Source of the DNA: Bryobacteraceae bacterium
GTDB taxonomy: Bacteria; Acidobacteriota; Terriglobia; Bryobacterales; Bryobacteraceae
NCBI GenBank assembly: GCA_019748195.1
Contig: JAIEPW010000069.1
Span: forward strand, 1 to 64,000
Length of the DNA stretch: 64,000 nucleotides
Direction: 5' to 3'
The notes below the pieces were generated by a model. It was not told the origin of the DNA. It did not search any database and saw only the letters and a program-made list of their open reading frames with translations. This document shows, in pieces, positions 1 through 64,000 of the stretch. The translations under genes and the position numbers were made by a program. Numbering within the stretch: position 1 is the stretch's first letter; each line of letters opens with the position of its first letter.

Positions 1-1
1 G

Positions 2-1360
<1,359 letters not shown>

Positions 1361-1505
1361 GCGGAATCCAAACCGGGAAGCGCCACGCCCGCGGGATGAA
1401 AAGAAAGTCTTGCCGCTGCCATAACTTCGGCGGGGGATTGTTCGTCCTTCCAATAGCAGGGTTCCGGGCGGTTAGGGCCGGAGCCCGGGCGCCAACGAGC
1501 GACTC

Positions 1506-3185
1506 ATGCAGGCTTCGAACGTATCGAACGTAACACTCGCGCCGCCTCCCGCGCCTCCGGCGCCGGCTTCGCCCGCGCCGAGCCCGGAAAAGCACCGCCC
1601 GCGGCGCGGCAGATGGATTGCGCTGATCGTCTTTATCTCCTTGATAGCCGGCGGGTTGTACTATTGGCGGCAGGCCGGTTCGGCGAGCTCGAAGCAGGGC
1701 GCCGCCACCGCCGTTCGCACCGCCGTGGTGACCCAGGGCCGCCTGGAGTCGAGCATCCGCCTGACCGGTTCGACGGCGGCCGAGCGCTTTGTCTCGCTGA
1801 TCGCCCCGCAACTCCGCGGCAGCCGCGGCGGATCCGGACGCGGGGATCGGGCCATCAACCCGCAGCAGCCCTCCAGCGCTGTCCAGCCTAAGTTCACGCA
1901 AATCACGCCCGGCGGCTCCAGCCGCGGCTCCATGTCCAGCTCCATGCGCTCCGCCACGGGCCGGGGCTCGGCGAGCACGCAGACCTCCGGCGGCCTGCGC
2001 GGTGTCGGCGTCGGGAACTCCATGGGTTCCACGGGCTTGGGTTCCACGGCGCAGCAGAGTGGAATGGGCATGTCCGCGGCGCAGATCGCCGCCATGATGG
2101 GCGGACCGGGCGGCGGGGGTCCCGGGGGCGACTTCGGCCTGGTGCTGCAGGATCTGGTGAAGCCCGGCTCCATGGTGAAAAAGAACGATGTCGTGGCCGA
2201 GTTCGACCGCACCAACATGCTCACCCGGCTGGACGATTACCGCGCCTCGCTGGTGCAGGCCGAATCCTCGTTCAAGCGGCAGATGGCCGATCTCGAAGTC
2301 CGGCTGAACGCCCAGAAATTGAAAATCGCGCAGGCCAAGGCGGATCTGGACAAGGCCAACGTGGACCTGAAAACGATCCCGGTGCTGGGCCAGATCGACG
2401 CCGAGCGCCTGAAGTTGAACGCGGAACTCGCCAAGGCCCGCTACGAGCAGTATCTGAGCGAGGAACGCTGGGTACGGCAAAGCGAACGCGCGCAGATCCG
2501 CAATGCCGAGATCGATCTCGAACAGACCCGCAACGAATTGAAGCGGGCCGAGCAGAACGCCGACCGGATGCTGCTGCGCGCGGCGATCGACGGCCTCACC
2601 GTGATGCAAAGCACCTTCCGCGGCGGCGAGTTTTCCCAGATCCAGCAGGGCGACACGCTGATGCCCGGGCAGTTCTTCATGCAGATCGTGGACCCGAGCT
2701 CGATGGTGGTGAACGCCAGCGTCAACCAGGTGGACGCGGAGCGGCTGCGGATCGGGGCCAGGGCGCGGGTTCGCTTTGATGCCTACCCCGGCCTGGAGTT
2801 GCCGGCCAGGGTGTATTCGGTGGCAGGGATCACCAAGGCGGGCGGCGCGCGGGCTTCGTTCGTCAAGGAACTGCCGGTGCGTCTCAAGCTGGAAAAGATG
2901 GACCCGCGGGTGATTCCCGATTTGTCCGTTTCCGTGGACGTGATTCTGGATGAGCAGGACGGCGCCACGATGATCTCGAAGGCGGCCGTGTTCCGCGACC
3001 AGGACGCCAAGCCTTTCGTCTGGGTGGAGGGTCCGGGCGGCTGGACGCGCCGCGCCGTGGAACTGGGCGGATCCAGTTTCACCCAAGTCGTGGTGCGGGG
3101 GGTGAAGCCCGGCGAAAAAGTAGCCCTCGATCCGCCGGGCGCGGCCGCGGGCGCGGGCAGTGAGGTTCAGCGCGCAAGCCGGTAA
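1506..3185 (+). CDS. HlyD-type periplasmic adaptor (first of three), with Gly/Ser-rich insert
   Basis: This is a membrane fusion protein of a tripartite efflux or export system, bridging an inner-membrane transporter and a TolC-type channel. A Pro-rich cytoplasmic tail is followed by one membrane anchor at about residues 38-54. Split lipoyl halves, a coiled-coil hairpin (about 250-355) and beta-barrel and membrane-proximal domains follow. A low-complexity segment rich in Gly, Ser, Met and Pro (about 101-209) sits between the first lipoyl strands and the continuation starting GLVLQDLVKPG. It explains the 559-residue length; adaptors are usually 350-450. It is the first gene of the adaptor-adaptor-adaptor-permease-TolC cluster. 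The cargo cannot be told from sequence. Confidence 0.85.
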   Translation: MQASNVSNVTLAPPPAPPAPASPAPSPEKHRPRRGRWIALIVFISLIAGGLYYWRQAGSASSKQGAATAVRTAVVTQGRLESSIRLTGSTAAERFVSLIAPQLRGSRGGSGRGDRAINPQQPSSAVQPKFTQITPGGSSRGSMSSSMRSATGRGSASTQTSGGLRGVGVGNSMGSTGLGSTAQQSGMGMSAAQIAAMMGGPGGGGPGGDFGLVLQDLVKPGSMVKKNDVVAEFDRTNMLTRLDDYRASLVQAESSFKRQMADLEVRLNAQKLKIAQAKADLDKANVDLKTIPVLGQIDAERLKLNAELAKARYEQYLSEERWVRQSERAQIRNAEIDLEQTRNELKRAEQNADRMLLRAAIDGLTVMQSTFRGGEFSQIQQGDTLMPGQFFMQIVDPSSMVVNASVNQVDAERLRIGARARVRFDAYPGLELPARVYSVAGITKAGGARASFVKELPVRLKLEKMDPRVIPDLSVSVDVILDEQDGATMISKAAVFRDQDAKPFVWVEGPGGWTRRAVELGGSSFTQVVVRGVKPGEKVALDPPGAAAGAGSEVQRASR

Positions 3186-3256
3186 CCCGGGCGCGATTGG
3201 CGCCCCGCGAACCGCGCGCGGCATTTTCATCGGCAGATCGGACCAATTGAATCGCT

Positions 3257-4561
3257 ATGTCTAAAGAAGTAAAACCCAAGCAGAGAATCGGCCAGAAGAA
3301 GCGGCCGGCCTGGCAGAAGGCGCTGCTGTGGCTGGCGGGGCTGGCCGTGCTCGGCGGGGGCGGATACTACGCCTATCAGCAGGCGATGCCCACCAAGGTG
3401 GAAGTGCCGGTGGCGAAGGTCCGCAAGGCCGAGTTCACCATCAGCGTGCGGACGCGAGGCGAAATCCGCTCCACGCGCAGCTCCCTGCTCACCGCGCCGC
3501 AGGTTCCCGAGCTGCGCATCGTCCGCCTGGCGGAATCGGGCAAGCCCATCCGCAAGGGCGAGGTGGTGGTGGAGTTCGACGCCGCGCAGCAGGAGCAGAC
3601 GCTGCTCGAGCGCACCACCGCGGTGCGCACGGTGGACAGCGAGGCGGTGCAGGTGAAGGCCTCCCACCGCATCGTCGACGAAGCCGACAACATGAACCTG
3701 ATGACCGCGGGCTATAACCTGGAGCGGGCCAAGCTGGAGGCCTCCAAGGCGGAGGTGCTCAGCGAGATCGAAGGCGCCAAGAACCGTATCGACGTGGGCA
3801 TCTCGGAAGGCGAGCTGGGCCAGGTGAAGACCACCGTGAAGGCCCATGACACCACGCAAAACGCCGACCTGGCCCGCATCCAGCAGCGCCGCGAAAAGGC
3901 GCTTCGCGATGTCGAGCGCACGCGCGGCTACCTGGGCAACATGGTGATCCGCGCGCCGATCGACGGCGTCGTGAACATCCTTCCGAACGCCCGCGCCTCC
4001 GGCTCCTTCGGCTCCGCGCCGCCGCCCTTCAAGGAAGGCGACCGGGCCTGGACCGGGGCGCAGATCGCCGAGATCCCGGACCTGTCGCAAATGCGCATCG
4101 AGCTGAAGCTGGACGAAGTGGATCGCGGCAAGCTGCAACTCGGCCAGCGCGCCAAGGTGCGCGTGGACGCGGTGCCCGACAAGGAACTGCTGGGCGAGCT
4201 GGACTGGATCAGCCCCATCGCCAGCGTGGTGCAGCGCGGGCCCTGGTCCAGCGAGAAATCGTTTCCGGCGCGCGCGACCCTCACCAACCTGGACCCGCGC
4301 CTGCGTCCCGGCATGAGCGCGACCGCGGAGATCGTGCTCGAAAGCCAGCCGGATTGCGTGCTGATTCCCGCGCGCGCCAGCTTCCTGTCCAACGGCAAGC
4401 CGGCGGTGTGGGTGCAGAAGGGCGAGAACTTCGAGTTGCGGCGGATCGAAGTGGGCAAGCGCAATGACACCGACATCATTGTGCTGAAGGGCCTGTCGCC
4501 GGGCGAGATGGTGGCGCTGGAGAATCCCGCCGAAGCGGCGAAGAAAGCGAAGAAGCTCTAA
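3257..4561 (+). CDS. HlyD-type periplasmic adaptor (second of three)
   Basis: A 434-residue membrane fusion protein of ordinary length, lacking the Gly-rich insert of its two neighbours. A Lys/Arg-rich start is followed by a single membrane anchor (about 25-43). A lipoyl half (GKPIRKGEVVVEFD near 95-108), a helical hairpin (about 115-225), the second lipoyl half (VIRAPIDGVVN), and beta-barrel and membrane-proximal domains follow. The start is the ATG 71 bp after the first adaptor. The next adaptor begins 12 bp after its stop, behind an AGGAG ribosome-binding site at 4561-4565, so the genes are probably one transcript. The paralogy of the three adaptors is read from shared architecture, not measured. 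Confidence 0.87.
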   Translation: MSKEVKPKQRIGQKKRPAWQKALLWLAGLAVLGGGGYYAYQQAMPTKVEVPVAKVRKAEFTISVRTRGEIRSTRSSLLTAPQVPELRIVRLAESGKPIRKGEVVVEFDAAQQEQTLLERTTAVRTVDSEAVQVKASHRIVDEADNMNLMTAGYNLERAKLEASKAEVLSEIEGAKNRIDVGISEGELGQVKTTVKAHDTTQNADLARIQQRREKALRDVERTRGYLGNMVIRAPIDGVVNILPNARASGSFGSAPPPFKEGDRAWTGAQIAEIPDLSQMRIELKLDEVDRGKLQLGQRAKVRVDAVPDKELLGELDWISPIASVVQRGPWSSEKSFPARATLTNLDPRLRPGMSATAEIVLESQPDCVLIPARASFLSNGKPAVWVQKGENFELRRIEVGKRNDTDIIVLKGLSPGEMVALENPAEAAKKAKKL

Positions 4562-4573
4562 GGAGCGGCGGCT

Positions 4574-6523
4574 ATGAAGAAATGGATCCTGAGGCTGTTC
4601 CTGGTCGCGTTGATCGCCGGCGCGGCGTACGGCGGCTTCGTGGTGCTGCAGCGGATGCAGGACAACGAAACCTCCAGCATCGCCACCACGAAGATCCGCA
4701 AGGGCGACGTGGTGGTCCGCAGCTACGCCCGCGGCGAGCTCCGCGCGGTGCGTTCGGTGACGTTGACCGCCCCCAACCTCTTCGGCACGGTGCAGGTGAC
4801 CAAGCTCGCGCCGCTCGGCAGCTTCGCCCGCGAGAAGGACCTGGTGGTGGAGTTCGACGACGCGGAACTGGTCAGCCGGCTCGAAGAGAAACAGCTCGAA
4901 GTGGACCAGATCGACGAGCAGATCAAGAAGGCGCAGGCGGACCTGGCGATCCGCGGCAACCAGGATCAGGTGGATCTGTTGAACGCGCGCTTCTCGGTGC
5001 GCCGCGCCGAACTCGAAGTGAAGCGCAATGAGCTGCTGAGCGCCATCGACGCGAAGAAGAACCAGTTGAATCTCGAAGAAGCGAAGCGGCGGCTGACGCA
5101 ACTGGAAAGCGACATCAAGAGCCGGCAGGAGCAGGCGCAGGCGGAGCTCGCCGTGCTCCAGGAGCGCAAGCGCAAAGGCCAGTTGGAGCTGTCGCGGGAG
5201 CGGATGCGGCTGATGCAGGTGAAACTGCTGTCGCCGATCTCGGGCCTCGTTGCCGTGCGCCAGAATCAGACCACCTTCCGCTTCCCGGGCATGCAGGTGC
5301 CCGACATCCGCGAAGGCGACCAGGTGCAGCCGGGAATCCCGGTGGCGGACGTGCTCGACATCTCCGAAATGGAAGTGGTGGCGCGCGTCGGCGAGCTTGA
5401 TCGCGCCAATCTGCGCGAAGGCCAGGAGGTCCTGATCCGGCTGGACGCGCTATCCAACCGCGAGCTGCACGGCAGGATCAAGAGCATGAGCGGCACGGCC
5501 AGCGCGAACACCATGTCCTTCGATCCGGCAAAGAAATTCGACGTGACGTTTTCCATCGACATGCGGGAGCTGCTGACATCGCTGGGCGCCAAGCCCGACC
5601 AGATCGGCAAGATCCTTGCCACGGCGGAAGCGAACCGGCGGAAGCCGGTGGTATCGTCGAGTTCGTTCGGCGGCATGGGCGGCGGTCCCCCGGGCATGAT
5701 GGCCGGCGGTGCTCCGGGTGGATTTCCGGGCGGCGGCGGATTCCCCGGCGGCGGAGCCCCTGGTGGAGACGGCGCGCAGCGCATGGCTTTCGGGGGCGGC
5801 GAACGCGGGGGCGGGGAACGCGGCGAAGGCGGCGGACGGCGGGCCGGCGGCGGCATGCCTCCGGAAATGCGCGCGGCTCTGGACAAAGTCCTGAAGGGCC
5901 GCAGCATGGCCGACCTGTCGCCGGAAGAACGCCAGAAAGTCATGGAAGAAATGCGCAAGAGCCTGCCCGCGGACATGCAGGGAATGCAGTTCGGCCGCCA
6001 GGGCGGACGGCGCGCTGAAGGCGGCGGAGCTCCGGCGGCGGCCGAAGGAGCGGCGCCCGGTGGACCCGGCGGCGGACCCGGCGGCGGACCCGGAATGTTC
6101 GGGCCCGGCATGTTCGGCGGCGGCCGCCCCTCCCAGTTCTCCGACAAGGAAATGAGCGAGGCAAAGCTGCCTCCTCCGCCCGAGGAAGACAGCCAGTTCG
6201 ACGTGCTGCTGCGTCCCGGCCTCCTGGCGGACGTCGAGATCATCGTCGAAAAGGTACCCGACGCGTTGAACGTTCCCATGCAGGCGGTGTTCGAGCGGGA
6301 GGGCAAGCTGGTGGTGTTCGTTCGCAACCCCGCGAACGGCGCGTTTGAGCCTCGCGAGATCAAAGCCTTGAAGCGCAGCGAATCGGTGATGGTGATCGCC
6401 AGCGGCGTGAAGGAAGGCGAGACCGTGGCGCTCGCCGACCCGACGGCGAAGAAGGGCCAGAAGAAGGAAAACAAACCGGGCGGCGCCGGCGGAGCTCTGG
6501 GCGCCCTGGGAGGGAAGTCGTAA
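4574..6523 (+). CDS. HlyD-type periplasmic adaptor (third of three), with long Gly/Pro-rich insert
   Basis: A 649-residue membrane fusion protein with an N-terminal anchor (about 5-25), lipoyl halves around a coiled-coil hairpin (about 110-215) and beta-barrel domains. A Gly/Pro/Met-rich insert of about 165 residues (365-530) separates two beta-barrel strands (KKFDVTFSID before it, QFDVLLRPG after it). Within the insert is a short charged helical segment (MPPEMRAALDKVLKG and following, about 428-470). Its stop codon abuts the ATG of the permease gene, so translation is probably coupled. The insert is unlike the typical family and might contact other envelope parts; that is inference. Confidence 0.85.
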   Translation: MKKWILRLFLVALIAGAAYGGFVVLQRMQDNETSSIATTKIRKGDVVVRSYARGELRAVRSVTLTAPNLFGTVQVTKLAPLGSFAREKDLVVEFDDAELVSRLEEKQLEVDQIDEQIKKAQADLAIRGNQDQVDLLNARFSVRRAELEVKRNELLSAIDAKKNQLNLEEAKRRLTQLESDIKSRQEQAQAELAVLQERKRKGQLELSRERMRLMQVKLLSPISGLVAVRQNQTTFRFPGMQVPDIREGDQVQPGIPVADVLDISEMEVVARVGELDRANLREGQEVLIRLDALSNRELHGRIKSMSGTASANTMSFDPAKKFDVTFSIDMRELLTSLGAKPDQIGKILATAEANRRKPVVSSSSFGGMGGGPPGMMAGGAPGGFPGGGGFPGGGAPGGDGAQRMAFGGGERGGGERGEGGGRRAGGGMPPEMRAALDKVLKGRSMADLSPEERQKVMEEMRKSLPADMQGMQFGRQGGRRAEGGGAPAAAEGAAPGGPGGGPGGGPGMFGPGMFGGGRPSQFSDKEMSEAKLPPPPEEDSQFDVLLRPGLLADVEIIVEKVPDALNVPMQAVFEREGKLVVFVRNPANGAFEPREIKALKRSESVMVIASGVKEGETVALADPTAKKGQKKENKPGGAGGALGALGGKS

Positions 6524-7774
6524 ATGCTTTCGGGATATCTTCCGGAACTGATGATGGGGCTGCAAAGCCTCCTGGTCCACAAGCTGCGCAGCCTGTTGAC
6601 CATGCTCGGCATGATCTTCGGCGTGGGCGCCGTGGTGGCGATGCTCGCCATCACCGCCGGCGCGCAGAAGGAAATGATGAGCTACATCGACCTTCTGGGC
6701 GTGAACAACATCATCATCGAGGCCAAGGAAGCGGCGGACCGCAATGAACTGCAGGCGCGCCGCGCCGTGTCGCCGGGACTCACGTTCCGCGATTTCCGCG
6801 CCATCAGCGAGAACGTGCAGGGCATCGAAGCGCTGACGCCGCGCAAGCGCTTCAAGCCGCTGAAGGTCCTGCCGAAGCCCGCGCAGGAGCCCCCGATGCT
6901 GGTGGGCGTCGAACCCAACTACCTGGCCATCAACTCGCTGAAGATCGTGGAAGGCCGCTTCTTCGACGACGAGGACAACGCCCGCTCCGCGCCGGTGTGC
7001 GTGCTGGGCGAATCGGCCAAGGTCAACCTGCTGGGCTATGACCCCGCGGTGGGCAAGTACGTGAAGATCAACGACACCTGGCTGCAGGTGATCGGCGTGC
7101 TGGCGACGCAGGCCACCGCGGACTCCGACATGGAAGGCCTGGAAGTGGTGGACCGCAACAACCTGGTGATCGCGCCGCTGAACACCGTGATGAGGCGTTT
7201 CGAAGACAACAACAGCTACCTGAAGGACGAAATCGACGGCATTTACATCAAAGTCGGCCCGGACGTGAAGTCCATCGAAACCGCGAGCGTGATCAGCGCG
7301 ATCCTGTCCACCACGCATAAGGACGCCGGCGACTTCAACGTCGTGGTGCCCGCGGGCCTGCTGGAGCAACGGGAGCGCACCAACTTCACCTTCAAGGTCG
7401 TCATGATCTGTATCGCCGGCATCTCCCTGCTGGTGGGCGGCATCGGAATCATGAACATCATGCTGGCCACGGTGCTGGAGCGGACCCGCGAAATCGGCAT
7501 CCGGCGCGCCATCGGCGCGCGCCAGGCCGACATTATCCGGCAGTTTCTGACAGAAGCCGTCCTGATTTCCATGCTGGGAGGGCTGATCGGGATTCTGTTC
7601 GGATTCACGCTGTCCCAGGTGATCGCCGCCGCCGCCGGATGGTCTACCGTGGTAACCGCCACCAGCATCGGCGTCGCCTTTGGAGTATCGGTGGGAATCG
7701 GGCTGGTGTTCGGCATTTATCCGGCCGTGCAGGCAGCCAAACTCGATCCCATTGAAGCGATCCGCTACGAGTAG
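6524..7774 (+). CDS. MacB/FtsX-family ABC transporter permease
   Basis: The inner-membrane permease of a MacB-like tripartite system. The 416 residues show the family layout: one N-terminal membrane helix (about 18-45), a large periplasmic core domain (about 50-280), and three C-terminal helices with the FtsX signature (GGIGIMNIMLATVLERTREI near 305, then GIRRAIGA). True MacB carries its own N-terminal ATPase domain; this protein does not. A separate ATP-binding protein is therefore needed and none is encoded in the cluster. The LolD-like gene at 13899-14564 is the nearest candidate. The ATG directly follows the third adaptor's stop. Confidence 0.9.
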   Translation: MLSGYLPELMMGLQSLLVHKLRSLLTMLGMIFGVGAVVAMLAITAGAQKEMMSYIDLLGVNNIIIEAKEAADRNELQARRAVSPGLTFRDFRAISENVQGIEALTPRKRFKPLKVLPKPAQEPPMLVGVEPNYLAINSLKIVEGRFFDDEDNARSAPVCVLGESAKVNLLGYDPAVGKYVKINDTWLQVIGVLATQATADSDMEGLEVVDRNNLVIAPLNTVMRRFEDNNSYLKDEIDGIYIKVGPDVKSIETASVISAILSTTHKDAGDFNVVVPAGLLEQRERTNFTFKVVMICIAGISLLVGGIGIMNIMLATVLERTREIGIRRAIGARQADIIRQFLTEAVLISMLGGLIGILFGFTLSQVIAAAAGWSTVVTATSIGVAFGVSVGIGLVFGIYPAVQAAKLDPIEAIRYE

Positions 7775-7787
7775 GAATTCATACGCG

Positions 7788-9497
7788 ATGAGAACGTTTC
7801 TTCTATCCGCAATCTTCGTGTGCGCGCTGCCCCTGGCCGCGCAACCGGCGCCGGCGGGCGAGCCCGGCAAAACCAGCTTCGCCATCTCGAGCGACGCCCG
7901 CAAGCTGGAGAAAAGCGATCCGCTGTTCCCCACGCCCGCGTACTTCAAGCGCCGCTTCGAAACGCCCTCCACCCGCGTGGAGCTGCGCATGCCCGTGCGC
8001 CTGAACGAGTATGTGGCCGGGGGCAAGCTGGAGCTGTCGCTGAAATCGTACCTGGACCTGGTGCTGGCCAACAACCCGGACGTTTCCGTGATCCGGCTGC
8101 AGGTGGAGACGGCGCAGAATGCGATCACGCGCGCGGCGTCCCTGTTCGATCCGCTGCTGGTGGCGCGCTTCAATACCACGCGATCGTCCACGCCCACCGC
8201 AGATACCCTGGCCGGAGCGGCCGTTCTCAGCCAGTTGAACCAGCCCCTGAACATCGCTTACACGCACACGATGGACACGGGAACGCAGTTGAACTTCGGC
8301 TTCACGGGCACCAAGACCTCGAATAACAACGCGTTCCAGTTCCTGAACCCGAACCTGTCCTCCAGCCTGGGCTTCAACGTCACCCAACCGCTGATCCGCG
8401 GCTTCGGCCGGCAGGTGACCCGGCTGCCCATCACCATCGCGCAAGGCCGGCTGCGCAACGCCGAGTTGAACTTCGAAGACAACCTGATCAACCTGCTGGT
8501 GGCGGCGGAGAACGCCTATTGGGACGTGATCGCCGCGCGCGAAAACCTGCGCGTGCAGGAAGAAGCATTGAAGCTGAACGATACCTCGCTGAAGCGCTCG
8601 CAGCGGGAGTTGGAGCTGGGCGCGATTTCCCAGCTCGAAATTTACCAGCCCCAGGCGCAATACGCCAATGCCGAAATCTTCGTCACCCAGGCGCGTTTCC
8701 GGCTGGCGCAAGCCGAAGACGCCCTGCGGCGGCAGATCGGCGCGGACATCGACGAAAGCGTGCGCAACCTGCCCATCGTTCTCACCGAATCGGTGACGGC
8801 GCTGGCCGGCCCGGCCACTTTCAACCGGGAGGAGCTCGTGGCCACCGCGATCCGCAAGCGGCCCGATCTCCGGGTGGCGCGCCAGACTCTGGACATCGAC
8901 GATCTGGGGATTCGGAGCGCGACGAACGCCCTGCGCCCGGACGTCTCGCTTACCGGCGGCGTCACCGGCTTGGGCCGTTCCGGCGTATTCACGCGGCCGA
9001 TCACTCCGGGCACGCCCATTCCTCCCGCGGCGCTGCTGGCGGGCGGCATCAACACCGCGCTGGGGCAGGCGTTCGGCTTCGACTATCCCACCTACACGGG
9101 CGGCCTGATCGTGCGGTTCCCGGTTCGCGACCGCCGCGCCGCGGCGGATTTCGCCGACTCGCTGGTGGCCAAGAAGCTCGACACCTACCGGCTGCGCGCG
9201 GCGGAACAGAACGCGCGGCTCCAGGTGCTGAACGCCATCAACAACGTGGAAAACAGCCGGGCTTCGGTGGAGCTCGCCAAGAACGCCCGGGACCTGGCGC
9301 AGAAGCGCGTGGAAGCCGAACAGAAGCGCTATGAGCTGGGCGCCACCACCATCTTCTTCGTGCTGGCGGCGCAAACCGATCTCACCACCGCCGAGTCGAA
9401 CCTGGTCCGTGAAACCGTCAACTTCCGGCGCAACCTGCTGCAGCTCTTCCAGCGCACCGGGCAGCTCCTGGATGAGCGCGGAATTGTAGTCCAGTAA
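7788..9497 (+). CDS. TolC-like outer membrane efflux protein
   Basis: The outer-membrane channel partner of the preceding adaptors and permease. I start it at the ATG at 7788, 13 bp after the permease stop, because it gives a clean signal peptide (MRTFLLSAIFVCALPLAAQ); the frame is open further upstream but runs into the permease gene. The 569-residue product shows two OEP repeats: alternating beta-strand segments (FNTTRSS, LNFGFTGTKTS) and long helices (for example ENAYWDVIAARENLRVQEEA and QNARLQVLNAINNVENSRAS). This is the usual TolC internal duplication. A GC-rich hairpin follows the gene. Confidence 0.9.
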   Translation: MRTFLLSAIFVCALPLAAQPAPAGEPGKTSFAISSDARKLEKSDPLFPTPAYFKRRFETPSTRVELRMPVRLNEYVAGGKLELSLKSYLDLVLANNPDVSVIRLQVETAQNAITRAASLFDPLLVARFNTTRSSTPTADTLAGAAVLSQLNQPLNIAYTHTMDTGTQLNFGFTGTKTSNNNAFQFLNPNLSSSLGFNVTQPLIRGFGRQVTRLPITIAQGRLRNAELNFEDNLINLLVAAENAYWDVIAARENLRVQEEALKLNDTSLKRSQRELELGAISQLEIYQPQAQYANAEIFVTQARFRLAQAEDALRRQIGADIDESVRNLPIVLTESVTALAGPATFNREELVATAIRKRPDLRVARQTLDIDDLGIRSATNALRPDVSLTGGVTGLGRSGVFTRPITPGTPIPPAALLAGGINTALGQAFGFDYPTYTGGLIVRFPVRDRRAAADFADSLVAKKLDTYRLRAAEQNARLQVLNAINNVENSRASVELAKNARDLAQKRVEAEQKRYELGATTIFFVLAAQTDLTTAESNLVRETVNFRRNLLQLFQRTGQLLDERGIVVQ

Positions 9498-9524
9498 TCC
9501 AAACACTGCTAGACTGATCGGGAG

Positions 9525-9548
9525 CGGGCGGCCTTCACCGGCCGCCCG
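9525..9548 (+). terminator. GC-rich hairpin after the TolC-like gene
   Basis: A 9-bp perfect stem (CGGGCGGCC with GGCCGCCCG) and 6-nt loop lies 28 bp after the TolC-like stop codon. There is no run of T after it, only TT. It may be a weak or factor-assisted terminator separating the transport cluster from mutL. Confidence 0.35.
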
Positions 9549-9558
9549 TTCGCGTCTC

Positions 9559-11457
9559 ATGGGCCGCATCCGAATTCTTTCCGACGTTGTCGCCAACAAG
9601 ATCGCCGCGGGCGAAGTCGTCGAGCGTCCCTCCAGCGTGGTGAAGGAGCTCCTCGAGAACTCGCTGGACGCCGGCGCGGGCGACATGCGCGTGGAGGCGG
9701 AAGCCGGGGGGCGGCGGCTGATCCGCGTCGCCGACGACGGCTGCGGCATGATCCGCGACGACGCGATGCTCGCCTTCGAACGGCACGCGACTTCCAAGCT
9801 GGCCGACGTGAAGGACCTGGAGGTCATCTCCACGCTCGGGTTCCGCGGCGAGGCGCTGCCCTCCATCGCGTCCGTCTCCCGGCTGGTGCTCGAGACCGGA
9901 ACCGGAGACGGAAGCGCGGGCACGCGTATCGAAATCGCCGGCGGCAAGCTGCTGAAGGTGGATGACCTGGCCTGGCCCGGCGGCACCGCCATCACCGTCC
10001 GGGACCTGTTCTTCAACGTGCCCGCGCGCAAGAAGTTCCTGCGCAGCGACCAGACCGAGCTGGCGCACATCGCAAGCCTGGTGACGCACTATTCGCTGGC
10101 GCATCCCTCCAAGAGCTTTCAGCTCACCCACGAGCGCCGGGAACTGCTGAACGTCACTCCCGTCGAGACGGCGCGGGAGCGCGTCTATCAGGTCTTCGGC
10201 AGCCGCGTGGTGGAAGAGCTTGTCGAACTGGAGGGCACGGAACGCAGCATCCTCATCCCGGCACAGAACGAGCCGGAGGAACGCGTGTTCCTGCTGCGCG
10301 GTTTTGTTTCCGGCCCGCGGACGCAGAAGCTGAATCGCAACTCGATCTTCCTGTTCGTGAACGGGCGGCTGATCCGCGACAAGCTGCTGATGCACGCCTT
10401 GACGTCGGCGTATCATAACCTGACGCCGCCGGGCACCTATCCCTTCGCGCTGCTGTTTCTCGATTGCGACGCCGAGGAGGTGGACGTGAATGTGCATCCG
10501 TCGAAGACGGAGGTCCGCTTCCGGCACGGCAGCGTGGTGCATGACTTCGTGCGGGATGCGATCCGGGAAACGCTGATCGCGCGGCGCCCCGTGCCCTCGC
10601 TGTCGCCGGCGCCGCCCCAGCCCGGCGCGGAGCTGCCGTACTCGGAATTCACGCAGCGCATGGAGGAACAGCGCTTCGATACCGGTTTCGCGCCGCCGAG
10701 GGAGGTGCTCGAATCGCTGCCGGAATTCGAGCTGCGCCGCATGCCGCCGCCCGCGCCGCGTTTCGATTTTTCCGGGGCGGCCATTCCGCTGGCCGAGCCG
10801 GGGCTCCGGCTGCCGGTTCCGGATACGCACGGCGCTCTGCCGGAAGGCGCGTACGCGCCAGAGACCGGAAGTCTGGACGCGCTACGCGATCTGCGGCCCC
10901 TGGGCCAGATTCACGACAGCTTCATCGTCGCCGCCGGACGCGACGGGCTGTGGATCATCGACCAGCACGTGGCGCACGAACGGATTCTGTTCGAGCAGGT
11001 GCTGCGGAAGCGCGGCAAACAGGCGGAATCGCAGCGGCTGCTGATGCCGATGATCATCGAGCTGACCGCGTCCCAGCAGATCGAATTCGCGCGGATCGCG
11101 GAGGAGCTGAACGCCACCGGGTTCGAGACCGAGCCGTTCGGCCACCGCACCATCGCCATTCAGGCGGCGCCGGCGGGGCTGCCGCAGGGCGAGATCGAGA
11201 AGGCGCTGTTCGAGATCCTGGAAACCGCGGAGCGGGAGCTGCGGAAGGCGTCCATGGACGACGTGCGGCGGAGCATCGCCGCGTCCATCGCCTGCCGCGC
11301 GGCGATCAAGATCAACACGCGGCTGGAGCCGAAGAAGATCGATTGGCTGATCCAGGAACTGGCGCGGTGCGAAGCGCCGATGAGCTGCCCGCACGGAAGG
11401 CCGATCGCGCTGCGGTACGCGACACGGGAGATTCTGCGCAGTTTTCACCGGATCTGA
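9559..11457 (+). CDS. mutL: DNA mismatch repair protein MutL
   Basis: MutL couples MutS mismatch recognition to strand incision. The 632-residue product has the GHKL ATPase at its N-terminus: ELLENSLDAGA near 30-40, the DDGCGM motif near 58-63, RHATSKL, and GFRGEALPSI near 95-104. These motifs are intact. A Pro-rich linker (about 345-430) precedes the C-terminal dimerisation domain. That domain ends in CPHGRPIALRY, typical of the family. Its last 13 bp overlap the convergent gene at 11445-11900. No mutS is in the window. Confidence 0.96.
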   Translation: MGRIRILSDVVANKIAAGEVVERPSSVVKELLENSLDAGAGDMRVEAEAGGRRLIRVADDGCGMIRDDAMLAFERHATSKLADVKDLEVISTLGFRGEALPSIASVSRLVLETGTGDGSAGTRIEIAGGKLLKVDDLAWPGGTAITVRDLFFNVPARKKFLRSDQTELAHIASLVTHYSLAHPSKSFQLTHERRELLNVTPVETARERVYQVFGSRVVEELVELEGTERSILIPAQNEPEERVFLLRGFVSGPRTQKLNRNSIFLFVNGRLIRDKLLMHALTSAYHNLTPPGTYPFALLFLDCDAEEVDVNVHPSKTEVRFRHGSVVHDFVRDAIRETLIARRPVPSLSPAPPQPGAELPYSEFTQRMEEQRFDTGFAPPREVLESLPEFELRRMPPPAPRFDFSGAAIPLAEPGLRLPVPDTHGALPEGAYAPETGSLDALRDLRPLGQIHDSFIVAAGRDGLWIIDQHVAHERILFEQVLRKRGKQAESQRLLMPMIIELTASQQIEFARIAEELNATGFETEPFGHRTIAIQAAPAGLPQGEIEKALFEILETAERELRKASMDDVRRSIAASIACRAAIKINTRLEPKKIDWLIQELARCEAPMSCPHGRPIALRYATREILRSFHRI

Positions 11458-11900
11458 GCGGCCGGGTTCAGCGCGTAAAGTTGAGCCAGATACGCGCCCT
11501 CCGGCGCCAGGACCGGCGCGAGAATACGGCGGTAATCGGCGCCTTCAAACGAATCCAGCGCCGCCCAAGCCTCTGCCAATGCCGGTGATTCCAGAACCTG
11601 CACCGGCACCTCCGGGCCCGCGGGATCCCAGATTAGCCCGGCAAATCCGAGCGCCGCGCCCCAGCCGCGCTGCGCGAGCTCGCCGTGAACCACGCCCGAT
11701 CGCCACTGCCCTTGCAGATGCGCGATCCGGTGGTGGTTGGGTTTGCCGGGGGCAAGGCTTCCATAGACCGCGAGCCGCTGGAGCGCGGGTTCCAGCCAGG
11801 TTTCGAGTCCGGCCGCGGTCAGGGTGGTCTCAGCCTGCTCACGGTCGCCGGCGTTCCACAGCCGGGCCGCGATGTTCAGCGTGTGCAGGGTCCGGTCCAT
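11445..11900 (-). CDS. Gamma-glutamylcyclotransferase-like (AIG2-type) protein
   Basis: A 151-residue protein. The start is placed at the ATG at 11900 (MDRTLHTLN) rather than an upstream in-frame ATG at 11948, because the upstream part has no family match and crosses the putative operator. Residues near 45-60 hold the substrate-loop motif (VYGSLAPGKPNHH) of the cyclotransferase fold, and DSFEGADYRR near 117-126 supplies the expected acidic residue. Such enzymes convert gamma-glutamyl derivatives to 5-oxoproline, but the exact substrate cannot be told. An N-terminal helical segment of about 40 residues is additional to the fold. Confidence 0.72.
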   Translation of the reverse strand: MDRTLHTLNIAARLWNAGDREQAETTLTAAGLETWLEPALQRLAVYGSLAPGKPNHHRIAHLQGQWRSGVVHGELAQRGWGAALGFAGLIWDPAGPEVPVQVLESPALAEAWAALDSFEGADYRRILAPVLAPEGAYLAQLYALNPAAQIR

Positions 11901-11949
11901 GATCCACAGGCTAGCGCAGTGGAGGAGAATCGAACCGGCCGGGGGCAAT

Positions 11950-11968
11950 TAGTTGACGAAGTCAACTA
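11950..11968. promoter_or_regulatory. Perfect inverted repeat TAGTTGAC-GAA-GTCAACTA
   Basis: Two 8-bp arms separated by 3 bp lie between the start of the cyclotransferase-like gene (11900, minus) and the 3' end of tRNA-Val (11995, minus). The AT-rich symmetric form resembles operators of MarR-type repressors. It could instead fold in the tRNA readthrough transcript. Neither use is proven. Confidence 0.45.
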
Positions 11969-11994
11969 TTGATACTTGATTTTGTCAAGGATTA

Positions 11995-12071
11995 TGGTGG
12001 GCGCGACAGGACTCGAACCTGTGACCTCCTGCGTGTGAAGCAGGCGCTCTAACCAACTGAGCTACGCGCCC
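11995..12071 (-). tRNA. tRNA-Val (anticodon CAC)
   Basis: Read on the minus strand, the 77-nt sequence forms a full cloverleaf. The acceptor stem is GGGCGCG/CGCGCCC, the D-arm contains AGCTCAGTTGGTTAGAGC, and the anticodon stem CCTGC/GCAGG has loop TTCACAC with anticodon CAC. The T-arm has the GGTTCGAGTCC core. The CCA end is encoded in the DNA. Confidence 0.97.
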
Positions 12072-12099
12072 GAAGGCGGGACAAACTTCAAGTATACAA

Positions 12100-13407
12100 C
12101 TACCGCAGGAACGGCGGATCGCGCCAGTCCCAGGCGCGCGACGGATCTTCATTGATGGTGACCGGGGTCTTGTTCCAGTCGTGAACCGCGATGCGGAACG
12201 CGCCCACCGCATTCACCGCGAACGAGGCCGCGGCCAGGGCCAGGAACAACAGCCGAGCCTGCCCGATCACCGGGATCAGGAAGAAAATGAACACCGGCGT
12301 CAGGTCCGAGAAATAGCGGGGGCCGTAGGAGAACCCGGCGGTCCAGTCGCGATACAGCGAGATGGTGAGCCAATGCGCGAGCACCAGCGCGGCCAATGCG
12401 AGCGACAGCGGGTCGCGGCGCGTTTTCCAGAATCCGGCGAAGCTGAAGGCGAACACGGGGACGTAAATCAACAAGCCGCGCGCGGGGCTGATCCAGTTTC
12501 CCGCCAGCGCGGTCCAGGTGGTTGCTCCGAAACCGAACTTCTGTGACCGGAAGTAGGGCGGTGTCAGAGTGTGCCAGGTGGACCAACTCAAGGCGAACCC
12601 GATGGCGAAAACCGGCGCGGCCGCCAAGGCAAACGGAATCGCGCGGCGGCGGGCGGTGAACAGGACGAACGCGCCGACGGCGGCAAGCGCCAGCGCGTTC
12701 GTCGGCCGGCACCAAACCGCGTATGCGAGCACCAGTCCGGCCAGCGCGGCGTTCCTGGCGCTGAGCGGCGATTCCGTTACGAGGTAAAGCGCGGCGGCCA
12801 GCAGCACGATCGAGGCGTGATGCGGTCCCAGGGAACGCGAAGCGGTGGACCACGCCGGCGTGGCGAACGCGAAGAGCAAGGCCAGCGCGAGGGCCGGCGG
12901 GAGAGCCAGGCGGCGGCGGGCCGTGAGGAACACGAAGCCCGCGGCGATCGCGATCCAGAACGAGGCCACCGGGATCTCGACCACGCCGCGTCCGGTCCAG
13001 TAATCGCGGGCGAGCATGGCCCGGACCACCGGCGGTCCGATGGGAAGTTCCGGCGCGAGGCGCAGGATCGCGTCCATGATCAGGAACGGCGGCAAGTCGA
13101 GCAGGTAGGTGGCGATGGGGAAGCGAGGGTAGACGCGCGATCCGGGCGGGCATCCGGCGGCCGCGGCCGGGGTCACGGTGAAGTCCGGCAAGACGCATTC
13201 GGCGTCCAGATACTTCTGATCCTGCAATTGCTCGCGAAAGCCGCTCAACTCGGGGCTGCCGGCGGCGGAGATGGCCATCATGACCGGGACGCTCCAGCGG
13301 GAATCGCCGGAAAGGCCCACCGGGCTGAGGGAATGAAGCAGGAACACGAAGGCGGCGATGAGGGCGAAGCAAGCGGCATCGCGCCGCGCGGCGCGAATCG
13401 CGGGCAT
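12100..13407 (-). CDS. Polytopic membrane protein, GT-C glycosyltransferase-like
   Basis: A 435-residue integral membrane protein with roughly ten hydrophobic helices. The first is at residues 13-30, and a periplasmic loop holding a Cys pair (ECVLPD, AGCPPG) precedes the second block. The GPRYFSDLTP segment near 375 and the overall layout resemble GT-C fold (family 39/87-like) lipid-dependent glycosyltransferases and relatives. No catalytic Asp-Glu motif can be named with certainty. The gene is unlinked to other sugar-transfer genes here. A polytopic protein of unknown function is the fallback. Confidence 0.55.
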   Translation of the reverse strand: MPAIRAARRDAACFALIAAFVFLLHSLSPVGLSGDSRWSVPVMMAISAAGSPELSGFREQLQDQKYLDAECVLPDFTVTPAAAAGCPPGSRVYPRFPIATYLLDLPPFLIMDAILRLAPELPIGPPVVRAMLARDYWTGRGVVEIPVASFWIAIAAGFVFLTARRRLALPPALALALLFAFATPAWSTASRSLGPHHASIVLLAAALYLVTESPLSARNAALAGLVLAYAVWCRPTNALALAAVGAFVLFTARRRAIPFALAAAPVFAIGFALSWSTWHTLTPPYFRSQKFGFGATTWTALAGNWISPARGLLIYVPVFAFSFAGFWKTRRDPLSLALAALVLAHWLTISLYRDWTAGFSYGPRYFSDLTPVFIFFLIPVIGQARLLFLALAAASFAVNAVGAFRIAVHDWNKTPVTINEDPSRAWDWRDPPFLR

Positions 13408-13463
13408 TGTTTGCGATTATACGGCAAGAGAGCCCGCGGCTCCGCGTGTTAGAGTCGGGGGAA

Positions 13464-13895
13464 ATGGGGCTGCTGGCAAGAGGAGCCGCGGGCGCGGCGG
13501 CGATCGCCGCGGCCGGCCTGGTCGCGCTTTATTTCGTCCCCGAGGAGGAAGCACAACTCGCTTCCGCGGCATGGTTCGAAGGGAAAGTGGGGCCTTTCGG
13601 GGAGGACGGCGGCTTCGCCGATTTCCTGCGGGAACAGGCCGGGGAGACGGTGGAGTTGGACGTCACGCTGGAGTCCCGCCAGTTCAGCGGCGCAGCGGAC
13701 CGGCTGGTGCTGTTTGAGGAGTGCGATGTGGAGAACGCGAAACCCGATCGAAGGTGGTGCGGGGGTTCGGAGTATCGGGTACGCGGCGCGGCGATCCGGC
13801 GCGAAGGTCCGCTGTGGCGGCTGCGCGGGAGGTTCCAGGTCCGGGAACTGCCGCCGGACGGCCGGTGGCGGATCTACGAGCTTCTGGCGAAGTGA
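13464..13895 (+). CDS. Hypothetical protein with N-terminal membrane anchor
   Basis: A 143-residue protein not recognised as a known family. I chose the ATG at 13464 because it opens a hydrophobic Ala-rich segment (MGLLARGAAGAAAIAAAGLV, residues 1-20) typical of a signal or anchor helix; an upstream in-frame start at 13407 overlaps the divergent gene. The rest is predicted beta-rich and acidic, with two Cys (about 95 and 106). The gene converges on the LolD-like gene with 3 bp between stops. Confidence 0.6.
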   Translation: MGLLARGAAGAAAIAAAGLVALYFVPEEEAQLASAAWFEGKVGPFGEDGGFADFLREQAGETVELDVTLESRQFSGAADRLVLFEECDVENAKPDRRWCGGSEYRVRGAAIRREGPLWRLRGRFQVRELPPDGRWRIYELLAK

Positions 13896-13898
13896 AAT

Positions 13899-14564
13899 TC
13901 AGCGGGGCTGCAGGGTCTGATCGGCGAGTTCGAAGCGGATGGGGAAGCGCTGCGACAGCTCGGGGCTGTGGGTTACGACGATCAGGATGGCGCCCATCGA
14001 CTTGTTGATTTCCAGGAGCAGGTCGCCCACCTGCTGCGCGGTGTGCCGGTCCAGATTGCCGGTGGGCTCATCGCAAAGCAGCAGGGCGGGCTTGCGAATC
14101 AGGGCGCGGGCGATGGCGGCGCGTTGCTTTTCGCCGCCCGAGAGCTCGGCCGGGCGGTGCTCCAGGCGGGCGGAGAGTCCGACGCGGTCCAGCAACTCAC
14201 GGGCGCGGGCGACGGCGCTGGTGTCGCGCTCGGCCACCATGGTGGGCACCAGGACATTCTCCAGCACGGAGCATTGCGGCAGCAGGCAGTGATCCTGGAA
14301 CACGAAGCCGATTTGGCGGTTGCGAAAGGAAGCCAGGCCGGCTTCATCGAGGGCGAACGGGTCCTGGCCGTCGACGGTTACGGAACCGGAGTCGGGGGGA
14401 TCCAGGGCGCCCAACACGTATAGGAGCGTACTTTTTCCAGTGCCTGAGGGTCCGACAATGGAGGCGGCCTCCCCGCGCTTCAGGGTCAGATTGACGTCCT
14501 TCAGGATCGGCAGCGGCCCGCGCGGGGTCACATAGCTTTTCGAGACGTTCCTGGCTTCCAGCAA
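13899..14564 (-). CDS. ABC transporter ATP-binding protein, LolD/MacB-type, without adjacent permease
   Basis: A 221-residue ATPase of the LolD/MacB/FtsE group that drives FtsX-type permeases. Walker A is GPSGTGKST (about 39-47), the Q-loop is FVFQDHCLLPQC, the signature is LSGGEKQRAAIARAL (about 140-154), Walker B is LLLCDEPTGNLD, and the switch His is in VTHS. All are intact. No permease gene is next to it. The FtsX-type permease at 6524-7774 lacks an ATPase, so pairing in trans is plausible but inferred. Confidence 0.92.
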   Translation of the reverse strand: MLEARNVSKSYVTPRGPLPILKDVNLTLKRGEAASIVGPSGTGKSTLLYVLGALDPPDSGSVTVDGQDPFALDEAGLASFRNRQIGFVFQDHCLLPQCSVLENVLVPTMVAERDTSAVARARELLDRVGLSARLEHRPAELSGGEKQRAAIARALIRKPALLLCDEPTGNLDRHTAQQVGDLLLEINKSMGAILIVVTHSPELSQRFPIRFELADQTLQPR

Positions 14565-14629
14565 GATTTCAGTTTACCCGTTCCGGCTGAAGAACCACTT
14601 GGGTCTGATATGCTTCGGATAAGACCTGC

Positions 14630-15748
14630 ATGACACCCACCGCGCGGGATCGGGCAAGCATCCCCGGCACGCTGATGGCGATTCGCCTGTTCGGCGTACC
14701 GGTGCGGCTGCATTTCACCTTCATCCTTTTAGCCATCTTCCTGTTGATGTTCGGGTTGAGCAACGAGCAGTCAAACCTGATGTTCGCTTTCTACGTGTTC
14801 GGCCTGTTCGCGTCGGTGTTGCTGCATGAGCTGGGTCACGCGCTGGTGGCGAGGCGGTACGGAATTGGCACCACGGAGATCGTGATGTTCCCGATCGGGG
14901 GGGTGGCCCGGCTGGAGCGAAACCCGAAACCGGCGGAGGAGTTCTGGATCGCGATCGCCGGTCCGCTGGTGAACGTGGTGATTTTCGCGGTGATCTTCGG
15001 TTACCTGCAGTCACGGCACCTGATGGTTCCGGTGCAGGAACTGGTGCGGCCCACGGACGCCAATCTGCTGGCGCGGATCGGGATCGGCAACCTGATCCTG
15101 GCGGCGTTCAACCTGATTCCGGCGTTTCCGATGGATGGCGGGCGCATCCTGAGGTCGATCCTGGCGCGTTTCCGCCCAGAGGATGAGGCCACGCGGCTGG
15201 CGGCGGGCGCGGGGCGGATGCTGGCGATGATCATGGGCTTGTACGGGCTGCTGAACGCGCATTTCTTCCTGGTGTTTATCGCCTTCTTCGTTTATTTGGG
15301 CGCGGCGCAGGAGAGCGCGGCGGCGATGGGGCGCGTGCTGACGCACGGCATCCCGGTGCGGGCGGCGATGGTGAGCGAGTTTCACACGCTGTCCCACGGC
15401 CACACGATTCGCGACGCCGCCAACCTGCTGCTGGCCACCTCCCAGCAGGATTTTCCGGTGGTCCACGCGGGCAAGGTGGTGGGTCTGCTGACCCGCAACA
15501 AGCTGCTGCGGTCCATGGCGACCGAAGGGCCGGAAGCGTACGTCGCCGGAGTGATGGAACGCGAGTTCACATCGCTGGCGCCGGCGATGGACCTGGCGGA
15601 AGCGCTGCCGGTGATGGCGCGAGCCGGAAGCTGCGCGCTGGTGATGGAAGGCGATCACCTGCTGGGACTGCTGACGGCGGAAAACCTGAGCGAGTTCCTG
15701 CTGCTGCGGCGGTTCGGCATGGAGCTGCCGCAGCCTGTAAGAAGCTGA
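14630..15748 (+). CDS. Site-2 protease family (M50) membrane metalloprotease with CBS domains
   Basis: An intramembrane zinc protease of the type fused to CBS domains. The zinc motif HELGH is at residues 66-70, and the third ligand motif NLIPAFPMDGGRIL is near 160-173. Four or more membrane helices surround them. Residues about 240-360 form a CBS pair (VRAAMVSEFHTLSHGHTIRD and later VAGVMEREFTSLAP), which usually binds adenosyl nucleotides. An alternative ATG at 14675 (MAIRLFGVPVRLHFTF) aligns better with where the family usually begins; neither start has a strong ribosome-binding site. The substrate is unknown. Confidence 0.9.
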   Translation: MTPTARDRASIPGTLMAIRLFGVPVRLHFTFILLAIFLLMFGLSNEQSNLMFAFYVFGLFASVLLHELGHALVARRYGIGTTEIVMFPIGGVARLERNPKPAEEFWIAIAGPLVNVVIFAVIFGYLQSRHLMVPVQELVRPTDANLLARIGIGNLILAAFNLIPAFPMDGGRILRSILARFRPEDEATRLAAGAGRMLAMIMGLYGLLNAHFFLVFIAFFVYLGAAQESAAAMGRVLTHGIPVRAAMVSEFHTLSHGHTIRDAANLLLATSQQDFPVVHAGKVVGLLTRNKLLRSMATEGPEAYVAGVMEREFTSLAPAMDLAEALPVMARAGSCALVMEGDHLLGLLTAENLSEFLLLRRFGMELPQPVRS

Positions 15749-15808
15749 GCATCACGCCGCAAGGCTACAATGAAAGAGGCGCCGGAAGTCCCCTACAGGG
15801 GAGGCTGT

Positions 15809-17347
15809 ATGCGCCAACGCTGGACCCGTGACACGCTGCACGACCTGATCACCGACCGCCTTTCCGGCTTCCGCTTCATCGCCGTTTCGAATCGCGAGCC
15901 GTACATTCACACATTCCACAAGTCTGGAGGAGAGATCGAAGTGATGCTCCCCGCCAGCGGCATGGCGACCGCGCTGGATCCGATTCTGCGCGCCTCGGGG
16001 GGCACCTGGGTAGCCCACGGTTCGGGCGACGCGGACAAGCTGGTGGTGGACGATCACGATCGCGTGGCGGTACCTCCGGACGAGCCTCAATATACTCTCC
16101 GGCGCGTGTTTCTCCCGCCCGGGATCGAGCGGGGCTACTACATGGGACTGTCGAATTCGGGCTTATGGCCCCTGTGCCACATTGCCTATCACCGGCCGGT
16201 ATTCCGGCTGTCGGATTGGGAGGATTACCGCAAGGCGAACCAGTTGTTCGCCGAGGCAGTGCTGGAGGAGGCGCAGGGGGAGCCGGCGTTCGTGTTCGTG
16301 CAGGATTATCACTTCGGCCTGCTCCCGCGGATACTGAAGAACGCCAATCCGAACCTGATCGTGGCGCAATTCTGGCACATCCCGTGGCCCAACCGGGAGG
16401 TGTTCCGGGTGTTCCCCTGGAAGGAAGAGCTGCTGGATGGGATGCTCGGAAACGACGTGCTCGGCTTTCACTTGCGCTACCACTGCCAGAACTTCCTGGA
16501 TACCGTGGATCGGAACATCGAAGCGCTGGTGGATGTGGAGCATTCCACGATCACGCGCGGCGGCCGCGGCACCATGATCCGGCCTTTTCCGATCAGCATC
16601 GACTTCGATGAGCACTCGCGCCTGGCGGCGAAAGGGGAGGTGGACAAGGAGATCGCGTGGTGGAGGGAACGGCTGGGCGGTGCGTGCGAGATTCTCGGCG
16701 GCGGCATCGAACGGATCGATTACACGAAAGGCATTCCGGACCGGCTGGCCGCGGTGGATCTGCTGCTGGAGCAGAGACCGGAGTTGCGCGGCCGGTTTCA
16801 ATTCGTGCAGATCGCCGTTCCGAGCCGCAGCGACATTGAGGACTACGCTTCGCTGAGCCGGGGAATCGACCAGCAGGTGGAAGAGATCAACGCCAAGTGG
16901 GGATCGAACGGATGGGAGCCGGTGCACTATCTGAGGGAGCATTGCGGGCCGGCGCGAATGATGGCGCTGCACCGGATGGTGAACTTCTTCGTGGTCAGCT
17001 CCCTGCATGACGGCATGAATCTGGTGGCGAAGGAATTCGTGGCCAGCCGTTTCGATCTGGGCGGATCGCTGATCCTGAGCCGGTTCACGGGCGCGGCGCG
17101 GGAACTGCTGGACGCGCTGCTGGTAAATCCGTACTCGGTGGACGAGATGGCGTCGGCGATGTGGCATGCGATCGCAATGAAGCCGGAAGAACAAAGCCGC
17201 CGCATGCAGAACCTGCGGGCGACGGTGGAGGAGAACAACGTCTACCGTTGGGCGGGCAAGCTGATCCTGGCGTTGTTGAAGATCGAGCAAGCGGATCGCC
17301 GGGAAAGCGACGATCTGGCCGACTTCGCGGAGTCCGCGGTCCCGTGA
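15809..17347 (+). CDS. otsA: Trehalose-6-phosphate synthase-like glycosyltransferase (GT20)
   Basis: A GT20 enzyme expected to join UDP-glucose and glucose-6-phosphate. I chose the ATG at 15809 because AGGGGAGG lies just upstream; another in-frame ATG at 15770 adds 13 residues. Family features are VSNREPY near residue 25 (most OtsA have a different residue set here), QDYHFGLLPRIL, FWHIPWPN, ERIDYTKGIPDRL and SLHDGMNLVAKEF. The stop overlaps the GTG of the phosphatase gene, so the pair is translationally coupled. Because the N-terminal motif is unusual, a related synthase such as glucosylglycerol-phosphate synthase cannot be excluded. Confidence 0.85.
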   Translation: MRQRWTRDTLHDLITDRLSGFRFIAVSNREPYIHTFHKSGGEIEVMLPASGMATALDPILRASGGTWVAHGSGDADKLVVDDHDRVAVPPDEPQYTLRRVFLPPGIERGYYMGLSNSGLWPLCHIAYHRPVFRLSDWEDYRKANQLFAEAVLEEAQGEPAFVFVQDYHFGLLPRILKNANPNLIVAQFWHIPWPNREVFRVFPWKEELLDGMLGNDVLGFHLRYHCQNFLDTVDRNIEALVDVEHSTITRGGRGTMIRPFPISIDFDEHSRLAAKGEVDKEIAWWRERLGGACEILGGGIERIDYTKGIPDRLAAVDLLLEQRPELRGRFQFVQIAVPSRSDIEDYASLSRGIDQQVEEINAKWGSNGWEPVHYLREHCGPARMMALHRMVNFFVVSSLHDGMNLVAKEFVASRFDLGGSLILSRFTGAARELLDALLVNPYSVDEMASAMWHAIAMKPEEQSRRMQNLRATVEENNVYRWAGKLILALLKIEQADRRESDDLADFAESAVP

Positions 17348-18114
17348 TCGAGCCGGAGCTGATCGAGCGGATTCGCGCGGCGGGCAGCGCCGCTTTTTTT
17401 CTGGACTTCGACGGCACGCTGACGCCGATTGCGCAGCGGCCCGAGGAGGCATGGCTGGATGCGGGAGCGCGGGCGGCGATCGGGGCCCTGATGCGAGGCG
17501 GGACGGTGGTGGCGATCGTGAGTGGGAGGTCGCTGACGGATCTGTCGAAACGGGCCGGCGGGGGTTGCTTTTACGCGGGGAATCACGGGCTGGAGATCCT
17601 GACTCCGCGCGGGCTGTATGTGCATCCCGAGGCGGCGGCCGCGCGCGGCGCGCTGGCGGCGATCGTGGCGGAACTCCGGGCGCGCACCGCGGCCTTCGCC
17701 GGCGTCCGGGTGGAGGATAAGGAGTTGACGGCAAGCGTTCACTTCCGGCTGGCGCCGCAGTGGGAGCCTCGCCTGCGGGAGATGGCGCGGGAAGCGGCGC
17801 GGCCATTCGCGGAGCGGATCGAGATCCGCGAAGGGAAGATGGTGCTGGAGGTTCGTCCGGCGGTGCAATGGAACAAAGGCGACGCGGCGCGATTCATCCT
17901 GCGGACGGAGGCGCCGGCGGCGGTGCCGGTGGTGATCGGCGACGACTCGACCGACGAGGATATGTTCGCGGCAATGCCGGAAGGCGTTACCATCGCCGTG
18001 GGCAACGGGGTGTCCGGCGCCCGCTACCGTTTGCAAGAGCCCGCCGAAGTGATCGCGCTGCTGAACGCCGCCGCTACTCTTTTAGCCGGCGGTCCAGATC
18101 GAACGCCGCGCTGA
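17344..18114 (+). CDS. otsB: Trehalose-6-phosphate phosphatase (HAD family)
   Basis: Removes phosphate from trehalose-6-phosphate made by the upstream gene. The start is the GTG at 17344, overlapping the synthase stop by 4 bp (GTGA); the longer upstream frame lies inside the synthase gene. The 256-residue product has HAD motif I (FFLDFDGTLTP, residues about 17-27), motif II in VAIVSGR, and motif IV GDDSTDEDMF near 200-209. The Lys of motif III is in WNKGDAARF. Its last 41 bp overlap the convergent GH15 gene. Confidence 0.93.
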   Translation: MIEPELIERIRAAGSAAFFLDFDGTLTPIAQRPEEAWLDAGARAAIGALMRGGTVVAIVSGRSLTDLSKRAGGGCFYAGNHGLEILTPRGLYVHPEAAAARGALAAIVAELRARTAAFAGVRVEDKELTASVHFRLAPQWEPRLREMAREAARPFAERIEIREGKMVLEVRPAVQWNKGDAARFILRTEAPAAVPVVIGDDSTDEDMFAAMPEGVTIAVGNGVSGARYRLQEPAEVIALLNAAATLLAGGPDRTPR

Positions 18115-19879
18115 TCAGACCCAGGTGGGTGAAGGCTTGCGGGAAGTTGCCGAGAGCCTCGCCGTGAGGTCCGATCTCCTCGGCGTACAGCCCGAGATGA
18201 TTGGCGTAGGTGAGCATCTTCTCGAAGACGAACCGCGCTTCCTCGAGGCGTCCGGCTCGAGCCAGGGCCTCCACCAGCCAGAAGGTGCAGATGCTGAAAG
18301 TTCCTTCCACGCCGGGAAGGCCGTCTCCGGAGGCTTTTCCCAGCTCATAGCGGTACACCAGGCTGTCGGACACCAGCTCCTTCAGGATGCGATCGAGCGT
18401 GCCGGTCATGCGCGGGTCGGTGGGCGAGACGAACATCATCAGCGGCAGCAGCAGGTTGCTGGCGTCCATCGCGTGCGTTCCGAAGTGTTGCACGAAGGCC
18501 TTGCGTTCCGGATCGTAGCCCTTGCGCATGACCTCTTCGTAGATGCGGTTGGCCTCGCCGCGAACGCGCGCCAGATCCAGCGGCAGGCCACGTTTGCGGG
18601 CGATGCGCTGGCCGCGATCGAGCGCTACCCAGCACTGCACCTTCGAATAGACGAAGTGCTCGGGGTCCTTTCTGACTTCCCAGATGCCGTGATCCGGGCG
18701 CTGCCAGTTGTCGCAGACCCAATCCAACATGCGGCGGAGGTAGACCCACAGATCGTAGGAAATGGGCTCGGCGTACTTGTTGTAGAGATAGACGGAGTCG
18801 ATCAGTTCGCCGTAGACGTCGAGCTGAAGCTGCTTGCTGGCGGCGTTTCCGATGCGGACGGGGCGGGAGCCCTTGTAGCCATCGAGGTGGTCGAGGGTGT
18901 ATTCCTCCAGGCGGCTGCGGCCGTCGATGCCGTACATGAGTTGGATGGGGCCGACCTCCTCATCCTTCTCGGTGGCGCGCTGCTCGATCCAGCGCATGAA
19001 GCTGGCGGCTTCCTCGGTGTAGCCGAGCCGGAGAAGGGAGTAGATGGTGAAAGCGGAATCGCGGATCCAGGTGTAGCGGTAATCCCAGTTGCGGACGCCG
19101 CCGATCTCCTCGGGCAGGCTGCAGGTGGGCGCGGCGACGATCGCGCCGGTGGGCTGGAAGGTCATCAGCTTGAGCACGAGCGCGGAGCGGACGACCATTT
19201 CCCGCCAGCGTCCGCGGTACTGGCACTTGCCGGCCCACGCCTGCCAGAAATGAACGGCGTCCTGCAGCGCCTGTGCGCCGTAAGCGGTGAGGTCCTGCGG
19301 GATGTCGGGGATTGGCCCGCTCAGATACTGCAGGACGAAGGTCGCGGTTTCATTGCCTTCCAGGTGAAAGTCGCAGGTGACGCCTTGCTCGTCGACACGG
19401 AGGGGATAGGGACTGAGCAGGGCGAGTCGCGCTCCGCCCGAGGAGAACACCGCGACGGTGTCGTCCACCAGCAGTTCGTGCCGTCCGCGGGCATAGTCGA
19501 AGGCCGGGAAACACTCCATGCGGAAGGGGACGCGCCCGCGCACGCCGCGGGCGATGCGCACGATGCGGCCGTTGGAGTGGCGGTCCGATTCGCGGGTGCG
19601 CACGGGCATGAAGTCCACCACCTCGCCCACGCCTTCGGAACTAAGGAAGCGCGTAAGCAGGATGTTGGTCTCCGGCATGTACATTTGCCGCTGGCGGTCG
19701 TCCACGCGGCCGGAGATGCGGAAGTGACCGCCGATCCGGTCGTCGAGAATCCGGGCGAAGACGCTGGGGGAATCGAAATGGGGAAGGCAGCACCAATCGA
19801 TGGAGCCGTTCATTCCCACCAAAGCCGCGCTGTGCAGGTCGCCGATCAGGCCGTAGGCGCCGATTCGCTGATAAGCCAC
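18074..19879 (-). CDS. GH15 family glycoside hydrolase (glucoamylase/trehalase-like)
   Basis: A 601-residue cytoplasmic protein (no signal peptide). The bacterial GH15 N-terminal beta-domain is at residues 1-200 (AYGLIGDLHSAALVGMNGSI) and the alpha/alpha barrel follows. Barrel landmarks are GVRNWDYRYTWIRDSAFTIY near 258-278 and GEALGNFPQAFTHLGLI at the C-terminus, which holds the conserved acidic residue. Members act on trehalose, maltooligosaccharides or dextrans. The position opposite otsA-otsB suggests trehalose hydrolysis, but sequence alone does not decide. It overlaps the otsB 3' end by 41 bp. Confidence 0.9.
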   Translation of the reverse strand: MAYQRIGAYGLIGDLHSAALVGMNGSIDWCCLPHFDSPSVFARILDDRIGGHFRISGRVDDRQRQMYMPETNILLTRFLSSEGVGEVVDFMPVRTRESDRHSNGRIVRIARGVRGRVPFRMECFPAFDYARGRHELLVDDTVAVFSSGGARLALLSPYPLRVDEQGVTCDFHLEGNETATFVLQYLSGPIPDIPQDLTAYGAQALQDAVHFWQAWAGKCQYRGRWREMVVRSALVLKLMTFQPTGAIVAAPTCSLPEEIGGVRNWDYRYTWIRDSAFTIYSLLRLGYTEEAASFMRWIEQRATEKDEEVGPIQLMYGIDGRSRLEEYTLDHLDGYKGSRPVRIGNAASKQLQLDVYGELIDSVYLYNKYAEPISYDLWVYLRRMLDWVCDNWQRPDHGIWEVRKDPEHFVYSKVQCWVALDRGQRIARKRGLPLDLARVRGEANRIYEEVMRKGYDPERKAFVQHFGTHAMDASNLLLPLMMFVSPTDPRMTGTLDRILKELVSDSLVYRYELGKASGDGLPGVEGTFSICTFWLVEALARAGRLEEARFVFEKMLTYANHLGLYAEEIGPHGEALGNFPQAFTHLGLISAAFDLDRRLKE

Positions 19880-20118
19880 GCTGTTTCCAGATTAGCGGCT
19901 CGGGGTGTGCATCGTCTCCGAGGAATGAGGTGTCGCTCGTGACGGCGTACGGTTTGTTACAGCCGGGGGCTGGCCCAATTGCCCAGGGCTGTGAGTTTTC
20001 GCGCAGTCCGGAAGGGGCTGCGGCGCGTAAGTGCAAGAAAAAGCGAAACCTGCCGCTGGACCTTGGCGTGCGAGATAGGATATGTTGTCCTGCAGTCATC
20101 TCCAGGAGGAGATCGCAC

Positions 20119-20991
20119 ATGGCCCTGTTCCAGAGCATTCTTCTGCCCGTCGATTTCTCAGAGCGAAGCGTGGTGGCGGCTCATTTCGCCGAAGCCCTGG
20201 CCGATCCTAAGACTACGCAGGTGTTCTTGCTGCATGTAGTGACGCCGCTCACCTACGAGTTGAGCGCGATGGAGATCGGAGCCAGCGTGCTGAGCGAGGC
20301 AATGGGGGAGCGCACCAAGGAAGCACGCGAGCAACTGGAGTCGTTTCTCAAGGATGAGTTGCAGCCCTACCAGGTAAAGCGGGTGCTGCTGGAGGGGGAT
20401 CCGGCGACGGAGATCGTCCGTTTCGCGCAGGAGAACGCGATCGATCTGATCTGCATGCCGACGCACGGCTACGGGCTGTTCCGGCGCTTCCTTTTGGGGA
20501 GCGTCGCCGCGAAGGTGCTGCATGATTCCGAATGCGCGGTCCTGACGGGGGCGCATATGCCGGACATGGCGGCGAACATCGAGTTCCGGAAGATCGTGGC
20601 GGCGGTGGATCTGCAGCACGACATCGCCAAGAAGGCGCTGACGTTCGCCGGGAAGCTGGCGCGGGACCGGGGCGGGGAACTGGTGCTGGCGCACGCGATC
20701 CCATCGCTGGACGGGATGGCGGGCGAGAATTTCGATCCGAACTGGCGGTCGTACTTCGAGGACGTGGCCGCCAAGGAACTGGAGAAGCTGAAGGCTGAGG
20801 CGGGAATCGACAAGGCGCGGACCATCATCGACGCCGGGGATCCGGCGCGAGTGGTTTCCTACGCCGCGGAAACGGAAAAGGCGGATCTGGTGGTGATTGG
20901 TCGGGGGTCGGCGGGCGGTGTTTTCGGACGGCTGCGGGCGAACGCGTACGCGATCATCCGCCAGTCGCCGTGCCCGGTGATGAGCGTCTAA
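20119..20991 (+). CDS. Tandem universal stress protein (two UspA domains)
   Basis: A 290-residue protein of two UspA folds (residues 1-145 and 155-290). The start is the ATG at 20119, preceded by a near-perfect ribosome-binding site (AGGAGGA at 20104-20110); the frame is open upstream but has no family similarity. The first domain has an ATP-type loop (MPTHGYGLFRRFLLGSVA) and the second GRGSAGGVFGRLRANAYA. The domain starts are FQSILLPVDFS and FRKIVAAVDLQ. Its last 4 bp overlap the convergent GCS2-CBS gene. Its role is inferred to be stress survival. Confidence 0.9.
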   Translation: MALFQSILLPVDFSERSVVAAHFAEALADPKTTQVFLLHVVTPLTYELSAMEIGASVLSEAMGERTKEAREQLESFLKDELQPYQVKRVLLEGDPATEIVRFAQENAIDLICMPTHGYGLFRRFLLGSVAAKVLHDSECAVLTGAHMPDMAANIEFRKIVAAVDLQHDIAKKALTFAGKLARDRGGELVLAHAIPSLDGMAGENFDPNWRSYFEDVAAKELEKLKAEAGIDKARTIIDAGDPARVVSYAAETEKADLVVIGRGSAGGVFGRLRANAYAIIRQSPCPVMSV

Positions 20992-22925
20992 GCCTGGCCG
21001 CCGGCGGCTTTTTCGGCCTCGGGACGGCGATCGAGCAGGGAAGCGAGCACGTCGATCAGGTCGTGCGTGGTGAGGATTCCGGCCAGTTTGCCCTGGTGGA
21101 TGACAGGGACGCAATCGACGCGATGGCGCCGCATCAGGTCCAGGGCTTCCACGGTGGGCGTTTCAGGGGATACGGTGACCGGGGCGGGATTCATGATCGC
21201 GCGGACGGGCAGCCTGGCGCCGTCTCCGTTGGTTCCCGGCCGCGCCAGCAGCGCCAGCAGTTCGCGATGGGACACCAGACCGGCGAGGTTGCCATCCTCG
21301 TCTTCCACGGGGACATGCCGGATATGGCGCCACTCCATGATGCTGGCGGCGAGCTGCGCCAGGTCATCCGGACGCACAGTGAACAGGTCCGTGGACATCA
21401 CGTCGGAGACCACGCGATAACATTCGAGCGCGGAACCGGCGCCGCAGCTCTTCACGATCTTCCATTCGTGCACGGGGTGGCCGATGCGCTGGTTTTCCAG
21501 CATGGCGGCGGTAAGGCGGCGCTGGGCGCTGTCGCGGTGCTGGGAGTCCTCCATGGCCGCCACGGAACGCAGCATCCACTGCGCGCCGGTCTGGTCCTTC
21601 ACGACGCGTTCCTCGATGACGCCGAGGTAGCGATCGATATCGGAGCTGTCGATTCCGGAGGCGGCCAGCCCCTCGCGGGCGAGCGGCAGCAACTGCTCCA
21701 GGATGAGGGTGGAAGCGGGCACGCGCCGCCCGCCGATCCAGACGAACTGGGCGTCCAGGCCGTGCCGCGCGGCGGAGATAAAGTTCTGCTTGGCGTCACC
21801 GAAGCAGAAGTTCCTGGAAATCTCCGGATATTCATCCTTCATTCCGCAGAGCAGGCCGAAGAAGAACGCCCCGTTGGCCATTTCGTCGAGCACGGTGGGA
21901 CCGGAGGGGATGGCGCGCGCCTCGATCCGCAGGTGGGGCTTGCCGTCCGTTACGCCGTAGCAGGGCCGGTTCCAGCGCCAGATGGTTCCGTTGTGCAGCC
22001 GCAGCGCCGCGAGTTTCGGGATCTTCCCGGCGGCCAGCGCTTCCAGCGCGTTTTCCTCGGTAGCCCTGGTGAAGATGACGCGGTAGCGGGCGATGTCCTC
22101 GCGCAGAATCTCGATCACGGAATCGTTGACCCAGCGTTCGCCGAAGCCGACGCGGGTAGGATGGTCGCGGGCGACGCGCGCCGCGGAGCGCTCGTCCACC
22201 GAATGCTGGAAGACGGCGATCCGGGTTTCCTGCCACAGGCGATGTCCCAGCAGCAGGGGTGAGTTCACGGCGGCGGCCAGCACCGGCGCGGCGACGGCCT
22301 GAGCCAGGTTGTACAGGGATGCGAACCGGGCCGGGCTCACCTGGAAATGGACCTGAAAACTGGTACAGCAGGCCTCGAGCACCACGTTGTCATGCGTGAT
22401 CTGCAGTTCGTCCAGGCCGCGGATGAGCAGGTGAAACTGATCGCCGCGCAGCCGCCGCATGATGCGATCGAGCTGCTGGTAGCGGGGCGCGGGAGTAAGG
22501 TTGTCGATGGTGAGGTCGGAAGGGCGGATGGTGGGCAGGATGCCGCACAGAACCATTTGCGCGCCTTCGGCGGCGGCCGCGGAGCGGCCCTGCGCCAGCA
22601 GGCCTTCCAACTCCGCTTCCATGTCCCGCAGGCAGTGGCCGCCAAAGGCGCGGGGGGTGAGGTTCGCCTCCAGGTTGTAGCGGCCGATTTCGGTGGTGAA
22701 CTGATCGGATCGGAGGCGTTCGAGTACGCGGAGGTTGACGGGCGCGGGCCTCATCTGGCCATCGACCAGGAAGATCTCCTGCTCGGCTCCGATGCGGGAA
22801 ACGCCGGATTCGATGACGCCCTGAGCGAGCATCGCCTCCAGCGCCGCCAGATCGTCGAGCAACGTCTTCATGAAGGCGCGAGCTTCCGCCGCGTCACGGT
22901 CGTCGTGAATCTCATGGACGCCCAC
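20988..22925 (-). CDS. Glutamate-cysteine ligase (GCS2)-like domain fused to a CBS pair
   Basis: A 645-residue fusion. Residues about 35-480 resemble the GCS2/EgtA carboxylate-amine ligase fold: RIGAEQEIFLVD near 44-55, RYNLEANLTP near 81-90, VNSPLLLGHRLW, and the metal/ATP-region segment LRIEARAIPSGPT. Residues about 503-625 form two CBS motifs (VMSTDLFTVRPDD and IMNPAPVTVSPETPTVEA), which in other proteins sense adenine nucleotides. Gamma-glutamyl ligation under nucleotide control is the natural inference; the substrate is open. There is no glutathione synthetase gene nearby. It lies head to head with dinB, with a 105-bp gap. Confidence 0.82.
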   Translation of the reverse strand: MGVHEIHDDRDAAEARAFMKTLLDDLAALEAMLAQGVIESGVSRIGAEQEIFLVDGQMRPAPVNLRVLERLRSDQFTTEIGRYNLEANLTPRAFGGHCLRDMEAELEGLLAQGRSAAAAEGAQMVLCGILPTIRPSDLTIDNLTPAPRYQQLDRIMRRLRGDQFHLLIRGLDELQITHDNVVLEACCTSFQVHFQVSPARFASLYNLAQAVAAPVLAAAVNSPLLLGHRLWQETRIAVFQHSVDERSAARVARDHPTRVGFGERWVNDSVIEILREDIARYRVIFTRATEENALEALAAGKIPKLAALRLHNGTIWRWNRPCYGVTDGKPHLRIEARAIPSGPTVLDEMANGAFFFGLLCGMKDEYPEISRNFCFGDAKQNFISAARHGLDAQFVWIGGRRVPASTLILEQLLPLAREGLAASGIDSSDIDRYLGVIEERVVKDQTGAQWMLRSVAAMEDSQHRDSAQRRLTAAMLENQRIGHPVHEWKIVKSCGAGSALECYRVVSDVMSTDLFTVRPDDLAQLAASIMEWRHIRHVPVEDEDGNLAGLVSHRELLALLARPGTNGDGARLPVRAIMNPAPVTVSPETPTVEALDLMRRHRVDCVPVIHQGKLAGILTTHDLIDVLASLLDRRPEAEKAAGGQA

Positions 22926-23030
22926 GATTCTGGCCCTCCGAAGGCTGCGCCGATCTCACTGGCAGAATACGCCGTGCGCGGCCTTGTTGCAAGTCCGGTC
23001 CGAGGTTTCGCCGGATCTTCGCTATGCTGA

Positions 23031-24296
23031 ATGGAGCGGCCCCCAGTGAAGACATATCTCCATGTCGACATGGACGCGTTCTTCGTTTCCGTGGAAGAGC
23101 TGTTCGACCCGTCATTGAAGGGCAAGCCGGTGGTTGTGGGAGGCAGGGCGAACGAGCGGGGCGTGGTGTCGGCGGCCTCCTACGCGGCGCGGAAATACGG
23201 CATCCACTCGGCGATGCCGCTGCGGACCGCGTATCAGCGCTGCCCGCACGCGATCTTCGTCGAGGGGCATCGGGAGCGATACACGGAGTACTCGCGGAAG
23301 GTGTATGACATCCTATGCCGCTTCTCGCCGCGGGTCTCCATGGCCTCGATCGACGAAGCATACGTGGATCTGGAGGGGACGCGGAAATTGCACGGGCCGG
23401 CATTCCAGGCCGCGCACCGGCTGCACGAAACGATCCGGGCGGAGACGCGGCTGAACTGTTCCATCGGCATCGCGAGCTCGCGTCTGGTGGCGAAGATCGC
23501 CTCGGATCAGGCCAAGCCGAACGGGGTGCTTTGGGTGCTTCCGGGGACCGAGGTCCGGTTTCTGGCGCCCCTGGATGTGCGCAAGATTCCGGGGGTGGGG
23601 AAGGTAACGGAGCAGAACCTGCGGGCCGTGGGCGTACGCAAGGTTGGGGATCTGGCGCGGCTTGACGAGGGCTTCCTGGCGTCGAAGTTCGGCAAGTGGG
23701 GGCTCGCGCTGGCGGGAAAAGCGCTGGGACTGGATGCGGGCGGCTGGTTCGACGGGGAGGTGGGGGAGGCGCATGATCCCAAGTCGGTCAGCCACGAACA
23801 TACGTTCCGCGAGGACACGGCCGATCTCGCCGGGCTGCAGGCGACCCTGCTGCGGCTTTCGGAGAAGGTGGCGCGGCGGCTGCGCGATCATTCGCTGTTC
23901 ACGCGCACGGTGCAGATCAAGATCCGCTACTCCGACTTCTCCACGTTCACCCGCGCGAGGACACTGGACCACGCCACGCATCTGGATACCGAGATCGCGG
24001 CGGCGGCGAAGGAGCTGTTCGGCGCGAACTGGACCGGGCAGCCGGTGCGCCTGATCGGCGTGTACGCGCAGGGCCTGGAACACAGCGAGGGCCAGATGAG
24101 CCTGCTGGAGGAAGAGAAGACGAGGCGCTGGCGGGATGCGATGTCGGCGGTGGACCGCATCCGCGACCGCTTCGGCGAATCGAGCGTGTCGCTGGCGCGC
24201 AGCCTGCAGGCCGACTATCACGAGCGGGTGCACGAGAATCCGGAGAATCTCCCGGGCAAGGAGCCGCGGGGCAAGGAACCAGGGGGTAAGAGTTAG
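23031..24296 (+). CDS. dinB: DNA polymerase IV (Y-family, DinB)
   Basis: An error-prone translesion polymerase of 421 residues. Catalytic motifs are intact: HVDMDAFFVSVEEL at 11-24 and SIDEAYVDLEGT near 105-116. The thumb helix-hairpin-helix (IPGVGKVTEQNLRAVGV) and the little-finger domain follow. No clear beta-clamp motif can be named; the C-terminus ends in a low-complexity Gly/Lys/Glu repeat (GKEPRGKEPGGK). A downstream GTG start is possible. The gene converges with the operon end at 24293 (4-bp overlap). Confidence 0.95.
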   Translation: MERPPVKTYLHVDMDAFFVSVEELFDPSLKGKPVVVGGRANERGVVSAASYAARKYGIHSAMPLRTAYQRCPHAIFVEGHRERYTEYSRKVYDILCRFSPRVSMASIDEAYVDLEGTRKLHGPAFQAAHRLHETIRAETRLNCSIGIASSRLVAKIASDQAKPNGVLWVLPGTEVRFLAPLDVRKIPGVGKVTEQNLRAVGVRKVGDLARLDEGFLASKFGKWGLALAGKALGLDAGGWFDGEVGEAHDPKSVSHEHTFREDTADLAGLQATLLRLSEKVARRLRDHSLFTRTVQIKIRYSDFSTFTRARTLDHATHLDTEIAAAAKELFGANWTGQPVRLIGVYAQGLEHSEGQMSLLEEEKTRRWRDAMSAVDRIRDRFGESSVSLARSLQADYHERVHENPENLPGKEPRGKEPGGKS

Positions 24297-25659
24297 TTGG
24301 CTTCGGGCTCGAGTACGGCGATCAGGTACAGGGCGATGTGGCCCGACTCGCGGTAGGCCGCCAGCAAGGCGCGAACCTCGGGCGCGGTTCGCGCGGCTTG
24401 CAGGAAGGCCCTCGCATGCCACATCCATTCGCCGGCGATCTGCCGCTGGATGGTCGCGTTGCTCAGATGCCGCACCGCGGCGGAGGCGAGTTTGTCGCGC
24501 TCCGGACCGGGAGGCGCAAGCTCGAACAGCGCCTCGAGCAGGATCGCCTTCTGGTGGAAATCAGTGATCTCGTTTTTCTCGCCGGAGGTGGTCCAGCCGG
24601 CGAAGTCTTTCAGGAAATCGGTGAACGCCCGCTTCCATTCGGGGCTCTGGCGCTGGGCGAGGGTCAGCACGCGGCCCTGACCGTCGAAGCGAAGCTGGCG
24701 GGCGGCGGCGGCGAAGCGCAGCGCCTCGGCCGATTCGAAGTATGCCTCCACTTCGGGTTTCCCGATCCCGGCCGGGCGGACCGCTTCCACGGGAGGAGCG
24801 TCGCCGCGCAACTCGTTGTTGTACCACTCGAGCAGCGCGGCCGCCTCGGGAGAATCGGAGCAGCGCTCGCCGCGCTGGTGAGCCCGAAGGTAGGTGGCGA
24901 AGGACTGCACGAGTCCTTGCACGCCGATTCCGCGGCCGCGGGAGAAGGCGATCAGCGCGTCGAGGGCATCGCGCATGGCGCCGGCGTGATGCGAAAACAG
25001 GCGGTCGCCGGACGAGATCTGCTCCAGGCGGGAGGCGAGGGTCGCCACCAGGAGTTCGGCCTGCCCGGAGGCGGGTTGCATCGCCACCACGGCCTGCGCG
25101 AGCGGCGCCCAGGCCAATTCGGAGGAAGCGCTTCGCACCAGGTTCAGCAGGAACGCGAAGTCCTCCTGCTCGCGGCGCTCCCTGGCGGTGAACGCCGTTT
25201 GCGCGATGCGGGTTGCGAGCTGGTAGTAGGCATCGAAGTCCGGAACCAGCGAGTCCTTGCATTCCGGCTTGGCAGCGGGGGGCGGAGGGATGGTCTGGAA
25301 CATCATTCGCGCCCGATCGCGGTCCGTTTCGAGCATCGCCGCGACGGCACGGGAGCGCAGCGTCAAGGCGTCCAGTCCGAGGCGGGAGGCGTGACTGCGA
25401 TAAATGGGCCGGGTATCGGGCGGCGTGCCGGCGATGGCGATATCAGGATACGCTTGCGATGCCAGGGAGCCAAGCTGGAAGGCCTCCTCGATCAACGCCT
25501 TGCGGTCGTCGCGCGGCGCGCCCGCGGCGATCTTCAGCAGCGCATCGGCGGCGATCTCGGGTGGCGCGGAGCGCGCCAGATTGATCCGTTCCTCGAGATG
25601 GTCCGGATTCGCCCGCGCGGTGAGGGCAAAGGCAAGCAAGAGAGCGAAGAGCGCGCGCA

Positions 25660-25660
<1 letters not shown>
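24293..25660 (-). CDS. Secreted hypothetical protein, last gene of the yebC operon
   Basis: A 455-residue protein with a Sec signal peptide (MRALFALLLAFALTARA) and a mostly helical mature part with no family I can name. Its start overlaps the tpiA stop by one base (TGATG arrangement), so it is coupled to tpiA. Two Cys lie about 100 residues apart in the middle of the mature protein (PECKDS and GERCSDS), and could form a disulfide. Codon use looks like its neighbours. Confidence 0.75.
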
Positions 25661-26409
<749 letters not shown>

Positions 26410-26414
26410 GATAT

Positions 26415-27581
26415 TCAGCGTATCTCAGGGAGGAAGCTGGTTCCTTTTTCGATGCGCGCGCCGAAATTCTCGGCCACCGTTTGCCCGATATCCGAGAGGG
26501 TCGAGCGCGTGCCGAGATTCACGGCGCGCACATGCGGCCCGCAGGCCAGCAAGGGCACGTACTCGCGGCTGTGATCCGTGGATGGCGTGGTGGGGTCGTT
26601 GCCGTGATCGGCGGTGAGGATCAGGAGATCGCCGGGATTCAGCGCGGCGCGCAATTCAGGAATCCAGGCGTCGGCGTGTTCCAGCGCCCGGGCGTAGCCT
26701 TCCACGTCGTTGCGGTGGCCATACAACTGGTCGAAGTCGACCAGATTCACGAAGATCAGCCCGCGATCGAAGCCCCGCATGGCCTCCAGCGTGCGGGACA
26801 TGCCGTCGGCGTTGTCCGCGGTCTTGACATGGGGGCCGATGCCGCGTCCGAGGAATACATCCCAGATCTTGCCGACGCTATAAACGTCGCAGCCCGATTC
26901 ACGCAGCCGGTCGAGCAACATGCCGGGCGGCGGGGGCACGGCGAAGTCGCGGCGATTCGAAGTCCGCCGGAACGCGCCCGGCACGCCGCTGAACGGACGG
27001 GCGATGACGCGGCCGACTTCGTCGGGACCGCGCAGGATATCGCGGGCGATCTCGCACATGCGGTACAGATCCGGAAGCGGGATTACATCCTCGTGCGCCG
27101 CGATTTGAAAGACGCTGTCGGCGGAGGTGTAGACAATGGGGCTGCCGGTCCGCATGTGTTCCTCGCCGAGTTCGGCGATGATCTCGGTTCCCGAAGCGGC
27201 CTTGTTTCCGATCGCCTTGCGGCCGGTCTGCCGCTCGAAGCGGCCGAGAACGCGCGGCGGGAAGCCGTGGGGAAACAGCGGCAGCGGCTGCTGGAAGTGG
27301 ATGCCGGCCATCTCCCAATGTCCGGTGGTGGTGTCCTTGCCGGGGGAGGCGAGCGCGCAGCGGCCGTATGCGCCTTCGGGGTTCGCGGCGGGATCGAGTC
27401 CCGCGAACGGCCGGATATTGGCGAGTCCCAGGGCGCACAAGTTGGGAAGGCGCAGCGGGCGCAGACGAGCGATGTTGCCGAGCGTGTCGCTGCCCGAGTC
27501 GCCGTACGCTTCCGCGTCCGGCATCTCGCCGATGCCGACGCTGTCCAACACCACCCAGATCACGCGGCGAAAGGGCATCAT
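26415..27581 (-). CDS. deoB: Phosphopentomutase
   Basis: Interconverts (deoxy)ribose-1-phosphate and (deoxy)ribose-5-phosphate in nucleoside salvage. The start is the ATG at 27581 (MMPFRRVIWVVLDSVGIGEM), which overlaps the TlpA-like stop by 4 bp; the 105 codons upstream in frame lie inside that gene. The 388-residue length fits DeoB. Alkaline-phosphatase-superfamily metal sites are seen in DSVGIGEMPD, the nucleophile-region segment KDTTTGHWEM and LTADHGNDPTTPSTDHSRE. No deoA, deoD or deoC is adjacent. Confidence 0.95.
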   Translation of the reverse strand: MMPFRRVIWVVLDSVGIGEMPDAEAYGDSGSDTLGNIARLRPLRLPNLCALGLANIRPFAGLDPAANPEGAYGRCALASPGKDTTTGHWEMAGIHFQQPLPLFPHGFPPRVLGRFERQTGRKAIGNKAASGTEIIAELGEEHMRTGSPIVYTSADSVFQIAAHEDVIPLPDLYRMCEIARDILRGPDEVGRVIARPFSGVPGAFRRTSNRRDFAVPPPPGMLLDRLRESGCDVYSVGKIWDVFLGRGIGPHVKTADNADGMSRTLEAMRGFDRGLIFVNLVDFDQLYGHRNDVEGYARALEHADAWIPELRAALNPGDLLILTADHGNDPTTPSTDHSREYVPLLACGPHVRAVNLGTRSTLSDIGQTVAENFGARIEKGTSFLPEIR

Positions 27582-28828
27582 TCTCCCTTCAGAAGCTCGC
27601 GAATCCGCCCCGTGAGCTGATCGGCGAACTGTCCGGGGACAAAGCCCTGGATGCGGCTGGCGATGCGGCCTTGCTTGTCGATGACGATGGTGGTGGGGAT
27701 GGAGGAAACGCGCAGGAGGCGGGACAGGCCGTCCTCGAAGAACACGGTCTTGCTCCACTGATTCTCTTCGAGAAACGGTTGCACCAGCTCGCGCTCCTGA
27801 TCGGTGTTGATGGAAAGAAAGGCGACGTCCTTGCGATCGCGGAAGCGCTTTTTCACTTCCTCGTACTCGGGATGCTGCACGCGGCAGGGGCCGCACCAGG
27901 TTGCCCAGAAGTCCATCACGATGACGTTCCCGAGCAGCGTGGGCATGGACAGCTTGGCGCCGCCGAGCCCGCTGAGCGTGAACTCCATGGGGTCGCTGAG
28001 CAGCGCGTTGGGGTCGGCTTTCAGGAACGCCTGGCGGCGCGCTTCCATGCGCTCACCGATCCGGTCGTGGGCCGCGAGAATGGCGTCGCCGAGGCCGGCC
28101 TCAGAGCCTTTCCAGGCGCGATAGGAGGCAGCCAGGGCTTTCCGGTCGCTAATCCGCGTTTCGTCAATCACCTTCGGATCCAGCAGAACGAAAGCGCTGG
28201 CCAGGTAGGTTACGGCTTCCTGGTGATTGCCGGCTTTGGCGAAGCGGTGACCGGTGAAGCGGGCGGCTTCGGCGGAGGGGTACTTCAGAAAGCTGGCGCG
28301 GGCCAGGCGGATGGCGTCGGCCTGCTGGTTCAGGGCATCGGCGGCGCGAGCCTGCAGCAGCAGCGCTTCGGCGACGCCGCGGTCCTGTTCCTCCTGCTTG
28401 CGCACGGCCTGCCGGGGGGAATCGCCGGGATCGGCCGCGGTCAGCCTCCAGACCTGTTCCAGCATCGCCCCGTGCTTCGCGGCGCGGCGCGCGTTTTCCT
28501 CGCCGCCGAGCTTCAGCAGGGACCGCGCGACCGTTTCCAGCACCGCGGCATCCCCGGGGTTCTGCTCCAGCATCTTCTCGCCGTGGCGTACGATGCGGCG
28601 GTGGTCGTTCAGCTCCACCGCGCCCTGATAGAGCGCCTTGGAGAACTCCGGCCGCTTGGCCGAGTCCGGGAACTTCTCCATGTGCGCTTCGATGGCTCGA
28701 ACCAGGTCCGGCGTGCTGTTGCCGGCCTCGCCCAGGGCGCGCTTCAGCGCTTCCTGCTCCCGCGCAGGGATATCCTGCGCGGGCAGCAGCAGGCAGGCGG
28801 ACAGGAGTAGCAGCCAGCCACGCATCAT
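27578..28828 (-). CDS. TlpA-family thioredoxin-like protein with helical N-terminal region
   Basis: A 416-residue exported thiol-disulfide protein. A signal peptide ([17 protein letters not shown]) precedes a long helical, repeat-like region (about 25-270) and a C-terminal AhpC/TSA-TlpA thioredoxin domain. The active site is WATWCGPCRVQHPE near 304-317, and cis-Pro is in SSIPTTIVID. It probably acts in the periplasm. ATGA overlaps tie it to genes on both sides. The cargo of the helical part is unknown; a TPR-like fold is a guess. Confidence 0.85.
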   Translation of the reverse strand: MMRGWLLLLSACLLLPAQDIPAREQEALKRALGEAGNSTPDLVRAIEAHMEKFPDSAKRPEFSKALYQGAVELNDHRRIVRHGEKMLEQNPGDAAVLETVARSLLKLGGEENARRAAKHGAMLEQVWRLTAADPGDSPRQAVRKQEEQDRGVAEALLLQARAADALNQQADAIRLARASFLKYPSAEAARFTGHRFAKAGNHQEAVTYLASAFVLLDPKVIDETRISDRKALAASYRAWKGSEAGLGDAILAAHDRIGERMEARRQAFLKADPNALLSDPMEFTLSGLGGAKLSMPTLLGNVIVMDFWATWCGPCRVQHPEYEEVKKRFRDRKDVAFLSINTDQERELVQPFLEENQWSKTVFFEDGLSRLLRVSSIPTTIVIDKQGRIASRIQGFVPGQFADQLTGRIRELLKGE

Positions 28829-29448
28829 TCCGTGCTTTTCACCTTGCGGGCGCGGAACGTGTGCGCGAGCATCGCGGCGCGTTCCCGCGCGATATTCAAG
28901 TAACTGTCGTTCTTCGCGACGCGATCGAGCAGCGGCAGGAACAGATCGTGACCTACCAGCGTTTTCCGGTCCCAGGCGGTGTTCAAAAGCAGCAAAGCCT
29001 TGTTGACGCCGAGCTTGTCGTACTTGACGGACCGTTCGAGCTGGATGAAGATCTGCTCGGCCTCGGTGATCCGCTCAAACCAGGAGGCGAGGGCGCGCGC
29101 GTTCTCGTCCAGCGTGTAGTTGAACTTCGTCTCCCACTTGTCGGGACCTTCCTCCCAGCGGAAGGTTTTCATGCCCATGTTGGCGACCTTGAGGTTGGCT
29201 TCCAGGGGTTTCTGAAAGCGATCCACCTTGCGGGCGAGGTCGAAGATGGCGGCGGCGTCCTCGGGCTCGAGTTGCAGGCGCGCGGGTTCCTCGTTTTCGG
29301 CCTCCCGATAGAGCACGGCGCCGTCCTGCTCGATGACGATGGAAACGTAGGCAGGCACCGAGCCGGGAAAGGTCTTGGTGTAGAAGATGCGCGGCGGGGC
29401 GGCGAACGCGGAGATCTGCAGCATTAACGCGAGCAGCGAAATTCTCAT
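28825..29448 (-). CDS. Secreted hypothetical protein
   Basis: A 207-residue protein with a signal peptide ([16 protein letters not shown]). The mature part begins with a beta-rich stretch ([20 protein letters not shown]) and ends helical ([20 protein letters not shown]). No known domain is recognised and there is no Cys in the mature part. It overlaps ruvC and the TlpA-like gene by 4 bp each, so it is made in ratio with them. Confidence 0.75.
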
Positions 29449-29930
29449 GACGCGGCGGCCCCCCGGTAATGAAACGCGTGGCAGATGGCGATCGCCACGG
29501 CGTCGGACGCGTCGGCCGACTCAAACACCGCACCGCCTCCCACCAGCCGTTGCACCATCAGGGCGACCTGTCCTTTCTCCGCGCGGCCATAACCCACGAC
29601 GCTCTGCTTGATGGTCAGGGGCGAGTATTCGCCGAGGGGGAGACCGGCTTCGGCGGCGGCCAGGAGCGCGACTCCACGCACGTGGGCCAGCTTCAGGGCG
29701 GACTTGCTGTTTTGTGAATGAAACACTTCTTCCACGGCCACGGCCTGCGGTTCAAACTCGCGGATGACGCCGCGCAGGCGCGCGGCGATCGCCAAAAGCC
29801 GCGCTTCGAAGGGATCGGAAGTTCGGGTGCGGATGACGCCGCAGGACACCATGCGGTGGCGCCGCCCGTCGCTTTCGATCACGCCGAAGCCGGTGCGCTC
29901 GCTGCCGCAGTCGATCCCGAGTATGCGCAT
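29445..29930 (-). CDS. ruvC: Crossover junction endodeoxyribonuclease RuvC
   Basis: Resolves Holliday junctions in recombination repair. The 161-residue protein has the four acidic catalytic residues in the expected places: [10 protein letters not shown] (Asp7), VEEVF (Glu near 68), and DASDAVAIA near 139-147 (two Asp). YebC lies 21 bp upstream, a common pairing; ruvA and ruvB are not in the window. Confidence 0.95.
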
Positions 29931-29951
29931 ACGCGGCAGCCCGATCCGGAA

Positions 29952-30695
29952 TCAGGCCATCGCCTCCAGTTCGCTTTCGTCGATGTCGAAATTGGAATAG
30001 ACGTTCTGCACGTCGTCGTGCTCCTCGAGCACTTCGCTGAGCTTCAACATGCCCCGCGCCTGCGTGCCTTCGAGCTTGATGAGGTTCTTCGGCACCAGCG
30101 CGATGGATGCGGCGACGGTGGGAATTCCGGCCTTCTCCAGGGCGGCAAGCACCTGATCGTGCGCTTCCGGCGCCGACAGCACTTCCCAGTTCTCACCGTC
30201 GTTGCGAAGGTCGTCGGCGCCGGCGTCGAGCACCAGGTTCATCAACTGATCCTCGGTGGCTCTGCCGGCCTCGATCAGGATCTGGCTGCGGCGATCGAAC
30301 ATCCACATCACGCTGCCCACTTCACCCAGGTTCCCCCCGTGCTTGGAGAAGACATGGCGGATCTCGGAGACGGTGCGGTTGCGGTTATCGGTGGCTACCT
30401 GAACGATGACGGCCGCGCCGCCGGGGCCGTAGCCTTCGAAGGTGATTTCGTCAATCTGCCCGCCTTCGAGTTCGCCGGTGCCGCGCTTGATGGCCCGCTG
30501 GATGTTCTCGTTGGGCATGGACACGGCCTTGGCGGCGGTGATGGCCGTGCGCAGGCGGGGGTTGCCGTCGGGATCGCCGTTGGTGCGGGCGGCGATCATG
30601 ATTTCCTTGATCAGGCGCGTGAACAGTTTCCCGCGCTTGGAGTCGAGGGCGGCTTTCTTGTGCTTAATCGTCGCCCACTTGGAATGACCTGACAT
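29952..30695 (-). CDS. yebC: YebC/PmpR family protein
   Basis: A 247-residue member of the YebC/PmpR family, known as a DNA-binding regulator and, more recently, linked to translation of proline-rich stretches. The N-terminus has the invariant GHSKWATIKHKK (residues 3-14) and the middle has YGPGGAAVIVQ. The acidic C-terminal domain ends in NFDIDESELEAM. It is the first gene of the seven-gene minus-strand operon; the promoter must lie in 30696-30785, shared with the divergent hydrolase gene. Confidence 0.95.
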   Translation of the reverse strand: MSGHSKWATIKHKKAALDSKRGKLFTRLIKEIMIAARTNGDPDGNPRLRTAITAAKAVSMPNENIQRAIKRGTGELEGGQIDEITFEGYGPGGAAVIVQVATDNRNRTVSEIRHVFSKHGGNLGEVGSVMWMFDRRSQILIEAGRATEDQLMNLVLDAGADDLRNDGENWEVLSAPEAHDQVLAALEKAGIPTVAASIALVPKNLIKLEGTQARGMLKLSEVLEEHDDVQNVYSNFDIDESELEAMA

Positions 30696-30785
30696 GCAAA
30701 CCTCGGCAGAAGATTGGGAGAGGGGCGTTGTACGCCCAATTCCTTAGCATATCAGAGCCGACAACGGGTGCTACGCTAAGCAGCG

Positions 30786-31667
30786 ATGCCCACCCTCCGG
30801 ACGGTTGCTTTCCTGATTGCCTGCAACGCTTTCGCCGATACTCGACTGGTGCTGCTGGGTACCGGGACGCCGAACGCGGACCCGGAACGATCAGGTCCGG
30901 CGGTGGCGATTGTAGTGGATGGCGCCTCCTACCTGGTGGACGCCGGTCCGGGGATCGTGCGGCGGGCGGCAGCCGCGGCGGCCAAGGGCTTCCCGGCGCT
31001 CGCGCCGCCGCACTTGAAGCGTGTGTTCCTGTCGCATTTGCATTCGGATCACACGCTCGGGTTGCCGGACGTGATGTTCACCCCGTGGACCCTGGAACGC
31101 ACCGAGGCGATCCACATTTACGGGCCGAAGGGGACGCGCGCGATGATCCAGAATCTGGAGAGCGCCTGGAGCGCGGACCGGGGGATCCGGCTGGGCGGCG
31201 GGGAGCCGTCGAATCGAACGGGATATCGCGCGGTCGCGCACGAAATCCGTCCCGGGGTCGTATACCGGGATGAGCGCGTGGAGGTCACCGCGATCCCGGT
31301 GAAGCATGGCGCGTGGAAGGAAGCCTATGGCTACCGTTTCGTCTCGCGCGACCGCGCGATCGTGGTCTCCGGCGACGCCGCTCCGTCGCCTTCGCTCGCC
31401 GAAGCCTGCAACGGCTGCGACATCCTGCTGCATGAGGTCTACTCCACGGCGGGGTTCACGCGCCGCCCGCCGGAATGGCAGCGCTATCACTCGCGGTATC
31501 ACACCTCGTCGAGCGAGCTGGCGGAACTGGCGGCGCGGGCGAGGCCGAAACTGCTGGTGCTCTATCACCAACTGTTCTGGGGAACCTCGGAGGCGGATCT
31601 GATTCTGGAATTGCAGCAGGGTTACAAGGGCAAAGTGGCTTGCGGACGGGATCTCGACGTATTCTAA
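30786..31667 (+). CDS. Secreted MBL-fold metallo-hydrolase (RNase Z/arylsulfatase-like)
   Basis: A 293-residue hydrolase with a short signal peptide (MPTLRTVAFLIACNAFA). The metal motif HLHSDH is near residues 82-87, further ligands are in VKHG, VSGDAAP and the late LYHQLFW segment. The start LVLLGTGTPNADPERSG and the substrate loops are like those of AtsA-type arylsulfatases and RNase Z relatives. Export makes tRNA processing unlikely; a small periplasmic substrate is inferred. Confidence 0.85.
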   Translation: MPTLRTVAFLIACNAFADTRLVLLGTGTPNADPERSGPAVAIVVDGASYLVDAGPGIVRRAAAAAAKGFPALAPPHLKRVFLSHLHSDHTLGLPDVMFTPWTLERTEAIHIYGPKGTRAMIQNLESAWSADRGIRLGGGEPSNRTGYRAVAHEIRPGVVYRDERVEVTAIPVKHGAWKEAYGYRFVSRDRAIVVSGDAAPSPSLAEACNGCDILLHEVYSTAGFTRRPPEWQRYHSRYHTSSSELAELAARARPKLLVLYHQLFWGTSEADLILELQQGYKGKVACGRDLDVF

Positions 31668-31686
31668 TAGTTCTCTTTTCGCCCTC

Positions 31687-33399
31687 ATGCCTTTCGCTGA
31701 TCGCTGGTTCCGGTGGATCTGCGTCCTGCTGCTCTCCCTGCTGGCGGGGACGCAGGCGATCGTGGCCACCGGGGACAGCCAGACCTGGGATGAAGGGACG
31801 CACCTGGCGGCGGGTTACAGCTATTGGAAAACCGGCGATTACCGCCTGAACCCGGATCACCCGGCGCTGGGGACGCTGCTGCATTCGCTGCCCCTGCTGG
31901 TGCTGGACCCGATTCTTCCCACCTACGATCCGTCCTGGGCCAAGGTTCAGGACCTGCAGTTCGGCCTCCGCTTCCTGATGTACAACCGGTACACGGTGGA
32001 CGAACTGCTGATGGCCGGGCGATCGGTGGCGATTCTGTTCAGCGTGCTGCTGGGGGCTGCGCTCGCGTGGTGGTTGCGGAAGCATTTCGGGGCGAAGGCG
32101 GCGTTGTTCGCGCTCGTTCTGTACGTTTTCGACCCGCTGGTGATCGCCATCGGGCACTACGTCACCAACGACATGGCGTCGGCGTTCTTCTTCTTTCTGA
32201 CCTGCGCCTTGTGGACCGACTACTGGCTGGAAGGCGGCAAGCGCCGCCTGTGGGGAGCGGCCTTCTGCTTCGCCGCCGCGATCACGATCAAGTACTCGGC
32301 GCTGATTTTGGGTCCGGTGCTGATTCTGCTGTTCTTCGCGTTCCGGCGGTCGGGGCGGAAGCTCGCATGGATGAGCCTGGCCAGGGCGATGGCTGTCGTG
32401 GTGCTGTGCGGGTTCCTGATGATCGGGATCGTGTACGCGCCGGAGTTCGCGGCAACGGTTCGCGTGTGGAACGGAGCCCAGCCGCACGGGCCTTACACGA
32501 CTCCGGTGTGGGACATTGGTCCGTTTCAGCGAACCGGCATCGGACAGGCTTACATCTGGGCGGCGCGCGAATTCCGGCTGCCGTTTTACGCCTACCTGCG
32601 CGGATTCCTGAATCAAATCGATTATTACGGCGGGGGGCGTCAGCCGTTGTACCTGCTGGGGGAGATTTCGAAGGAAGGCTGGTGGTATTACTTCCCAGTG
32701 GCCATCGCGGTGAAGTCGCCGGTGGCGGTCCTGGCGCTGCTGGCGCTGAGCGCCGCGATCCTGGTGTCGCGGCGCCGTGACATCGCCGTGCCCGCGTTCG
32801 GCGTGATGCTTCCGGCAGCGGTATTCCTATGCGTCAGCATGGGCTCCGGATTGAATATCGGGGTGCGGCACCTGTTGCCTGCGATTGTTCTGGCGCAGTG
32901 CGGCATCGCGATCCTGTTCGTGAAGTATCCGCCGCGGTTTCTCGAACGGCGGCACGCATGGGTGGGGGCGTTCCTGCTGCTGGCGCTGGCGGCGGAATCG
33001 GCGAGCGCGTTTCCCGGCTATCTATCTTTTTTCAACGTCGCCGCGGGAGGCGCTGAAGCGGGCCCGAGATACCTACTGGACTCGAATGTCGATTGGGGGC
33101 AGGATGCGAAGCGCCTGGCGGAATATCAGGAGCAGCAGAATCTTAACCTGATGTGCGTGGCCTACTTCGGTTCCGCGAATCTCTGGTATTACGGGATGAT
33201 GTGGCGGGAGCTGCCGAAGTTTCAAACGGTCCGCGATGCGAACTGCGTAGCCGCGGTCAGCGTCACGCTGCTGCACGGCTTATACGTTCCGCCGGGCGCG
33301 TATCAGGAGTTGCGGGCGCTGCGACCGATGGGCCGCGTCGGCGGCTCTATTTACCTCTACGATCTGCGCAAGAAGCCGGAAGAGCTGACGCGGCGCTGA
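31687..33399 (+). CDS. GT39-like (PMT/ArnT-type) membrane glycosyltransferase
   Basis: A 570-residue protein with 10-12 membrane helices. The first periplasmic loop has the GT-C signature: WDEGTHLAAGYSYWKTGDYR (about 37-56) followed by NPDHPALGTLL. The acidic residue there is the likely metal or base site. Later helices and the C-terminal SNVDWGQDAKRLAEY segment recall dolichol- or undecaprenyl-sugar dependent transferases. The acceptor is unknown. It follows the hydrolase gene by 19 bp. Confidence 0.75.
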   Translation: MPFADRWFRWICVLLLSLLAGTQAIVATGDSQTWDEGTHLAAGYSYWKTGDYRLNPDHPALGTLLHSLPLLVLDPILPTYDPSWAKVQDLQFGLRFLMYNRYTVDELLMAGRSVAILFSVLLGAALAWWLRKHFGAKAALFALVLYVFDPLVIAIGHYVTNDMASAFFFFLTCALWTDYWLEGGKRRLWGAAFCFAAAITIKYSALILGPVLILLFFAFRRSGRKLAWMSLARAMAVVVLCGFLMIGIVYAPEFAATVRVWNGAQPHGPYTTPVWDIGPFQRTGIGQAYIWAAREFRLPFYAYLRGFLNQIDYYGGGRQPLYLLGEISKEGWWYYFPVAIAVKSPVAVLALLALSAAILVSRRRDIAVPAFGVMLPAAVFLCVSMGSGLNIGVRHLLPAIVLAQCGIAILFVKYPPRFLERRHAWVGAFLLLALAAESASAFPGYLSFFNVAAGGAEAGPRYLLDSNVDWGQDAKRLAEYQEQQNLNLMCVAYFGSANLWYYGMMWRELPKFQTVRDANCVAAVSVTLLHGLYVPPGAYQELRALRPMGRVGGSIYLYDLRKKPEELTRR

Positions 33400-34131
33400 T
33401 TACTTGCCGCGCTCATTGCCCCAGATGTCGATGTGCAGCCGCGGCCCCAAGCGGACTTTCTTGTCCTTGCATACCTCGGCGAGCCACTTGGAGCGCTCGC
33501 GGAGGGTCTCGAAGTGGGTGCCTTCGGGCATCAGGATGACCTTGGCGGGATCCGCCTTGATTTCGCGCGCCAATTCCATCGCCTCATCCACGTCGTCGCG
33601 CGTGGAGATCACGAACTTAAGCTGGTAGTCGTACTTGCGGATCAGCTTCTTCAGCACCTTGGGATCGCGGCGCTTCTCCTCATGCATTTTGGCGAAGATG
33701 CCGCCGTCGCGATGAACGGGAACCGAGTTGGCGAGCTTGGGGCTGATGCTCATCAGATCGCATTCCACGGGTTCGAATACGGTGCCGGCGGTTTCGATGG
33801 TGATGTGGACGCCGGACAGGACCTCGCGCAACTGGCGGGTGAGCCGGACGATCTGCGGCGCGATCATCGGCTCGCCGCCGGTAATCACCACATGATTGGG
33901 CCAGTCCCGGCGCGCCTGCGCCAGGATCGCGCCCAACTGCATCGGCGTGCCTTCCGGATTCCAGGACGTATACGGCGTATCGCACCAGGTGCAGCGGAGA
34001 TTGCAGCCGCTGGTGCGAATAAACAGGCTGGGAACGCCGGCCAGGAGGCCCTCGCCCTGGATGGAGTAGAAGATTTCGGAGATCTGCATGGGCAGTATCT
34101 CGCGCTGGGAAGCACGATTGGACAGGATCAT
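33400..34131 (-). CDS. queE: 7-carboxy-7-deazaguanine synthase
   Basis: A radical SAM enzyme that makes 7-carboxy-7-deazaguanine from 6-carboxytetrahydropterin, for queuosine or 7-deazaguanine DNA. The cluster motif [15 protein letters not shown] is intact (CxxxCxxC), and the substrate motif FYSIQGEG lies just before it. I start at the ATG at 34131, which overlaps the queC stop by 4 bp with GGAG upstream; an in-frame ATG at 34089 (MQISEIFYS) fits the family start and could be the real one. The later SAM-binding segment is ITGGEP. Confidence 0.93.
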
Positions 34132-34811
34132 CGGATCTGCTCCAGGGGGTCGGCGATGCCGGCCTCCTGGAAACCCTTTCTTCGCAGCAGGCAACTGTCG
34201 CAGCGGCCGCAGGCGCGTCCACCGTCCTCAGGATCATAGCAACTGTGAGTGAGCGCGAAATCAAGGCCGAGTTCGCGGGCGCGGCGCACAATATCCGCTT
34301 TGGACAGGTGCAGCAGCGGCGCGCGGACACTCAATTTCATCCGGCCCTCGACGCCTGCCTTGGTGGCCAGATTCGCCAGGGCCGCGAAGGCTTCCAGGAA
34401 CTCCGGGCGGCAGTCGGGATAGCCGGAGTAGTCGACTGCGTTGACGCCGAGGTAGATGTCGGACGCGCCGAGGACTTCCGCCCATGCGAGCGCCAGCGAG
34501 AGCATCACGGTGTTGCGCGCCGGCACGTAGGTAACCGGGATTTCCGCGGCCATGCCCGACTCGTCGCGATCCTTCGGCACCGCGAGATCGGCGGTGAGCG
34601 CCGAGCCGCCGAAGGCGCGCAGGTCGAGTGCAATCACGCGGTGCGCGGAGGCGCCGAGCGCGATCGCCACGCGCCGCGCGGCGTCCAGTTCCGCGCGGTG
34701 GCGCTGCCCGTAATCGACCGTGAGGGCGTACACCTCGAAGCCTTCCGCCCGCGCGATCGCCAGGCAGGTGGACGAATCCAAGCCGCCGCTTAACAGACAG
34801 ACTGCCTTCAT
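34128..34811 (-). CDS. queC: 7-cyano-7-deazaguanine synthase
   Basis: An ATP-dependent enzyme that turns 7-carboxy-7-deazaguanine into preQ0. The start is the ATG at 34811 ([20 protein letters not shown]), overlapping the MFS stop by 4 bp; longer frames upstream lie in the transporter gene. The 227-residue product has the PP-loop SGGLDSST (8-15), the [17 protein letters not shown] segment, and the zinc cysteines THSCYDP and [11 protein letters not shown] near the C-terminus. queD and queF are not in the window. Confidence 0.95.
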
Positions 34812-35989
34812 TTGGGGATCTTGAAGCTGAGCAGAAATCCAGCCAGCGGCCAGATCGTAAGCGCGCTCAGCGCGACGTGAAGCGAATAATGATCCGCGAT
34901 CCAGCCGGTGGTGGGGATGAACACCAGCCCCGCCATGCCCCAGGCGAAACCCATCATCAGCGCGGAGACGGTGCCCGCCTGGGAGGGGACCAGATCCTGC
35001 GCCAACAGCAGGTTCACCGGGATGGTGAACAGCAGGATCAGCCCGCCGGCGATCAGCGAGAACGTCGCCAGCCAGTCCGGACCGAAGAAAAACAACCACA
35101 GGAACGGGAGGCTGCCGGCGAAGGAGAAGAGGATGACCCGCCGCGCGCCGAACCGCTGCGACAGGAAGCCGCCGAGAAATCCGCCGAAGGCGCCGGCAGC
35201 GAGATACAGCGACAGGGTGAAGCTGGCCTGGATCAGGGACAGGCCGCGCTCCCGGCTGAGATACAGGATCAGGAACTGTCCGAAGGTCACCTGCACGGCG
35301 GAGCGGAAAAAGACCAGAAGGTAGAGAACCGTCAGGGGTTGCCAGACGGCCCGTAGAGGGCGCCAGTCGAACCGGACCTTGGGCCGTGCGCTCTCGCGCG
35401 CTTCCGGAAGAAAGAACAGCAGCAGCAGCGTGGCGATCACGCCGGGGATGGCGCCTACCCAACTGCGCGACATCCCAAGCTTCTCCACCAGCGTGGAGAA
35501 GTAAGTGGGTCCGAAGGCGAGCCCCAGCGTGCCGGCGCTGATGAATGCCGCCATCCAATGGCCGCGATTGCCCTCGATTCCCAGCGTCGCCCGCACCGAC
35601 GCCTGGGGATGGAATGAAGAAATGCCGGCGCCGCCGAGGAACACCATCAGCATCGCGGTCCAGAAGTCCGTTGCCAGGCCGATGGCGGAGATGAAAATGC
35701 CGGCGACCGCCGGGGCCAGCACGGAGAACATGCGCGAATGAAAACGATCCGAAAGGTAGCCGTAGAGCGGCTGCGTGAAGGAGCCGGAGAAGGTCATCAT
35801 CGCGCCCAGGAACCCGGCCTGCGTCAGGGTCAACCCCAGATTCTGCACCAGCAGCGGCTGAAAGGCGCCCAGCGCGCTCGAATAGAGGTCGATGAAGAAG
35901 TGGGCGATAGAGTACAGCGTGAGACCGAAAAATCCGGCGCGCGCGCGCGAAATCGACGGCGCGGCAAGGATCTGCGGTTCCGTGGACAC
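34808..35989 (-). CDS. MFS transporter, Fsr (fosmidomycin resistance)-like, upstream of queC-queE
   Basis: A 393-residue, 12-helix major facilitator. The first helix begins near residue 18 ([20 protein letters not shown]), followed by the [12 protein letters not shown] loop typical of the family. A HPQAS segment near 127 is also seen in Fsr-like members. It is the first gene of a coupled three-gene unit with queC and queE (4-bp overlap each). The genes may be linked by function, for example transport of a pterin or deazaguanine, but the substrate is unknown. Confidence 0.88.
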
Positions 35990-36030
35990 TAGAACTTCAT
36001 TGTAGACGGTAGGGCGGAATGCGCGGAGGG

Positions 36031-36438
36031 TTACCGCCTGCGCGGCTTGCGGGCGGTCATCAGAGTCCAGGCCTCACTGATCCGCTCTCCGAGTTCCTCG
36101 TCGCCGACCTGCTCGAGTTGAATTCCGATCCAGCCCTTCACCCCGACGTATGGCGGGTAGAAATAGGCGCGGGGCGATGTGGCGAGCAGGGTCTCCTGTA
36201 CGCCCGGGCTCGCCGGCAGCCAGACCCCCAGGTAGCCGTCGCCATGGACGTTGTCCGCGAACATCGCAAACACTTTCTTTGGGGTGAAGAACGTACTCGC
36301 GCCGTGGGACAGTTTCTCCTCGGCTCCCGGGAACGCCAGACAGATGCGGCGCACCCGGCTCAGATGCTCCTCGGCGCCGGGCATTGACGGGTAGCGCGAC
36401 ACTGCTTTCGAAGCGGCTGCCTTCTTCGCTGTGGCCAC
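36031..36438 (-). CDS. MmcQ/YjbR family protein
   Basis: A 135-residue protein of the MmcQ/YjbR fold, a small double-wing DNA-binding-like family of uncertain role. Family signs are the start VRRICLAFPGAEEKLSHG (about 28-45), KKVFAMF, and the end VKGWIGIQLEQVGDEELGER. A Lys/Ala-rich N-terminal tail and an Arg-rich C-terminal tail (RKPRRR) are extra. It is divergent from the DCC-family gene, whose likely start is 61 bp away. Confidence 0.8.
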   Translation of the reverse strand: MATAKKAAASKAVSRYPSMPGAEEHLSRVRRICLAFPGAEEKLSHGASTFFTPKKVFAMFADNVHGDGYLGVWLPASPGVQETLLATSPRAYFYPPYVGVKGWIGIQLEQVGDEELGERISEAWTLMTARKPRRR

Positions 36439-36499
36439 GGTCCCTTCAGCTTACCCGAAACTCTTGCGGCGAAGCGGGGGCTGTGAGCATCCTAGAAGC

Positions 36500-36913
36500 G
36501 TGCCGGCAACAGTGTTTTACGATCACGACTGCGGTTTCTGCACTCGATCCAAGCGTCTGGCCGAGAGCCTGGATTGGCTCCGGCAAATGCGCTGGGTTCC
36601 GTCCGCGAGCAGCGAGGCAGCTACGGCGGGAATCCAGCCGGCGGAGTCCGGCCGGGCGATGCAGATGGTTTCCGGGGGCAAGCGATTTGCCGGGTTTCAC
36701 GCCGTGAAGCGAATCGCCTTGCGGGTTCCGATTACCTGGATCGGGATCGCCGCGGCGCTGTGGATCTCGCCCTGGTTCGCGCTGTTGTTCGCTTTTCTCC
36801 TGTCGCCGCTGTTCACTCCGGTGGGCGAGCGGGCGTACGCGTGGATCGCCCGCAACCGGCGCCGCCTGATGAAGGGCGGCGCCTGCGAACTGCCAAAGCC
36901 CGGTAAACTATAG
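36500..36913 (+). CDS. DCC-family (DUF393) thiol protein
   Basis: A 137-residue protein with the DUF393 opening VFYDHDCGFCTRSKRLAES (a CxxC pair near residues 10-13), a thioredoxin-like thiol family of unclear role. I place the start at the GTG at 36500 since it gives the usual short lead before the CxxC; an in-frame ATG at 36431 overlaps the divergent gene. The C-terminal half has two hydrophobic stretches (about 80-95 and 98-112), so it may be membrane-attached. Confidence 0.75.
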   Translation: MPATVFYDHDCGFCTRSKRLAESLDWLRQMRWVPSASSEAATAGIQPAESGRAMQMVSGGKRFAGFHAVKRIALRVPITWIGIAAALWISPWFALLFAFLLSPLFTPVGERAYAWIARNRRRLMKGGACELPKPGKL

Positions 36914-36914
36914 G

Positions 36915-37292
36915 ATGATGTTCCACCGTCTGGTTCCCGCTCTGATTCTGGCGGCCGCCGTTTCGCTTCCGGCGTTCGATGACGACATGACGAAGCTGGC
37001 GATCGAGGTAAAGACGCTCTCGGGTAAGCCGGTCGAGCGCGCCAGCGTGATCGTCAAGTTCAGCGAAGGCCGTTCGGTGGCCAAGCTGGGCAAGAAGACG
37101 CGCACCGCGTGGGAACTTCGCACGAACCAGGAAGGGGTCGCCCGCATTCCGGAAATCCCGCGGGGCAAGGTCCTGGTACAGGTGATCGCCAAGGGCTACC
37201 AGACGTTCGGAGAGCACTTCGACGTGAACGAGGCGGAGAAGACAATCGAAATCCGCCTGAAGCCGCCGCAAGCGCAATACTCCTCGCACTAG
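36915..37292 (+). CDS. Small secreted protein with CarboxypepD-type regulatory-like domain
   Basis: A 125-residue protein with a signal peptide (MMFHRLVPALILAAAVSLPA). The mature part has the short beta-sandwich pattern of carboxypeptidase-regulatory-like modules: LAIEVKTLSGKPVERASVIV, RTNQEGVARIPEIPRGKVLV and YQTFG. Such modules are adhesive or scaffolding, not catalytic. It follows the DCC gene by 1 bp, so the two are probably cotranscribed. Confidence 0.7.
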   Translation: MMFHRLVPALILAAAVSLPAFDDDMTKLAIEVKTLSGKPVERASVIVKFSEGRSVAKLGKKTRTAWELRTNQEGVARIPEIPRGKVLVQVIAKGYQTFGEHFDVNEAEKTIEIRLKPPQAQYSSH

Positions 37293-37358
37293 AATCGGCG
37301 GGTCTGCCTAGGGCGATTTCCCGATGAGAAATCGGCGGGCCCGTACGCACTACTATAC

Positions 37359-38078
37359 GTGGCCAATTCAGTCGGGTCCGGTGTCCGCTGCCTGCCGGAG
37401 GCGCTTCAGGATATATGCGCCGCATCGGCGGAAAGCTCGTTCGGAGTTCTCTTCGGCACGGTGAACGGCGTCACCGTTGTGGAAGGGGCCGTGCCGCGAT
37501 CATCGCGAGACATGGAGTGTCTGGAGGCCGGCGCCAGGCTGCCGCGCCCATCCGCGCATAGCATCGGGTTCTGGGAAGTGGCCGACAGCCTGCGCCTGAC
37601 GACGTTCGGGCGGGCGTATTTCGATCGCTATTTCGCTCGTCCGGGCAGGGTCGCGTTGGCTGCTTCCCGCGCCGCCGGAGAATGGCGGGGAGTCTGGTTC
37701 GTGCGCCAAGGCGCGGACCTGCGCGCCTCGCCGGAGTTCCGGTTCGCGGACGTGATCGACGCGCCGCCGCGCCCGCGGGCGCCCTCGGCGCCGGCCATGT
37801 GGACCCTGGGGCTGCTGGGTCTGGCTCTCGCCGCCGGCGCGGCTATGCCAGATCGGGATCCGTTGGGATTGGCGGTCCACAACGCTCCAGGCGATCAGCT
37901 TGTGATGCGCTGGAAACCACAGAACAGCGCGCGGCTGGAAATCCGGGACGGGGATCGCAGTTTCGCCACCGGGGTGGGTCCTGGGGAAACGTCGCTGACC
38001 TGGGTACGCCGTTCGGAGAAGGTGGAAATCGCGCTGATGGCGGCGGGCAAAAGAAGCGTTCGTCTGGTGGGGCAGTAG
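37359..38078 (+). CDS. Hypothetical membrane protein with a possible degenerate JAB-like N-terminal domain
   Basis: A 239-residue protein starting at a GTG. The stretch SFGVLFGTVNGVTVVEGAVP (about 27-46) looks like the opening strands of a JAB/MPN isopeptidase fold (compare GGILLG...), but the metal-binding HxH is absent, so any such domain is inactive. A single membrane helix (about 146-164, MWTLGLLGLALAAGAAM) separates this from a C-terminal domain of about 75 residues with an Ig-like beta pattern (MRWKPQNSARLEI, ALMAAGKRSVRLV). Function is unknown. Confidence 0.55.
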   Translation: MANSVGSGVRCLPEALQDICAASAESSFGVLFGTVNGVTVVEGAVPRSSRDMECLEAGARLPRPSAHSIGFWEVADSLRLTTFGRAYFDRYFARPGRVALAASRAAGEWRGVWFVRQGADLRASPEFRFADVIDAPPRPRAPSAPAMWTLGLLGLALAAGAAMPDRDPLGLAVHNAPGDQLVMRWKPQNSARLEIRDGDRSFATGVGPGETSLTWVRRSEKVEIALMAAGKRSVRLVGQ

Positions 38079-38082
38079 CGAA

Positions 38083-38194
38083 TTGCCAGACCCCGGGTAA
38101 TCCGCGGCGCACGGGTCGAACCGTTACCGTTGCTTCCTTCCGGACCTGGCGGGGTTCACAGCCTACCGTCGCACGAAGCCCGGAGCCTGACAAA
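38083..38194 (-). ncRNA. ffs: Signal recognition particle RNA (small bacterial type)
   Basis: On the minus strand the sequence carries the conserved SRP hairpin (core CAGGTCCGGAAGGAAGCA, with the GGAA tetraloop). It forms a long closing stem between its ends: + strand 38091-38097 pairs with 38179-38185 (CTCCGGG with CCCGGGG), and the pairing continues for about 8 more positions outward. The length of about 112 nt suits the 4.5S type. The ends are estimated from the stem and may be off by a few bases. Confidence 0.9.
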
Positions 38195-38199
38195 CGACC

Positions 38200-38208
38200 A
38201 TTTTAGCA
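38200..38208 (-). promoter_or_regulatory. Extended -10 promoter element of the SRP RNA gene
   Basis: On the minus strand TGCTAAAAT gives an extended -10 box (TGn plus TAAAAT). It lies about 6 bp before the first paired base of the SRP RNA stem, so a start near 38194 fits. No convincing -35 is at the usual spacing. Confidence 0.55.
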
Positions 38209-38257
38209 GAGTCCCCCCCTTGCAAACCCGCCGGAGTGCGATACACTCGCCCCAACC

Positions 38258-39994
38258 ATGCGACGTACTCCGATTGTGCTCGCCTGCTCCGCGCTCGCCG
38301 CGCTGCTCGCCTTCCAGGGCGCCGCCCAGCGGGAGATTCGAAGAGGCCCGGTTTTCTCCATCACCCTCCCCGCCGGCAAGGCTTCGCAGCCGTTGGACGG
38401 CCGCCTCCTCCTTCTGCTGTCGACCGATCCGAAGGACGAGCCGCGGTTCCAGATCAGCGACGGGCCGAACACGCAGATCGTTTACGGAGTCGACGTAGAG
38501 GCTTGGAAGCCCGGCTCGGCCGTTCCGGTGGACGCCGCCGCGTTCGGCTATCCGGTGCGTTCGCTGGCGGATCTCAAGCCTGGCGAATACACCGTGCAAG
38601 CGCTTCTGGACAAGTACGAGACGTTCCGGCGTTCCGACGGGCACACGGTGAAGCTGCCCATGGATCGCGGGGAAGGGAGGCAGTGGAACCGTGCGCCGGG
38701 CAACCTGTATTCAAAACACACGAAACTCAGCGTCCAAGCCGACTCCCGGATCAGTCTCGTGCTCGATCAGGAAATCCCGCCCATTCCGGAACCGAAGGAC
38801 ACCAAGTACGTCAAGCACATCCGCATCCAGAGCGAACTGCTGACCAAGTTCTGGGGCCGCCCGATGTACCTGGGAGCGCACGTGCTGGTCCCCGAAGGAT
38901 TCGATTCGCACCCGGAAGCCCGTTACCCGCTGGTCGTGTTTCACGGGCATTTTCCGGCCGACTTCGGCGGGTTCCGGACGGAGCCTCCCGACCCCAACCT
39001 GAAGCCGGATTACAGCGAACGCTTCCAGCTCGCCGGCTACAACCGCATCCAGCAGCAGGAAGCCTACGACTTCTACAAAACCTGGACCGGACCCAACTTC
39101 CCGCGCATGCTGATCGTCGAAATCCAGCATGCAAACCCCTTCTACGACGATTCCTACGCGGTGAACTCGGCCAACCTGGGACCCTACGGCGACGCCATCA
39201 TGAAGGAGCTGATTCCGCACATCGAAAAGAAGTTCCGCGGAATCGGGCAGGGTTGGGCGAGGTTCACCTACGGAGGGTCCACGGGGGGATGGGAGGCGCT
39301 GGCCGTGCAGCTTCTCTATCCGGACGAGTTCAACGGGTGCTTCGCCGCCTGCCCGGATCCCATTGATTTCCGCGCCTACACCGTGGTGGATATCTACAAG
39401 GACAAGAACGCATATTTTCTGGACGGCGCGCATAAGCGAGTGCCGCGTCCCGGCAAGCGCGATTATCTGGGGCACGTGTCCGCCACCCTGCAGGACATGA
39501 ATTACTACGAGCTCGCGCTGGGGACGAAGTCGCGGTCGGGGCAGCAGTGGGACATCTGGGAAGCCGTGTATTCGCCGGTTGGGCCGGACGGCTATCCGAA
39601 ACGGATCTTCGATAAGCTCACCGGCGATATCGATCGCAAGGTAGCGGAGCACTGGCGCGAGAACTACGATCTGCGCCACATCGCGGAACGGGATTGGGCG
39701 AAACTCGGGCCCAAGGTCCGGGGCAAGATCCACATCTACTGCGGCGACATGGACAACTACTACCTGAACAACGCCGTGTACCTGATGGAGGACTTCCTGA
39801 AGAAGACCAAGAATCCGCCGGCGGATGCCGAGGTCGCCTACGGCGACCGCGCCGAGCATTGCTGGAACGGCGACCCCAAGCTGCCGAACGCGATCTCACG
39901 GCTGCGCTACAACACGATGTATGTGCCGCGAATCCTGAAGCGGATCGAGGCGTCGGCGCCGCCGGGCGCGGATCTGAAGAGCTGGCGCTACTGA
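38258..39994 (+). CDS. Secreted alpha/beta-hydrolase, putative esterase
   Basis: A 578-residue protein with a signal peptide (about residues 1-22). An N-terminal beta domain (about 25-170) precedes an alpha/beta-hydrolase of the esterase D type. The segment YPLVVFHGHFP is the oxyanion strand, the nucleophile elbow is YGGSTGGWEA (Ser near 341), and HCW near 535 gives the likely His. The acid residue is probably in GDMDNYY. Substrate is unknown. The C-terminus overlaps the convergent PIN toxin by 7 bp. Confidence 0.72.
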   Translation: MRRTPIVLACSALAALLAFQGAAQREIRRGPVFSITLPAGKASQPLDGRLLLLLSTDPKDEPRFQISDGPNTQIVYGVDVEAWKPGSAVPVDAAAFGYPVRSLADLKPGEYTVQALLDKYETFRRSDGHTVKLPMDRGEGRQWNRAPGNLYSKHTKLSVQADSRISLVLDQEIPPIPEPKDTKYVKHIRIQSELLTKFWGRPMYLGAHVLVPEGFDSHPEARYPLVVFHGHFPADFGGFRTEPPDPNLKPDYSERFQLAGYNRIQQQEAYDFYKTWTGPNFPRMLIVEIQHANPFYDDSYAVNSANLGPYGDAIMKELIPHIEKKFRGIGQGWARFTYGGSTGGWEALAVQLLYPDEFNGCFAACPDPIDFRAYTVVDIYKDKNAYFLDGAHKRVPRPGKRDYLGHVSATLQDMNYYELALGTKSRSGQQWDIWEAVYSPVGPDGYPKRIFDKLTGDIDRKVAEHWRENYDLRHIAERDWAKLGPKVRGKIHIYCGDMDNYYLNNAVYLMEDFLKKTKNPPADAEVAYGDRAEHCWNGDPKLPNAISRLRYNTMYVPRILKRIEASAPPGADLKSWRY

Positions 39995-40389
39995 ATCAGA
40001 ATCAGCTCGATTCCCGGTATGTTGCGGTACAGCCTGCGGTCACAGGTCAGCAGCCGGGCATCGACCGAAAAAGCGGTGGCGGCGATCAGCAGATCGTGCG
40101 CACCCGCGCCTTGTCCCCGCTGGTGGAGGTGCGCCCACAGGTTGGCGTGAACGCGGGCGGCGGCCAGATCGAAGGGCAGGGACGGGACGCGGTCCAGAAA
40201 ACCTTCCACGTGGAGCCGTCGCTTTTCGCGATACGGAGAGGTGGCTCGCGCCAGCCCGTGAAGCAGTTCGGACGCAGTGACCGCGCTGATCGCGACATCG
40301 TCGTCTCCGTGATCCGCCATCCAGGCCCCCAGGTCGAAGCGCCCGCGCTCGGCCGCGATCAGCACGCTGGTATCGAGCAGGATTCTCAC
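39988..40389 (-). CDS. vapC: PIN-domain toxin (VapC family)
   Basis: A 133-residue ribonuclease toxin. The acidic PIN site is intact: LLDTSVLIAAE (Asp6), AVTASELLHG (Glu near 42), and AHDLLIAATA with LTCDRRLY (two Asp near 98 and 116). It overlaps the antitoxin gene by 4 bp (ATGA), as expected of a coupled toxin-antitoxin pair. The RNA target cannot be read from sequence. Confidence 0.9.
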   Translation of the reverse strand: MRILLDTSVLIAAERGRFDLGAWMADHGDDDVAISAVTASELLHGLARATSPYREKRRLHVEGFLDRVPSLPFDLAAARVHANLWAHLHQRGQGAGAHDLLIAATAFSVDARLLTCDRRLYRNIPGIELILIQ

Positions 40390-40640
40390 CAGCGCGGGTC
40401 CGGAACCGAGGGCTGCGCCGCGCGGATTTCTTCCAGGTCCGCGGCGAATTCAGGGTCGGCCTTGGGCGCGCTCTTCAGGTAATCGAACAGCACCGAGCCT
40501 TTGACGAACCGCCGCTCCACGGGGCTCATGCGGCAGATGGGCTCGCCGTTGCGCTCGATCACGAACTCTTCACCCCGGTAGTGGACCCGGTTGAGCAGAT
40601 CCGAGAAATCCCGAGCTGCCTTGGTAGCAGTCGTTTTCAT
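40386..40640 (-). CDS. Type II antitoxin, Phd/YefM-like
   Basis: An 84-residue antitoxin with the Phd/YefM N-terminal DNA-binding fold (TATKAARDFSDLLNRV, GEEFVIERNGEPICRM). The charged C-terminal tail (about 50-84) would wrap the toxin. The start is the ATG at 40640, 6 bp after a strong -10 box. It is the first gene of the module. Confidence 0.88.
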   Translation of the reverse strand: MKTTATKAARDFSDLLNRVHYRGEEFVIERNGEPICRMSPVERRFVKGSVLFDYLKSAPKADPEFAADLEEIRAAQPSVPDPRW

Positions 40641-40646
40641 ACAATC

Positions 40647-40675
40647 ATATTATCTGATTATCTGACATCTGTCAA
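40647..40675 (-). promoter_or_regulatory. Strong promoter of the antitoxin-toxin operon, with operator-like repeats
   Basis: On the minus strand a perfect -35 TTGACA is 17 bp from TAATAT. Inside the spacer are an inverted repeat TGACA-GA-TGTCA and the tandem direct repeat TCAGATAA x2, likely autorepression sites. The -35 box overlaps the stop codon of the neighbouring amidohydrolase-like gene. Only 6 bp separate the -10 box from the ATG, so the leader is extremely short. Confidence 0.7.
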
Positions 40676-41928
40676 GGGCGCTGCCGGCTGTGGACCTCCA
40701 CTCCCCCCACGAACACCCGTTCCACCCAGCTCTTTACCGACAAGGGTGGGCCGTCCAGGACGATCACGTCCGCGTCCTTGCCGGTTTCCAGGCTCCCGAT
40801 GCGGTTGGCGACGCCCATGATCTCGGCGGGCGCAAGAGTCAGAAAGCGCAGCACATCCTCTTCACTTAAGCCGTAGCCGGCGGCTACGGCGGCATCGAGC
40901 AGCAGCCACTTGCTGGAGCCCGCCGGGGCCAATGAGCCAAAGCTGCGGGAGAAGGATGCGATGGCGATCTTAACCCCCGCGGCTTTCAGTTTCGCCGCGG
41001 AAGCCTCATCCACGGGCGGATAGTCGGCTTTATCGGGGATTTCCTCGTTGCTCACCCAGGGGTGCGAAACCTGTCCCAGCACGACAGGTACATTGCGCGA
41101 GGCGAGCAGAGATCGCAGTTCCCAAGCAGCCGCGCCGCCGTCGATGATCAGATCGAAGCCGAACTCCTGGGCAATGTTCAAGGCCGATCGGATGTCGGTA
41201 GCGCTGTTGGCCTGAACGCGTCCGGGAAGCTCCTTGCGCAGAAGGCGTCCCAGCGCCTCCATGCCGAGATCGCGTGGCGCGGTGGGATTGGCGGCGCGGT
41301 TGCGCTGGTATTCCTGGGCTTTGATGAGCATCTGCCGCAGCATGGCGGCCTGGGCCATGCGGGTGGCGGGATCGCGCTGGCGCTGGTTGGCGGCTTTCTT
41401 GGGCGGATCGCCCAGGGCGAGATCCATGGCGGCGGGCTCGCGAACGATCAGCGATTCCAGGTTCTCGCCGGCGGTCTTCACCACCGCGCCCTGGCCGCCG
41501 ATCACGGAGTTGTCCGCCGGTGCGATGTACATGGTGGTCACGCCGCCGGAGAGTGATTCCGTCAGGCGAATCGGCCCGTACTTGCCGGAGCCCATGGTTC
41601 CGAAGGGGTTGAAGGCTTCGATGGCGCGCAGTTCGGGTGTCAGGGAGTTGGACGGCTCATTCAGGTCGTTCGCCGCGAATCCGAGCGAGGTCATGGCGTC
41701 GACCAGGCCCGGCATCACGTACTTGCCGCGGCAATCGATCACCAGTGCGCCCGCGGGGACGGCCACCTGCGCGCCCACGGCGGCGATCTTGCCGTCGCGC
41801 AGAATCACGGTTCCGTTCGGGATGGCGGGTCCGCTGACGGGCAGCACGGTTCCGCCTTGCAGCGCCACGGGCCGGGTTTGCGCAAGGGCGGTGGCAGCCA
41901 GGAACCAGGTTGCGGAAAGCAGCTTCAT
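40672..41928 (-). CDS. Amidohydrolase-like protein lacking all recognisable metal ligands (pseudoenzyme)
   Basis: A 418-residue exported protein with a signal peptide (MKLLSATWFLAATALAQ). It has the composite amidohydrolase fold (beta-sandwich GTVLPVSGPAIPNGTVILRD, barrel, C-terminal GSLETGKDADVIVLDG). It aligns with its neighbour at 41925-43115, but the HxH is replaced (VDAMTSLG at 77-83), and the later His-bearing motifs have become VQANSATD, IIDGGAAAWE and IASFSRS. Activity as a metallohydrolase is not expected. The start ATG at 41928 overlaps the neighbour's stop by 4 bp; longer frames upstream lie inside that gene. Confidence 0.87.
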   Translation of the reverse strand: MKLLSATWFLAATALAQTRPVALQGGTVLPVSGPAIPNGTVILRDGKIAAVGAQVAVPAGALVIDCRGKYVMPGLVDAMTSLGFAANDLNEPSNSLTPELRAIEAFNPFGTMGSGKYGPIRLTESLSGGVTTMYIAPADNSVIGGQGAVVKTAGENLESLIVREPAAMDLALGDPPKKAANQRQRDPATRMAQAAMLRQMLIKAQEYQRNRAANPTAPRDLGMEALGRLLRKELPGRVQANSATDIRSALNIAQEFGFDLIIDGGAAAWELRSLLASRNVPVVLGQVSHPWVSNEEIPDKADYPPVDEASAAKLKAAGVKIAIASFSRSFGSLAPAGSSKWLLLDAAVAAGYGLSEEDVLRFLTLAPAEIMGVANRIGSLETGKDADVIVLDGPPLSVKSWVERVFVGGVEVHSRQRP

Positions 41929-43115
41929 TTCTTTTCCTCTTTCTGACGGTCGTAGAGCAGCACGCCATCGCCGAACACCATTTCCACGCGGGATCGCGGC
42001 TCGTACCAGGGCCCGTCGAAGAGCACCAGGTCGGCATCCTTGCCCGTTTCGATACTGCCGATGCGGTCGGCTACGCGGGCGATCTGCGCGGTATTGAGGG
42101 TTACCGCCTTCAGCGCTTCCGCTTCCGGCAGTCCGTAGCGCATGGCAATGGCGGCGCAGAGGCGCAGCCACTTCTGCTGCAGCACCGGCGCGTCGGTGTG
42201 CATCGCGATGCGCACGCCGGCTTTCCACAGGACCGTGGGGCCCTCCAGCACGTCCTCGCTGATGCCGATGCGCGGTCCCAGCGGCATCACCACCGCGTTC
42301 ACGCCCCGCTTGGCGATTTCCGGGGCCACCTTGTAGGCCTCGGTGGAGTGGTGCAGCGTCAGGTCAAAACCAAATTCGTCCTTCAGGCGCAGCAGCGTCA
42401 TGACGTCGGTTGCGGAGTGTACGTGGGCGCGCACCCTCTGCTTTCCGGCCAGCACCTCGGCCATGGCTTCATAGCCGAGGTCGCGGGCCGGCGGGTTGCC
42501 TTTCTTATCGCCTTCTTCCCACTTCTTCCAGGACGCCGTATATTCCTGGGTCTTGATCAGGTACTGGCGGAGGTTGGCGGCGACGCCCATCGCGGTGGCG
42601 GGATAGCGATCAGGGAATTTCGGTCCCATCGCGAACTTCATGCCGCCCCTTTCGGTGAGGATTCGCTTGGGCAGGTCGTCGCCGAAGGTCTTGATCACCA
42701 GCGCCTGGCCGCTGACGTTCTCGCCGCTGCCAGGTCCGGTGATCACGGTGGTGACGCCGCCGCGCATCGCCTCCTTCCATTGCTCATCGTTCAGGTCCAG
42801 CGCGTCCAGGATGCGGTGCTGCGGTCCGATGATCATCGGCCGGTCATTCAGGTCGGTCGCCTTGGCCCCGATATGGGAATGCTCGTCGATCATGCCCGGG
42901 GTGATGTGTTTGCCCTGGGCGTCGATGACGCGCGCGCCTTGCGGGATGGCGGCGCCGGCCCCCACGGCGGCGATCTTGCCGGCCCTGATGATGATGGTTG
43001 CGTTGGGGATCGGCGGACCGGCCGCGGTATGGACAGTGGCCCCGCGGATGGCTGTGGTTTCCTGCGCGCTGGCCCAGGCAGCCGCGGCCAGCAGGACGAC
43101 GATCGGAATTCGCAT
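41925..43115 (-). CDS. Secreted metal-dependent amidohydrolase
   Basis: A 396-residue exported hydrolase with a signal peptide (MRIPIVVLLAAAAWASAQ). Its metal ligands are present: IDEHSHIG (His79, His81), RAHVHSATD, LTLHHSTE and IAMHTDAP (the Asp after the last His). The sandwich domain and the C-terminal IGSIETGKDADLVLFDG segment are typical of imidazolonepropionase/dipeptidase-like members. It is translated first, followed through an ATGA overlap by the metal-less homologue. The substrate is unknown. Confidence 0.88.
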   Translation of the reverse strand: MRIPIVVLLAAAAWASAQETTAIRGATVHTAAGPPIPNATIIIRAGKIAAVGAGAAIPQGARVIDAQGKHITPGMIDEHSHIGAKATDLNDRPMIIGPQHRILDALDLNDEQWKEAMRGGVTTVITGPGSGENVSGQALVIKTFGDDLPKRILTERGGMKFAMGPKFPDRYPATAMGVAANLRQYLIKTQEYTASWKKWEEGDKKGNPPARDLGYEAMAEVLAGKQRVRAHVHSATDVMTLLRLKDEFGFDLTLHHSTEAYKVAPEIAKRGVNAVVMPLGPRIGISEDVLEGPTVLWKAGVRIAMHTDAPVLQQKWLRLCAAIAMRYGLPEAEALKAVTLNTAQIARVADRIGSIETGKDADLVLFDGPWYEPRSRVEMVFGDGVLLYDRQKEEKK

Positions 43116-43196
43116 TGGGAAAGGATACCGAAAGTGGGTTCAACAAGTTGCCCGCGGCGGCGAACGTTACATGCGCAAAGCACCTAACGTAGGCAA

Positions 43197-43225
43197 ACAT
43201 GCGCTGCACATGTATATAATGGAGG
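43197..43225 (+). promoter_or_regulatory. Operator-promoter of the FitA/VapC-type module
   Basis: An imperfect inverted repeat ACATGCGC-T-GCACATGT (43197-43213) touches a TATAAT box (43215-43220), followed by GGAGG (43221-43225). A further half-site ACATGCGC sits at 43169-43176. This layout fits autorepression by a ribbon-helix-helix antitoxin. Confidence 0.6.
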
Positions 43226-43226
43226 C

Positions 43227-43454
43227 ATGGGAAAGATGGTCCAGATCCGTAACATGCCCGAGCAAATGCATCGGACCTTGAAATCCAGAGCAGCCCTGGA
43301 AGGAATGTCGCTTTCCGCGTATCTCTTGCGAGAGATGGAGACTCTCGCGGAGAAACCCACGTGGGCCGAATTGGAAGAGCGTATGCGGAATCGCAAGCCG
43401 GCTCGCGTTCGCGAAACGAGCGCACAGGCGGTACGCGCTATTCGAGGACAATGA
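43227..43454 (+). CDS. Antitoxin, FitA-like ribbon-helix-helix protein
   Basis: A 75-residue antitoxin with the ribbon-helix-helix opening VQIRNMPEQMHRTLKSRAAL and MSLSAYLLREME. The C-terminal Arg/Glu-rich tail binds the toxin. The ATG at 43227 is only 1 bp from GGAGG, so the in-frame ATG at 43236 (MVQIRNMPEQ), at 10 bp spacing, may be the true start. The surrounding sequence is visibly more AT-rich than its neighbours, hinting at acquisition. Confidence 0.85.
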   Translation: MGKMVQIRNMPEQMHRTLKSRAALEGMSLSAYLLREMETLAEKPTWAELEERMRNRKPARVRETSAQAVRAIRGQ

Positions 43455-43840
43455 TCGTCATTGATGCGTCAGTGGTTGCCGAACTCCTGCTGCAGGGAGC
43501 CCAGGCCTCCAAGATCTGGGCGATGCTTACCGGGAGGCGAGGCGTCGTCGCGGCCCCCGCGATTCTCGACTTAGAAGTAGCGAGCGTCCTTCGGCGAAAG
43601 AGTTTCCGCAGCGAGATTACGGATGTGGAGGCTTCCGAAGCGCTCAAGTTCTATCAGCTTATGCGGATCGAGAAGTTCAGGACATCGGGTGTCCTAGATC
43701 GTGTTTGGGCTCTGCGATCCGATTTCACGCCTTACGACGCGTCCTACATTGCTCTAGCGGAACTGTTGGGCGCCACCTTCGTGACGCGCGATGAGGCACT
43801 GATATCCACGCTGCACAAGGCCCGGGTGGAACTGATCTGA
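43451..43840 (+). CDS. PIN-domain toxin (VapC/FitB type)
   Basis: A 129-residue PIN ribonuclease. Catalytic acids are in MIVIDASVVAELL (Asp5), AILDLEVASVL (Glu near 42), TPYDASYIALAE (Asp near 97) and VTRDEALI. The start is the ATG at 43451, which overlaps the antitoxin stop by 4 bp; the longer frame starting at 43361 lies inside the antitoxin gene. Sequence bias matches the antitoxin, unlike the rest of the window. Confidence 0.9.
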   Translation: MIVIDASVVAELLLQGAQASKIWAMLTGRRGVVAAPAILDLEVASVLRRKSFRSEITDVEASEALKFYQLMRIEKFRTSGVLDRVWALRSDFTPYDASYIALAELLGATFVTRDEALISTLHKARVELI

Positions 43841-43901
43841 TCGAACCTCCGCGCGGCAATTCCGTATCCTAAGGGAGTGCGCCTTCGCGCACGAACGACA
43901 T

Positions 43902-46538
43902 ATGAATCCAATTCTAAAGTCAGTCGTATTTCTGGCGGTCGCCTGCGCCCCCTCGCTGGCGCAGCTTCCGCCCCTGCTGGACCGTGAGCTCTTTTTCGGG
44001 AACCCGGAATATGCGGGAGCCCAGATCTCGCCGGACGGGCAATACATCGCCTTCCTGAAGCCGCTCAACAACACCCGCAACATCTGGGTGAAGAAGACAG
44101 CGGAGCCGTTCTCCGCCGCCAAGCCGGTAACCAATGAAACCAAGCGGCCGATCCCGGCGTTCTTCTGGACCCGCGACGGCAAGAGCATCCTGTTCATCCG
44201 CGACAACGACGGCGACGAGAACTACAACGTCTGGTCGGCGGATCCCGCCGGGCAGAAGTCCGCGCGCAATCTCACCGATGCCAAGGGCGTCGTGGCATTC
44301 ATCTACGCCACCCCGAAGAACGACCCCAATACGGTCTACGTCGGCTTGAACGATCGCGACAAAGCCTGGCACGACCTATACAAGCTGAATCTGACCACCG
44401 GGGAGCGCACGTTGCTGCGCAAGAATACCGATCGCATCTCCGGCTGGTTCTTCGACAACCAGGGCGCGCTGCGCCTGGCGATTCGCTCGGCGGAGAACGG
44501 CGACAGCGAGATCCTGCGCGTCGATCCGGACAAGTTCGAGAAGGTGTATTCCTGCACGGTGCTCGAAACCTGCGTTCCCGTCCGCTTCCATAAGGACGGT
44601 AAGCGGGTCTACATGGCCTCGAACAAGGGCCAGGACCTGATGTCGCTGGTGTTGTTCGACCCGCAGTCGGCGAAGGTCGAGATGGTGGAAACCGATCCGC
44701 TGAACAAGGTCGACTTCGGCCAGGCGGTGTTCTCGGAAGTCACCGACGAACTTGCTGTCACCGCCTATGAGGACGAACGCCAGCGCCTGTACTGGAAAGA
44801 CAAGGGTTACGAAGCTGACTACAAATGGCTGAAATCCAAGCTGGGCGACAAGGAAATCAACATCGGCGCCCGTACCCGCGATGAGAACCTCTGGATCGTG
44901 ACCGCTCTCAGCGACACGGAGCCGGGCGAGACGTACCTGTTCGACCGCAAGAACAAGAAGCTGGAAATGCAGTACAAGATCCGCGAAAAACTGCCTCGCG
45001 AGCACCTGGCGAAGATGCAGCCGGTGAAGTACGAGTCCTCCGACGGGCTGGAGATTCCGGCATATCTGACGCTGCCCAAGGGAGTGGAGGCCAAGAATCT
45101 GCCGGTGATGATCGTGCCGCACGGCGGACCCTGGGCTCGCGATTCGTGGGGTTATAGCGGGTTCGCGCAGTTTCTGGCCAACCGCGGCTATGCCGTGCTG
45201 CAGCCGAACTTCCGCGCCTCCACCGGCTACGGCCGCAAGTTCCTGGATCGCGGGAATAAGCAGTGGGGCGACAAGATGCAGGACGACATCACCTGGGGCG
45301 TGAAATGGCTGGTGGCCAAGGGCATCGCCGATCCGAAGCGGGTGGGCATCATGGGCGGCAGCTACGGAGGCTACACCACGCTGGCGGGTGTGGCGTTCAC
45401 GCCGGACCTTTACCGGGCGGCGGTGGCGATTGTCGCGCCCTCCAACCTGATCACGCTGCTCGATTCCATCCCGCCCTACTGGGAAGCGGGTCGGTCGTTG
45501 TTTTACGAGCGCATGGGCGATCCCCGCACGCCGGAGGGGAAGGCGCAACTGATGCGCCAGTCGCCGTTGAACTCGGCCGCCAAGATCAAGACGCCGCTGA
45601 TGGTAGTGCAGGGCGCCAACGATCCGCGCGTGAACAAGGCGGAAAGCGACCAGATCGTGATCGCCCTGCGCGACCGGAAGTTTCCCGTGGAGTACATCGT
45701 GGCGCCGGATGAAGGACACGGCTTTCAGCGTCCGGTGAACAACATGGCGATGTTCTATGCGGCGGAGAACTTCCTGGCGAAGCATCTGGGAGGCAGGGCG
45801 CAGACGGATGCTCCCGCCGATGTTTCGGCGCGGCTGAAGGAAATCACCGTGGACCCGGCGGCCGTGAAGCTGGCGCCGAAGGTGGACGCCTCCGCCGTGC
45901 AGGCGCCGGTCCCCACGGGAACGCTGACGCCGGGCACCGCCAACTACGACGTGAAGATCGCGTTGGGCGCGCAGAACGTCGCGATGAGCGTCACCTCCAC
46001 GATCGCGCGGGAAAACGGAGACTGGGTGCTCACGGAAACCGCGAAGGGTCCCATGGGCGAGGCTTCGGACCGCATGGTCCTGGACGGCAAGACGCTGCAA
46101 CTAAAAAAGCGAACCGCCGGACAAGGCCCCATGTCCATTGACGTGGAACTGAAGGACAAAAAGGCGTCCGGCGTGATGAAAGCCGGAGGGCAGGACCGGC
46201 CCATGAACTTCGACCTGGGCGGCCCGGTGTTCGGCGACGGCGCCATGACCATGCAGTCCATCTCCGCGCTGCCGCTGGCCGAGGGCTACACGGTCACGCT
46301 GCGCGGCATCGACATGATGAAGCAGAAGCCTTCGCTGCTGACGCTCAAGGTGGCGGGCTCCGAGCAGGTCACGGTGCCGGCGGGGACCTTCGACGCTTAC
46401 AAAGTCGAGATCACTTCGGCGGAAGGCGGAGCCGACAAGACCACTCTATGGGTGGCCAAGACCCCGCGCAAGACGGTGAAGGCGGTCTCGGTGATGCCAC
46501 AGATGAACGGGGCGACGCTGACGGCGGAACTGAAGTAG
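43902..46538 (+). CDS. Secreted S9 prolyl-oligopeptidase-family peptidase with extra C-terminal domain
   Basis: An 878-residue exported peptidase with a signal peptide (MNPILKSVVFLAVACAPSLAQ). A beta-propeller (about 25-370) gates the catalytic alpha/beta-hydrolase domain (about 390-640). The Ser is in MGGSYGGYTTLAG (near 487), Asp in GANDPRVNKAE and His in PDEGHGF (near 605). Roughly 230 further residues (about 650-878) form a beta-rich DUF3108-like domain (MSVTSTIARENGDW, VPAGTFDAYKVEI) not usual for S9. It probably degrades short peptides in the periplasm. Confidence 0.9.
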   Translation: MNPILKSVVFLAVACAPSLAQLPPLLDRELFFGNPEYAGAQISPDGQYIAFLKPLNNTRNIWVKKTAEPFSAAKPVTNETKRPIPAFFWTRDGKSILFIRDNDGDENYNVWSADPAGQKSARNLTDAKGVVAFIYATPKNDPNTVYVGLNDRDKAWHDLYKLNLTTGERTLLRKNTDRISGWFFDNQGALRLAIRSAENGDSEILRVDPDKFEKVYSCTVLETCVPVRFHKDGKRVYMASNKGQDLMSLVLFDPQSAKVEMVETDPLNKVDFGQAVFSEVTDELAVTAYEDERQRLYWKDKGYEADYKWLKSKLGDKEINIGARTRDENLWIVTALSDTEPGETYLFDRKNKKLEMQYKIREKLPREHLAKMQPVKYESSDGLEIPAYLTLPKGVEAKNLPVMIVPHGGPWARDSWGYSGFAQFLANRGYAVLQPNFRASTGYGRKFLDRGNKQWGDKMQDDITWGVKWLVAKGIADPKRVGIMGGSYGGYTTLAGVAFTPDLYRAAVAIVAPSNLITLLDSIPPYWEAGRSLFYERMGDPRTPEGKAQLMRQSPLNSAAKIKTPLMVVQGANDPRVNKAESDQIVIALRDRKFPVEYIVAPDEGHGFQRPVNNMAMFYAAENFLAKHLGGRAQTDAPADVSARLKEITVDPAAVKLAPKVDASAVQAPVPTGTLTPGTANYDVKIALGAQNVAMSVTSTIARENGDWVLTETAKGPMGEASDRMVLDGKTLQLKKRTAGQGPMSIDVELKDKKASGVMKAGGQDRPMNFDLGGPVFGDGAMTMQSISALPLAEGYTVTLRGIDMMKQKPSLLTLKVAGSEQVTVPAGTFDAYKVEITSAEGGADKTTLWVAKTPRKTVKAVSVMPQMNGATLTAELK

Positions 46539-46555
46539 CTCGTCGAGCAACGGAA

Positions 46556-46575
46556 GCGGCCGGATTCCCGGCCGC
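46556..46575 (+). terminator. GC-rich hairpin after the S9 peptidase gene
   Basis: A perfect 8-bp stem (GCGGCCGG with CCGGCCGC, loop ATTC) stands 17 bp after the stop codon. No T-run follows, so it is at best a weak or Rho-assisted terminator. Confidence 0.3.
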
Positions 46576-46624
46576 TCCCCGCTCCAGTTGACGCGGCCGC
46601 ACACGCCGCGAAACCATAGGAGCA

Positions 46625-47598
46625 GTGATCCCCAAACCCGCTGTCGACACCGAGTCCTGCCTGGCGTGGGCGCGCGAGGCGCTGGTTGCCGAAAGCGAAG
46701 CCCTCCGGCTGGCGGCCTCCCGCCTGGATTCGGGCCTCGCCGAAGCGATCCGCCTGCTGATCTCCCATTCCGGCAAAACGGTGGTCACCGGCCTGGGCAA
46801 GAGCGGCCACATCGCGCGCAAGATCGCCGCGACGCTGTCTTCCACCGGTACTCCCGCGGTCTTCCTGCACGCCGCCGATGCCGCGCACGGCGATCTCGGC
46901 ATTTACCAGCCCGGCGATCCCACCATCCTGATCTCGAAATCCGGCGCGACTTCGGAGCTGCTGGAGCTGATCCCGGTGTTGCGCAGCTTCCGCTCGCCCG
47001 TGATCGGCATTCTCGGCAATCTGCGGTCGCCCCTGGCCAAGGAGGCCGACATCGTGTTGGATGCCCGCGTGGAGCGGGAGGCGGATCCGTTCGACCTCGC
47101 GCCCACCACCAGCTCCACGCTGGCGCTCGCTTTGGGCGATGCGCTGGCCATCGCGTTGATGCGCGCCCGCCGCTTCGAGCCCGACGACTTCGCCCGCTGC
47201 CATCCCAATGGTCAGTTGGGCCGCGTGCTGCTGCTGCGGGTACGCGACGCCATGCACGGCGAAAGCGAGGTTGCCTGGGCCCGCCCGGAAGACGCGCTGA
47301 AGGAAGTCCTGATCCGCATGACTCGCTTCCCGCTGGGCGCGGCCTGCATCTGCGGGCCGGATCGCAAGCTGGCCGGTCTGGTGACGGATGGCGATGTCCG
47401 CCGCGCGCTGCAGAAGCACGACGACATCCGCGGGCTCCGCGCGGCCGACGTCATGACCGCCCAGCCGGTGAGAATCGGTCCGGATGCGATGCTGCGGGAG
47501 GCCGTCCGCCTGATGGAGGACCGCCCGTCACAGATTTCCGTGCTGCCGGTGGTGGATGACCAGGGCTGCGCCGTCGGGCTGCTCCGCATCCACGATGT

Positions 47599-47626
<28 letters not shown>
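46625..47626 (+). CDS. kdsD: KpsF/GutQ-type D-arabinose 5-phosphate isomerase (SIS plus CBS pair)
   Basis: Converts ribulose-5-phosphate to arabinose-5-phosphate for KDO synthesis (family role). The 333-residue product, starting at GTG, has the SIS sugar-isomerase domain (about 35-175: VVTGLGKSGHIARKIAATL, HGDLGIY, LISKSGATSEL) and two CBS domains (about 205-330: VRDAMHGE, DVMTAQPVRIGPD). The conserved GKSGH and LGDALA segments are intact. Its last 28 bp overlap the convergent galE. No other KDO gene is seen here. Confidence 0.92.
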
Positions 47627-48581
<955 letters not shown>

Positions 48582-48585
<4 letters not shown>

Positions 48586-49739
48586 TGGCCGTTCACCTCC
48601 GAGGCGCCGGGGGCTGCCCGGCAACGATATACATCCGGCGCGATCCCGGTTTCCTGGTGATACAGGCGCCGGATGTCGGACTGGAAAGCATCGGCGTGCG
48701 CGGCGGCCACCAGATTCACGGTCGCGCCGCCGAACCCGCCTCCGGTCATGCGCGCACCATGGATTCCGGGCAGCGACCGCGCGATATCCACCATGATATC
48801 CAGCTCCCGGGTGGACACCTCGTAGTCCATGCGCAGGCTTTCATGAGACTGATACATCAGTTTGCCGAAGACGGCCGGGTCGGCCCGCCGCAGCGCGTCG
48901 CCCGCTTCCTGCACGCGCTGGATCTCGGTCACCACGTGGCGCGCGCGCCGGTAAACGCGATCGGGAAGGTAGGGCGATTCCTTCTCCAGCCGCTCCAGCG
49001 ACAGATCGCGAAGCGCGGGAATTCCGAAGTAGGCCGCCGCCGTCTCGCAGTCCTCGCGCCGCAGGTTGTACTCGCTGGAGGCGAGTTTGTGCTTTACCCG
49101 CGTATCGCATACCACGATCACGGAATCGCGGGGCAAGGGAATCGGCGTGTAGTACAGGGACCTGCAGTCCAGCAGCAGCGCGTGATCCTCGATCCCGAAG
49201 CAGGCCGTGAATTGGTCCATCAGCCCGCTGCGGATGCCGACGAACTCGTTCTCCGCCTTCTGGCACAGCCGGGCGATATCCATGCGCTCCATGGACGCGC
49301 CCGCCACGGCGAGAAAAGCGAACGCGGAGGCTACCTCCACCGCCGCCGAGGAACTCAAGCCCGCTCCGATCGGCACATCGCTGGTTACCCACAGGTCTGT
49401 TCCGCGCAATTCCACGCCGCCGCGCGCCAGCATGGCCGCGACGCCCACAATGTAGTCGGACCAGTCGCGACGGGGCCGGTCGAGATCGGAGAGAGACAAC
49501 GTCACCGACTGCTCGAACTTATCCGAGCGAATGCGGATCTGGTCCACGCCGTTGCCGGCGGCCGCCACCATCGTCTGAAATTCGAGCGCCATCGGCAGCA
49601 CATAGCCGTCGTTGTAATCGACATGCTCGCCGATCAGATTGACCCGCCCCGGCGCCTGAAAGACGCGGGGATGCGCTCCGTAAACGCTCTGGAAGATTTC
49701 GGCGAGTTGCGTATGAGAAGGCACAGCGGCTGTTGGCAT
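48582..49739 (-). CDS. galK: Galactokinase
   Basis: Phosphorylates galactose to galactose-1-phosphate (GHMP kinase). The 385-residue protein has the substrate motif PGRVNLIGEHVDYNDGYVLP (about 30-49), the ATP loop PIGAGLSSSAAVEVASAFAF near 119-138, and the C-terminal MTGGGFGGATVNLV motif. It is the first gene of the galK-galE unit; galT is not present here. Confidence 0.95.
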
Positions 49740-49747
49740 GATCGGCT

Positions 49748-49762
49748 AACCAGATACTGGTT
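49748..49762. promoter_or_regulatory. Inverted repeat AACCAG-ATA-CTGGTT upstream of galK
   Basis: Two perfect 6-bp arms separated by 3 bp start 9 bp from the galK start codon. The position suits a repressor site or a leader hairpin. No galactose regulator is encoded nearby, and the sequence does not match the E. coli GalR site. Confidence 0.35.
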
Positions 49763-49982
49763 GGCAATTGGTGTTCCTTTTATGCCCGGCGCGGAACTTT
49801 CCGCCGTGAGATATGGGAAGTGGGATTTTTCTTCCGGCAAGGGGAAGATTGTTGGGAAGGCGGGTCGCGTTCGCCGTGCATCGGGGGCGGGGCGAGCCCG
49901 CTGCCCGCCCAGACATTCCCCCGCCACGGCTGCGCCGGGCTCCGCGCGAAAGGACCGGCAGGCTAGCCGCCTGTGGCGCCCG

Positions 49983-50132
49983 TCAAACGACTCTGCGTCC
50001 TTGCACCAGGTTGACGATCAGCAATACAACGGCGACCACCAGCAGGACGTGGAGAAATCCGCCCAGCGTGTAGGAACTGACCAGGCCCAGCAACCACAGA
50101 GCAAGCAGAATCCAGAAAATCGTCCAGAGCAT
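49983..50132 (-). CDS. Small membrane protein, lmo0937/DUF5670 family
   Basis: A 49-residue protein too short for most gene callers. It starts at the ATG at 50132 with an AGGAG ribosome-binding site just upstream on the minus strand (..ATAGGAGTGAGACGAA). It has two hydrophobic helices with a short turn (MLWTIFWILLALWLLGLVSS, and VLLVVAVVLLIVNLV near residue 29) and ends QGRRVV. This pattern is that of the widespread lmo0937 family of tiny membrane proteins with no known function. Confidence 0.85.
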   Translation of the reverse strand: MLWTIFWILLALWLLGLVSSYTLGGFLHVLLVVAVVLLIVNLVQGRRVV

Positions 50133-50262
50133 TTCGTCTCACTCCTATTGAGTTTTCTTCCGGAAGGGCTTGCGCGGCGAGCTTCGTGGCCCGAATATCC
50201 GCCCGCCGCGCTACCCTTACCGACTGTAAGAGGAGAGAGGACGATCTTCCGTTACAACTGGA

Positions 50263-50841
50263 CTAGCGATCGGAGGTCATCTGGCTGCTGATCTCGCGCG
50301 CCATCCGAAGATGCTCGCGCAAGGACGGCAGATGCTTGCTCGCGAAGTTCTTCAGATCGGAGTTGGATCCCGAGCCGGCCTGCGTCTCGAACAGAGCCAC
50401 GTCCTTCTGATGATCTTCCGCCATCATCATCATGTACTGGCGGTCGAAATCAGCGCCGCGGGCGGACCGCAGCTTCCGCAGATGTTGCTGGTGCTCGCCG
50501 CCCATGGTTGCGGGCAGTGTCATCTTGTTCGATCGGGCCCATTGTTTCAGTTCTCGGTTCACCGCCGTATGGTCCTTCACCATGCGGTTGCCGAAATCCT
50601 TTATCTTCTGGGCGTTCGCCTGGCGTGCGGCCAGCCGTCCTGCCTCCACTTCGAACATCCCGCCCATCGCGGCCTTTCGCGCGAACTCCTGATCCTGAGC
50701 GGGTGAGGGCGCGCTCGATTGCGACTGCGATGCGGCCTGGGGCTCGGGCGAATTCGCGCTTACCCGGGGCGTGTTCCTGTCATTACAGGACGCGGTGATC
50801 AGGCAAGCAAGAGCAGTGGTGGACAAAAATATTTTGTTCAT
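50263..50841 (-). CDS. DUF4142 lipoprotein
   Basis: A 192-residue protein with a lipoprotein signal (MNKIFLSTTALACLITASCN; Cys near 19). A linker rich in Ser/Gln/Ala leads to a four-helix ferritin-like DUF4142 domain (about 50-188: MFEVEAGRLAARQANAQKIK, FGNRMVKDHTAVN, MMMAEDHQKDVALFE). The family is linked to stress response in soil bacteria; the function is unknown. A GGAGG ribosome-binding site precedes the ATG. The ECF sigma factor gene is 157 bp upstream on the same strand. Confidence 0.9.
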   Translation of the reverse strand: MNKIFLSTTALACLITASCNDRNTPRVSANSPEPQAASQSQSSAPSPAQDQEFARKAAMGGMFEVEAGRLAARQANAQKIKDFGNRMVKDHTAVNRELKQWARSNKMTLPATMGGEHQQHLRKLRSARGADFDRQYMMMMAEDHQKDVALFETQAGSGSNSDLKNFASKHLPSLREHLRMAREISSQMTSDR

Positions 50842-50998
50842 GGTTCCTCCAGACTCCGGCGAGGGTGCACGAAGAACGCCAAAAACTTGCGTTTCGGGGC
50901 AGCTCCCCGAAGAAGGGGGCGAGGGAGGGTAAGTCCGGCGGGAGGGAAAGCGGCGGTGCCATGATGCGTACCGCCGCGCGGGGAATTATGGACAGCGG

Positions 50999-51562
50999 CT
51001 AAGCGGCGGACAGCCGCTGTTCCCGGCGAGCCCGGTGCCGGACTTGCTCGGTCTCCTCGGGGGAAAGCGCGGAGTGCACCGACTTGCGCAGGCGGAACAG
51101 GCGTACCCGGATGGTCGATACCGGGCGGTCTTCTTTCCTGGCGATTTCCTCGGTGGTGTAGCCTTCCACGTAGTAGGTCCGGAACAGCTCCTGATCCTGC
51201 TTGGAGCAGCCGTCCAACGCGGCTCGAACGTCGATGTCGCGATGCTCGGTCTGCATCGCGCCGAGTTCGATCCCGAGCGCGGAGAGCCGCTGCCGGGAAC
51301 GCATGTGGTCGCGAAACAGGCGTAGAGCGATTGTGTTCACCCACGCCAGCACCAGGCTGCGGTGTTGGAGGCTGTCCAGCTTCTCCCACCCGCGCACCCA
51401 GGCTGCCTGCGCGAACTCCTCGGCAAGATCGCCCGCGGCGCCGCGGGAACGCAGTAAGCGAACCGTGGAGCGGTATCCGCTGCGAAACGCATCCGAATAA
51501 TAATCCCGAAGGGCGGGCGCCGCTTGCGGGCCTTGTTGATGATGTGCGGCAAGTGTAGTCAT
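50999..51562 (-). CDS. ECF-type RNA polymerase sigma factor
   Basis: A 187-residue sigma-70 family factor with region 2 (about 25-90: DLAEEFAQAAWVRGW, NTIALRLFRDHMRSR) and region 4 (about 115-165: YYVEGYTTEEIARKEDRPVS, TIRVRLFRLRKSVHSAL). No anti-sigma gene is adjacent, which is unusual for an ECF factor. Targets could include the flanking stress genes, but no -35/-10 consensus is proven here. Confidence 0.87.
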   Translation of the reverse strand: MTTLAAHHQQGPQAAPALRDYYSDAFRSGYRSTVRLLRSRGAAGDLAEEFAQAAWVRGWEKLDSLQHRSLVLAWVNTIALRLFRDHMRSRQRLSALGIELGAMQTEHRDIDVRAALDGCSKQDQELFRTYYVEGYTTEEIARKEDRPVSTIRVRLFRLRKSVHSALSPEETEQVRHRARREQRLSAA

Positions 51563-51741
51563 TCCAGCCGTGTCTAGCGCAATTGGCTGACCAACTTCCG
51601 CCGGCGCGGACGAGCAATTTTGTATCGACGCATGGAAGAAATGCGCGCCGCGAAACGGGGAACGACAGTCCCGTCTCGACCGTACCCTCTGGTCCGGATG
51701 TTCGGAAAAACAATTGCTCTAAGGTGGGCAGCGGAGGTCGC

Positions 51742-51897
51742 ATGGCTGTTGTAGCGTGGCTCGTGATAGCGCCCGTATCCCTGATGATGGATTCGGCTCC
51801 GGTCAGCCGGAGCGAAACGCTCGTCCGGCAAAGCATGCTGCTGGGCGCCGGCATGATGCTCATCCTGGAACAGCATTCGCGCCGCTCGCGTGACTAG
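51742..51897 (+). CDS. Possible small membrane protein
   Basis: A 51-residue reading frame with a GGAGG ribosome-binding site at 51733-51737, 4 bp before the ATG at 51742. A hydrophobic start (MAVVAWLVIAPVSLMM) and a second hydrophobic run (MLLGAGMMLILE) suggest a membrane protein. No family is recognised. It is kept because of the good ribosome-binding site, but it may not be real. Confidence 0.35.
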   Translation: MAVVAWLVIAPVSLMMDSAPVSRSETLVRQSMLLGAGMMLILEQHSRRSRD

Positions 51898-51948
51898 GGT
51901 ATGAACTCTAGGGTCACAACCAGTCAGACTTAAGTGGAGGTTTCCTAT

Positions 51949-52707
51949 ATGAGAGCCGTGGCAATACTCAGCCTGGCCCTGGCGGGCGTTGTGTGGGCGG
52001 ACCACCATCGCATCACGCTCCGGGACGGCACCAACCTGGAGGGCCGGTTCGTTCAGGGGAATGCGCAACGCATCATCTTTGAGGAAGAAGACGGCCGCCG
52101 CAGGACGATTCCGGTGACGGACATCTCGCGGCTCGAGTTCGGGCAGGGCGGACACTGGAGCAGCAATAACAACAACACCTGGCGCGATTCGTCTGGTCCG
52201 TCCATCCGCATCCCGGCCGGACGCGAGCTCGTGGTCAGAACCAATGAACGGATCGAATCCCAAACCGCCACCACCGGCCGGACTTACTCCGCCGTGGTGG
52301 AAAAGGACGTTGAGGACGAAAGCGGCCGCATCGCAATTCCGCGGGGAGCGGAAGCAAACCTGGTGGTTCGCGATGCCGGCAATCGGGAGATCGCGCTCGA
52401 TCTGGAAAGCGTCATGACCGGCGGACGGCGCTATGCGGTCAGTACGTCCGATATGGAACGATCCAGCCGGGAGGGGATCGGCGCGAATCGCCGCACCGGA
52501 ATTTTCGTCGGCGGCGGCGCCGCGATCGGGACCCTGATCGGAGCGGCGGCGGGCGGTGGACGTGGTGCGCTGATCGGCGCCATCGCGGGCGCGGCGGCGG
52601 GCGCGGGAACGCAGGTTCTCACCCGCGGCAAGGAGGTCAAAATCGCCCCGGAGACGCAGCTCACGTTCCGCCTGGATCAGCCCCTGGTGCTGCAGGCGAT
52701 GCGCTGA
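51949..52707 (+). CDS. Secreted glycine-zipper protein
   Basis: A 252-residue protein with a signal peptide (MRAVAILSLALAGVVWA). The start is the ATG at 51949 with TGGAGG at 51935-51940; an ATG 15 bp upstream would remove the spacing. A short SH3-like beta segment (HRITLRDGTNLEGRF, about 20-50) precedes a beta-rich middle. A Gly-zipper membrane segment follows (near 190-224: GGGAAIGTLIGAAAGGGRGA). The mature protein probably sits in the outer membrane or periplasm. A strong terminator follows. Confidence 0.75.
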   Translation: MRAVAILSLALAGVVWADHHRITLRDGTNLEGRFVQGNAQRIIFEEEDGRRRTIPVTDISRLEFGQGGHWSSNNNNTWRDSSGPSIRIPAGRELVVRTNERIESQTATTGRTYSAVVEKDVEDESGRIAIPRGAEANLVVRDAGNREIALDLESVMTGGRRYAVSTSDMERSSREGIGANRRTGIFVGGGAAIGTLIGAAAGGGRGALIGAIAGAAAGAGTQVLTRGKEVKIAPETQLTFRLDQPLVLQAMR

Positions 52708-52734
52708 AGCAGCCTGGGCGTCTCGAACAACGAA

Positions 52735-52763
52735 AGCCTCGCGGGAAACCGCGGGGCTTTTTT
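52735..52763 (+). terminator. Rho-independent terminator after the glycine-zipper gene
   Basis: A 10-bp stem (AGCCTCGCGG with CCGCGGGGCT, one G-T pair), a GAAA loop and a run of six T. It lies 28 bp after the stop codon on the same strand. Confidence 0.9.
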
Positions 52764-52930
52764 CGCTTGGGGTTCGCCGGCGGTCCGAATCGCCGAGGCG
52801 CGCCGGGGGCAGACGGCGCGTTAACGCTGGGACACAAAGCCCCCAAAAAACACGGATGTGCAAGAGATGGGTTTGCCGGCGGGAGAGCGACGGTCCGTTA
52901 TCGTCGCCTTGCCTTGTTGAACAGATGCGG

Positions 52931-52952
52931 GCGTGGCCCGTCCGGGCCACGC
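52931..52952 (-). terminator. Strong hairpin after the CxxC protein gene
   Basis: A perfect 9-bp stem (GCGTGGCCC with GGGCCACGC, 4-nt loop) starts 20 bp past the stop at 52972. No T-run follows on the minus strand, so termination is uncertain. Confidence 0.4.
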
Positions 52953-52971
52953 ATTCGGCAGGGGTGATTGG

Positions 52972-53256
52972 TTACAGAGAAGATCCCAGGCGGCCGAACG
53001 GCCTCGCGCCCGCGGCGCTTGGGACCACCGGAACTCCGTTATCCCCAATCGGCCACGGCAGCACCTTGCCGCCGGTAATGGCCGCCGCCGCTACGGCCGG
53101 CCGGGGGGATTCCGCTACCTTGCGGGCCGCCGCCGGAGTCTCCCACGGCACCGGAAAAACGCGTAAGCATTTCGGGCACCGGTAGTGGCCGCAGACTGGC
53201 CACATCGGCTCCGGATGAAAGGTTCGACACCACCAACCCGCGAATTGCTCTAACAC
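52972..53256 (-). CDS. Small CxxC protein (GHYRCPKC motif), family unknown
   Basis: A 94-residue protein. I start it at the GTG at 53256 because AAGGAG sits 8 bp upstream on the minus strand; a longer frame starting at 53367 overlaps the dps gene. The N-terminus is aromatic (LEQFAGWWCRTFHPEPMWPV, about 2-21) and leads to CGHYRCPKCLRVFPVPWE, a knuckle-like Cys cluster that may bind zinc. The remainder is Pro/Ala/Gly-rich and variable. I recall similar short GHYRCP proteins in this bacterial group but cannot name a family. Confidence 0.65.
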   Translation of the reverse strand: MLEQFAGWWCRTFHPEPMWPVCGHYRCPKCLRVFPVPWETPAAARKVAESPRPAVAAAAITGGKVLPWPIGDNGVPVVPSAAGARPFGRLGSSL

Positions 53257-53300
53257 TGCGATTGCTCCTTGAAGTCTCTCGATCCCTCTGTTGTTCCGAG

Positions 53301-53825
53301 TTAGCCAGCCTTGCGGGAATTCCCCAGCAAGCCGCTGGGCGATTTCAGCACTTCCCGCAAATACCACTCCTGCTTCTCATATACGCGGACAATCTTCGAC
53401 AATAGGTCCACCGTGCCTGGATCCTCCGCTTCGTCGGCGTTGAGCGCCGCCTGCCGGACCTCGGATATAAGCAGAATGGCGTTCTCGTCCGCCTCCTGGA
53501 TCATGGCCCGCATGTCGTCGCGAATCGCCGCCGGACGGATCGTCGCGCGCCTGGCTACTTCGTCCAGCAGAAATACCGGATCCTGCCCGATCATTCTCAG
53601 CCGCTCCGCGATTTCGTCCAAGGCTTCCGCCGCTTCCTTCGCGAACTCGTCAAACATCAGGTGCAGGTCGCGGAACCAGGGCCCCGAAACCTGCCAGTGA
53701 TAGTGTTTGTAGTTGATGAATGCCAGAAGCGCGTTGGCGAGCTGACATTGCAGGTCCCTCACTACCGGGTGCTCCGGTGAGTTGGTTTCGGTGATCTGTC
53801 TTTCGGCCTCGTGCACGTCGGGCAT
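53301..53825 (-). CDS. dps: Dps-family ferritin-like DNA-protection protein
   Basis: Dps binds iron and DNA in starved or oxidatively stressed cells. The start is the ATG at 53825 (MPDVHEAERQ) with GGAG upstream; the longer frame has no Dps similarity. The 174-residue protein has the ferroxidase motif HYHWQVSGPWFRDLHLMFDE (about 42-61), the usual helix C (ALDEIAERLRMIG) and the late DLLSKIVRVYEKQEWYLRE helix. It ends GNSRKAG with no long Lys tail. Part of the stress island. Confidence 0.9.
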   Translation of the reverse strand: MPDVHEAERQITETNSPEHPVVRDLQCQLANALLAFINYKHYHWQVSGPWFRDLHLMFDEFAKEAAEALDEIAERLRMIGQDPVFLLDEVARRATIRPAAIRDDMRAMIQEADENAILLISEVRQAALNADEAEDPGTVDLLSKIVRVYEKQEWYLREVLKSPSGLLGNSRKAG

Positions 53826-54052
53826 CGCGCTCTCCTTCTGAAACTCCGCGGATCTCTCGCTTACCGCCTTTGCAGGGTTGCAAGTACGGTTCCAAGTCGG
53901 TTTGGGCGTTCCGTTGTAGGAAAAGAGCAGAAAAGTTGTAACAGCGTCCCCTTCGTGGCTGTCTATCTGCCGCACGCACGCTGAATGCGGCAATGCCCAT
54001 GACAGCGAGCGGAGCAAACGAAAACAGATTCGGACGGAGGATGTGAGGACCC

Positions 54053-54418
54053 ATGACCCAGACTTACCGCAAGGCTCTTCAATCGAAAAAGAAGGAACTC
54101 ACCCAAAAGCTGGCCGTGCGCGAAGACATCGCGGTGGAGCCGATCTCGGAAGCGATCGACCAGGTCCAGCGCGCCAGTGAACGGGAGTTCGCCATCAGCA
54201 GGCTCGATCGCGACTGGCAAACGCTTCGCGCCGTCGAGGCGGCGCTAGCGCGCATGGCCGACAAGAGCTACGGTATCTGTCTGCGGTGTGAAGAGGAGAT
54301 CAGCCCCAAGCGGCTCAACGCGATTCCGTGGGCGCCGCTGTGCATTTCCTGCCAGGAAAAAGTCGACGAAGCCCGCGAAACGGAGCACGTCGATCTCGCG
54401 TTCTCCGACGCGGCATGA
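54053..54418 (+). CDS. DksA/TraR-family C4 zinc-finger protein
   Basis: A 121-residue protein with a coiled-coil N-terminal half (about 1-70: KALQSKKKELTQKLAV) and a C4 zinc finger (GICLRCEEEISPKRL, then CISCQEKV, about 74-103). Family members bind RNA polymerase in the secondary channel and shift stress promoters. The typical DksA tip DxxDxA is not evident, so a DksA-like role is plausible but not certain. Confidence 0.88.
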   Translation: MTQTYRKALQSKKKELTQKLAVREDIAVEPISEAIDQVQRASEREFAISRLDRDWQTLRAVEAALARMADKSYGICLRCEEEISPKRLNAIPWAPLCISCQEKVDEARETEHVDLAFSDAA

Positions 54419-54495
54419 CAGCGCTGAAGATTATCTACCCGGCGGAGCGGCCACAGGGCCCTTCCGCCGGTTCGCTTTCCGCCTCATTTAGCGGA

Positions 54496-54681
54496 CTAGA
54501 CGTGGGCCCCGGTAAACGACGGTGGGTCGCTGGCGGGGAAGGAAGCTGCGGATGCCAGGTCCACCTTCGAGTTCCGGTTCAAGCGGCTTTCATCCCACCC
54601 CTCGGGTTTGCGGCGCCACCACCACCAGGCGGCCGCGCCGGCGGCGATCATCCAGTAGAATCGTGTCCAGTTCATGTTCAT
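54496..54681 (-). CDS. Small protein with aromatic membrane segment and FPASDPPS tail
   Basis: A 61-residue protein starting at the ATG at 54681 (MNMNWTRFYWMIAAGAAAWW), with a GAAGAG motif a short distance upstream. A hydrophobic, Trp-rich helix is followed by a charged RRKPEGWDESRLNRN stretch and a C-terminal ASFPASDPPSFTG tail. The FPASDPPS motif recurs at the ends of many small bacterial proteins whose function is unknown. It is too short for certain calling, but motif and start support it. Confidence 0.65.
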   Translation of the reverse strand: MNMNWTRFYWMIAAGAAAWWWWRRKPEGWDESRLNRNSKVDLASAASFPASDPPSFTGAHV

Positions 54682-54916
54682 CTCTTCGCAAGGCGCTGGC
54701 CGTCCAGGACAGTGAGAAGTCATACGGTATGAAACAAATCTTCCTAGTGTGGAAATAAACACCTACGCCGCTGACAGGAGAAGTTTTTTCCTCCCCAAAG
54801 GAGGTTTGCATCAGAAGTGGCAGGCTGCGTAGGACTCTGCGGCCAATCGCGGCCCGGAGGACGACAATGGACAAGCCATTTGGCGCTTAGAGAGCTGCGC
54901 AATGCGTGACGACAGA

Positions 54917-55924
54917 TCAACCTTCCGGCCAGCCGGGAAGCGCGCTAAGGTGCGCCGGATCGGGAAGCCATATCCGGATGGTCAAGCCCCCGCCCTGAGT
55001 GGGGACCGCCTCAATCTTTCCGGAGTGGGAGGCCACGATTCGGAGGCAGATGGAAAGTCCCAACCCGTGTCCCGGGAACTGTTTGCCGTGAAGCCGGAAG
55101 AATGGAGAGAAGATCTGTTCCGCGTAACGCGCCTCGATTCCCGGCCCCTGGTCCGAGACCTGAATCTCCGCGCCACCGTCTCTTCGTGTCATCGAGACGC
55201 GAGGCGGGCTTTGCGGAGCGAAAGTAGCGGCGTTTTCGATCAAGCGGAACAGGATATCCGCCAACTCGTCTTCGCGCGCCCAGACTGCTGCGTCGGACGG
55301 GAGGAACGTGGGATTCGCGTCGGGAAGCGTCTTCAGCCTCCACCGCACCGCCTGCTGCACGTCGGGCCATTCCAGCCGCGCCGGCGGCTTAGCCGGCCTT
55401 TGCGTTGCGTTTGCGAACGAGCCCACATCCCGCAGCAGCTTCTCCAGCCCCGCGATTTCCGCCTCCGCCTGGCTGGCCAGAGCCGGGTTGCCGGAGGCCA
55501 GCTCGAAAAGCGACGTCGAACGGCGGATGGCGCCGCGAACATCATGGGCAATGCCTTTCAGGATCGCTGCCTGCTGGGCGGCGTCCCGGGCTTCCAGCAG
55601 CCGTATTGCGATCACCGAGGCAAGCGTCGAAATCCCGCTCTGAAGTTCAGGCGGGAGTTCGGTGGTTCCCTCAAAGTACAAGTTCAAGGTTCCAACCGTA
55701 AGATATTGATTGTAAGCAGGAAAACACTTGAGTTCGAGATCGATTTCCCCACTGGCCGCGAGCAGTTGACGCGGAGCCCAGAACTCGAAAGCTGCGCCTG
55801 CGGCGCCGCAAGCCGCGGCGATCTGCGTAAGCAGCTCGGGCAGGAAGTCCGCGATGTCGGGGACCTGCAAGGTTGCCTGGATCAGGTCCAGCATCCTGTA
55901 ATCGGGGTATGGAGTTTTTGCCAC
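54917..55924 (-). CDS. Soluble sensor histidine kinase
   Basis: A 335-residue kinase with no membrane helix. The N-terminal part (about 15-115) looks like a GAF sensor. The phospho-acceptor region is LKGIAHDVRGAIRR (His near 126) and the ATPase domain has N-box ENAATFAP, G1 DQGPGIEARY and G2 GHGLGLSI. It is divergent from the response regulator gene at 55992 (67 bp between starts), so the two are probably partners. The signal is cytoplasmic and unknown. Confidence 0.9.
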   Translation of the reverse strand: MAKTPYPDYRMLDLIQATLQVPDIADFLPELLTQIAAACGAAGAAFEFWAPRQLLAASGEIDLELKCFPAYNQYLTVGTLNLYFEGTTELPPELQSGISTLASVIAIRLLEARDAAQQAAILKGIAHDVRGAIRRSTSLFELASGNPALASQAEAEIAGLEKLLRDVGSFANATQRPAKPPARLEWPDVQQAVRWRLKTLPDANPTFLPSDAAVWAREDELADILFRLIENAATFAPQSPPRVSMTRRDGGAEIQVSDQGPGIEARYAEQIFSPFFRLHGKQFPGHGLGLSICLRIVASHSGKIEAVPTQGGGLTIRIWLPDPAHLSALPGWPEG

Positions 55925-55991
55925 TCGATCGGCCTATACTGCGAGTTTCCCATAGGCAATCGATCCGCCGCTGGGCGAGAATAGAGGAAAG

Positions 55992-57413
55992 ATGTCACCA
56001 CAGTCCGAGTCTCTGAGAGTCCTGGTCGCCGACGACGACGAGCAGGACCGCAAGTACATGGGGGCGAAGATCGCGTCCTGGGGCTATTCCACCGAAACGG
56101 CCGTTGATGGGCTGGAAGCTGTTGAAAAAGCTGTCGTGTTTCAACCCCACGTGATCGTTTCCGACTTGCGCATGCCGCGTTTGGACGGATTCGAGTTGAT
56201 CCGGAAGCTGAACGAGCTCGGCGGATCTCCGCCGGTAATTGTACTGACGCAATTCGGCGCCATCGAAACGGCGATTTCCGCAATGCATGATGCGGGCGCG
56301 TTTTGGTTCCTCGAAAAGCCGGTTCCTCTGCAAGCACTCCAGGTTCTGATCGAGCGCGCCGCCAGCCAGCGCAAGCTGAGCGAAGAAAATGAGCGGCTTC
56401 GCATCGTTCTGCGGACGGAGAGCTGCGGCGACATGGTGGGGAACAGCCCGCAGATGAGAGAAGTTTTTTCCCTCATCCGGCGGGTTGCGCCCAGCAAGGC
56501 GACCGTGCTGATCACCGGCGAATCGGGCACCGGTAAGGAGTTGGTGGCGCGGGCGATCCACGCCAACAGCCCACGAGCAGACGCGCCGTTCGTTCCGGTA
56601 AACTGTGCCGCTCTGCCGGATACGCTGATCGAAAGTGAGCTGTTCGGGCACGAGAAAGGCGCCTTTACGGGCGCCGTGGAGCGCCGTCTCGGCCGCATTG
56701 AACTGGCGCATGGCGGTACGCTGTTCCTGGACGAAATCGGCGAGCTGCCCCTGCAGTCGCAGGCGAAACTGCTTAGAGTTCTAGAAGATAGCCGGGTACA
56801 GCGCCTGGGTAGCAAGGGTGAGGTGCAGGTTGACGTAAGGGTGCTGGCGGCGACCAACCGCCCGCCGTTAAAAACGGTCAAAGAGGGCAAACTACGCGAA
56901 GATTTGTACTACCGCCTGAACGTGTTCCATGTAGAGCTGACCCCCCTTCGAGAGCGTAAAGAGGACATCCCGCTTCTGGTGGAGGCGCTGCTGTCGTCTC
57001 TGCGGAACAAGAACAGCCGCGGCGGCTGGATCGAGCCCGGGGTGGTGGACAAGCTGACCGAGTATCGTTGGCCTGGAAATGTAAGAGAACTAAGGAACGT
57101 ATTGGAGAGGGCGGTGATTCTCGCGGGGGATGGGCCGATTTCGATGTCGCACCTGCCCAGCGGTTTCTCGGCCGAATTGGCCAAGTCCTCCGAAGAGCCG
57201 AGCGTGGATGCCGGCAAGTTGACCTTGACGCTCGGGACCTCGCTGCACGACGCCGAGAAGGCGTTGATTCTGGCGACTTTAGCCTATACCAACAACAGCC
57301 GGCGCCGCACAGCGGAGATCCTCGGTCTAAGCCTGAAGACGATTCAGATCAAGCTCAAAGAGTACCGGGGAGAGGCTGGGGAACCTCAGGCGTCAGCGGT
57401 TGGCGAGGGGTAA
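55992..57413 (+). CDS. Sigma-54-dependent response regulator (NtrC family)
   Basis: A 473-residue activator. The receiver domain (about 8-120) has the acidic pair VADDDEQD, phospho-Asp in VSDLRMPRLDGF (near 59) and Lys in FLEKPVPL. The AAA+ domain (about 145-375) has GESGTGKELVARAI, the sigma-54-contacting GAFTGA loop (intact, near 224), and the Walker B FLDEIGELP. A Fis-type helix-turn-helix ends the protein (RRRTAEILGLSLKTIQIKL). A good ribosome-binding site (AGAGGAAAG) precedes the ATG. Its 3' end overlaps the Crp/Fnr gene by 59 bp. Confidence 0.95.
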   Translation: MSPQSESLRVLVADDDEQDRKYMGAKIASWGYSTETAVDGLEAVEKAVVFQPHVIVSDLRMPRLDGFELIRKLNELGGSPPVIVLTQFGAIETAISAMHDAGAFWFLEKPVPLQALQVLIERAASQRKLSEENERLRIVLRTESCGDMVGNSPQMREVFSLIRRVAPSKATVLITGESGTGKELVARAIHANSPRADAPFVPVNCAALPDTLIESELFGHEKGAFTGAVERRLGRIELAHGGTLFLDEIGELPLQSQAKLLRVLEDSRVQRLGSKGEVQVDVRVLAATNRPPLKTVKEGKLREDLYYRLNVFHVELTPLRERKEDIPLLVEALLSSLRNKNSRGGWIEPGVVDKLTEYRWPGNVRELRNVLERAVILAGDGPISMSHLPSGFSAELAKSSEEPSVDAGKLTLTLGTSLHDAEKALILATLAYTNNSRRRTAEILGLSLKTIQIKLKEYRGEAGEPQASAVGEG

Positions 57414-58092
57414 CCGTACCCGCCAGCCAGTTGCGGACGGCGTCACCGCGCACGATCAGATCGCGCCGTGTGTAGGACACAAAACCCTGCCGCCGGAACT
57501 CGTTCATACAGTGCGTTACCGCTTCGCGGGTAGTGCCAATATATTGAGCCAGAACGCGATGCGGGTAAGGGGAAAGGCGCCGGCCGGTCTCCGAGCTGGA
57601 GTCCGGCTCGCCCAGGCGTTCCGACAGGTCCACCAGAGCCTTGGCCAGCCGGCGCGTGGTCGGCTCGGCCGATAGGGTGGCCATCCGCTGGCCCAAGTCG
57701 TGGCAGCGGTGCGCCAGGGACTGGATCAGGGCGATCCCCAATTGCGGGTGGCGCAGGATGAGATCCCGAACCACGTCCGCCTGCCAGCTCATGACCCGCG
57801 TAGGCTCCAGCGTCACCGCGCGTTCTCCGTAGGCGTGAACAAAAGCCGGTTCGCCGAAGAAGTCGTCCGCCTGGCAGAGGTTGATGACAACCTCCGAGTG
57901 TCCTGCTGGGCGGCTAACCTTCACACACCCCTCGATTACGAGGTACAGGTGCTGAGGAGGCTCGGAATCGTAGATAACGTGACCCTTGCGAAACTCCGAG
58001 ATGGCGGAGCAGGGTAAATAGCTCAAAGGATCTTCAAGCATTGCGTGATCGGTCCGGACAGCAGATTTGGCTTGCATGGCTGCCGTTTTCAT
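57355..58092 (-). CDS. Crp/Fnr-family transcriptional regulator
   Basis: A 245-residue regulator with a cyclic-nucleotide-type beta-roll (about 30-145: FRKGHVIYDSEPPQHLYLVI, and FFGEPAFVHAYGERAVTLEP) and a C-terminal HTH_Crp domain (about 175-225: PHRVLAQYIGTTREAVTHCM). The N-terminus has one Cys, not the four-Cys cluster of oxygen-sensing Fnr, so no Fe-S centre is expected. The annotated start is 58092, but ATG codons at 58077 and 58041 could also be used; the promoter-like palindrome at 58092-58108 touches the first. Confidence 0.9.
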   Translation of the reverse strand: MKTAAMQAKSAVRTDHAMLEDPLSYLPCSAISEFRKGHVIYDSEPPQHLYLVIEGCVKVSRPAGHSEVVINLCQADDFFGEPAFVHAYGERAVTLEPTRVMSWQADVVRDLILRHPQLGIALIQSLAHRCHDLGQRMATLSAEPTTRRLAKALVDLSERLGEPDSSSETGRRLSPYPHRVLAQYIGTTREAVTHCMNEFRRQGFVSYTRRDLIVRGDAVRNWLAGTVTPRQPLTPEVPQPLPGTL

Positions 58093-58108
58093 GGCATTTC
58101 GAGTGCCA
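58092..58108. promoter_or_regulatory. Palindromic sigma-54-like -24/-12 element
   Basis: TGGCA-N7-TGCCA is symmetric, and both strands present GG-N10-GC. The minus-strand reading TGGCAC-N5-ATGC is the better match to the sigma-54 consensus and would drive the Crp/Fnr gene. The plus reading TGGCAT-N5-GTGC would drive the GH2 gene. The nearby sigma-54 activator makes this worth testing; it may also be an operator. Confidence 0.4.
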
Positions 58109-58151
58109 CTTGGGGTTTTCCCATACCATCGTTTCCCAGGGGGCGATTGGT

Positions 58152-58168
58152 GAGGTAGTTGCTACCTC
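58152..58168. promoter_or_regulatory. Inverted repeat GAGGTAG-TTG-CTACCTC before the GH2 gene
   Basis: A 7-bp perfect repeat separated by 3 bp ends 10 bp before the GH2 start codon. It could be a repressor site or a hairpin that affects translation. Confidence 0.4.
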
Positions 58169-58177
58169 GCCGTTTGA

Positions 58178-60046
58178 ATGCCAAATGATGCCGTGGGGTA
58201 TCCCAGGCCGCAGATGGAGCGGCAGAACTGGGTCTGTCTAAACGGAGAGTGGGAATTCGCAATAGACCCGGAGGCCCTTTGGGATGACCACGATCAGGTC
58301 CTCTTCGACAAGCGCATCATGGTGCCGTTTTCGCCGGAGGCTCCGGCAAGCGGGATCGGCGATACGGGCCACTTCCGGGCGGTATGGTATCGCCGGGCCT
58401 TCGACCTGCCCGAGTTAGCGGCGGGAGAACGCTGGCTGCTTCACTTTGGAGCCGTCGATTACAGCGCCACGGTGTGGGTGAACGGCCGCCGCGCTGTCCA
58501 GCACGAAGGCGGTTACGCTCCCTTCAGCGCCGACATCACGAATTTTCTTCGCAAAGGCGGTCAACAGGTGGTTGTCGTCCGGGCGGAAGACGATCCCGGA
58601 GATTTGTCCAAACCCCGCGGCAAACAGGAGTGGCAGACCGAGCCGCACGCGATCTGGTACTACCGGACCACCGGCATCTGGCAGACCGTGTGGGCGGAGC
58701 GGGTTCCGGAAACCTGGATCGGCAACCTTCAATGGACTCCAAACGTGGAGCGGTGGGAAGTAGGAATTGAGGCGCGGCTGGAGGGACGCCGCCGATCGGA
58801 CTTGCGGCTGAAAGTGCGTCTGACCACCGACGATACCCTGCTCGCCGACGACACCTATGCGGTGGTTGCCAACGAGGTTCACCGGCGGATTGCGCTTTCC
58901 GATCCGGGCATCGACGATTATCGCAATGAGCTGCTGTGGAGCCCGGCCACTCCCACGCTGATCCGGGCGGAGGTGGCCCTGCTGGCGCCCGACGGCACGG
59001 TGATGGACGAGATTCGAAGCTATACCGCGCTGCGATCGCTGGGCGTGCAGGGCGACCGTTTCGTTCTAAACGGCCGGCCCTATCCTCTCATTATGGTGCT
59101 CGATCAAGGGTACTGGCCGGAGGGTGGGTTAACCGCGCCCTCGGACGCGCACCTGCGGCGCGATGTGGAACTCGCGAAGGCAATGGGGTTCAACGGCGTT
59201 CGCAAGCACCAGAAGATCGAGGACCCGCGGTACCTGTACTGGGCGGACACCCTGGGTCTTCTGGTGTGGGAGGAGATGCCCAGCGCCTACCGCTTTACGA
59301 GAGACTCGATTCAGCGGTTGACGCGGGAGTGGGTGGAGATCATGTCGCGCGACCGCAGCCATCCTTGCATCATCGCCTGGGTGCCGTTCAACGAAAGTTG
59401 GGGTGTTCCGGATCTTCCCGACAGTCCGGCGCAGCGGCACTACGTTCAGGCGCTGTACCACCTGACGAAAACGATCGACCCCACGCGACCGGTAATCGGA
59501 AACGACGGATGGGAAAGCGTGGCCACGGATATCATCGGCATCCATGACTACGACGATTCGCCGGAAAGGCTGGCCGCCCGTTACGGACTGAAGACGTACC
59601 GCCTGTTCTCGCGCGAGCGTCCGGGAGGGCGGCAGTTGCTGATCGGGCAGAAGCACAAGGGGCAACCGATCATGCTGACGGAGTTCGGCGGCATCTCGTT
59701 TTCCTCCGATCCGGACCGCACCTGGGGGTACTCCCGCGCGAATTCCGAGCGCGAGTTCGCCGAGCGCTACCGCAAGCTGCTGCAGGTGGTGCGGCCCGCG
59801 CCATCGCTGGCCGGGTTCTGCTACACGCAGTTCTGCGATACCTATCAGGAAGCGAACGGGCTGTTGTTCGCCGATCGCACTCCGAAGTTTCCGCTGGAAC
59901 AGATCGCGCTGGCGACCCGGGGACCGCGCAGTTCGCACGACACCCAATGGGAGTGGTACTGGAGGGAGCAGTTGATGACCTCGCAGCGCGAGGCGTACCT
60001 GGTGCCTCCGGAGGATCATCGAACCGGACCGGAACGTGGCGCCTGA
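58178..60046 (+). CDS. GH2-family glycoside hydrolase (beta-galactosidase/glucuronidase-like)
   Basis: A 622-residue enzyme with no signal peptide, so cytoplasmic. A sugar-binding jelly-roll (about 10-170: WVCLNGEWEFAIDPEALWDD) precedes an Ig-like middle and the TIM barrel. The acid/base Glu is in VPFNESWGVPDL (near 405) and the nucleophile Glu in IMLTEFGGISF (near 502). Both are intact. The GH2 family covers galactosides, glucuronides and mannosides, so substrate is not decided. Confidence 0.9.
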   Translation: MPNDAVGYPRPQMERQNWVCLNGEWEFAIDPEALWDDHDQVLFDKRIMVPFSPEAPASGIGDTGHFRAVWYRRAFDLPELAAGERWLLHFGAVDYSATVWVNGRRAVQHEGGYAPFSADITNFLRKGGQQVVVVRAEDDPGDLSKPRGKQEWQTEPHAIWYYRTTGIWQTVWAERVPETWIGNLQWTPNVERWEVGIEARLEGRRRSDLRLKVRLTTDDTLLADDTYAVVANEVHRRIALSDPGIDDYRNELLWSPATPTLIRAEVALLAPDGTVMDEIRSYTALRSLGVQGDRFVLNGRPYPLIMVLDQGYWPEGGLTAPSDAHLRRDVELAKAMGFNGVRKHQKIEDPRYLYWADTLGLLVWEEMPSAYRFTRDSIQRLTREWVEIMSRDRSHPCIIAWVPFNESWGVPDLPDSPAQRHYVQALYHLTKTIDPTRPVIGNDGWESVATDIIGIHDYDDSPERLAARYGLKTYRLFSRERPGGRQLLIGQKHKGQPIMLTEFGGISFSSDPDRTWGYSRANSEREFAERYRKLLQVVRPAPSLAGFCYTQFCDTYQEANGLLFADRTPKFPLEQIALATRGPRSSHDTQWEWYWREQLMTSQREAYLVPPEDHRTGPERGA

Positions 60047-60049
60047 GGC

Positions 60050-61144
60050 TTAGATTGCCCAGCGGCCCTGGGGGCGCGCATTGCCGATCCGCACCAGGAC
60101 CGCCTGCTGCGGATCCTGCCGGGCGACGTTCTCCAGGCGAAGTACGCCGCGCGGGCACACCTCGGCGCACAGCCCGCAGCCGACGCAGGAAGCTCGGGTG
60201 AAGCTGGTGTTGGATTGCGCGTAGGCGCGAACGTCGATGCCCATCTCGCAATACTTCGAACACAGCCCGCAGGAGATGCACATGTTCTCCTTCACGGTGA
60301 TCCGGAAGCGTCCGAACTTCTGCACCAGGCCGAGCACCGCGGCCATGGGACAGAAGTTCCGGCACCAGACTCGCGTTCCGCCCAGGGGATACAGCCCCAC
60401 GCCGATGATTCCCGAAAGCCAACTGACCACCAGGATGCCGTAGAACTCCTGGAAGCGATACGTCTGCCGCGCGATCTCGGGATTCCTCGATCCCACCGCG
60501 TAGGTGATGAAGAGCATCGCGGTCAGCGCGATGCACAGCGCGAGCACGGTGTGGATGGCGATACGCTCGAATTTCCAGGCGGCCGCCGACTTTGAAGTCA
60601 GATGCCGCCAGGGCTCGCCGAAAGTGTTGGCCAGGCCGCCGCAGCCGCAGATCCAGGAGCAATACCAGCGCTTGCCGAGGAAAATGCCCAGAACGGGAAC
60701 CAGCAGAAGCGATCCCAGAAAGCTGTAAAGGATGAAGGGAGCGGGGAGTTGGAAGATGTACTGCGGCGTCAGGTATTCGATTTTCAGCGGCCACAGGTAG
60801 CTGAAGTAGAACTCCGGCTGGCGGAAGAACTTCAGGATCAAGGGCACGGAGAAAGCCAGTACGACCTGGGTGGCGATCACCACCAGGGTACGGACCACCT
60901 GGTAGCGGTTGTGGCGGTACTTGCGGATCACATAGACGCCGCCGGAAACGATCGCGATGGAGTACAGCAGCCCGTAAAGCGTCCACTTGGAGTCGAAGCC
61001 CAGCATTCGCGCGGGCGCAGCCAGCCACTCGGTGTAGTACAAAATGATGTAGAAGGCGAAGAGCAACGCGCTGGTCATCCAGGCGCTGTAGCCGCGATTT
61101 CGCACATCGTGCGAAAGCTTGTGGAGGGCTCCGTCGCGGATCAT
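60050..61144 (-). CDS. Membrane 4Fe-4S ferredoxin-type electron-transfer protein (NapH/CcoG-like)
   Basis: A 364-residue membrane protein with several helices in the N-terminal 260 residues, two Cys-rich membrane motifs (WYCSWICGCGG and VWCRNFCPMA), then two ferredoxin 4Fe-4S motifs (CISCGLCSKYCEMG and CVGCGLCAEVCPRG) near 300-345. The layout is like NapH/NosR/RdxA proteins that pass electrons across or along the membrane. The ATG at 61144 overlaps the FAD reductase stop by 4 bp, so the two are one functional unit. The acceptor is unknown. Confidence 0.86.
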   Translation of the reverse strand: MIRDGALHKLSHDVRNRGYSAWMTSALLFAFYIILYYTEWLAAPARMLGFDSKWTLYGLLYSIAIVSGGVYVIRKYRHNRYQVVRTLVVIATQVVLAFSVPLILKFFRQPEFYFSYLWPLKIEYLTPQYIFQLPAPFILYSFLGSLLLVPVLGIFLGKRWYCSWICGCGGLANTFGEPWRHLTSKSAAAWKFERIAIHTVLALCIALTAMLFITYAVGSRNPEIARQTYRFQEFYGILVVSWLSGIIGVGLYPLGGTRVWCRNFCPMAAVLGLVQKFGRFRITVKENMCISCGLCSKYCEMGIDVRAYAQSNTSFTRASCVGCGLCAEVCPRGVLRLENVARQDPQQAVLVRIGNARPQGRWAI

Positions 61145-62442
61145 CGTTTCGCTCCCTCCGGCTCCGGACCCCGGCTGAGGAATTTCTCCAGGGCGGGCGC
61201 AAGGTCCAGACGTCCGAACTCTACGTCGAACTGGGCTTCCCGCAGGCGCGGCATCACGTACTCCATGGGACGGCGTTCCGAAATCCAGCGTTCCAGAATG
61301 GTGTGCTCCCAGCGCGAGCCCAACATGTTGAATCCGATTACGGCGCCGGCGGCTTCGACGATGCGGATGCTTGCCTCGCGCTCCGGGGCGCGCCAATAGA
61401 ACTGCCGCGACCCGGCGGGAGCGTCGTTGACGCGCCCCACCGTGGTGAACTCGATATCGAAGAACTTGGAGCTGTTGAAGAAAATCGGCGGGCGGTAATC
61501 CACCGGGTCGCCGAGCATGGAAAGCGCCGCCTGTTCGCCCTGCCGTTTCGCGGAATACCAGATCTGCTCCACCAAGGGGGCGGCGCCCGGGATCTCGATC
61601 TCCGCGCAATCCCCGGCCGCCCAGACGTCCGGCAGCGAGGTGCGGAATGCGGCGTCGGTGAGGATGCCGCGCGCGGTGCGAGGGGGAGTTTGCGTGGCCG
61701 CGAGCCATCCGGCGGCGGGCTTGACGCCGGCGGTTACGCCCAGCAGCTCACAGTCGTAGCGGCGGCCCGAGTCCGTGATTACGGCTTGAACGTGACCATC
61801 ACCGGAACACTCAACTTCGTTTACCGTCTCCTCCAGCAGGAGAGTCACGCCATGGCGGCGAATATGATCCGAAATCATCAGGCCTTCCTCGCCGCCGAGG
61901 GCCGCCGGCCAATACCAGGGCTCGCGGACCAGGAACGTCACCTGCATGCCGTGATGGATCAGGCATTCCACCAGTTCGACTCCGATGAGGCCTCCGCCCA
62001 CCACAACGGCTTTGCCACCGCGCCGGGTCTGCTGTTCGCACCGCTCCAGGTCGGCCAGGGTGACGAAATGAACCAGGCCTCGTTTGGCCCGCTCCCAGCC
62101 AACCCAGGGCAGGTCGCGGGCAACCGAGCCGGTGGCGATCAGGAGCTTGTCGTAGCCGATCTGTACGCTGCTGTCGAGTGTCAGAGTCTTCGACGGCGCA
62201 TGCAGGTCGCGGACCCAGCCGCGGACCCGCTCGATGCGCTGACTGGTCCACACTTGCCGTTCGTAAGGCTCCAGATCGCGGAGGGTCATGCGATCCAGGT
62301 ATGCGTACATCAGGGCGGTCCGGGAGAAGAAGTAATCGCTTTCGCCGGAAATCATCGTGATGGAGGCATCCGGGTCGCGGGCGCGCAACGCCAGCGCCGC
62401 CGTGGCTCCAGCGACGCCATTGCCGATGATGACAAAGCGCAT
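61141..62442 (-). CDS. FAD-dependent pyridine nucleotide-disulfide-type oxidoreductase
   Basis: A 433-residue reductase. The start is the ATG at 62442 because it directly opens the Rossmann dinucleotide motif MRFVIIGNGVAGATAALALR; upstream residues have no similarity. A second nucleotide loop (KAVVVGGGLIGVELVECLIH, about 160-179) binds NAD(P)H. DVWAAGDCAEIEI is the FAD-binding end motif. No redox-active Cys pair is seen near the N-terminus, so it is of the NADH:ferredoxin or rubredoxin reductase type. It precedes and overlaps the FeS membrane protein gene. Confidence 0.9.
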   Translation of the reverse strand: MRFVIIGNGVAGATAALALRARDPDASITMISGESDYFFSRTALMYAYLDRMTLRDLEPYERQVWTSQRIERVRGWVRDLHAPSKTLTLDSSVQIGYDKLLIATGSVARDLPWVGWERAKRGLVHFVTLADLERCEQQTRRGGKAVVVGGGLIGVELVECLIHHGMQVTFLVREPWYWPAALGGEEGLMISDHIRRHGVTLLLEETVNEVECSGDGHVQAVITDSGRRYDCELLGVTAGVKPAAGWLAATQTPPRTARGILTDAAFRTSLPDVWAAGDCAEIEIPGAAPLVEQIWYSAKRQGEQAALSMLGDPVDYRPPIFFNSSKFFDIEFTTVGRVNDAPAGSRQFYWRAPEREASIRIVEAAGAVIGFNMLGSRWEHTILERWISERRPMEYVMPRLREAQFDVEFGRLDLAPALEKFLSRGPEPEGAKR

Positions 62443-62503
62443 GGTGGGGAGATGCCGCCCGATACCCTTATTATTCCGCGTTCGAGGGGGCGCGCGTTTG
62501 AGT

Positions 62504-62540
62504 GAAAACAAAAACGCCCCCGAGCGTGAGCTCGGGGGCG
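62504..62540 (-). terminator. Strong Rho-independent terminator of the PEP-CTERM gene
   Basis: On the minus strand an 11-bp perfect stem (+ strand 62515-62525 with 62530-62540, 4-nt loop) is followed by TTTTTGTTTTC. It lies 22 bp past the PEP-CTERM stop and cuts off readthrough into the FAD reductase gene. Confidence 0.93.
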
Positions 62541-62562
62541 CTTGCGGGAGGCGGAGGAAATC

Positions 62563-63315
62563 CTATCTGCGCCGGCGGAGCAAGCCGAGCCCAGCCAGCG
62601 CAAGGCCGACCAACCCGTACGTGCCCGGTTCCGGAACGCCGACATCGTCCAATGCCATGGTGCCGAAATCATCCAGGCCGTAGCCGTCGCCGCTCGAAGT
62701 ATTGGCGAAGCTGATGGACTTGATGCCCGATGCCGACGAGATGTTCACGAAGTAGAGGGTCCCGTTGGGGAGGCTGTAGTTCGCGGCCCCGGCGAAGTTC
62801 GCTGTCGTGGTGGAGCCGTCATTCGCGGTGATCGTCAACTGCCCGCCGACATCTTCGATATCGGTGATGAAGAAGAACAGGTTACCCAGGCCGCCGGGCA
62901 GATTGAGGAACGACGCGGTCAGGTTTAAGCTAAGGCTGGTCATGTCATTGGAATCCAGCCAATGGCCACCGGGGCCGAACGTCGTATCGTAACGCCCGCT
63001 AAACGGCGTGGTGGAGCTGTTCAGGACATGCATTTCGTCGCAAGTGGTCCCATTGGCGCCACCGGGTTTGATGCAAGCGCCGCCGGTGCCGTTGCCCGAG
63101 GCCGAGAAAGTGCCCACGCCGGTGGCGAACGAAATTCCAACGCCGCCGGTGGGGCCGCCTTCGAAATCTTCCAGAATTATGAAGGGTTGACCTCCCAACG
63201 CCGTATTGCGGTCAGCGACGCGATTCGCAAAGGACGTCGCGGTGATGGACACCACCGGGGCAGCCCAAAGCGACGAGGCCAGCAGCACAAGGAAACCAAT
63301 ACGTGCAAACTTCAC
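62563..63315 (-). CDS. PEP-CTERM sorting domain protein
   Basis: A 250-residue exported protein with a signal peptide (MKFARIGFLVLLASSLWA) and a beta-sandwich-like mature part with two Cys (ACIKPG, TTCDEM). The end carries the exosortase signal: VPEPGTYGLVGLALAGLGLL (about 227-246), with the PEP, hydrophobic helix and final RRRR. In other bacteria exosortase cuts such proteins and links them to the surface or to exopolysaccharide. No exosortase gene is in the window. Confidence 0.93.
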   Translation of the reverse strand: MKFARIGFLVLLASSLWAAPVVSITATSFANRVADRNTALGGQPFIILEDFEGGPTGGVGISFATGVGTFSASGNGTGGACIKPGGANGTTCDEMHVLNSSTTPFSGRYDTTFGPGGHWLDSNDMTSLSLNLTASFLNLPGGLGNLFFFITDIEDVGGQLTITANDGSTTTANFAGAANYSLPNGTLYFVNISSASGIKSISFANTSSGDGYGLDDFGTMALDDVGVPEPGTYGLVGLALAGLGLLRRRR

Positions 63316-63391
63316 AATGTATCTCCAGCTTAGACGGTGCGTTCCGTAACACCTAGAGTATTGGGGGAAAACACCTGAGAATGCAATATCC

Positions 63392-63403
63392 CCTAGTACT
63401 AGG
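63392..63403. promoter_or_regulatory. Perfect palindrome CCTAGTACTAGG upstream of the PEP-CTERM gene
   Basis: A 12-bp fully symmetric sequence about 77 bp before the start codon, in the 145-bp gap between the aquaporin stop and the PEP-CTERM start. The location suits an activator or repressor site for the PEP-CTERM gene. Confidence 0.5.
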
Positions 63404-63460
63404 CCCGAGAAAATTGTACTGATGGGACTTGTGGCGTATGACTATCCTTAACAGAGTCAG

Positions 63461-64000
63461 CTACTTCGACGGCAGGAAACGGCGGATGCCGAAGTCGTAT
63501 ACCGCACCGCCAATGATTCCCCCCAGCAGCGGCCCGGCGATCGGGACCCAGAACGCGCCGCTGCCGTCCGTAAGCCCGTTGTTCTGGAATCCGGCGGCAA
63601 CAGTGAGCAGGCGAGGGCCGAAATCGCGCGCGGGGTTGATGGCATAGCCGTGCAGCCCGCCGAATGACATGCCGATGACAACCACTACGAGGCCGATCAT
63701 GATGGGAGCCAGGTTCGATCCAGGCGCCTGATTGCGCTCATCGGTGATGGCGAAGATCAGCAACAGCAGCAGGGCGGTGCCGATCGTCTGATCCAGCAAT
63801 CCGGCCACAGGCAGGCCGGGGAACGCCGGGAACGTGGTGAAGACCCCCGCCGTGCGCTCCAGATTCGGATCGGTCTTCATGAATTGCGGATAGTAGTTCC
63901 AGAAGACGATTGCGGCGCCGAGAAATGCCCCGCCGATTTGCGCGATCGCGTAGGGAACCACCTTGGACCAGGGGAAGTCGCGAAATACCGCGAGGGTCAG
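63461..64000 (-). CDS. MIP family channel (aquaporin/glycerol facilitator), 5' end outside window
   Basis: The frame is open to the window edge (LTLAVFRDFPWSK before the internal GTG at 63961), so the gene continues beyond 64000. The visible part covers the last four helices, with the second NPA box in YAINPARDFGPR (the Asp/Arg after NPA are like GlpF). This points to a glycerol or water channel. The first NPA box is not in the window. The C-terminus ends normally at 63461. Confidence 0.9.
   Translation of the reverse strand: MTLAVFRDFPWSKVVPYAIAQIGGAFLGAAIVFWNYYPQFMKTDPNLERTAGVFTTFPAFPGLPVAGLLDQTIGTALLLLLIFAITDERNQAPGSNLAPIMIGLVVVVIGMSFGGLHGYAINPARDFGPRLLTVAAGFQNNGLTDGSGAFWVPIAGPLLGGIIGGAVYDFGIRRFLPSK

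Follow-up and report, generated by a model that had tools for sequence, protein, structure and literature searches.

A putatively exported TM0814-like amidohydrolase and its ligand-less paralogue as candidate subunits of one enzyme, with paired relatives in many bacterial phyla

The metal ligands of the amidohydrolase superfamily follow a common pattern, with an HxH motif on strand β1, a lysine on β4, a histidine on each of β5 and β6, and an aspartate on β8. Dihydropyrimidinase-related proteins, or CRMPs, have the amidohydrolase fold and have lost metal ligands; they are eukaryotic, and are not known to have an active partner encoded alongside them. CRMPs appear among the weak PDB matches of the two bacterial proteins described here, for both of which the closest solved structure is PDB entry 3ooq, an amidohydrolase of Thermotoga maritima that we take to be the product of locus TM0814. 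This nearest solved relative has the HxH motif, the β4 lysine, the β5 and β6 histidines and the aspartate in its alignment and is thus ligand-bearing, unlike the second of our two proteins. No paper on TM0814 was found in open-licence PubMed Central.

Precedents for a dead subunit come from elsewhere. In Pseudomonas aeruginosa, pseudo-dihydroorotase (pDHO), an inactive dihydroorotase homologue, is required for the activity of aspartate transcarbamoylase (PMC7053772); its partner is thus a transcarbamoylase and not an active paralogue of pDHO. The closest working analogy, by analogy only, is offered by the M16B peptidases, which PMC12731061 describes as two-chain heterodimers with one metal motif (SPH2681/SPH2682, TTHA1264/TTHA1265 and AlbF/AlbE), as the homodimeric BHP and as the single-chain FusC/PqqL. 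The family described below likewise occurs alone, paired and fused, and likewise recurrently has adjacent genes of which one carries the metal motif and the other does not. M16B peptidases differ from it in their HxxEH motif and clam-shell architecture, and a Pfam search of our two proteins matched only PF01979 and PF07969, with no Peptidase M16 domain, so they are not M16B members. Searches of open-licence PubMed Central turned up no account of an amidohydrolase in which the active protein is joined by a dead paralogue of itself.

The window, the whole 64,000-nucleotide stretch of a Bryobacteraceae genome analysed here, carries such a pair on its minus strand. Gene A (41925–43115; 396 residues) encodes a TM0814-like amidohydrolase that is presumably exported and is the presumed catalytic subunit, and gene B (40672–41928; 418 residues) encodes a ligand-less paralogue, its presumed non-catalytic partner. 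The original prediction described both genes, their alignment along the full length and their coupling by an ATGA, and all of this is seen in the sequence: the two proteins are 39% identical over 418 alignment columns (E 7e-79), and the stop of A overlaps the start of B at 41925–41928. Its description of B is equally borne out. At the place of the HxH codons of A (H79-S80-H81, 42873–42881, minus strand), the β1 ligand motif whose two histidines are invariant in alignment A1, B has the MTS codons M79-T80-S81 (41686–41694, minus strand), so that H79 is replaced by M79 and H81 by S81, and the later His/Asp positions have also gone, with H231, H256 and D308 of A becoming Q239, G264 and F326. To these we add a sixth ligand, K160 of A (codon 42636–42638, minus strand), the invariant lysine of active members, common to 140 of 140 active copies and matched by D169 in B. 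K160 is probably the carboxylated bridging lysine of β4; in predicted structures the equivalent K145 of a natural fusion from another genome (L041) lies within strand 144–147, as would be expected of that lysine in binuclear members, and D169 of B within strand 168–171. A has the complete six-ligand pattern of a competent superfamily member and B does not, and both score above the Pfam gathering cut-offs for PF01979 and PF07969 (25 and 29.7 bits), A with 62.4 and 57.2 bits and B with 46.6 and 42 bits. Some residues of the active consensus are changed in A (E91 to D, N132 to E, N166 to K and K282 to R), which may reflect a different substrate. We think it likely that A and B together make up a single exported metallo-amidohydrolase, a heteromer of a catalytic A and a dead B.

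To either side of the pair lie toxin–antitoxin-like cassettes (39991–40640, minus strand; 43227–43837, plus strand), each with a PIN-domain protein (PF01850) and, just upstream of the PIN-domain gene, a small open reading frame that looks antitoxin-like from its sequence and not by a family match. The gene at 43902–46538 (plus strand) encodes a large protein that resembles S9 prolyl oligopeptidases and ends in a DUF3108 domain. Within the order such pairs are uncommon, a B copy at E 1e-62 or better being present in only one other of the 257 genomes searched (G602, another genus), and the window pair may therefore have arrived with mobile material. In a sample of the phylum, 146 of 396 genomes match B at E 1e-40 or better, matches that may be active or dead copies, and the window's own genome holds two further clusters of the family, one a pair and the other a triple. 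A scan of GTDB contigs for close relatives, with B alone, gave no match.

Both genes are present in G602, about 74–76% identical to A and B and joined by the same ATGA overlap (L169). The ligands of the A orthologue are intact, and the B orthologue has A, S, D, Q, G and F at the six ligand places. Nei–Gojobori dN/dS values against this pair are 0.179 for A (393 codons, dS 1.06) and 0.173 for B (415 codons, dS 1.24), ratios that are rough because dS is high. An AlphaFold2 model of B alone (pLDDT 87.1, pTM 0.88) has the barrel fold of solved amidohydrolases, superposing on 3ooq with a Z-score of 52.9 and an r.m.s.d. of 1.7 over 373 residues; its next matches, at Z-scores of about 25–27, are prolidases, an L-Lys/L-Arg carboxypeptidase and isoaspartyl dipeptidase. 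The proposal that B lost its ligands while keeping its fold accordingly stands, with the predicted fold intact and a dN/dS close to that of A. With catalytic residues gone and predicted fold and purifying selection retained, B has the features of a pseudoenzyme.

Relatives of the pair were surveyed in two sets. The near loci, retrieved through B or located in the window's own genome, are conditional for that reason; with the window's own locus (L011) excluded, they number 60, of which 58 have one active and one or two ligand-poor copies and two have a dead copy alone. Two of the 58, L054 and L058, have a truncated active copy, which was scored on the ligands present. The survey of named GTDB loci, made through an active-sequence profile, is the more telling because the near loci were found using B. 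Among the best 80 of its 449 confirmed matches, 32 loci have an active gene with one or more ligand-poor partners, 46 have an active gene alone, and L090 and L140 make up the remainder; phylum counts in this set lean to relatives of A, and the proportions are biased. Because four loci are identical in the two sets (L035/L096, L012/L112, L059/L129 and L037/L137), the sets are not additive.

Paired loci among the best 80 matches belong to Acidobacteriota, Planctomycetota, Gemmatimonadota, Verrucomicrobiota, Bacteroidota, Rhodothermota, Ignavibacteriota, Pseudomonadota, Armatimonadota and Krumholzibacteriota, six of these phyla being represented by a single locus, and two further paired loci have no assigned phylum. 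A survey across phyla, as the original prediction proposed, thus places a ligand-poor partner beside the active gene in at least ten phyla. That prediction also depended on relatives of the second gene having lost their ligands too, and here it fares well, with a ligand-poor copy in 58/58 near loci that have an active gene and in 32/34 multi-copy named loci. The two exceptions among the latter, again within the best 80 of 449 matches, are the archaeal L090, with a fragmentary second active-type copy, and L140 from WOR-3. In L140 two copies are intact and the remaining one lacks three of the six ligands; this is possibly an intermediate or a separate case.

The 46 lone active copies in the best 80 of 449 matches comprise 35 from Bacillota, six from archaea, two from Actinomycetota and one each from Lentisphaerota, Planctomycetota and an unassigned source; at the planctomycetotal locus (L141) the contig ends 93 bases past the match. 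These relatives indicate that the fold need not have a dead partner. In Bacillota the lone gene lies, at about eight or nine loci (L071, L076, L078, L083, L084, L091, L111 and L132), near genes that we call tsaE-, tsaD- and rimI-like from the appearance of their sequences. Dead copies can exist apart from an active gene as well: in wider stretches around the two near loci with a dead copy alone, L165 (4985–6325) and L166 (4082–6064), the flanks of at least 4 kb to each side contain no active homologue. The genomes of these two loci belong to the same family, and each has other tandem clusters of the protein family elsewhere. A three-part version, in the order dead, active, second dead, is seen at L010 (contig C152 of the window's own genome), L081, L117, L121, L127, L128, L136, L137 and L149. 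Its first two parts are fused in L117, L121, L128, L136 and L149, and each active enzyme has two different dead partners.

Ligand state divides the family sharply. Among 237 non-redundant copies, all six ligands are present in 135, none in 50, one in 42, two in seven and three in three, and no copy has four or five. The distribution was the same in form before copies at least 98% identical were removed (247 copies of at least 330 residues, including ten near-duplicates, the window pair among these), with six ligands in 140, none in 53, one in 44, two in seven, three in three and four or five in none. For the column analysis and the trees we used representatives, excluding copies at least 55% identical to one already retained; the dead row of L140 was excluded from the column analysis and from all trees but the first. 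Of 45 columns conserved in at least 90% of the 38 active representatives, those kept by at least half of the 42 ligand-poor representatives include none of the six ligand columns and 29 of the 39 others, mean retention being 11% for the former and 68% for the latter. Since the ligand columns are lost while most other conserved columns are kept, chance does not explain the ligand loss. Further columns strongly conserved in actives are also mostly lost in dead copies, among them those of the active-consensus residues N90, S130, A162, N166 and K282, window B retaining N90 and A162; these are probably second-shell or substrate positions.

Whether the dead copies arose once bears on the history of the window pair. 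In trees built without the ligand columns, dead and active copies are separated almost completely, with two changes of state when the dead row of L140 is left out and four when it is included. If the 42 dead rows are all given one origin, the p-AU is 0.888, or 0.362 under LG+F+G4 once the G602 rows are included; a clade of window A, window B and their G602 orthologues has a p-AU of 0.73, and of 0.511 under LG+F+G4, where the values of 0.362 and 0.511 come from shortened and quick tree searches. One dead clade and a clade of the window pair are both compatible with the data, and the trees do not decide between them. The window pair could thus be an independent duplication that lost its ligands separately from the main dead lineage, the architecture having evolved more than once. 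Among the 81 representatives no row is more identical to A than B is, or to B than A is (42%), in line with such a history, and their clade with the G602 orthologues is not rejected; neither is the single origin that would speak against it. We give this history serious weight, at somewhat short of an even chance; it is a matter of origin and not of mechanism.

The reading of A and B as subunits of one enzyme draws its support, indirectly, from natural fusions in both orders, a confident two-domain model and the co-divergence of the partners. Active and dead genes combined within a locus are on the same strand in 109 of 109 cases (six of them from L131 alone), the dead copy lying downstream of the active one in 93 and upstream of it in 16; in 16 of the 109 the two are fused in one open reading frame. 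Where a downstream partner is unfused, a median of 81 nt separates the stop of the active gene from the first strand on the barrel side of the dead protein (n = 79), roughly what a signal peptide would occupy. Natural fusions were seen at 24 loci, 14 in the order active–dead and 10 in the order dead–active; nine of the 24 were chosen for a long open frame, and three more chosen likewise proved to be non-fusions.

Pairing seems to go with export, as judged from hydrophobic N-termini in the clusters and none in the lone genes. A strongly hydrophobic N-terminus, defined by a 12-residue mean hydropathy of 2.0, is found in none of 45 lone actives; among the first domains of clusters it occurs in 64 of 84 that are active and in 73 of 96 that are dead, and the 20 active and 23 dead first domains that fall below the cut lie mostly between 1.5 and 2.0. 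None of 16 inner domains of fusions has a strongly hydrophobic lead. These N-termini suggest that A, B and the cluster members are exported.

A model of two joined domains was obtained for the 807-residue natural fusion at L041, from another genome of the phylum. The AlphaFold2 model has a mean pLDDT of 91.6 and a pTM of 0.91, the latter indicating a confident mutual placement of the two barrels, and both halves match amidohydrolases; the fusion is 36% identical to the window proteins, and the model is one of the fusion and not of A plus B. A mixed alignment was rejected for this model, as it aligned single dead proteins to the active half. In the alignment used, single dead proteins were left out, so that 15 fused rows are the basis for the dead half.

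The partners also diverge together. At 83 loci with exactly one active and one downstream dead copy, both over 330 residues (window pair included), active and dead distances correlate with r = 0.957, and at the 70 loci left after removal of those with actives at least 90% identical r = 0.947; in neither set did any of 1,000 permutations reach so high a value. The correlation is still 0.88 among 2610 locus pairs whose active divergence exceeds 0.4, and mean divergence is 0.585 for the dead copies against 0.544 for the active ones. A shared pathway without contact would also yield co-divergence and selection. This matters for the possibility that B works on its own as an exported binding protein, for substrate capture, sensing or as a chaperone, and is merely co-expressed with A without forming a stable complex. 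That B is conserved as strongly as A, and that L165 and L166 have dead copies with no adjacent active gene, would suit such a role; the fusions in both orders, the confident placement of the two domains in the fusion model and the tightness of the co-divergence argue against it, and on balance we judge it unlikely.

B might instead be an enzyme with another chemistry in the same pocket, metal-free or differently liganded. The barrel and many structural residues are retained, and window B and its G602 orthologue both have D and Q in two of the six positions where a ligand was lost, with an N at the H233 place. Across the 42 ligand-poor representatives, though, the only conserved replacement in a ligand column is a glycine at the H256 place (76%), and the only conserved polar residue that characterizes dead copies more than active ones is an arginine at the M117 place (85%), which also occurs in 11 of 38 actives and is a leucine in window B, so that we find a second chemistry decidedly improbable. 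That B is a decaying duplicate heading for loss, as the disappearance of all six ligands might suggest, is refuted by selection and by the breadth of the loss and hardly credible: a dN/dS of 0.173, the same as that of A, indicates that B is not decaying, its reading frame and predicted fold are intact, and the loss is common to 102 of 237 non-redundant copies, which come from many phyla.

We therefore return to the two-subunit enzyme. A would be its catalytic subunit, probably with a binuclear centre formed by the HxH motif, the β4 lysine, the two histidines and the aspartate, and B a pseudoenzyme subunit of the same barrel that has lost the metal centre and is presumably inactive. In the assembly B would take the place of a second A, and could stabilize A, shape or gate the entrance to its active site, or handle the substrate. 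The nearest folds invite the guess that this substrate is an exported peptide or amide; the neighbours of the surveyed loci gave no clue to it, and no telling neighbour common to the pairs was seen. The relative in Bacillota and archaea, which stands alone and has no export-like N-terminus, presumably assembles with itself, and in diderm bacteria the exported form would have turned into a heteromer that includes a dead subunit, the three-gene version having two of these.

More broadly, and tentatively, diderm bacteria may build their exported TM0814-like amidohydrolases as heteromers, in which a catalytic subunit is joined by one dead homologue or by two. On this view an ancient lineage of pseudoenzymes was acquired on leaving the cytosol, the window pair possibly having arisen a second time and independently, and the dead subunit completes or gates the active site of its partner; we put this generalization forward as possible, with more doubt than confidence. 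A catalytic subunit joined to a pseudoenzyme subunit is a known kind of arrangement, and it is the TM0814-like amidohydrolase family and its breadth that appear to be new. As B scores above the Pfam amidohydrolase cut-offs, annotation by family alone would count the dead copies as enzymes. Because the family shows lone, paired and triple forms and both orders of fusion, it lends itself to direct tests of how self-assembly may have given way to pairing with a dead partner.
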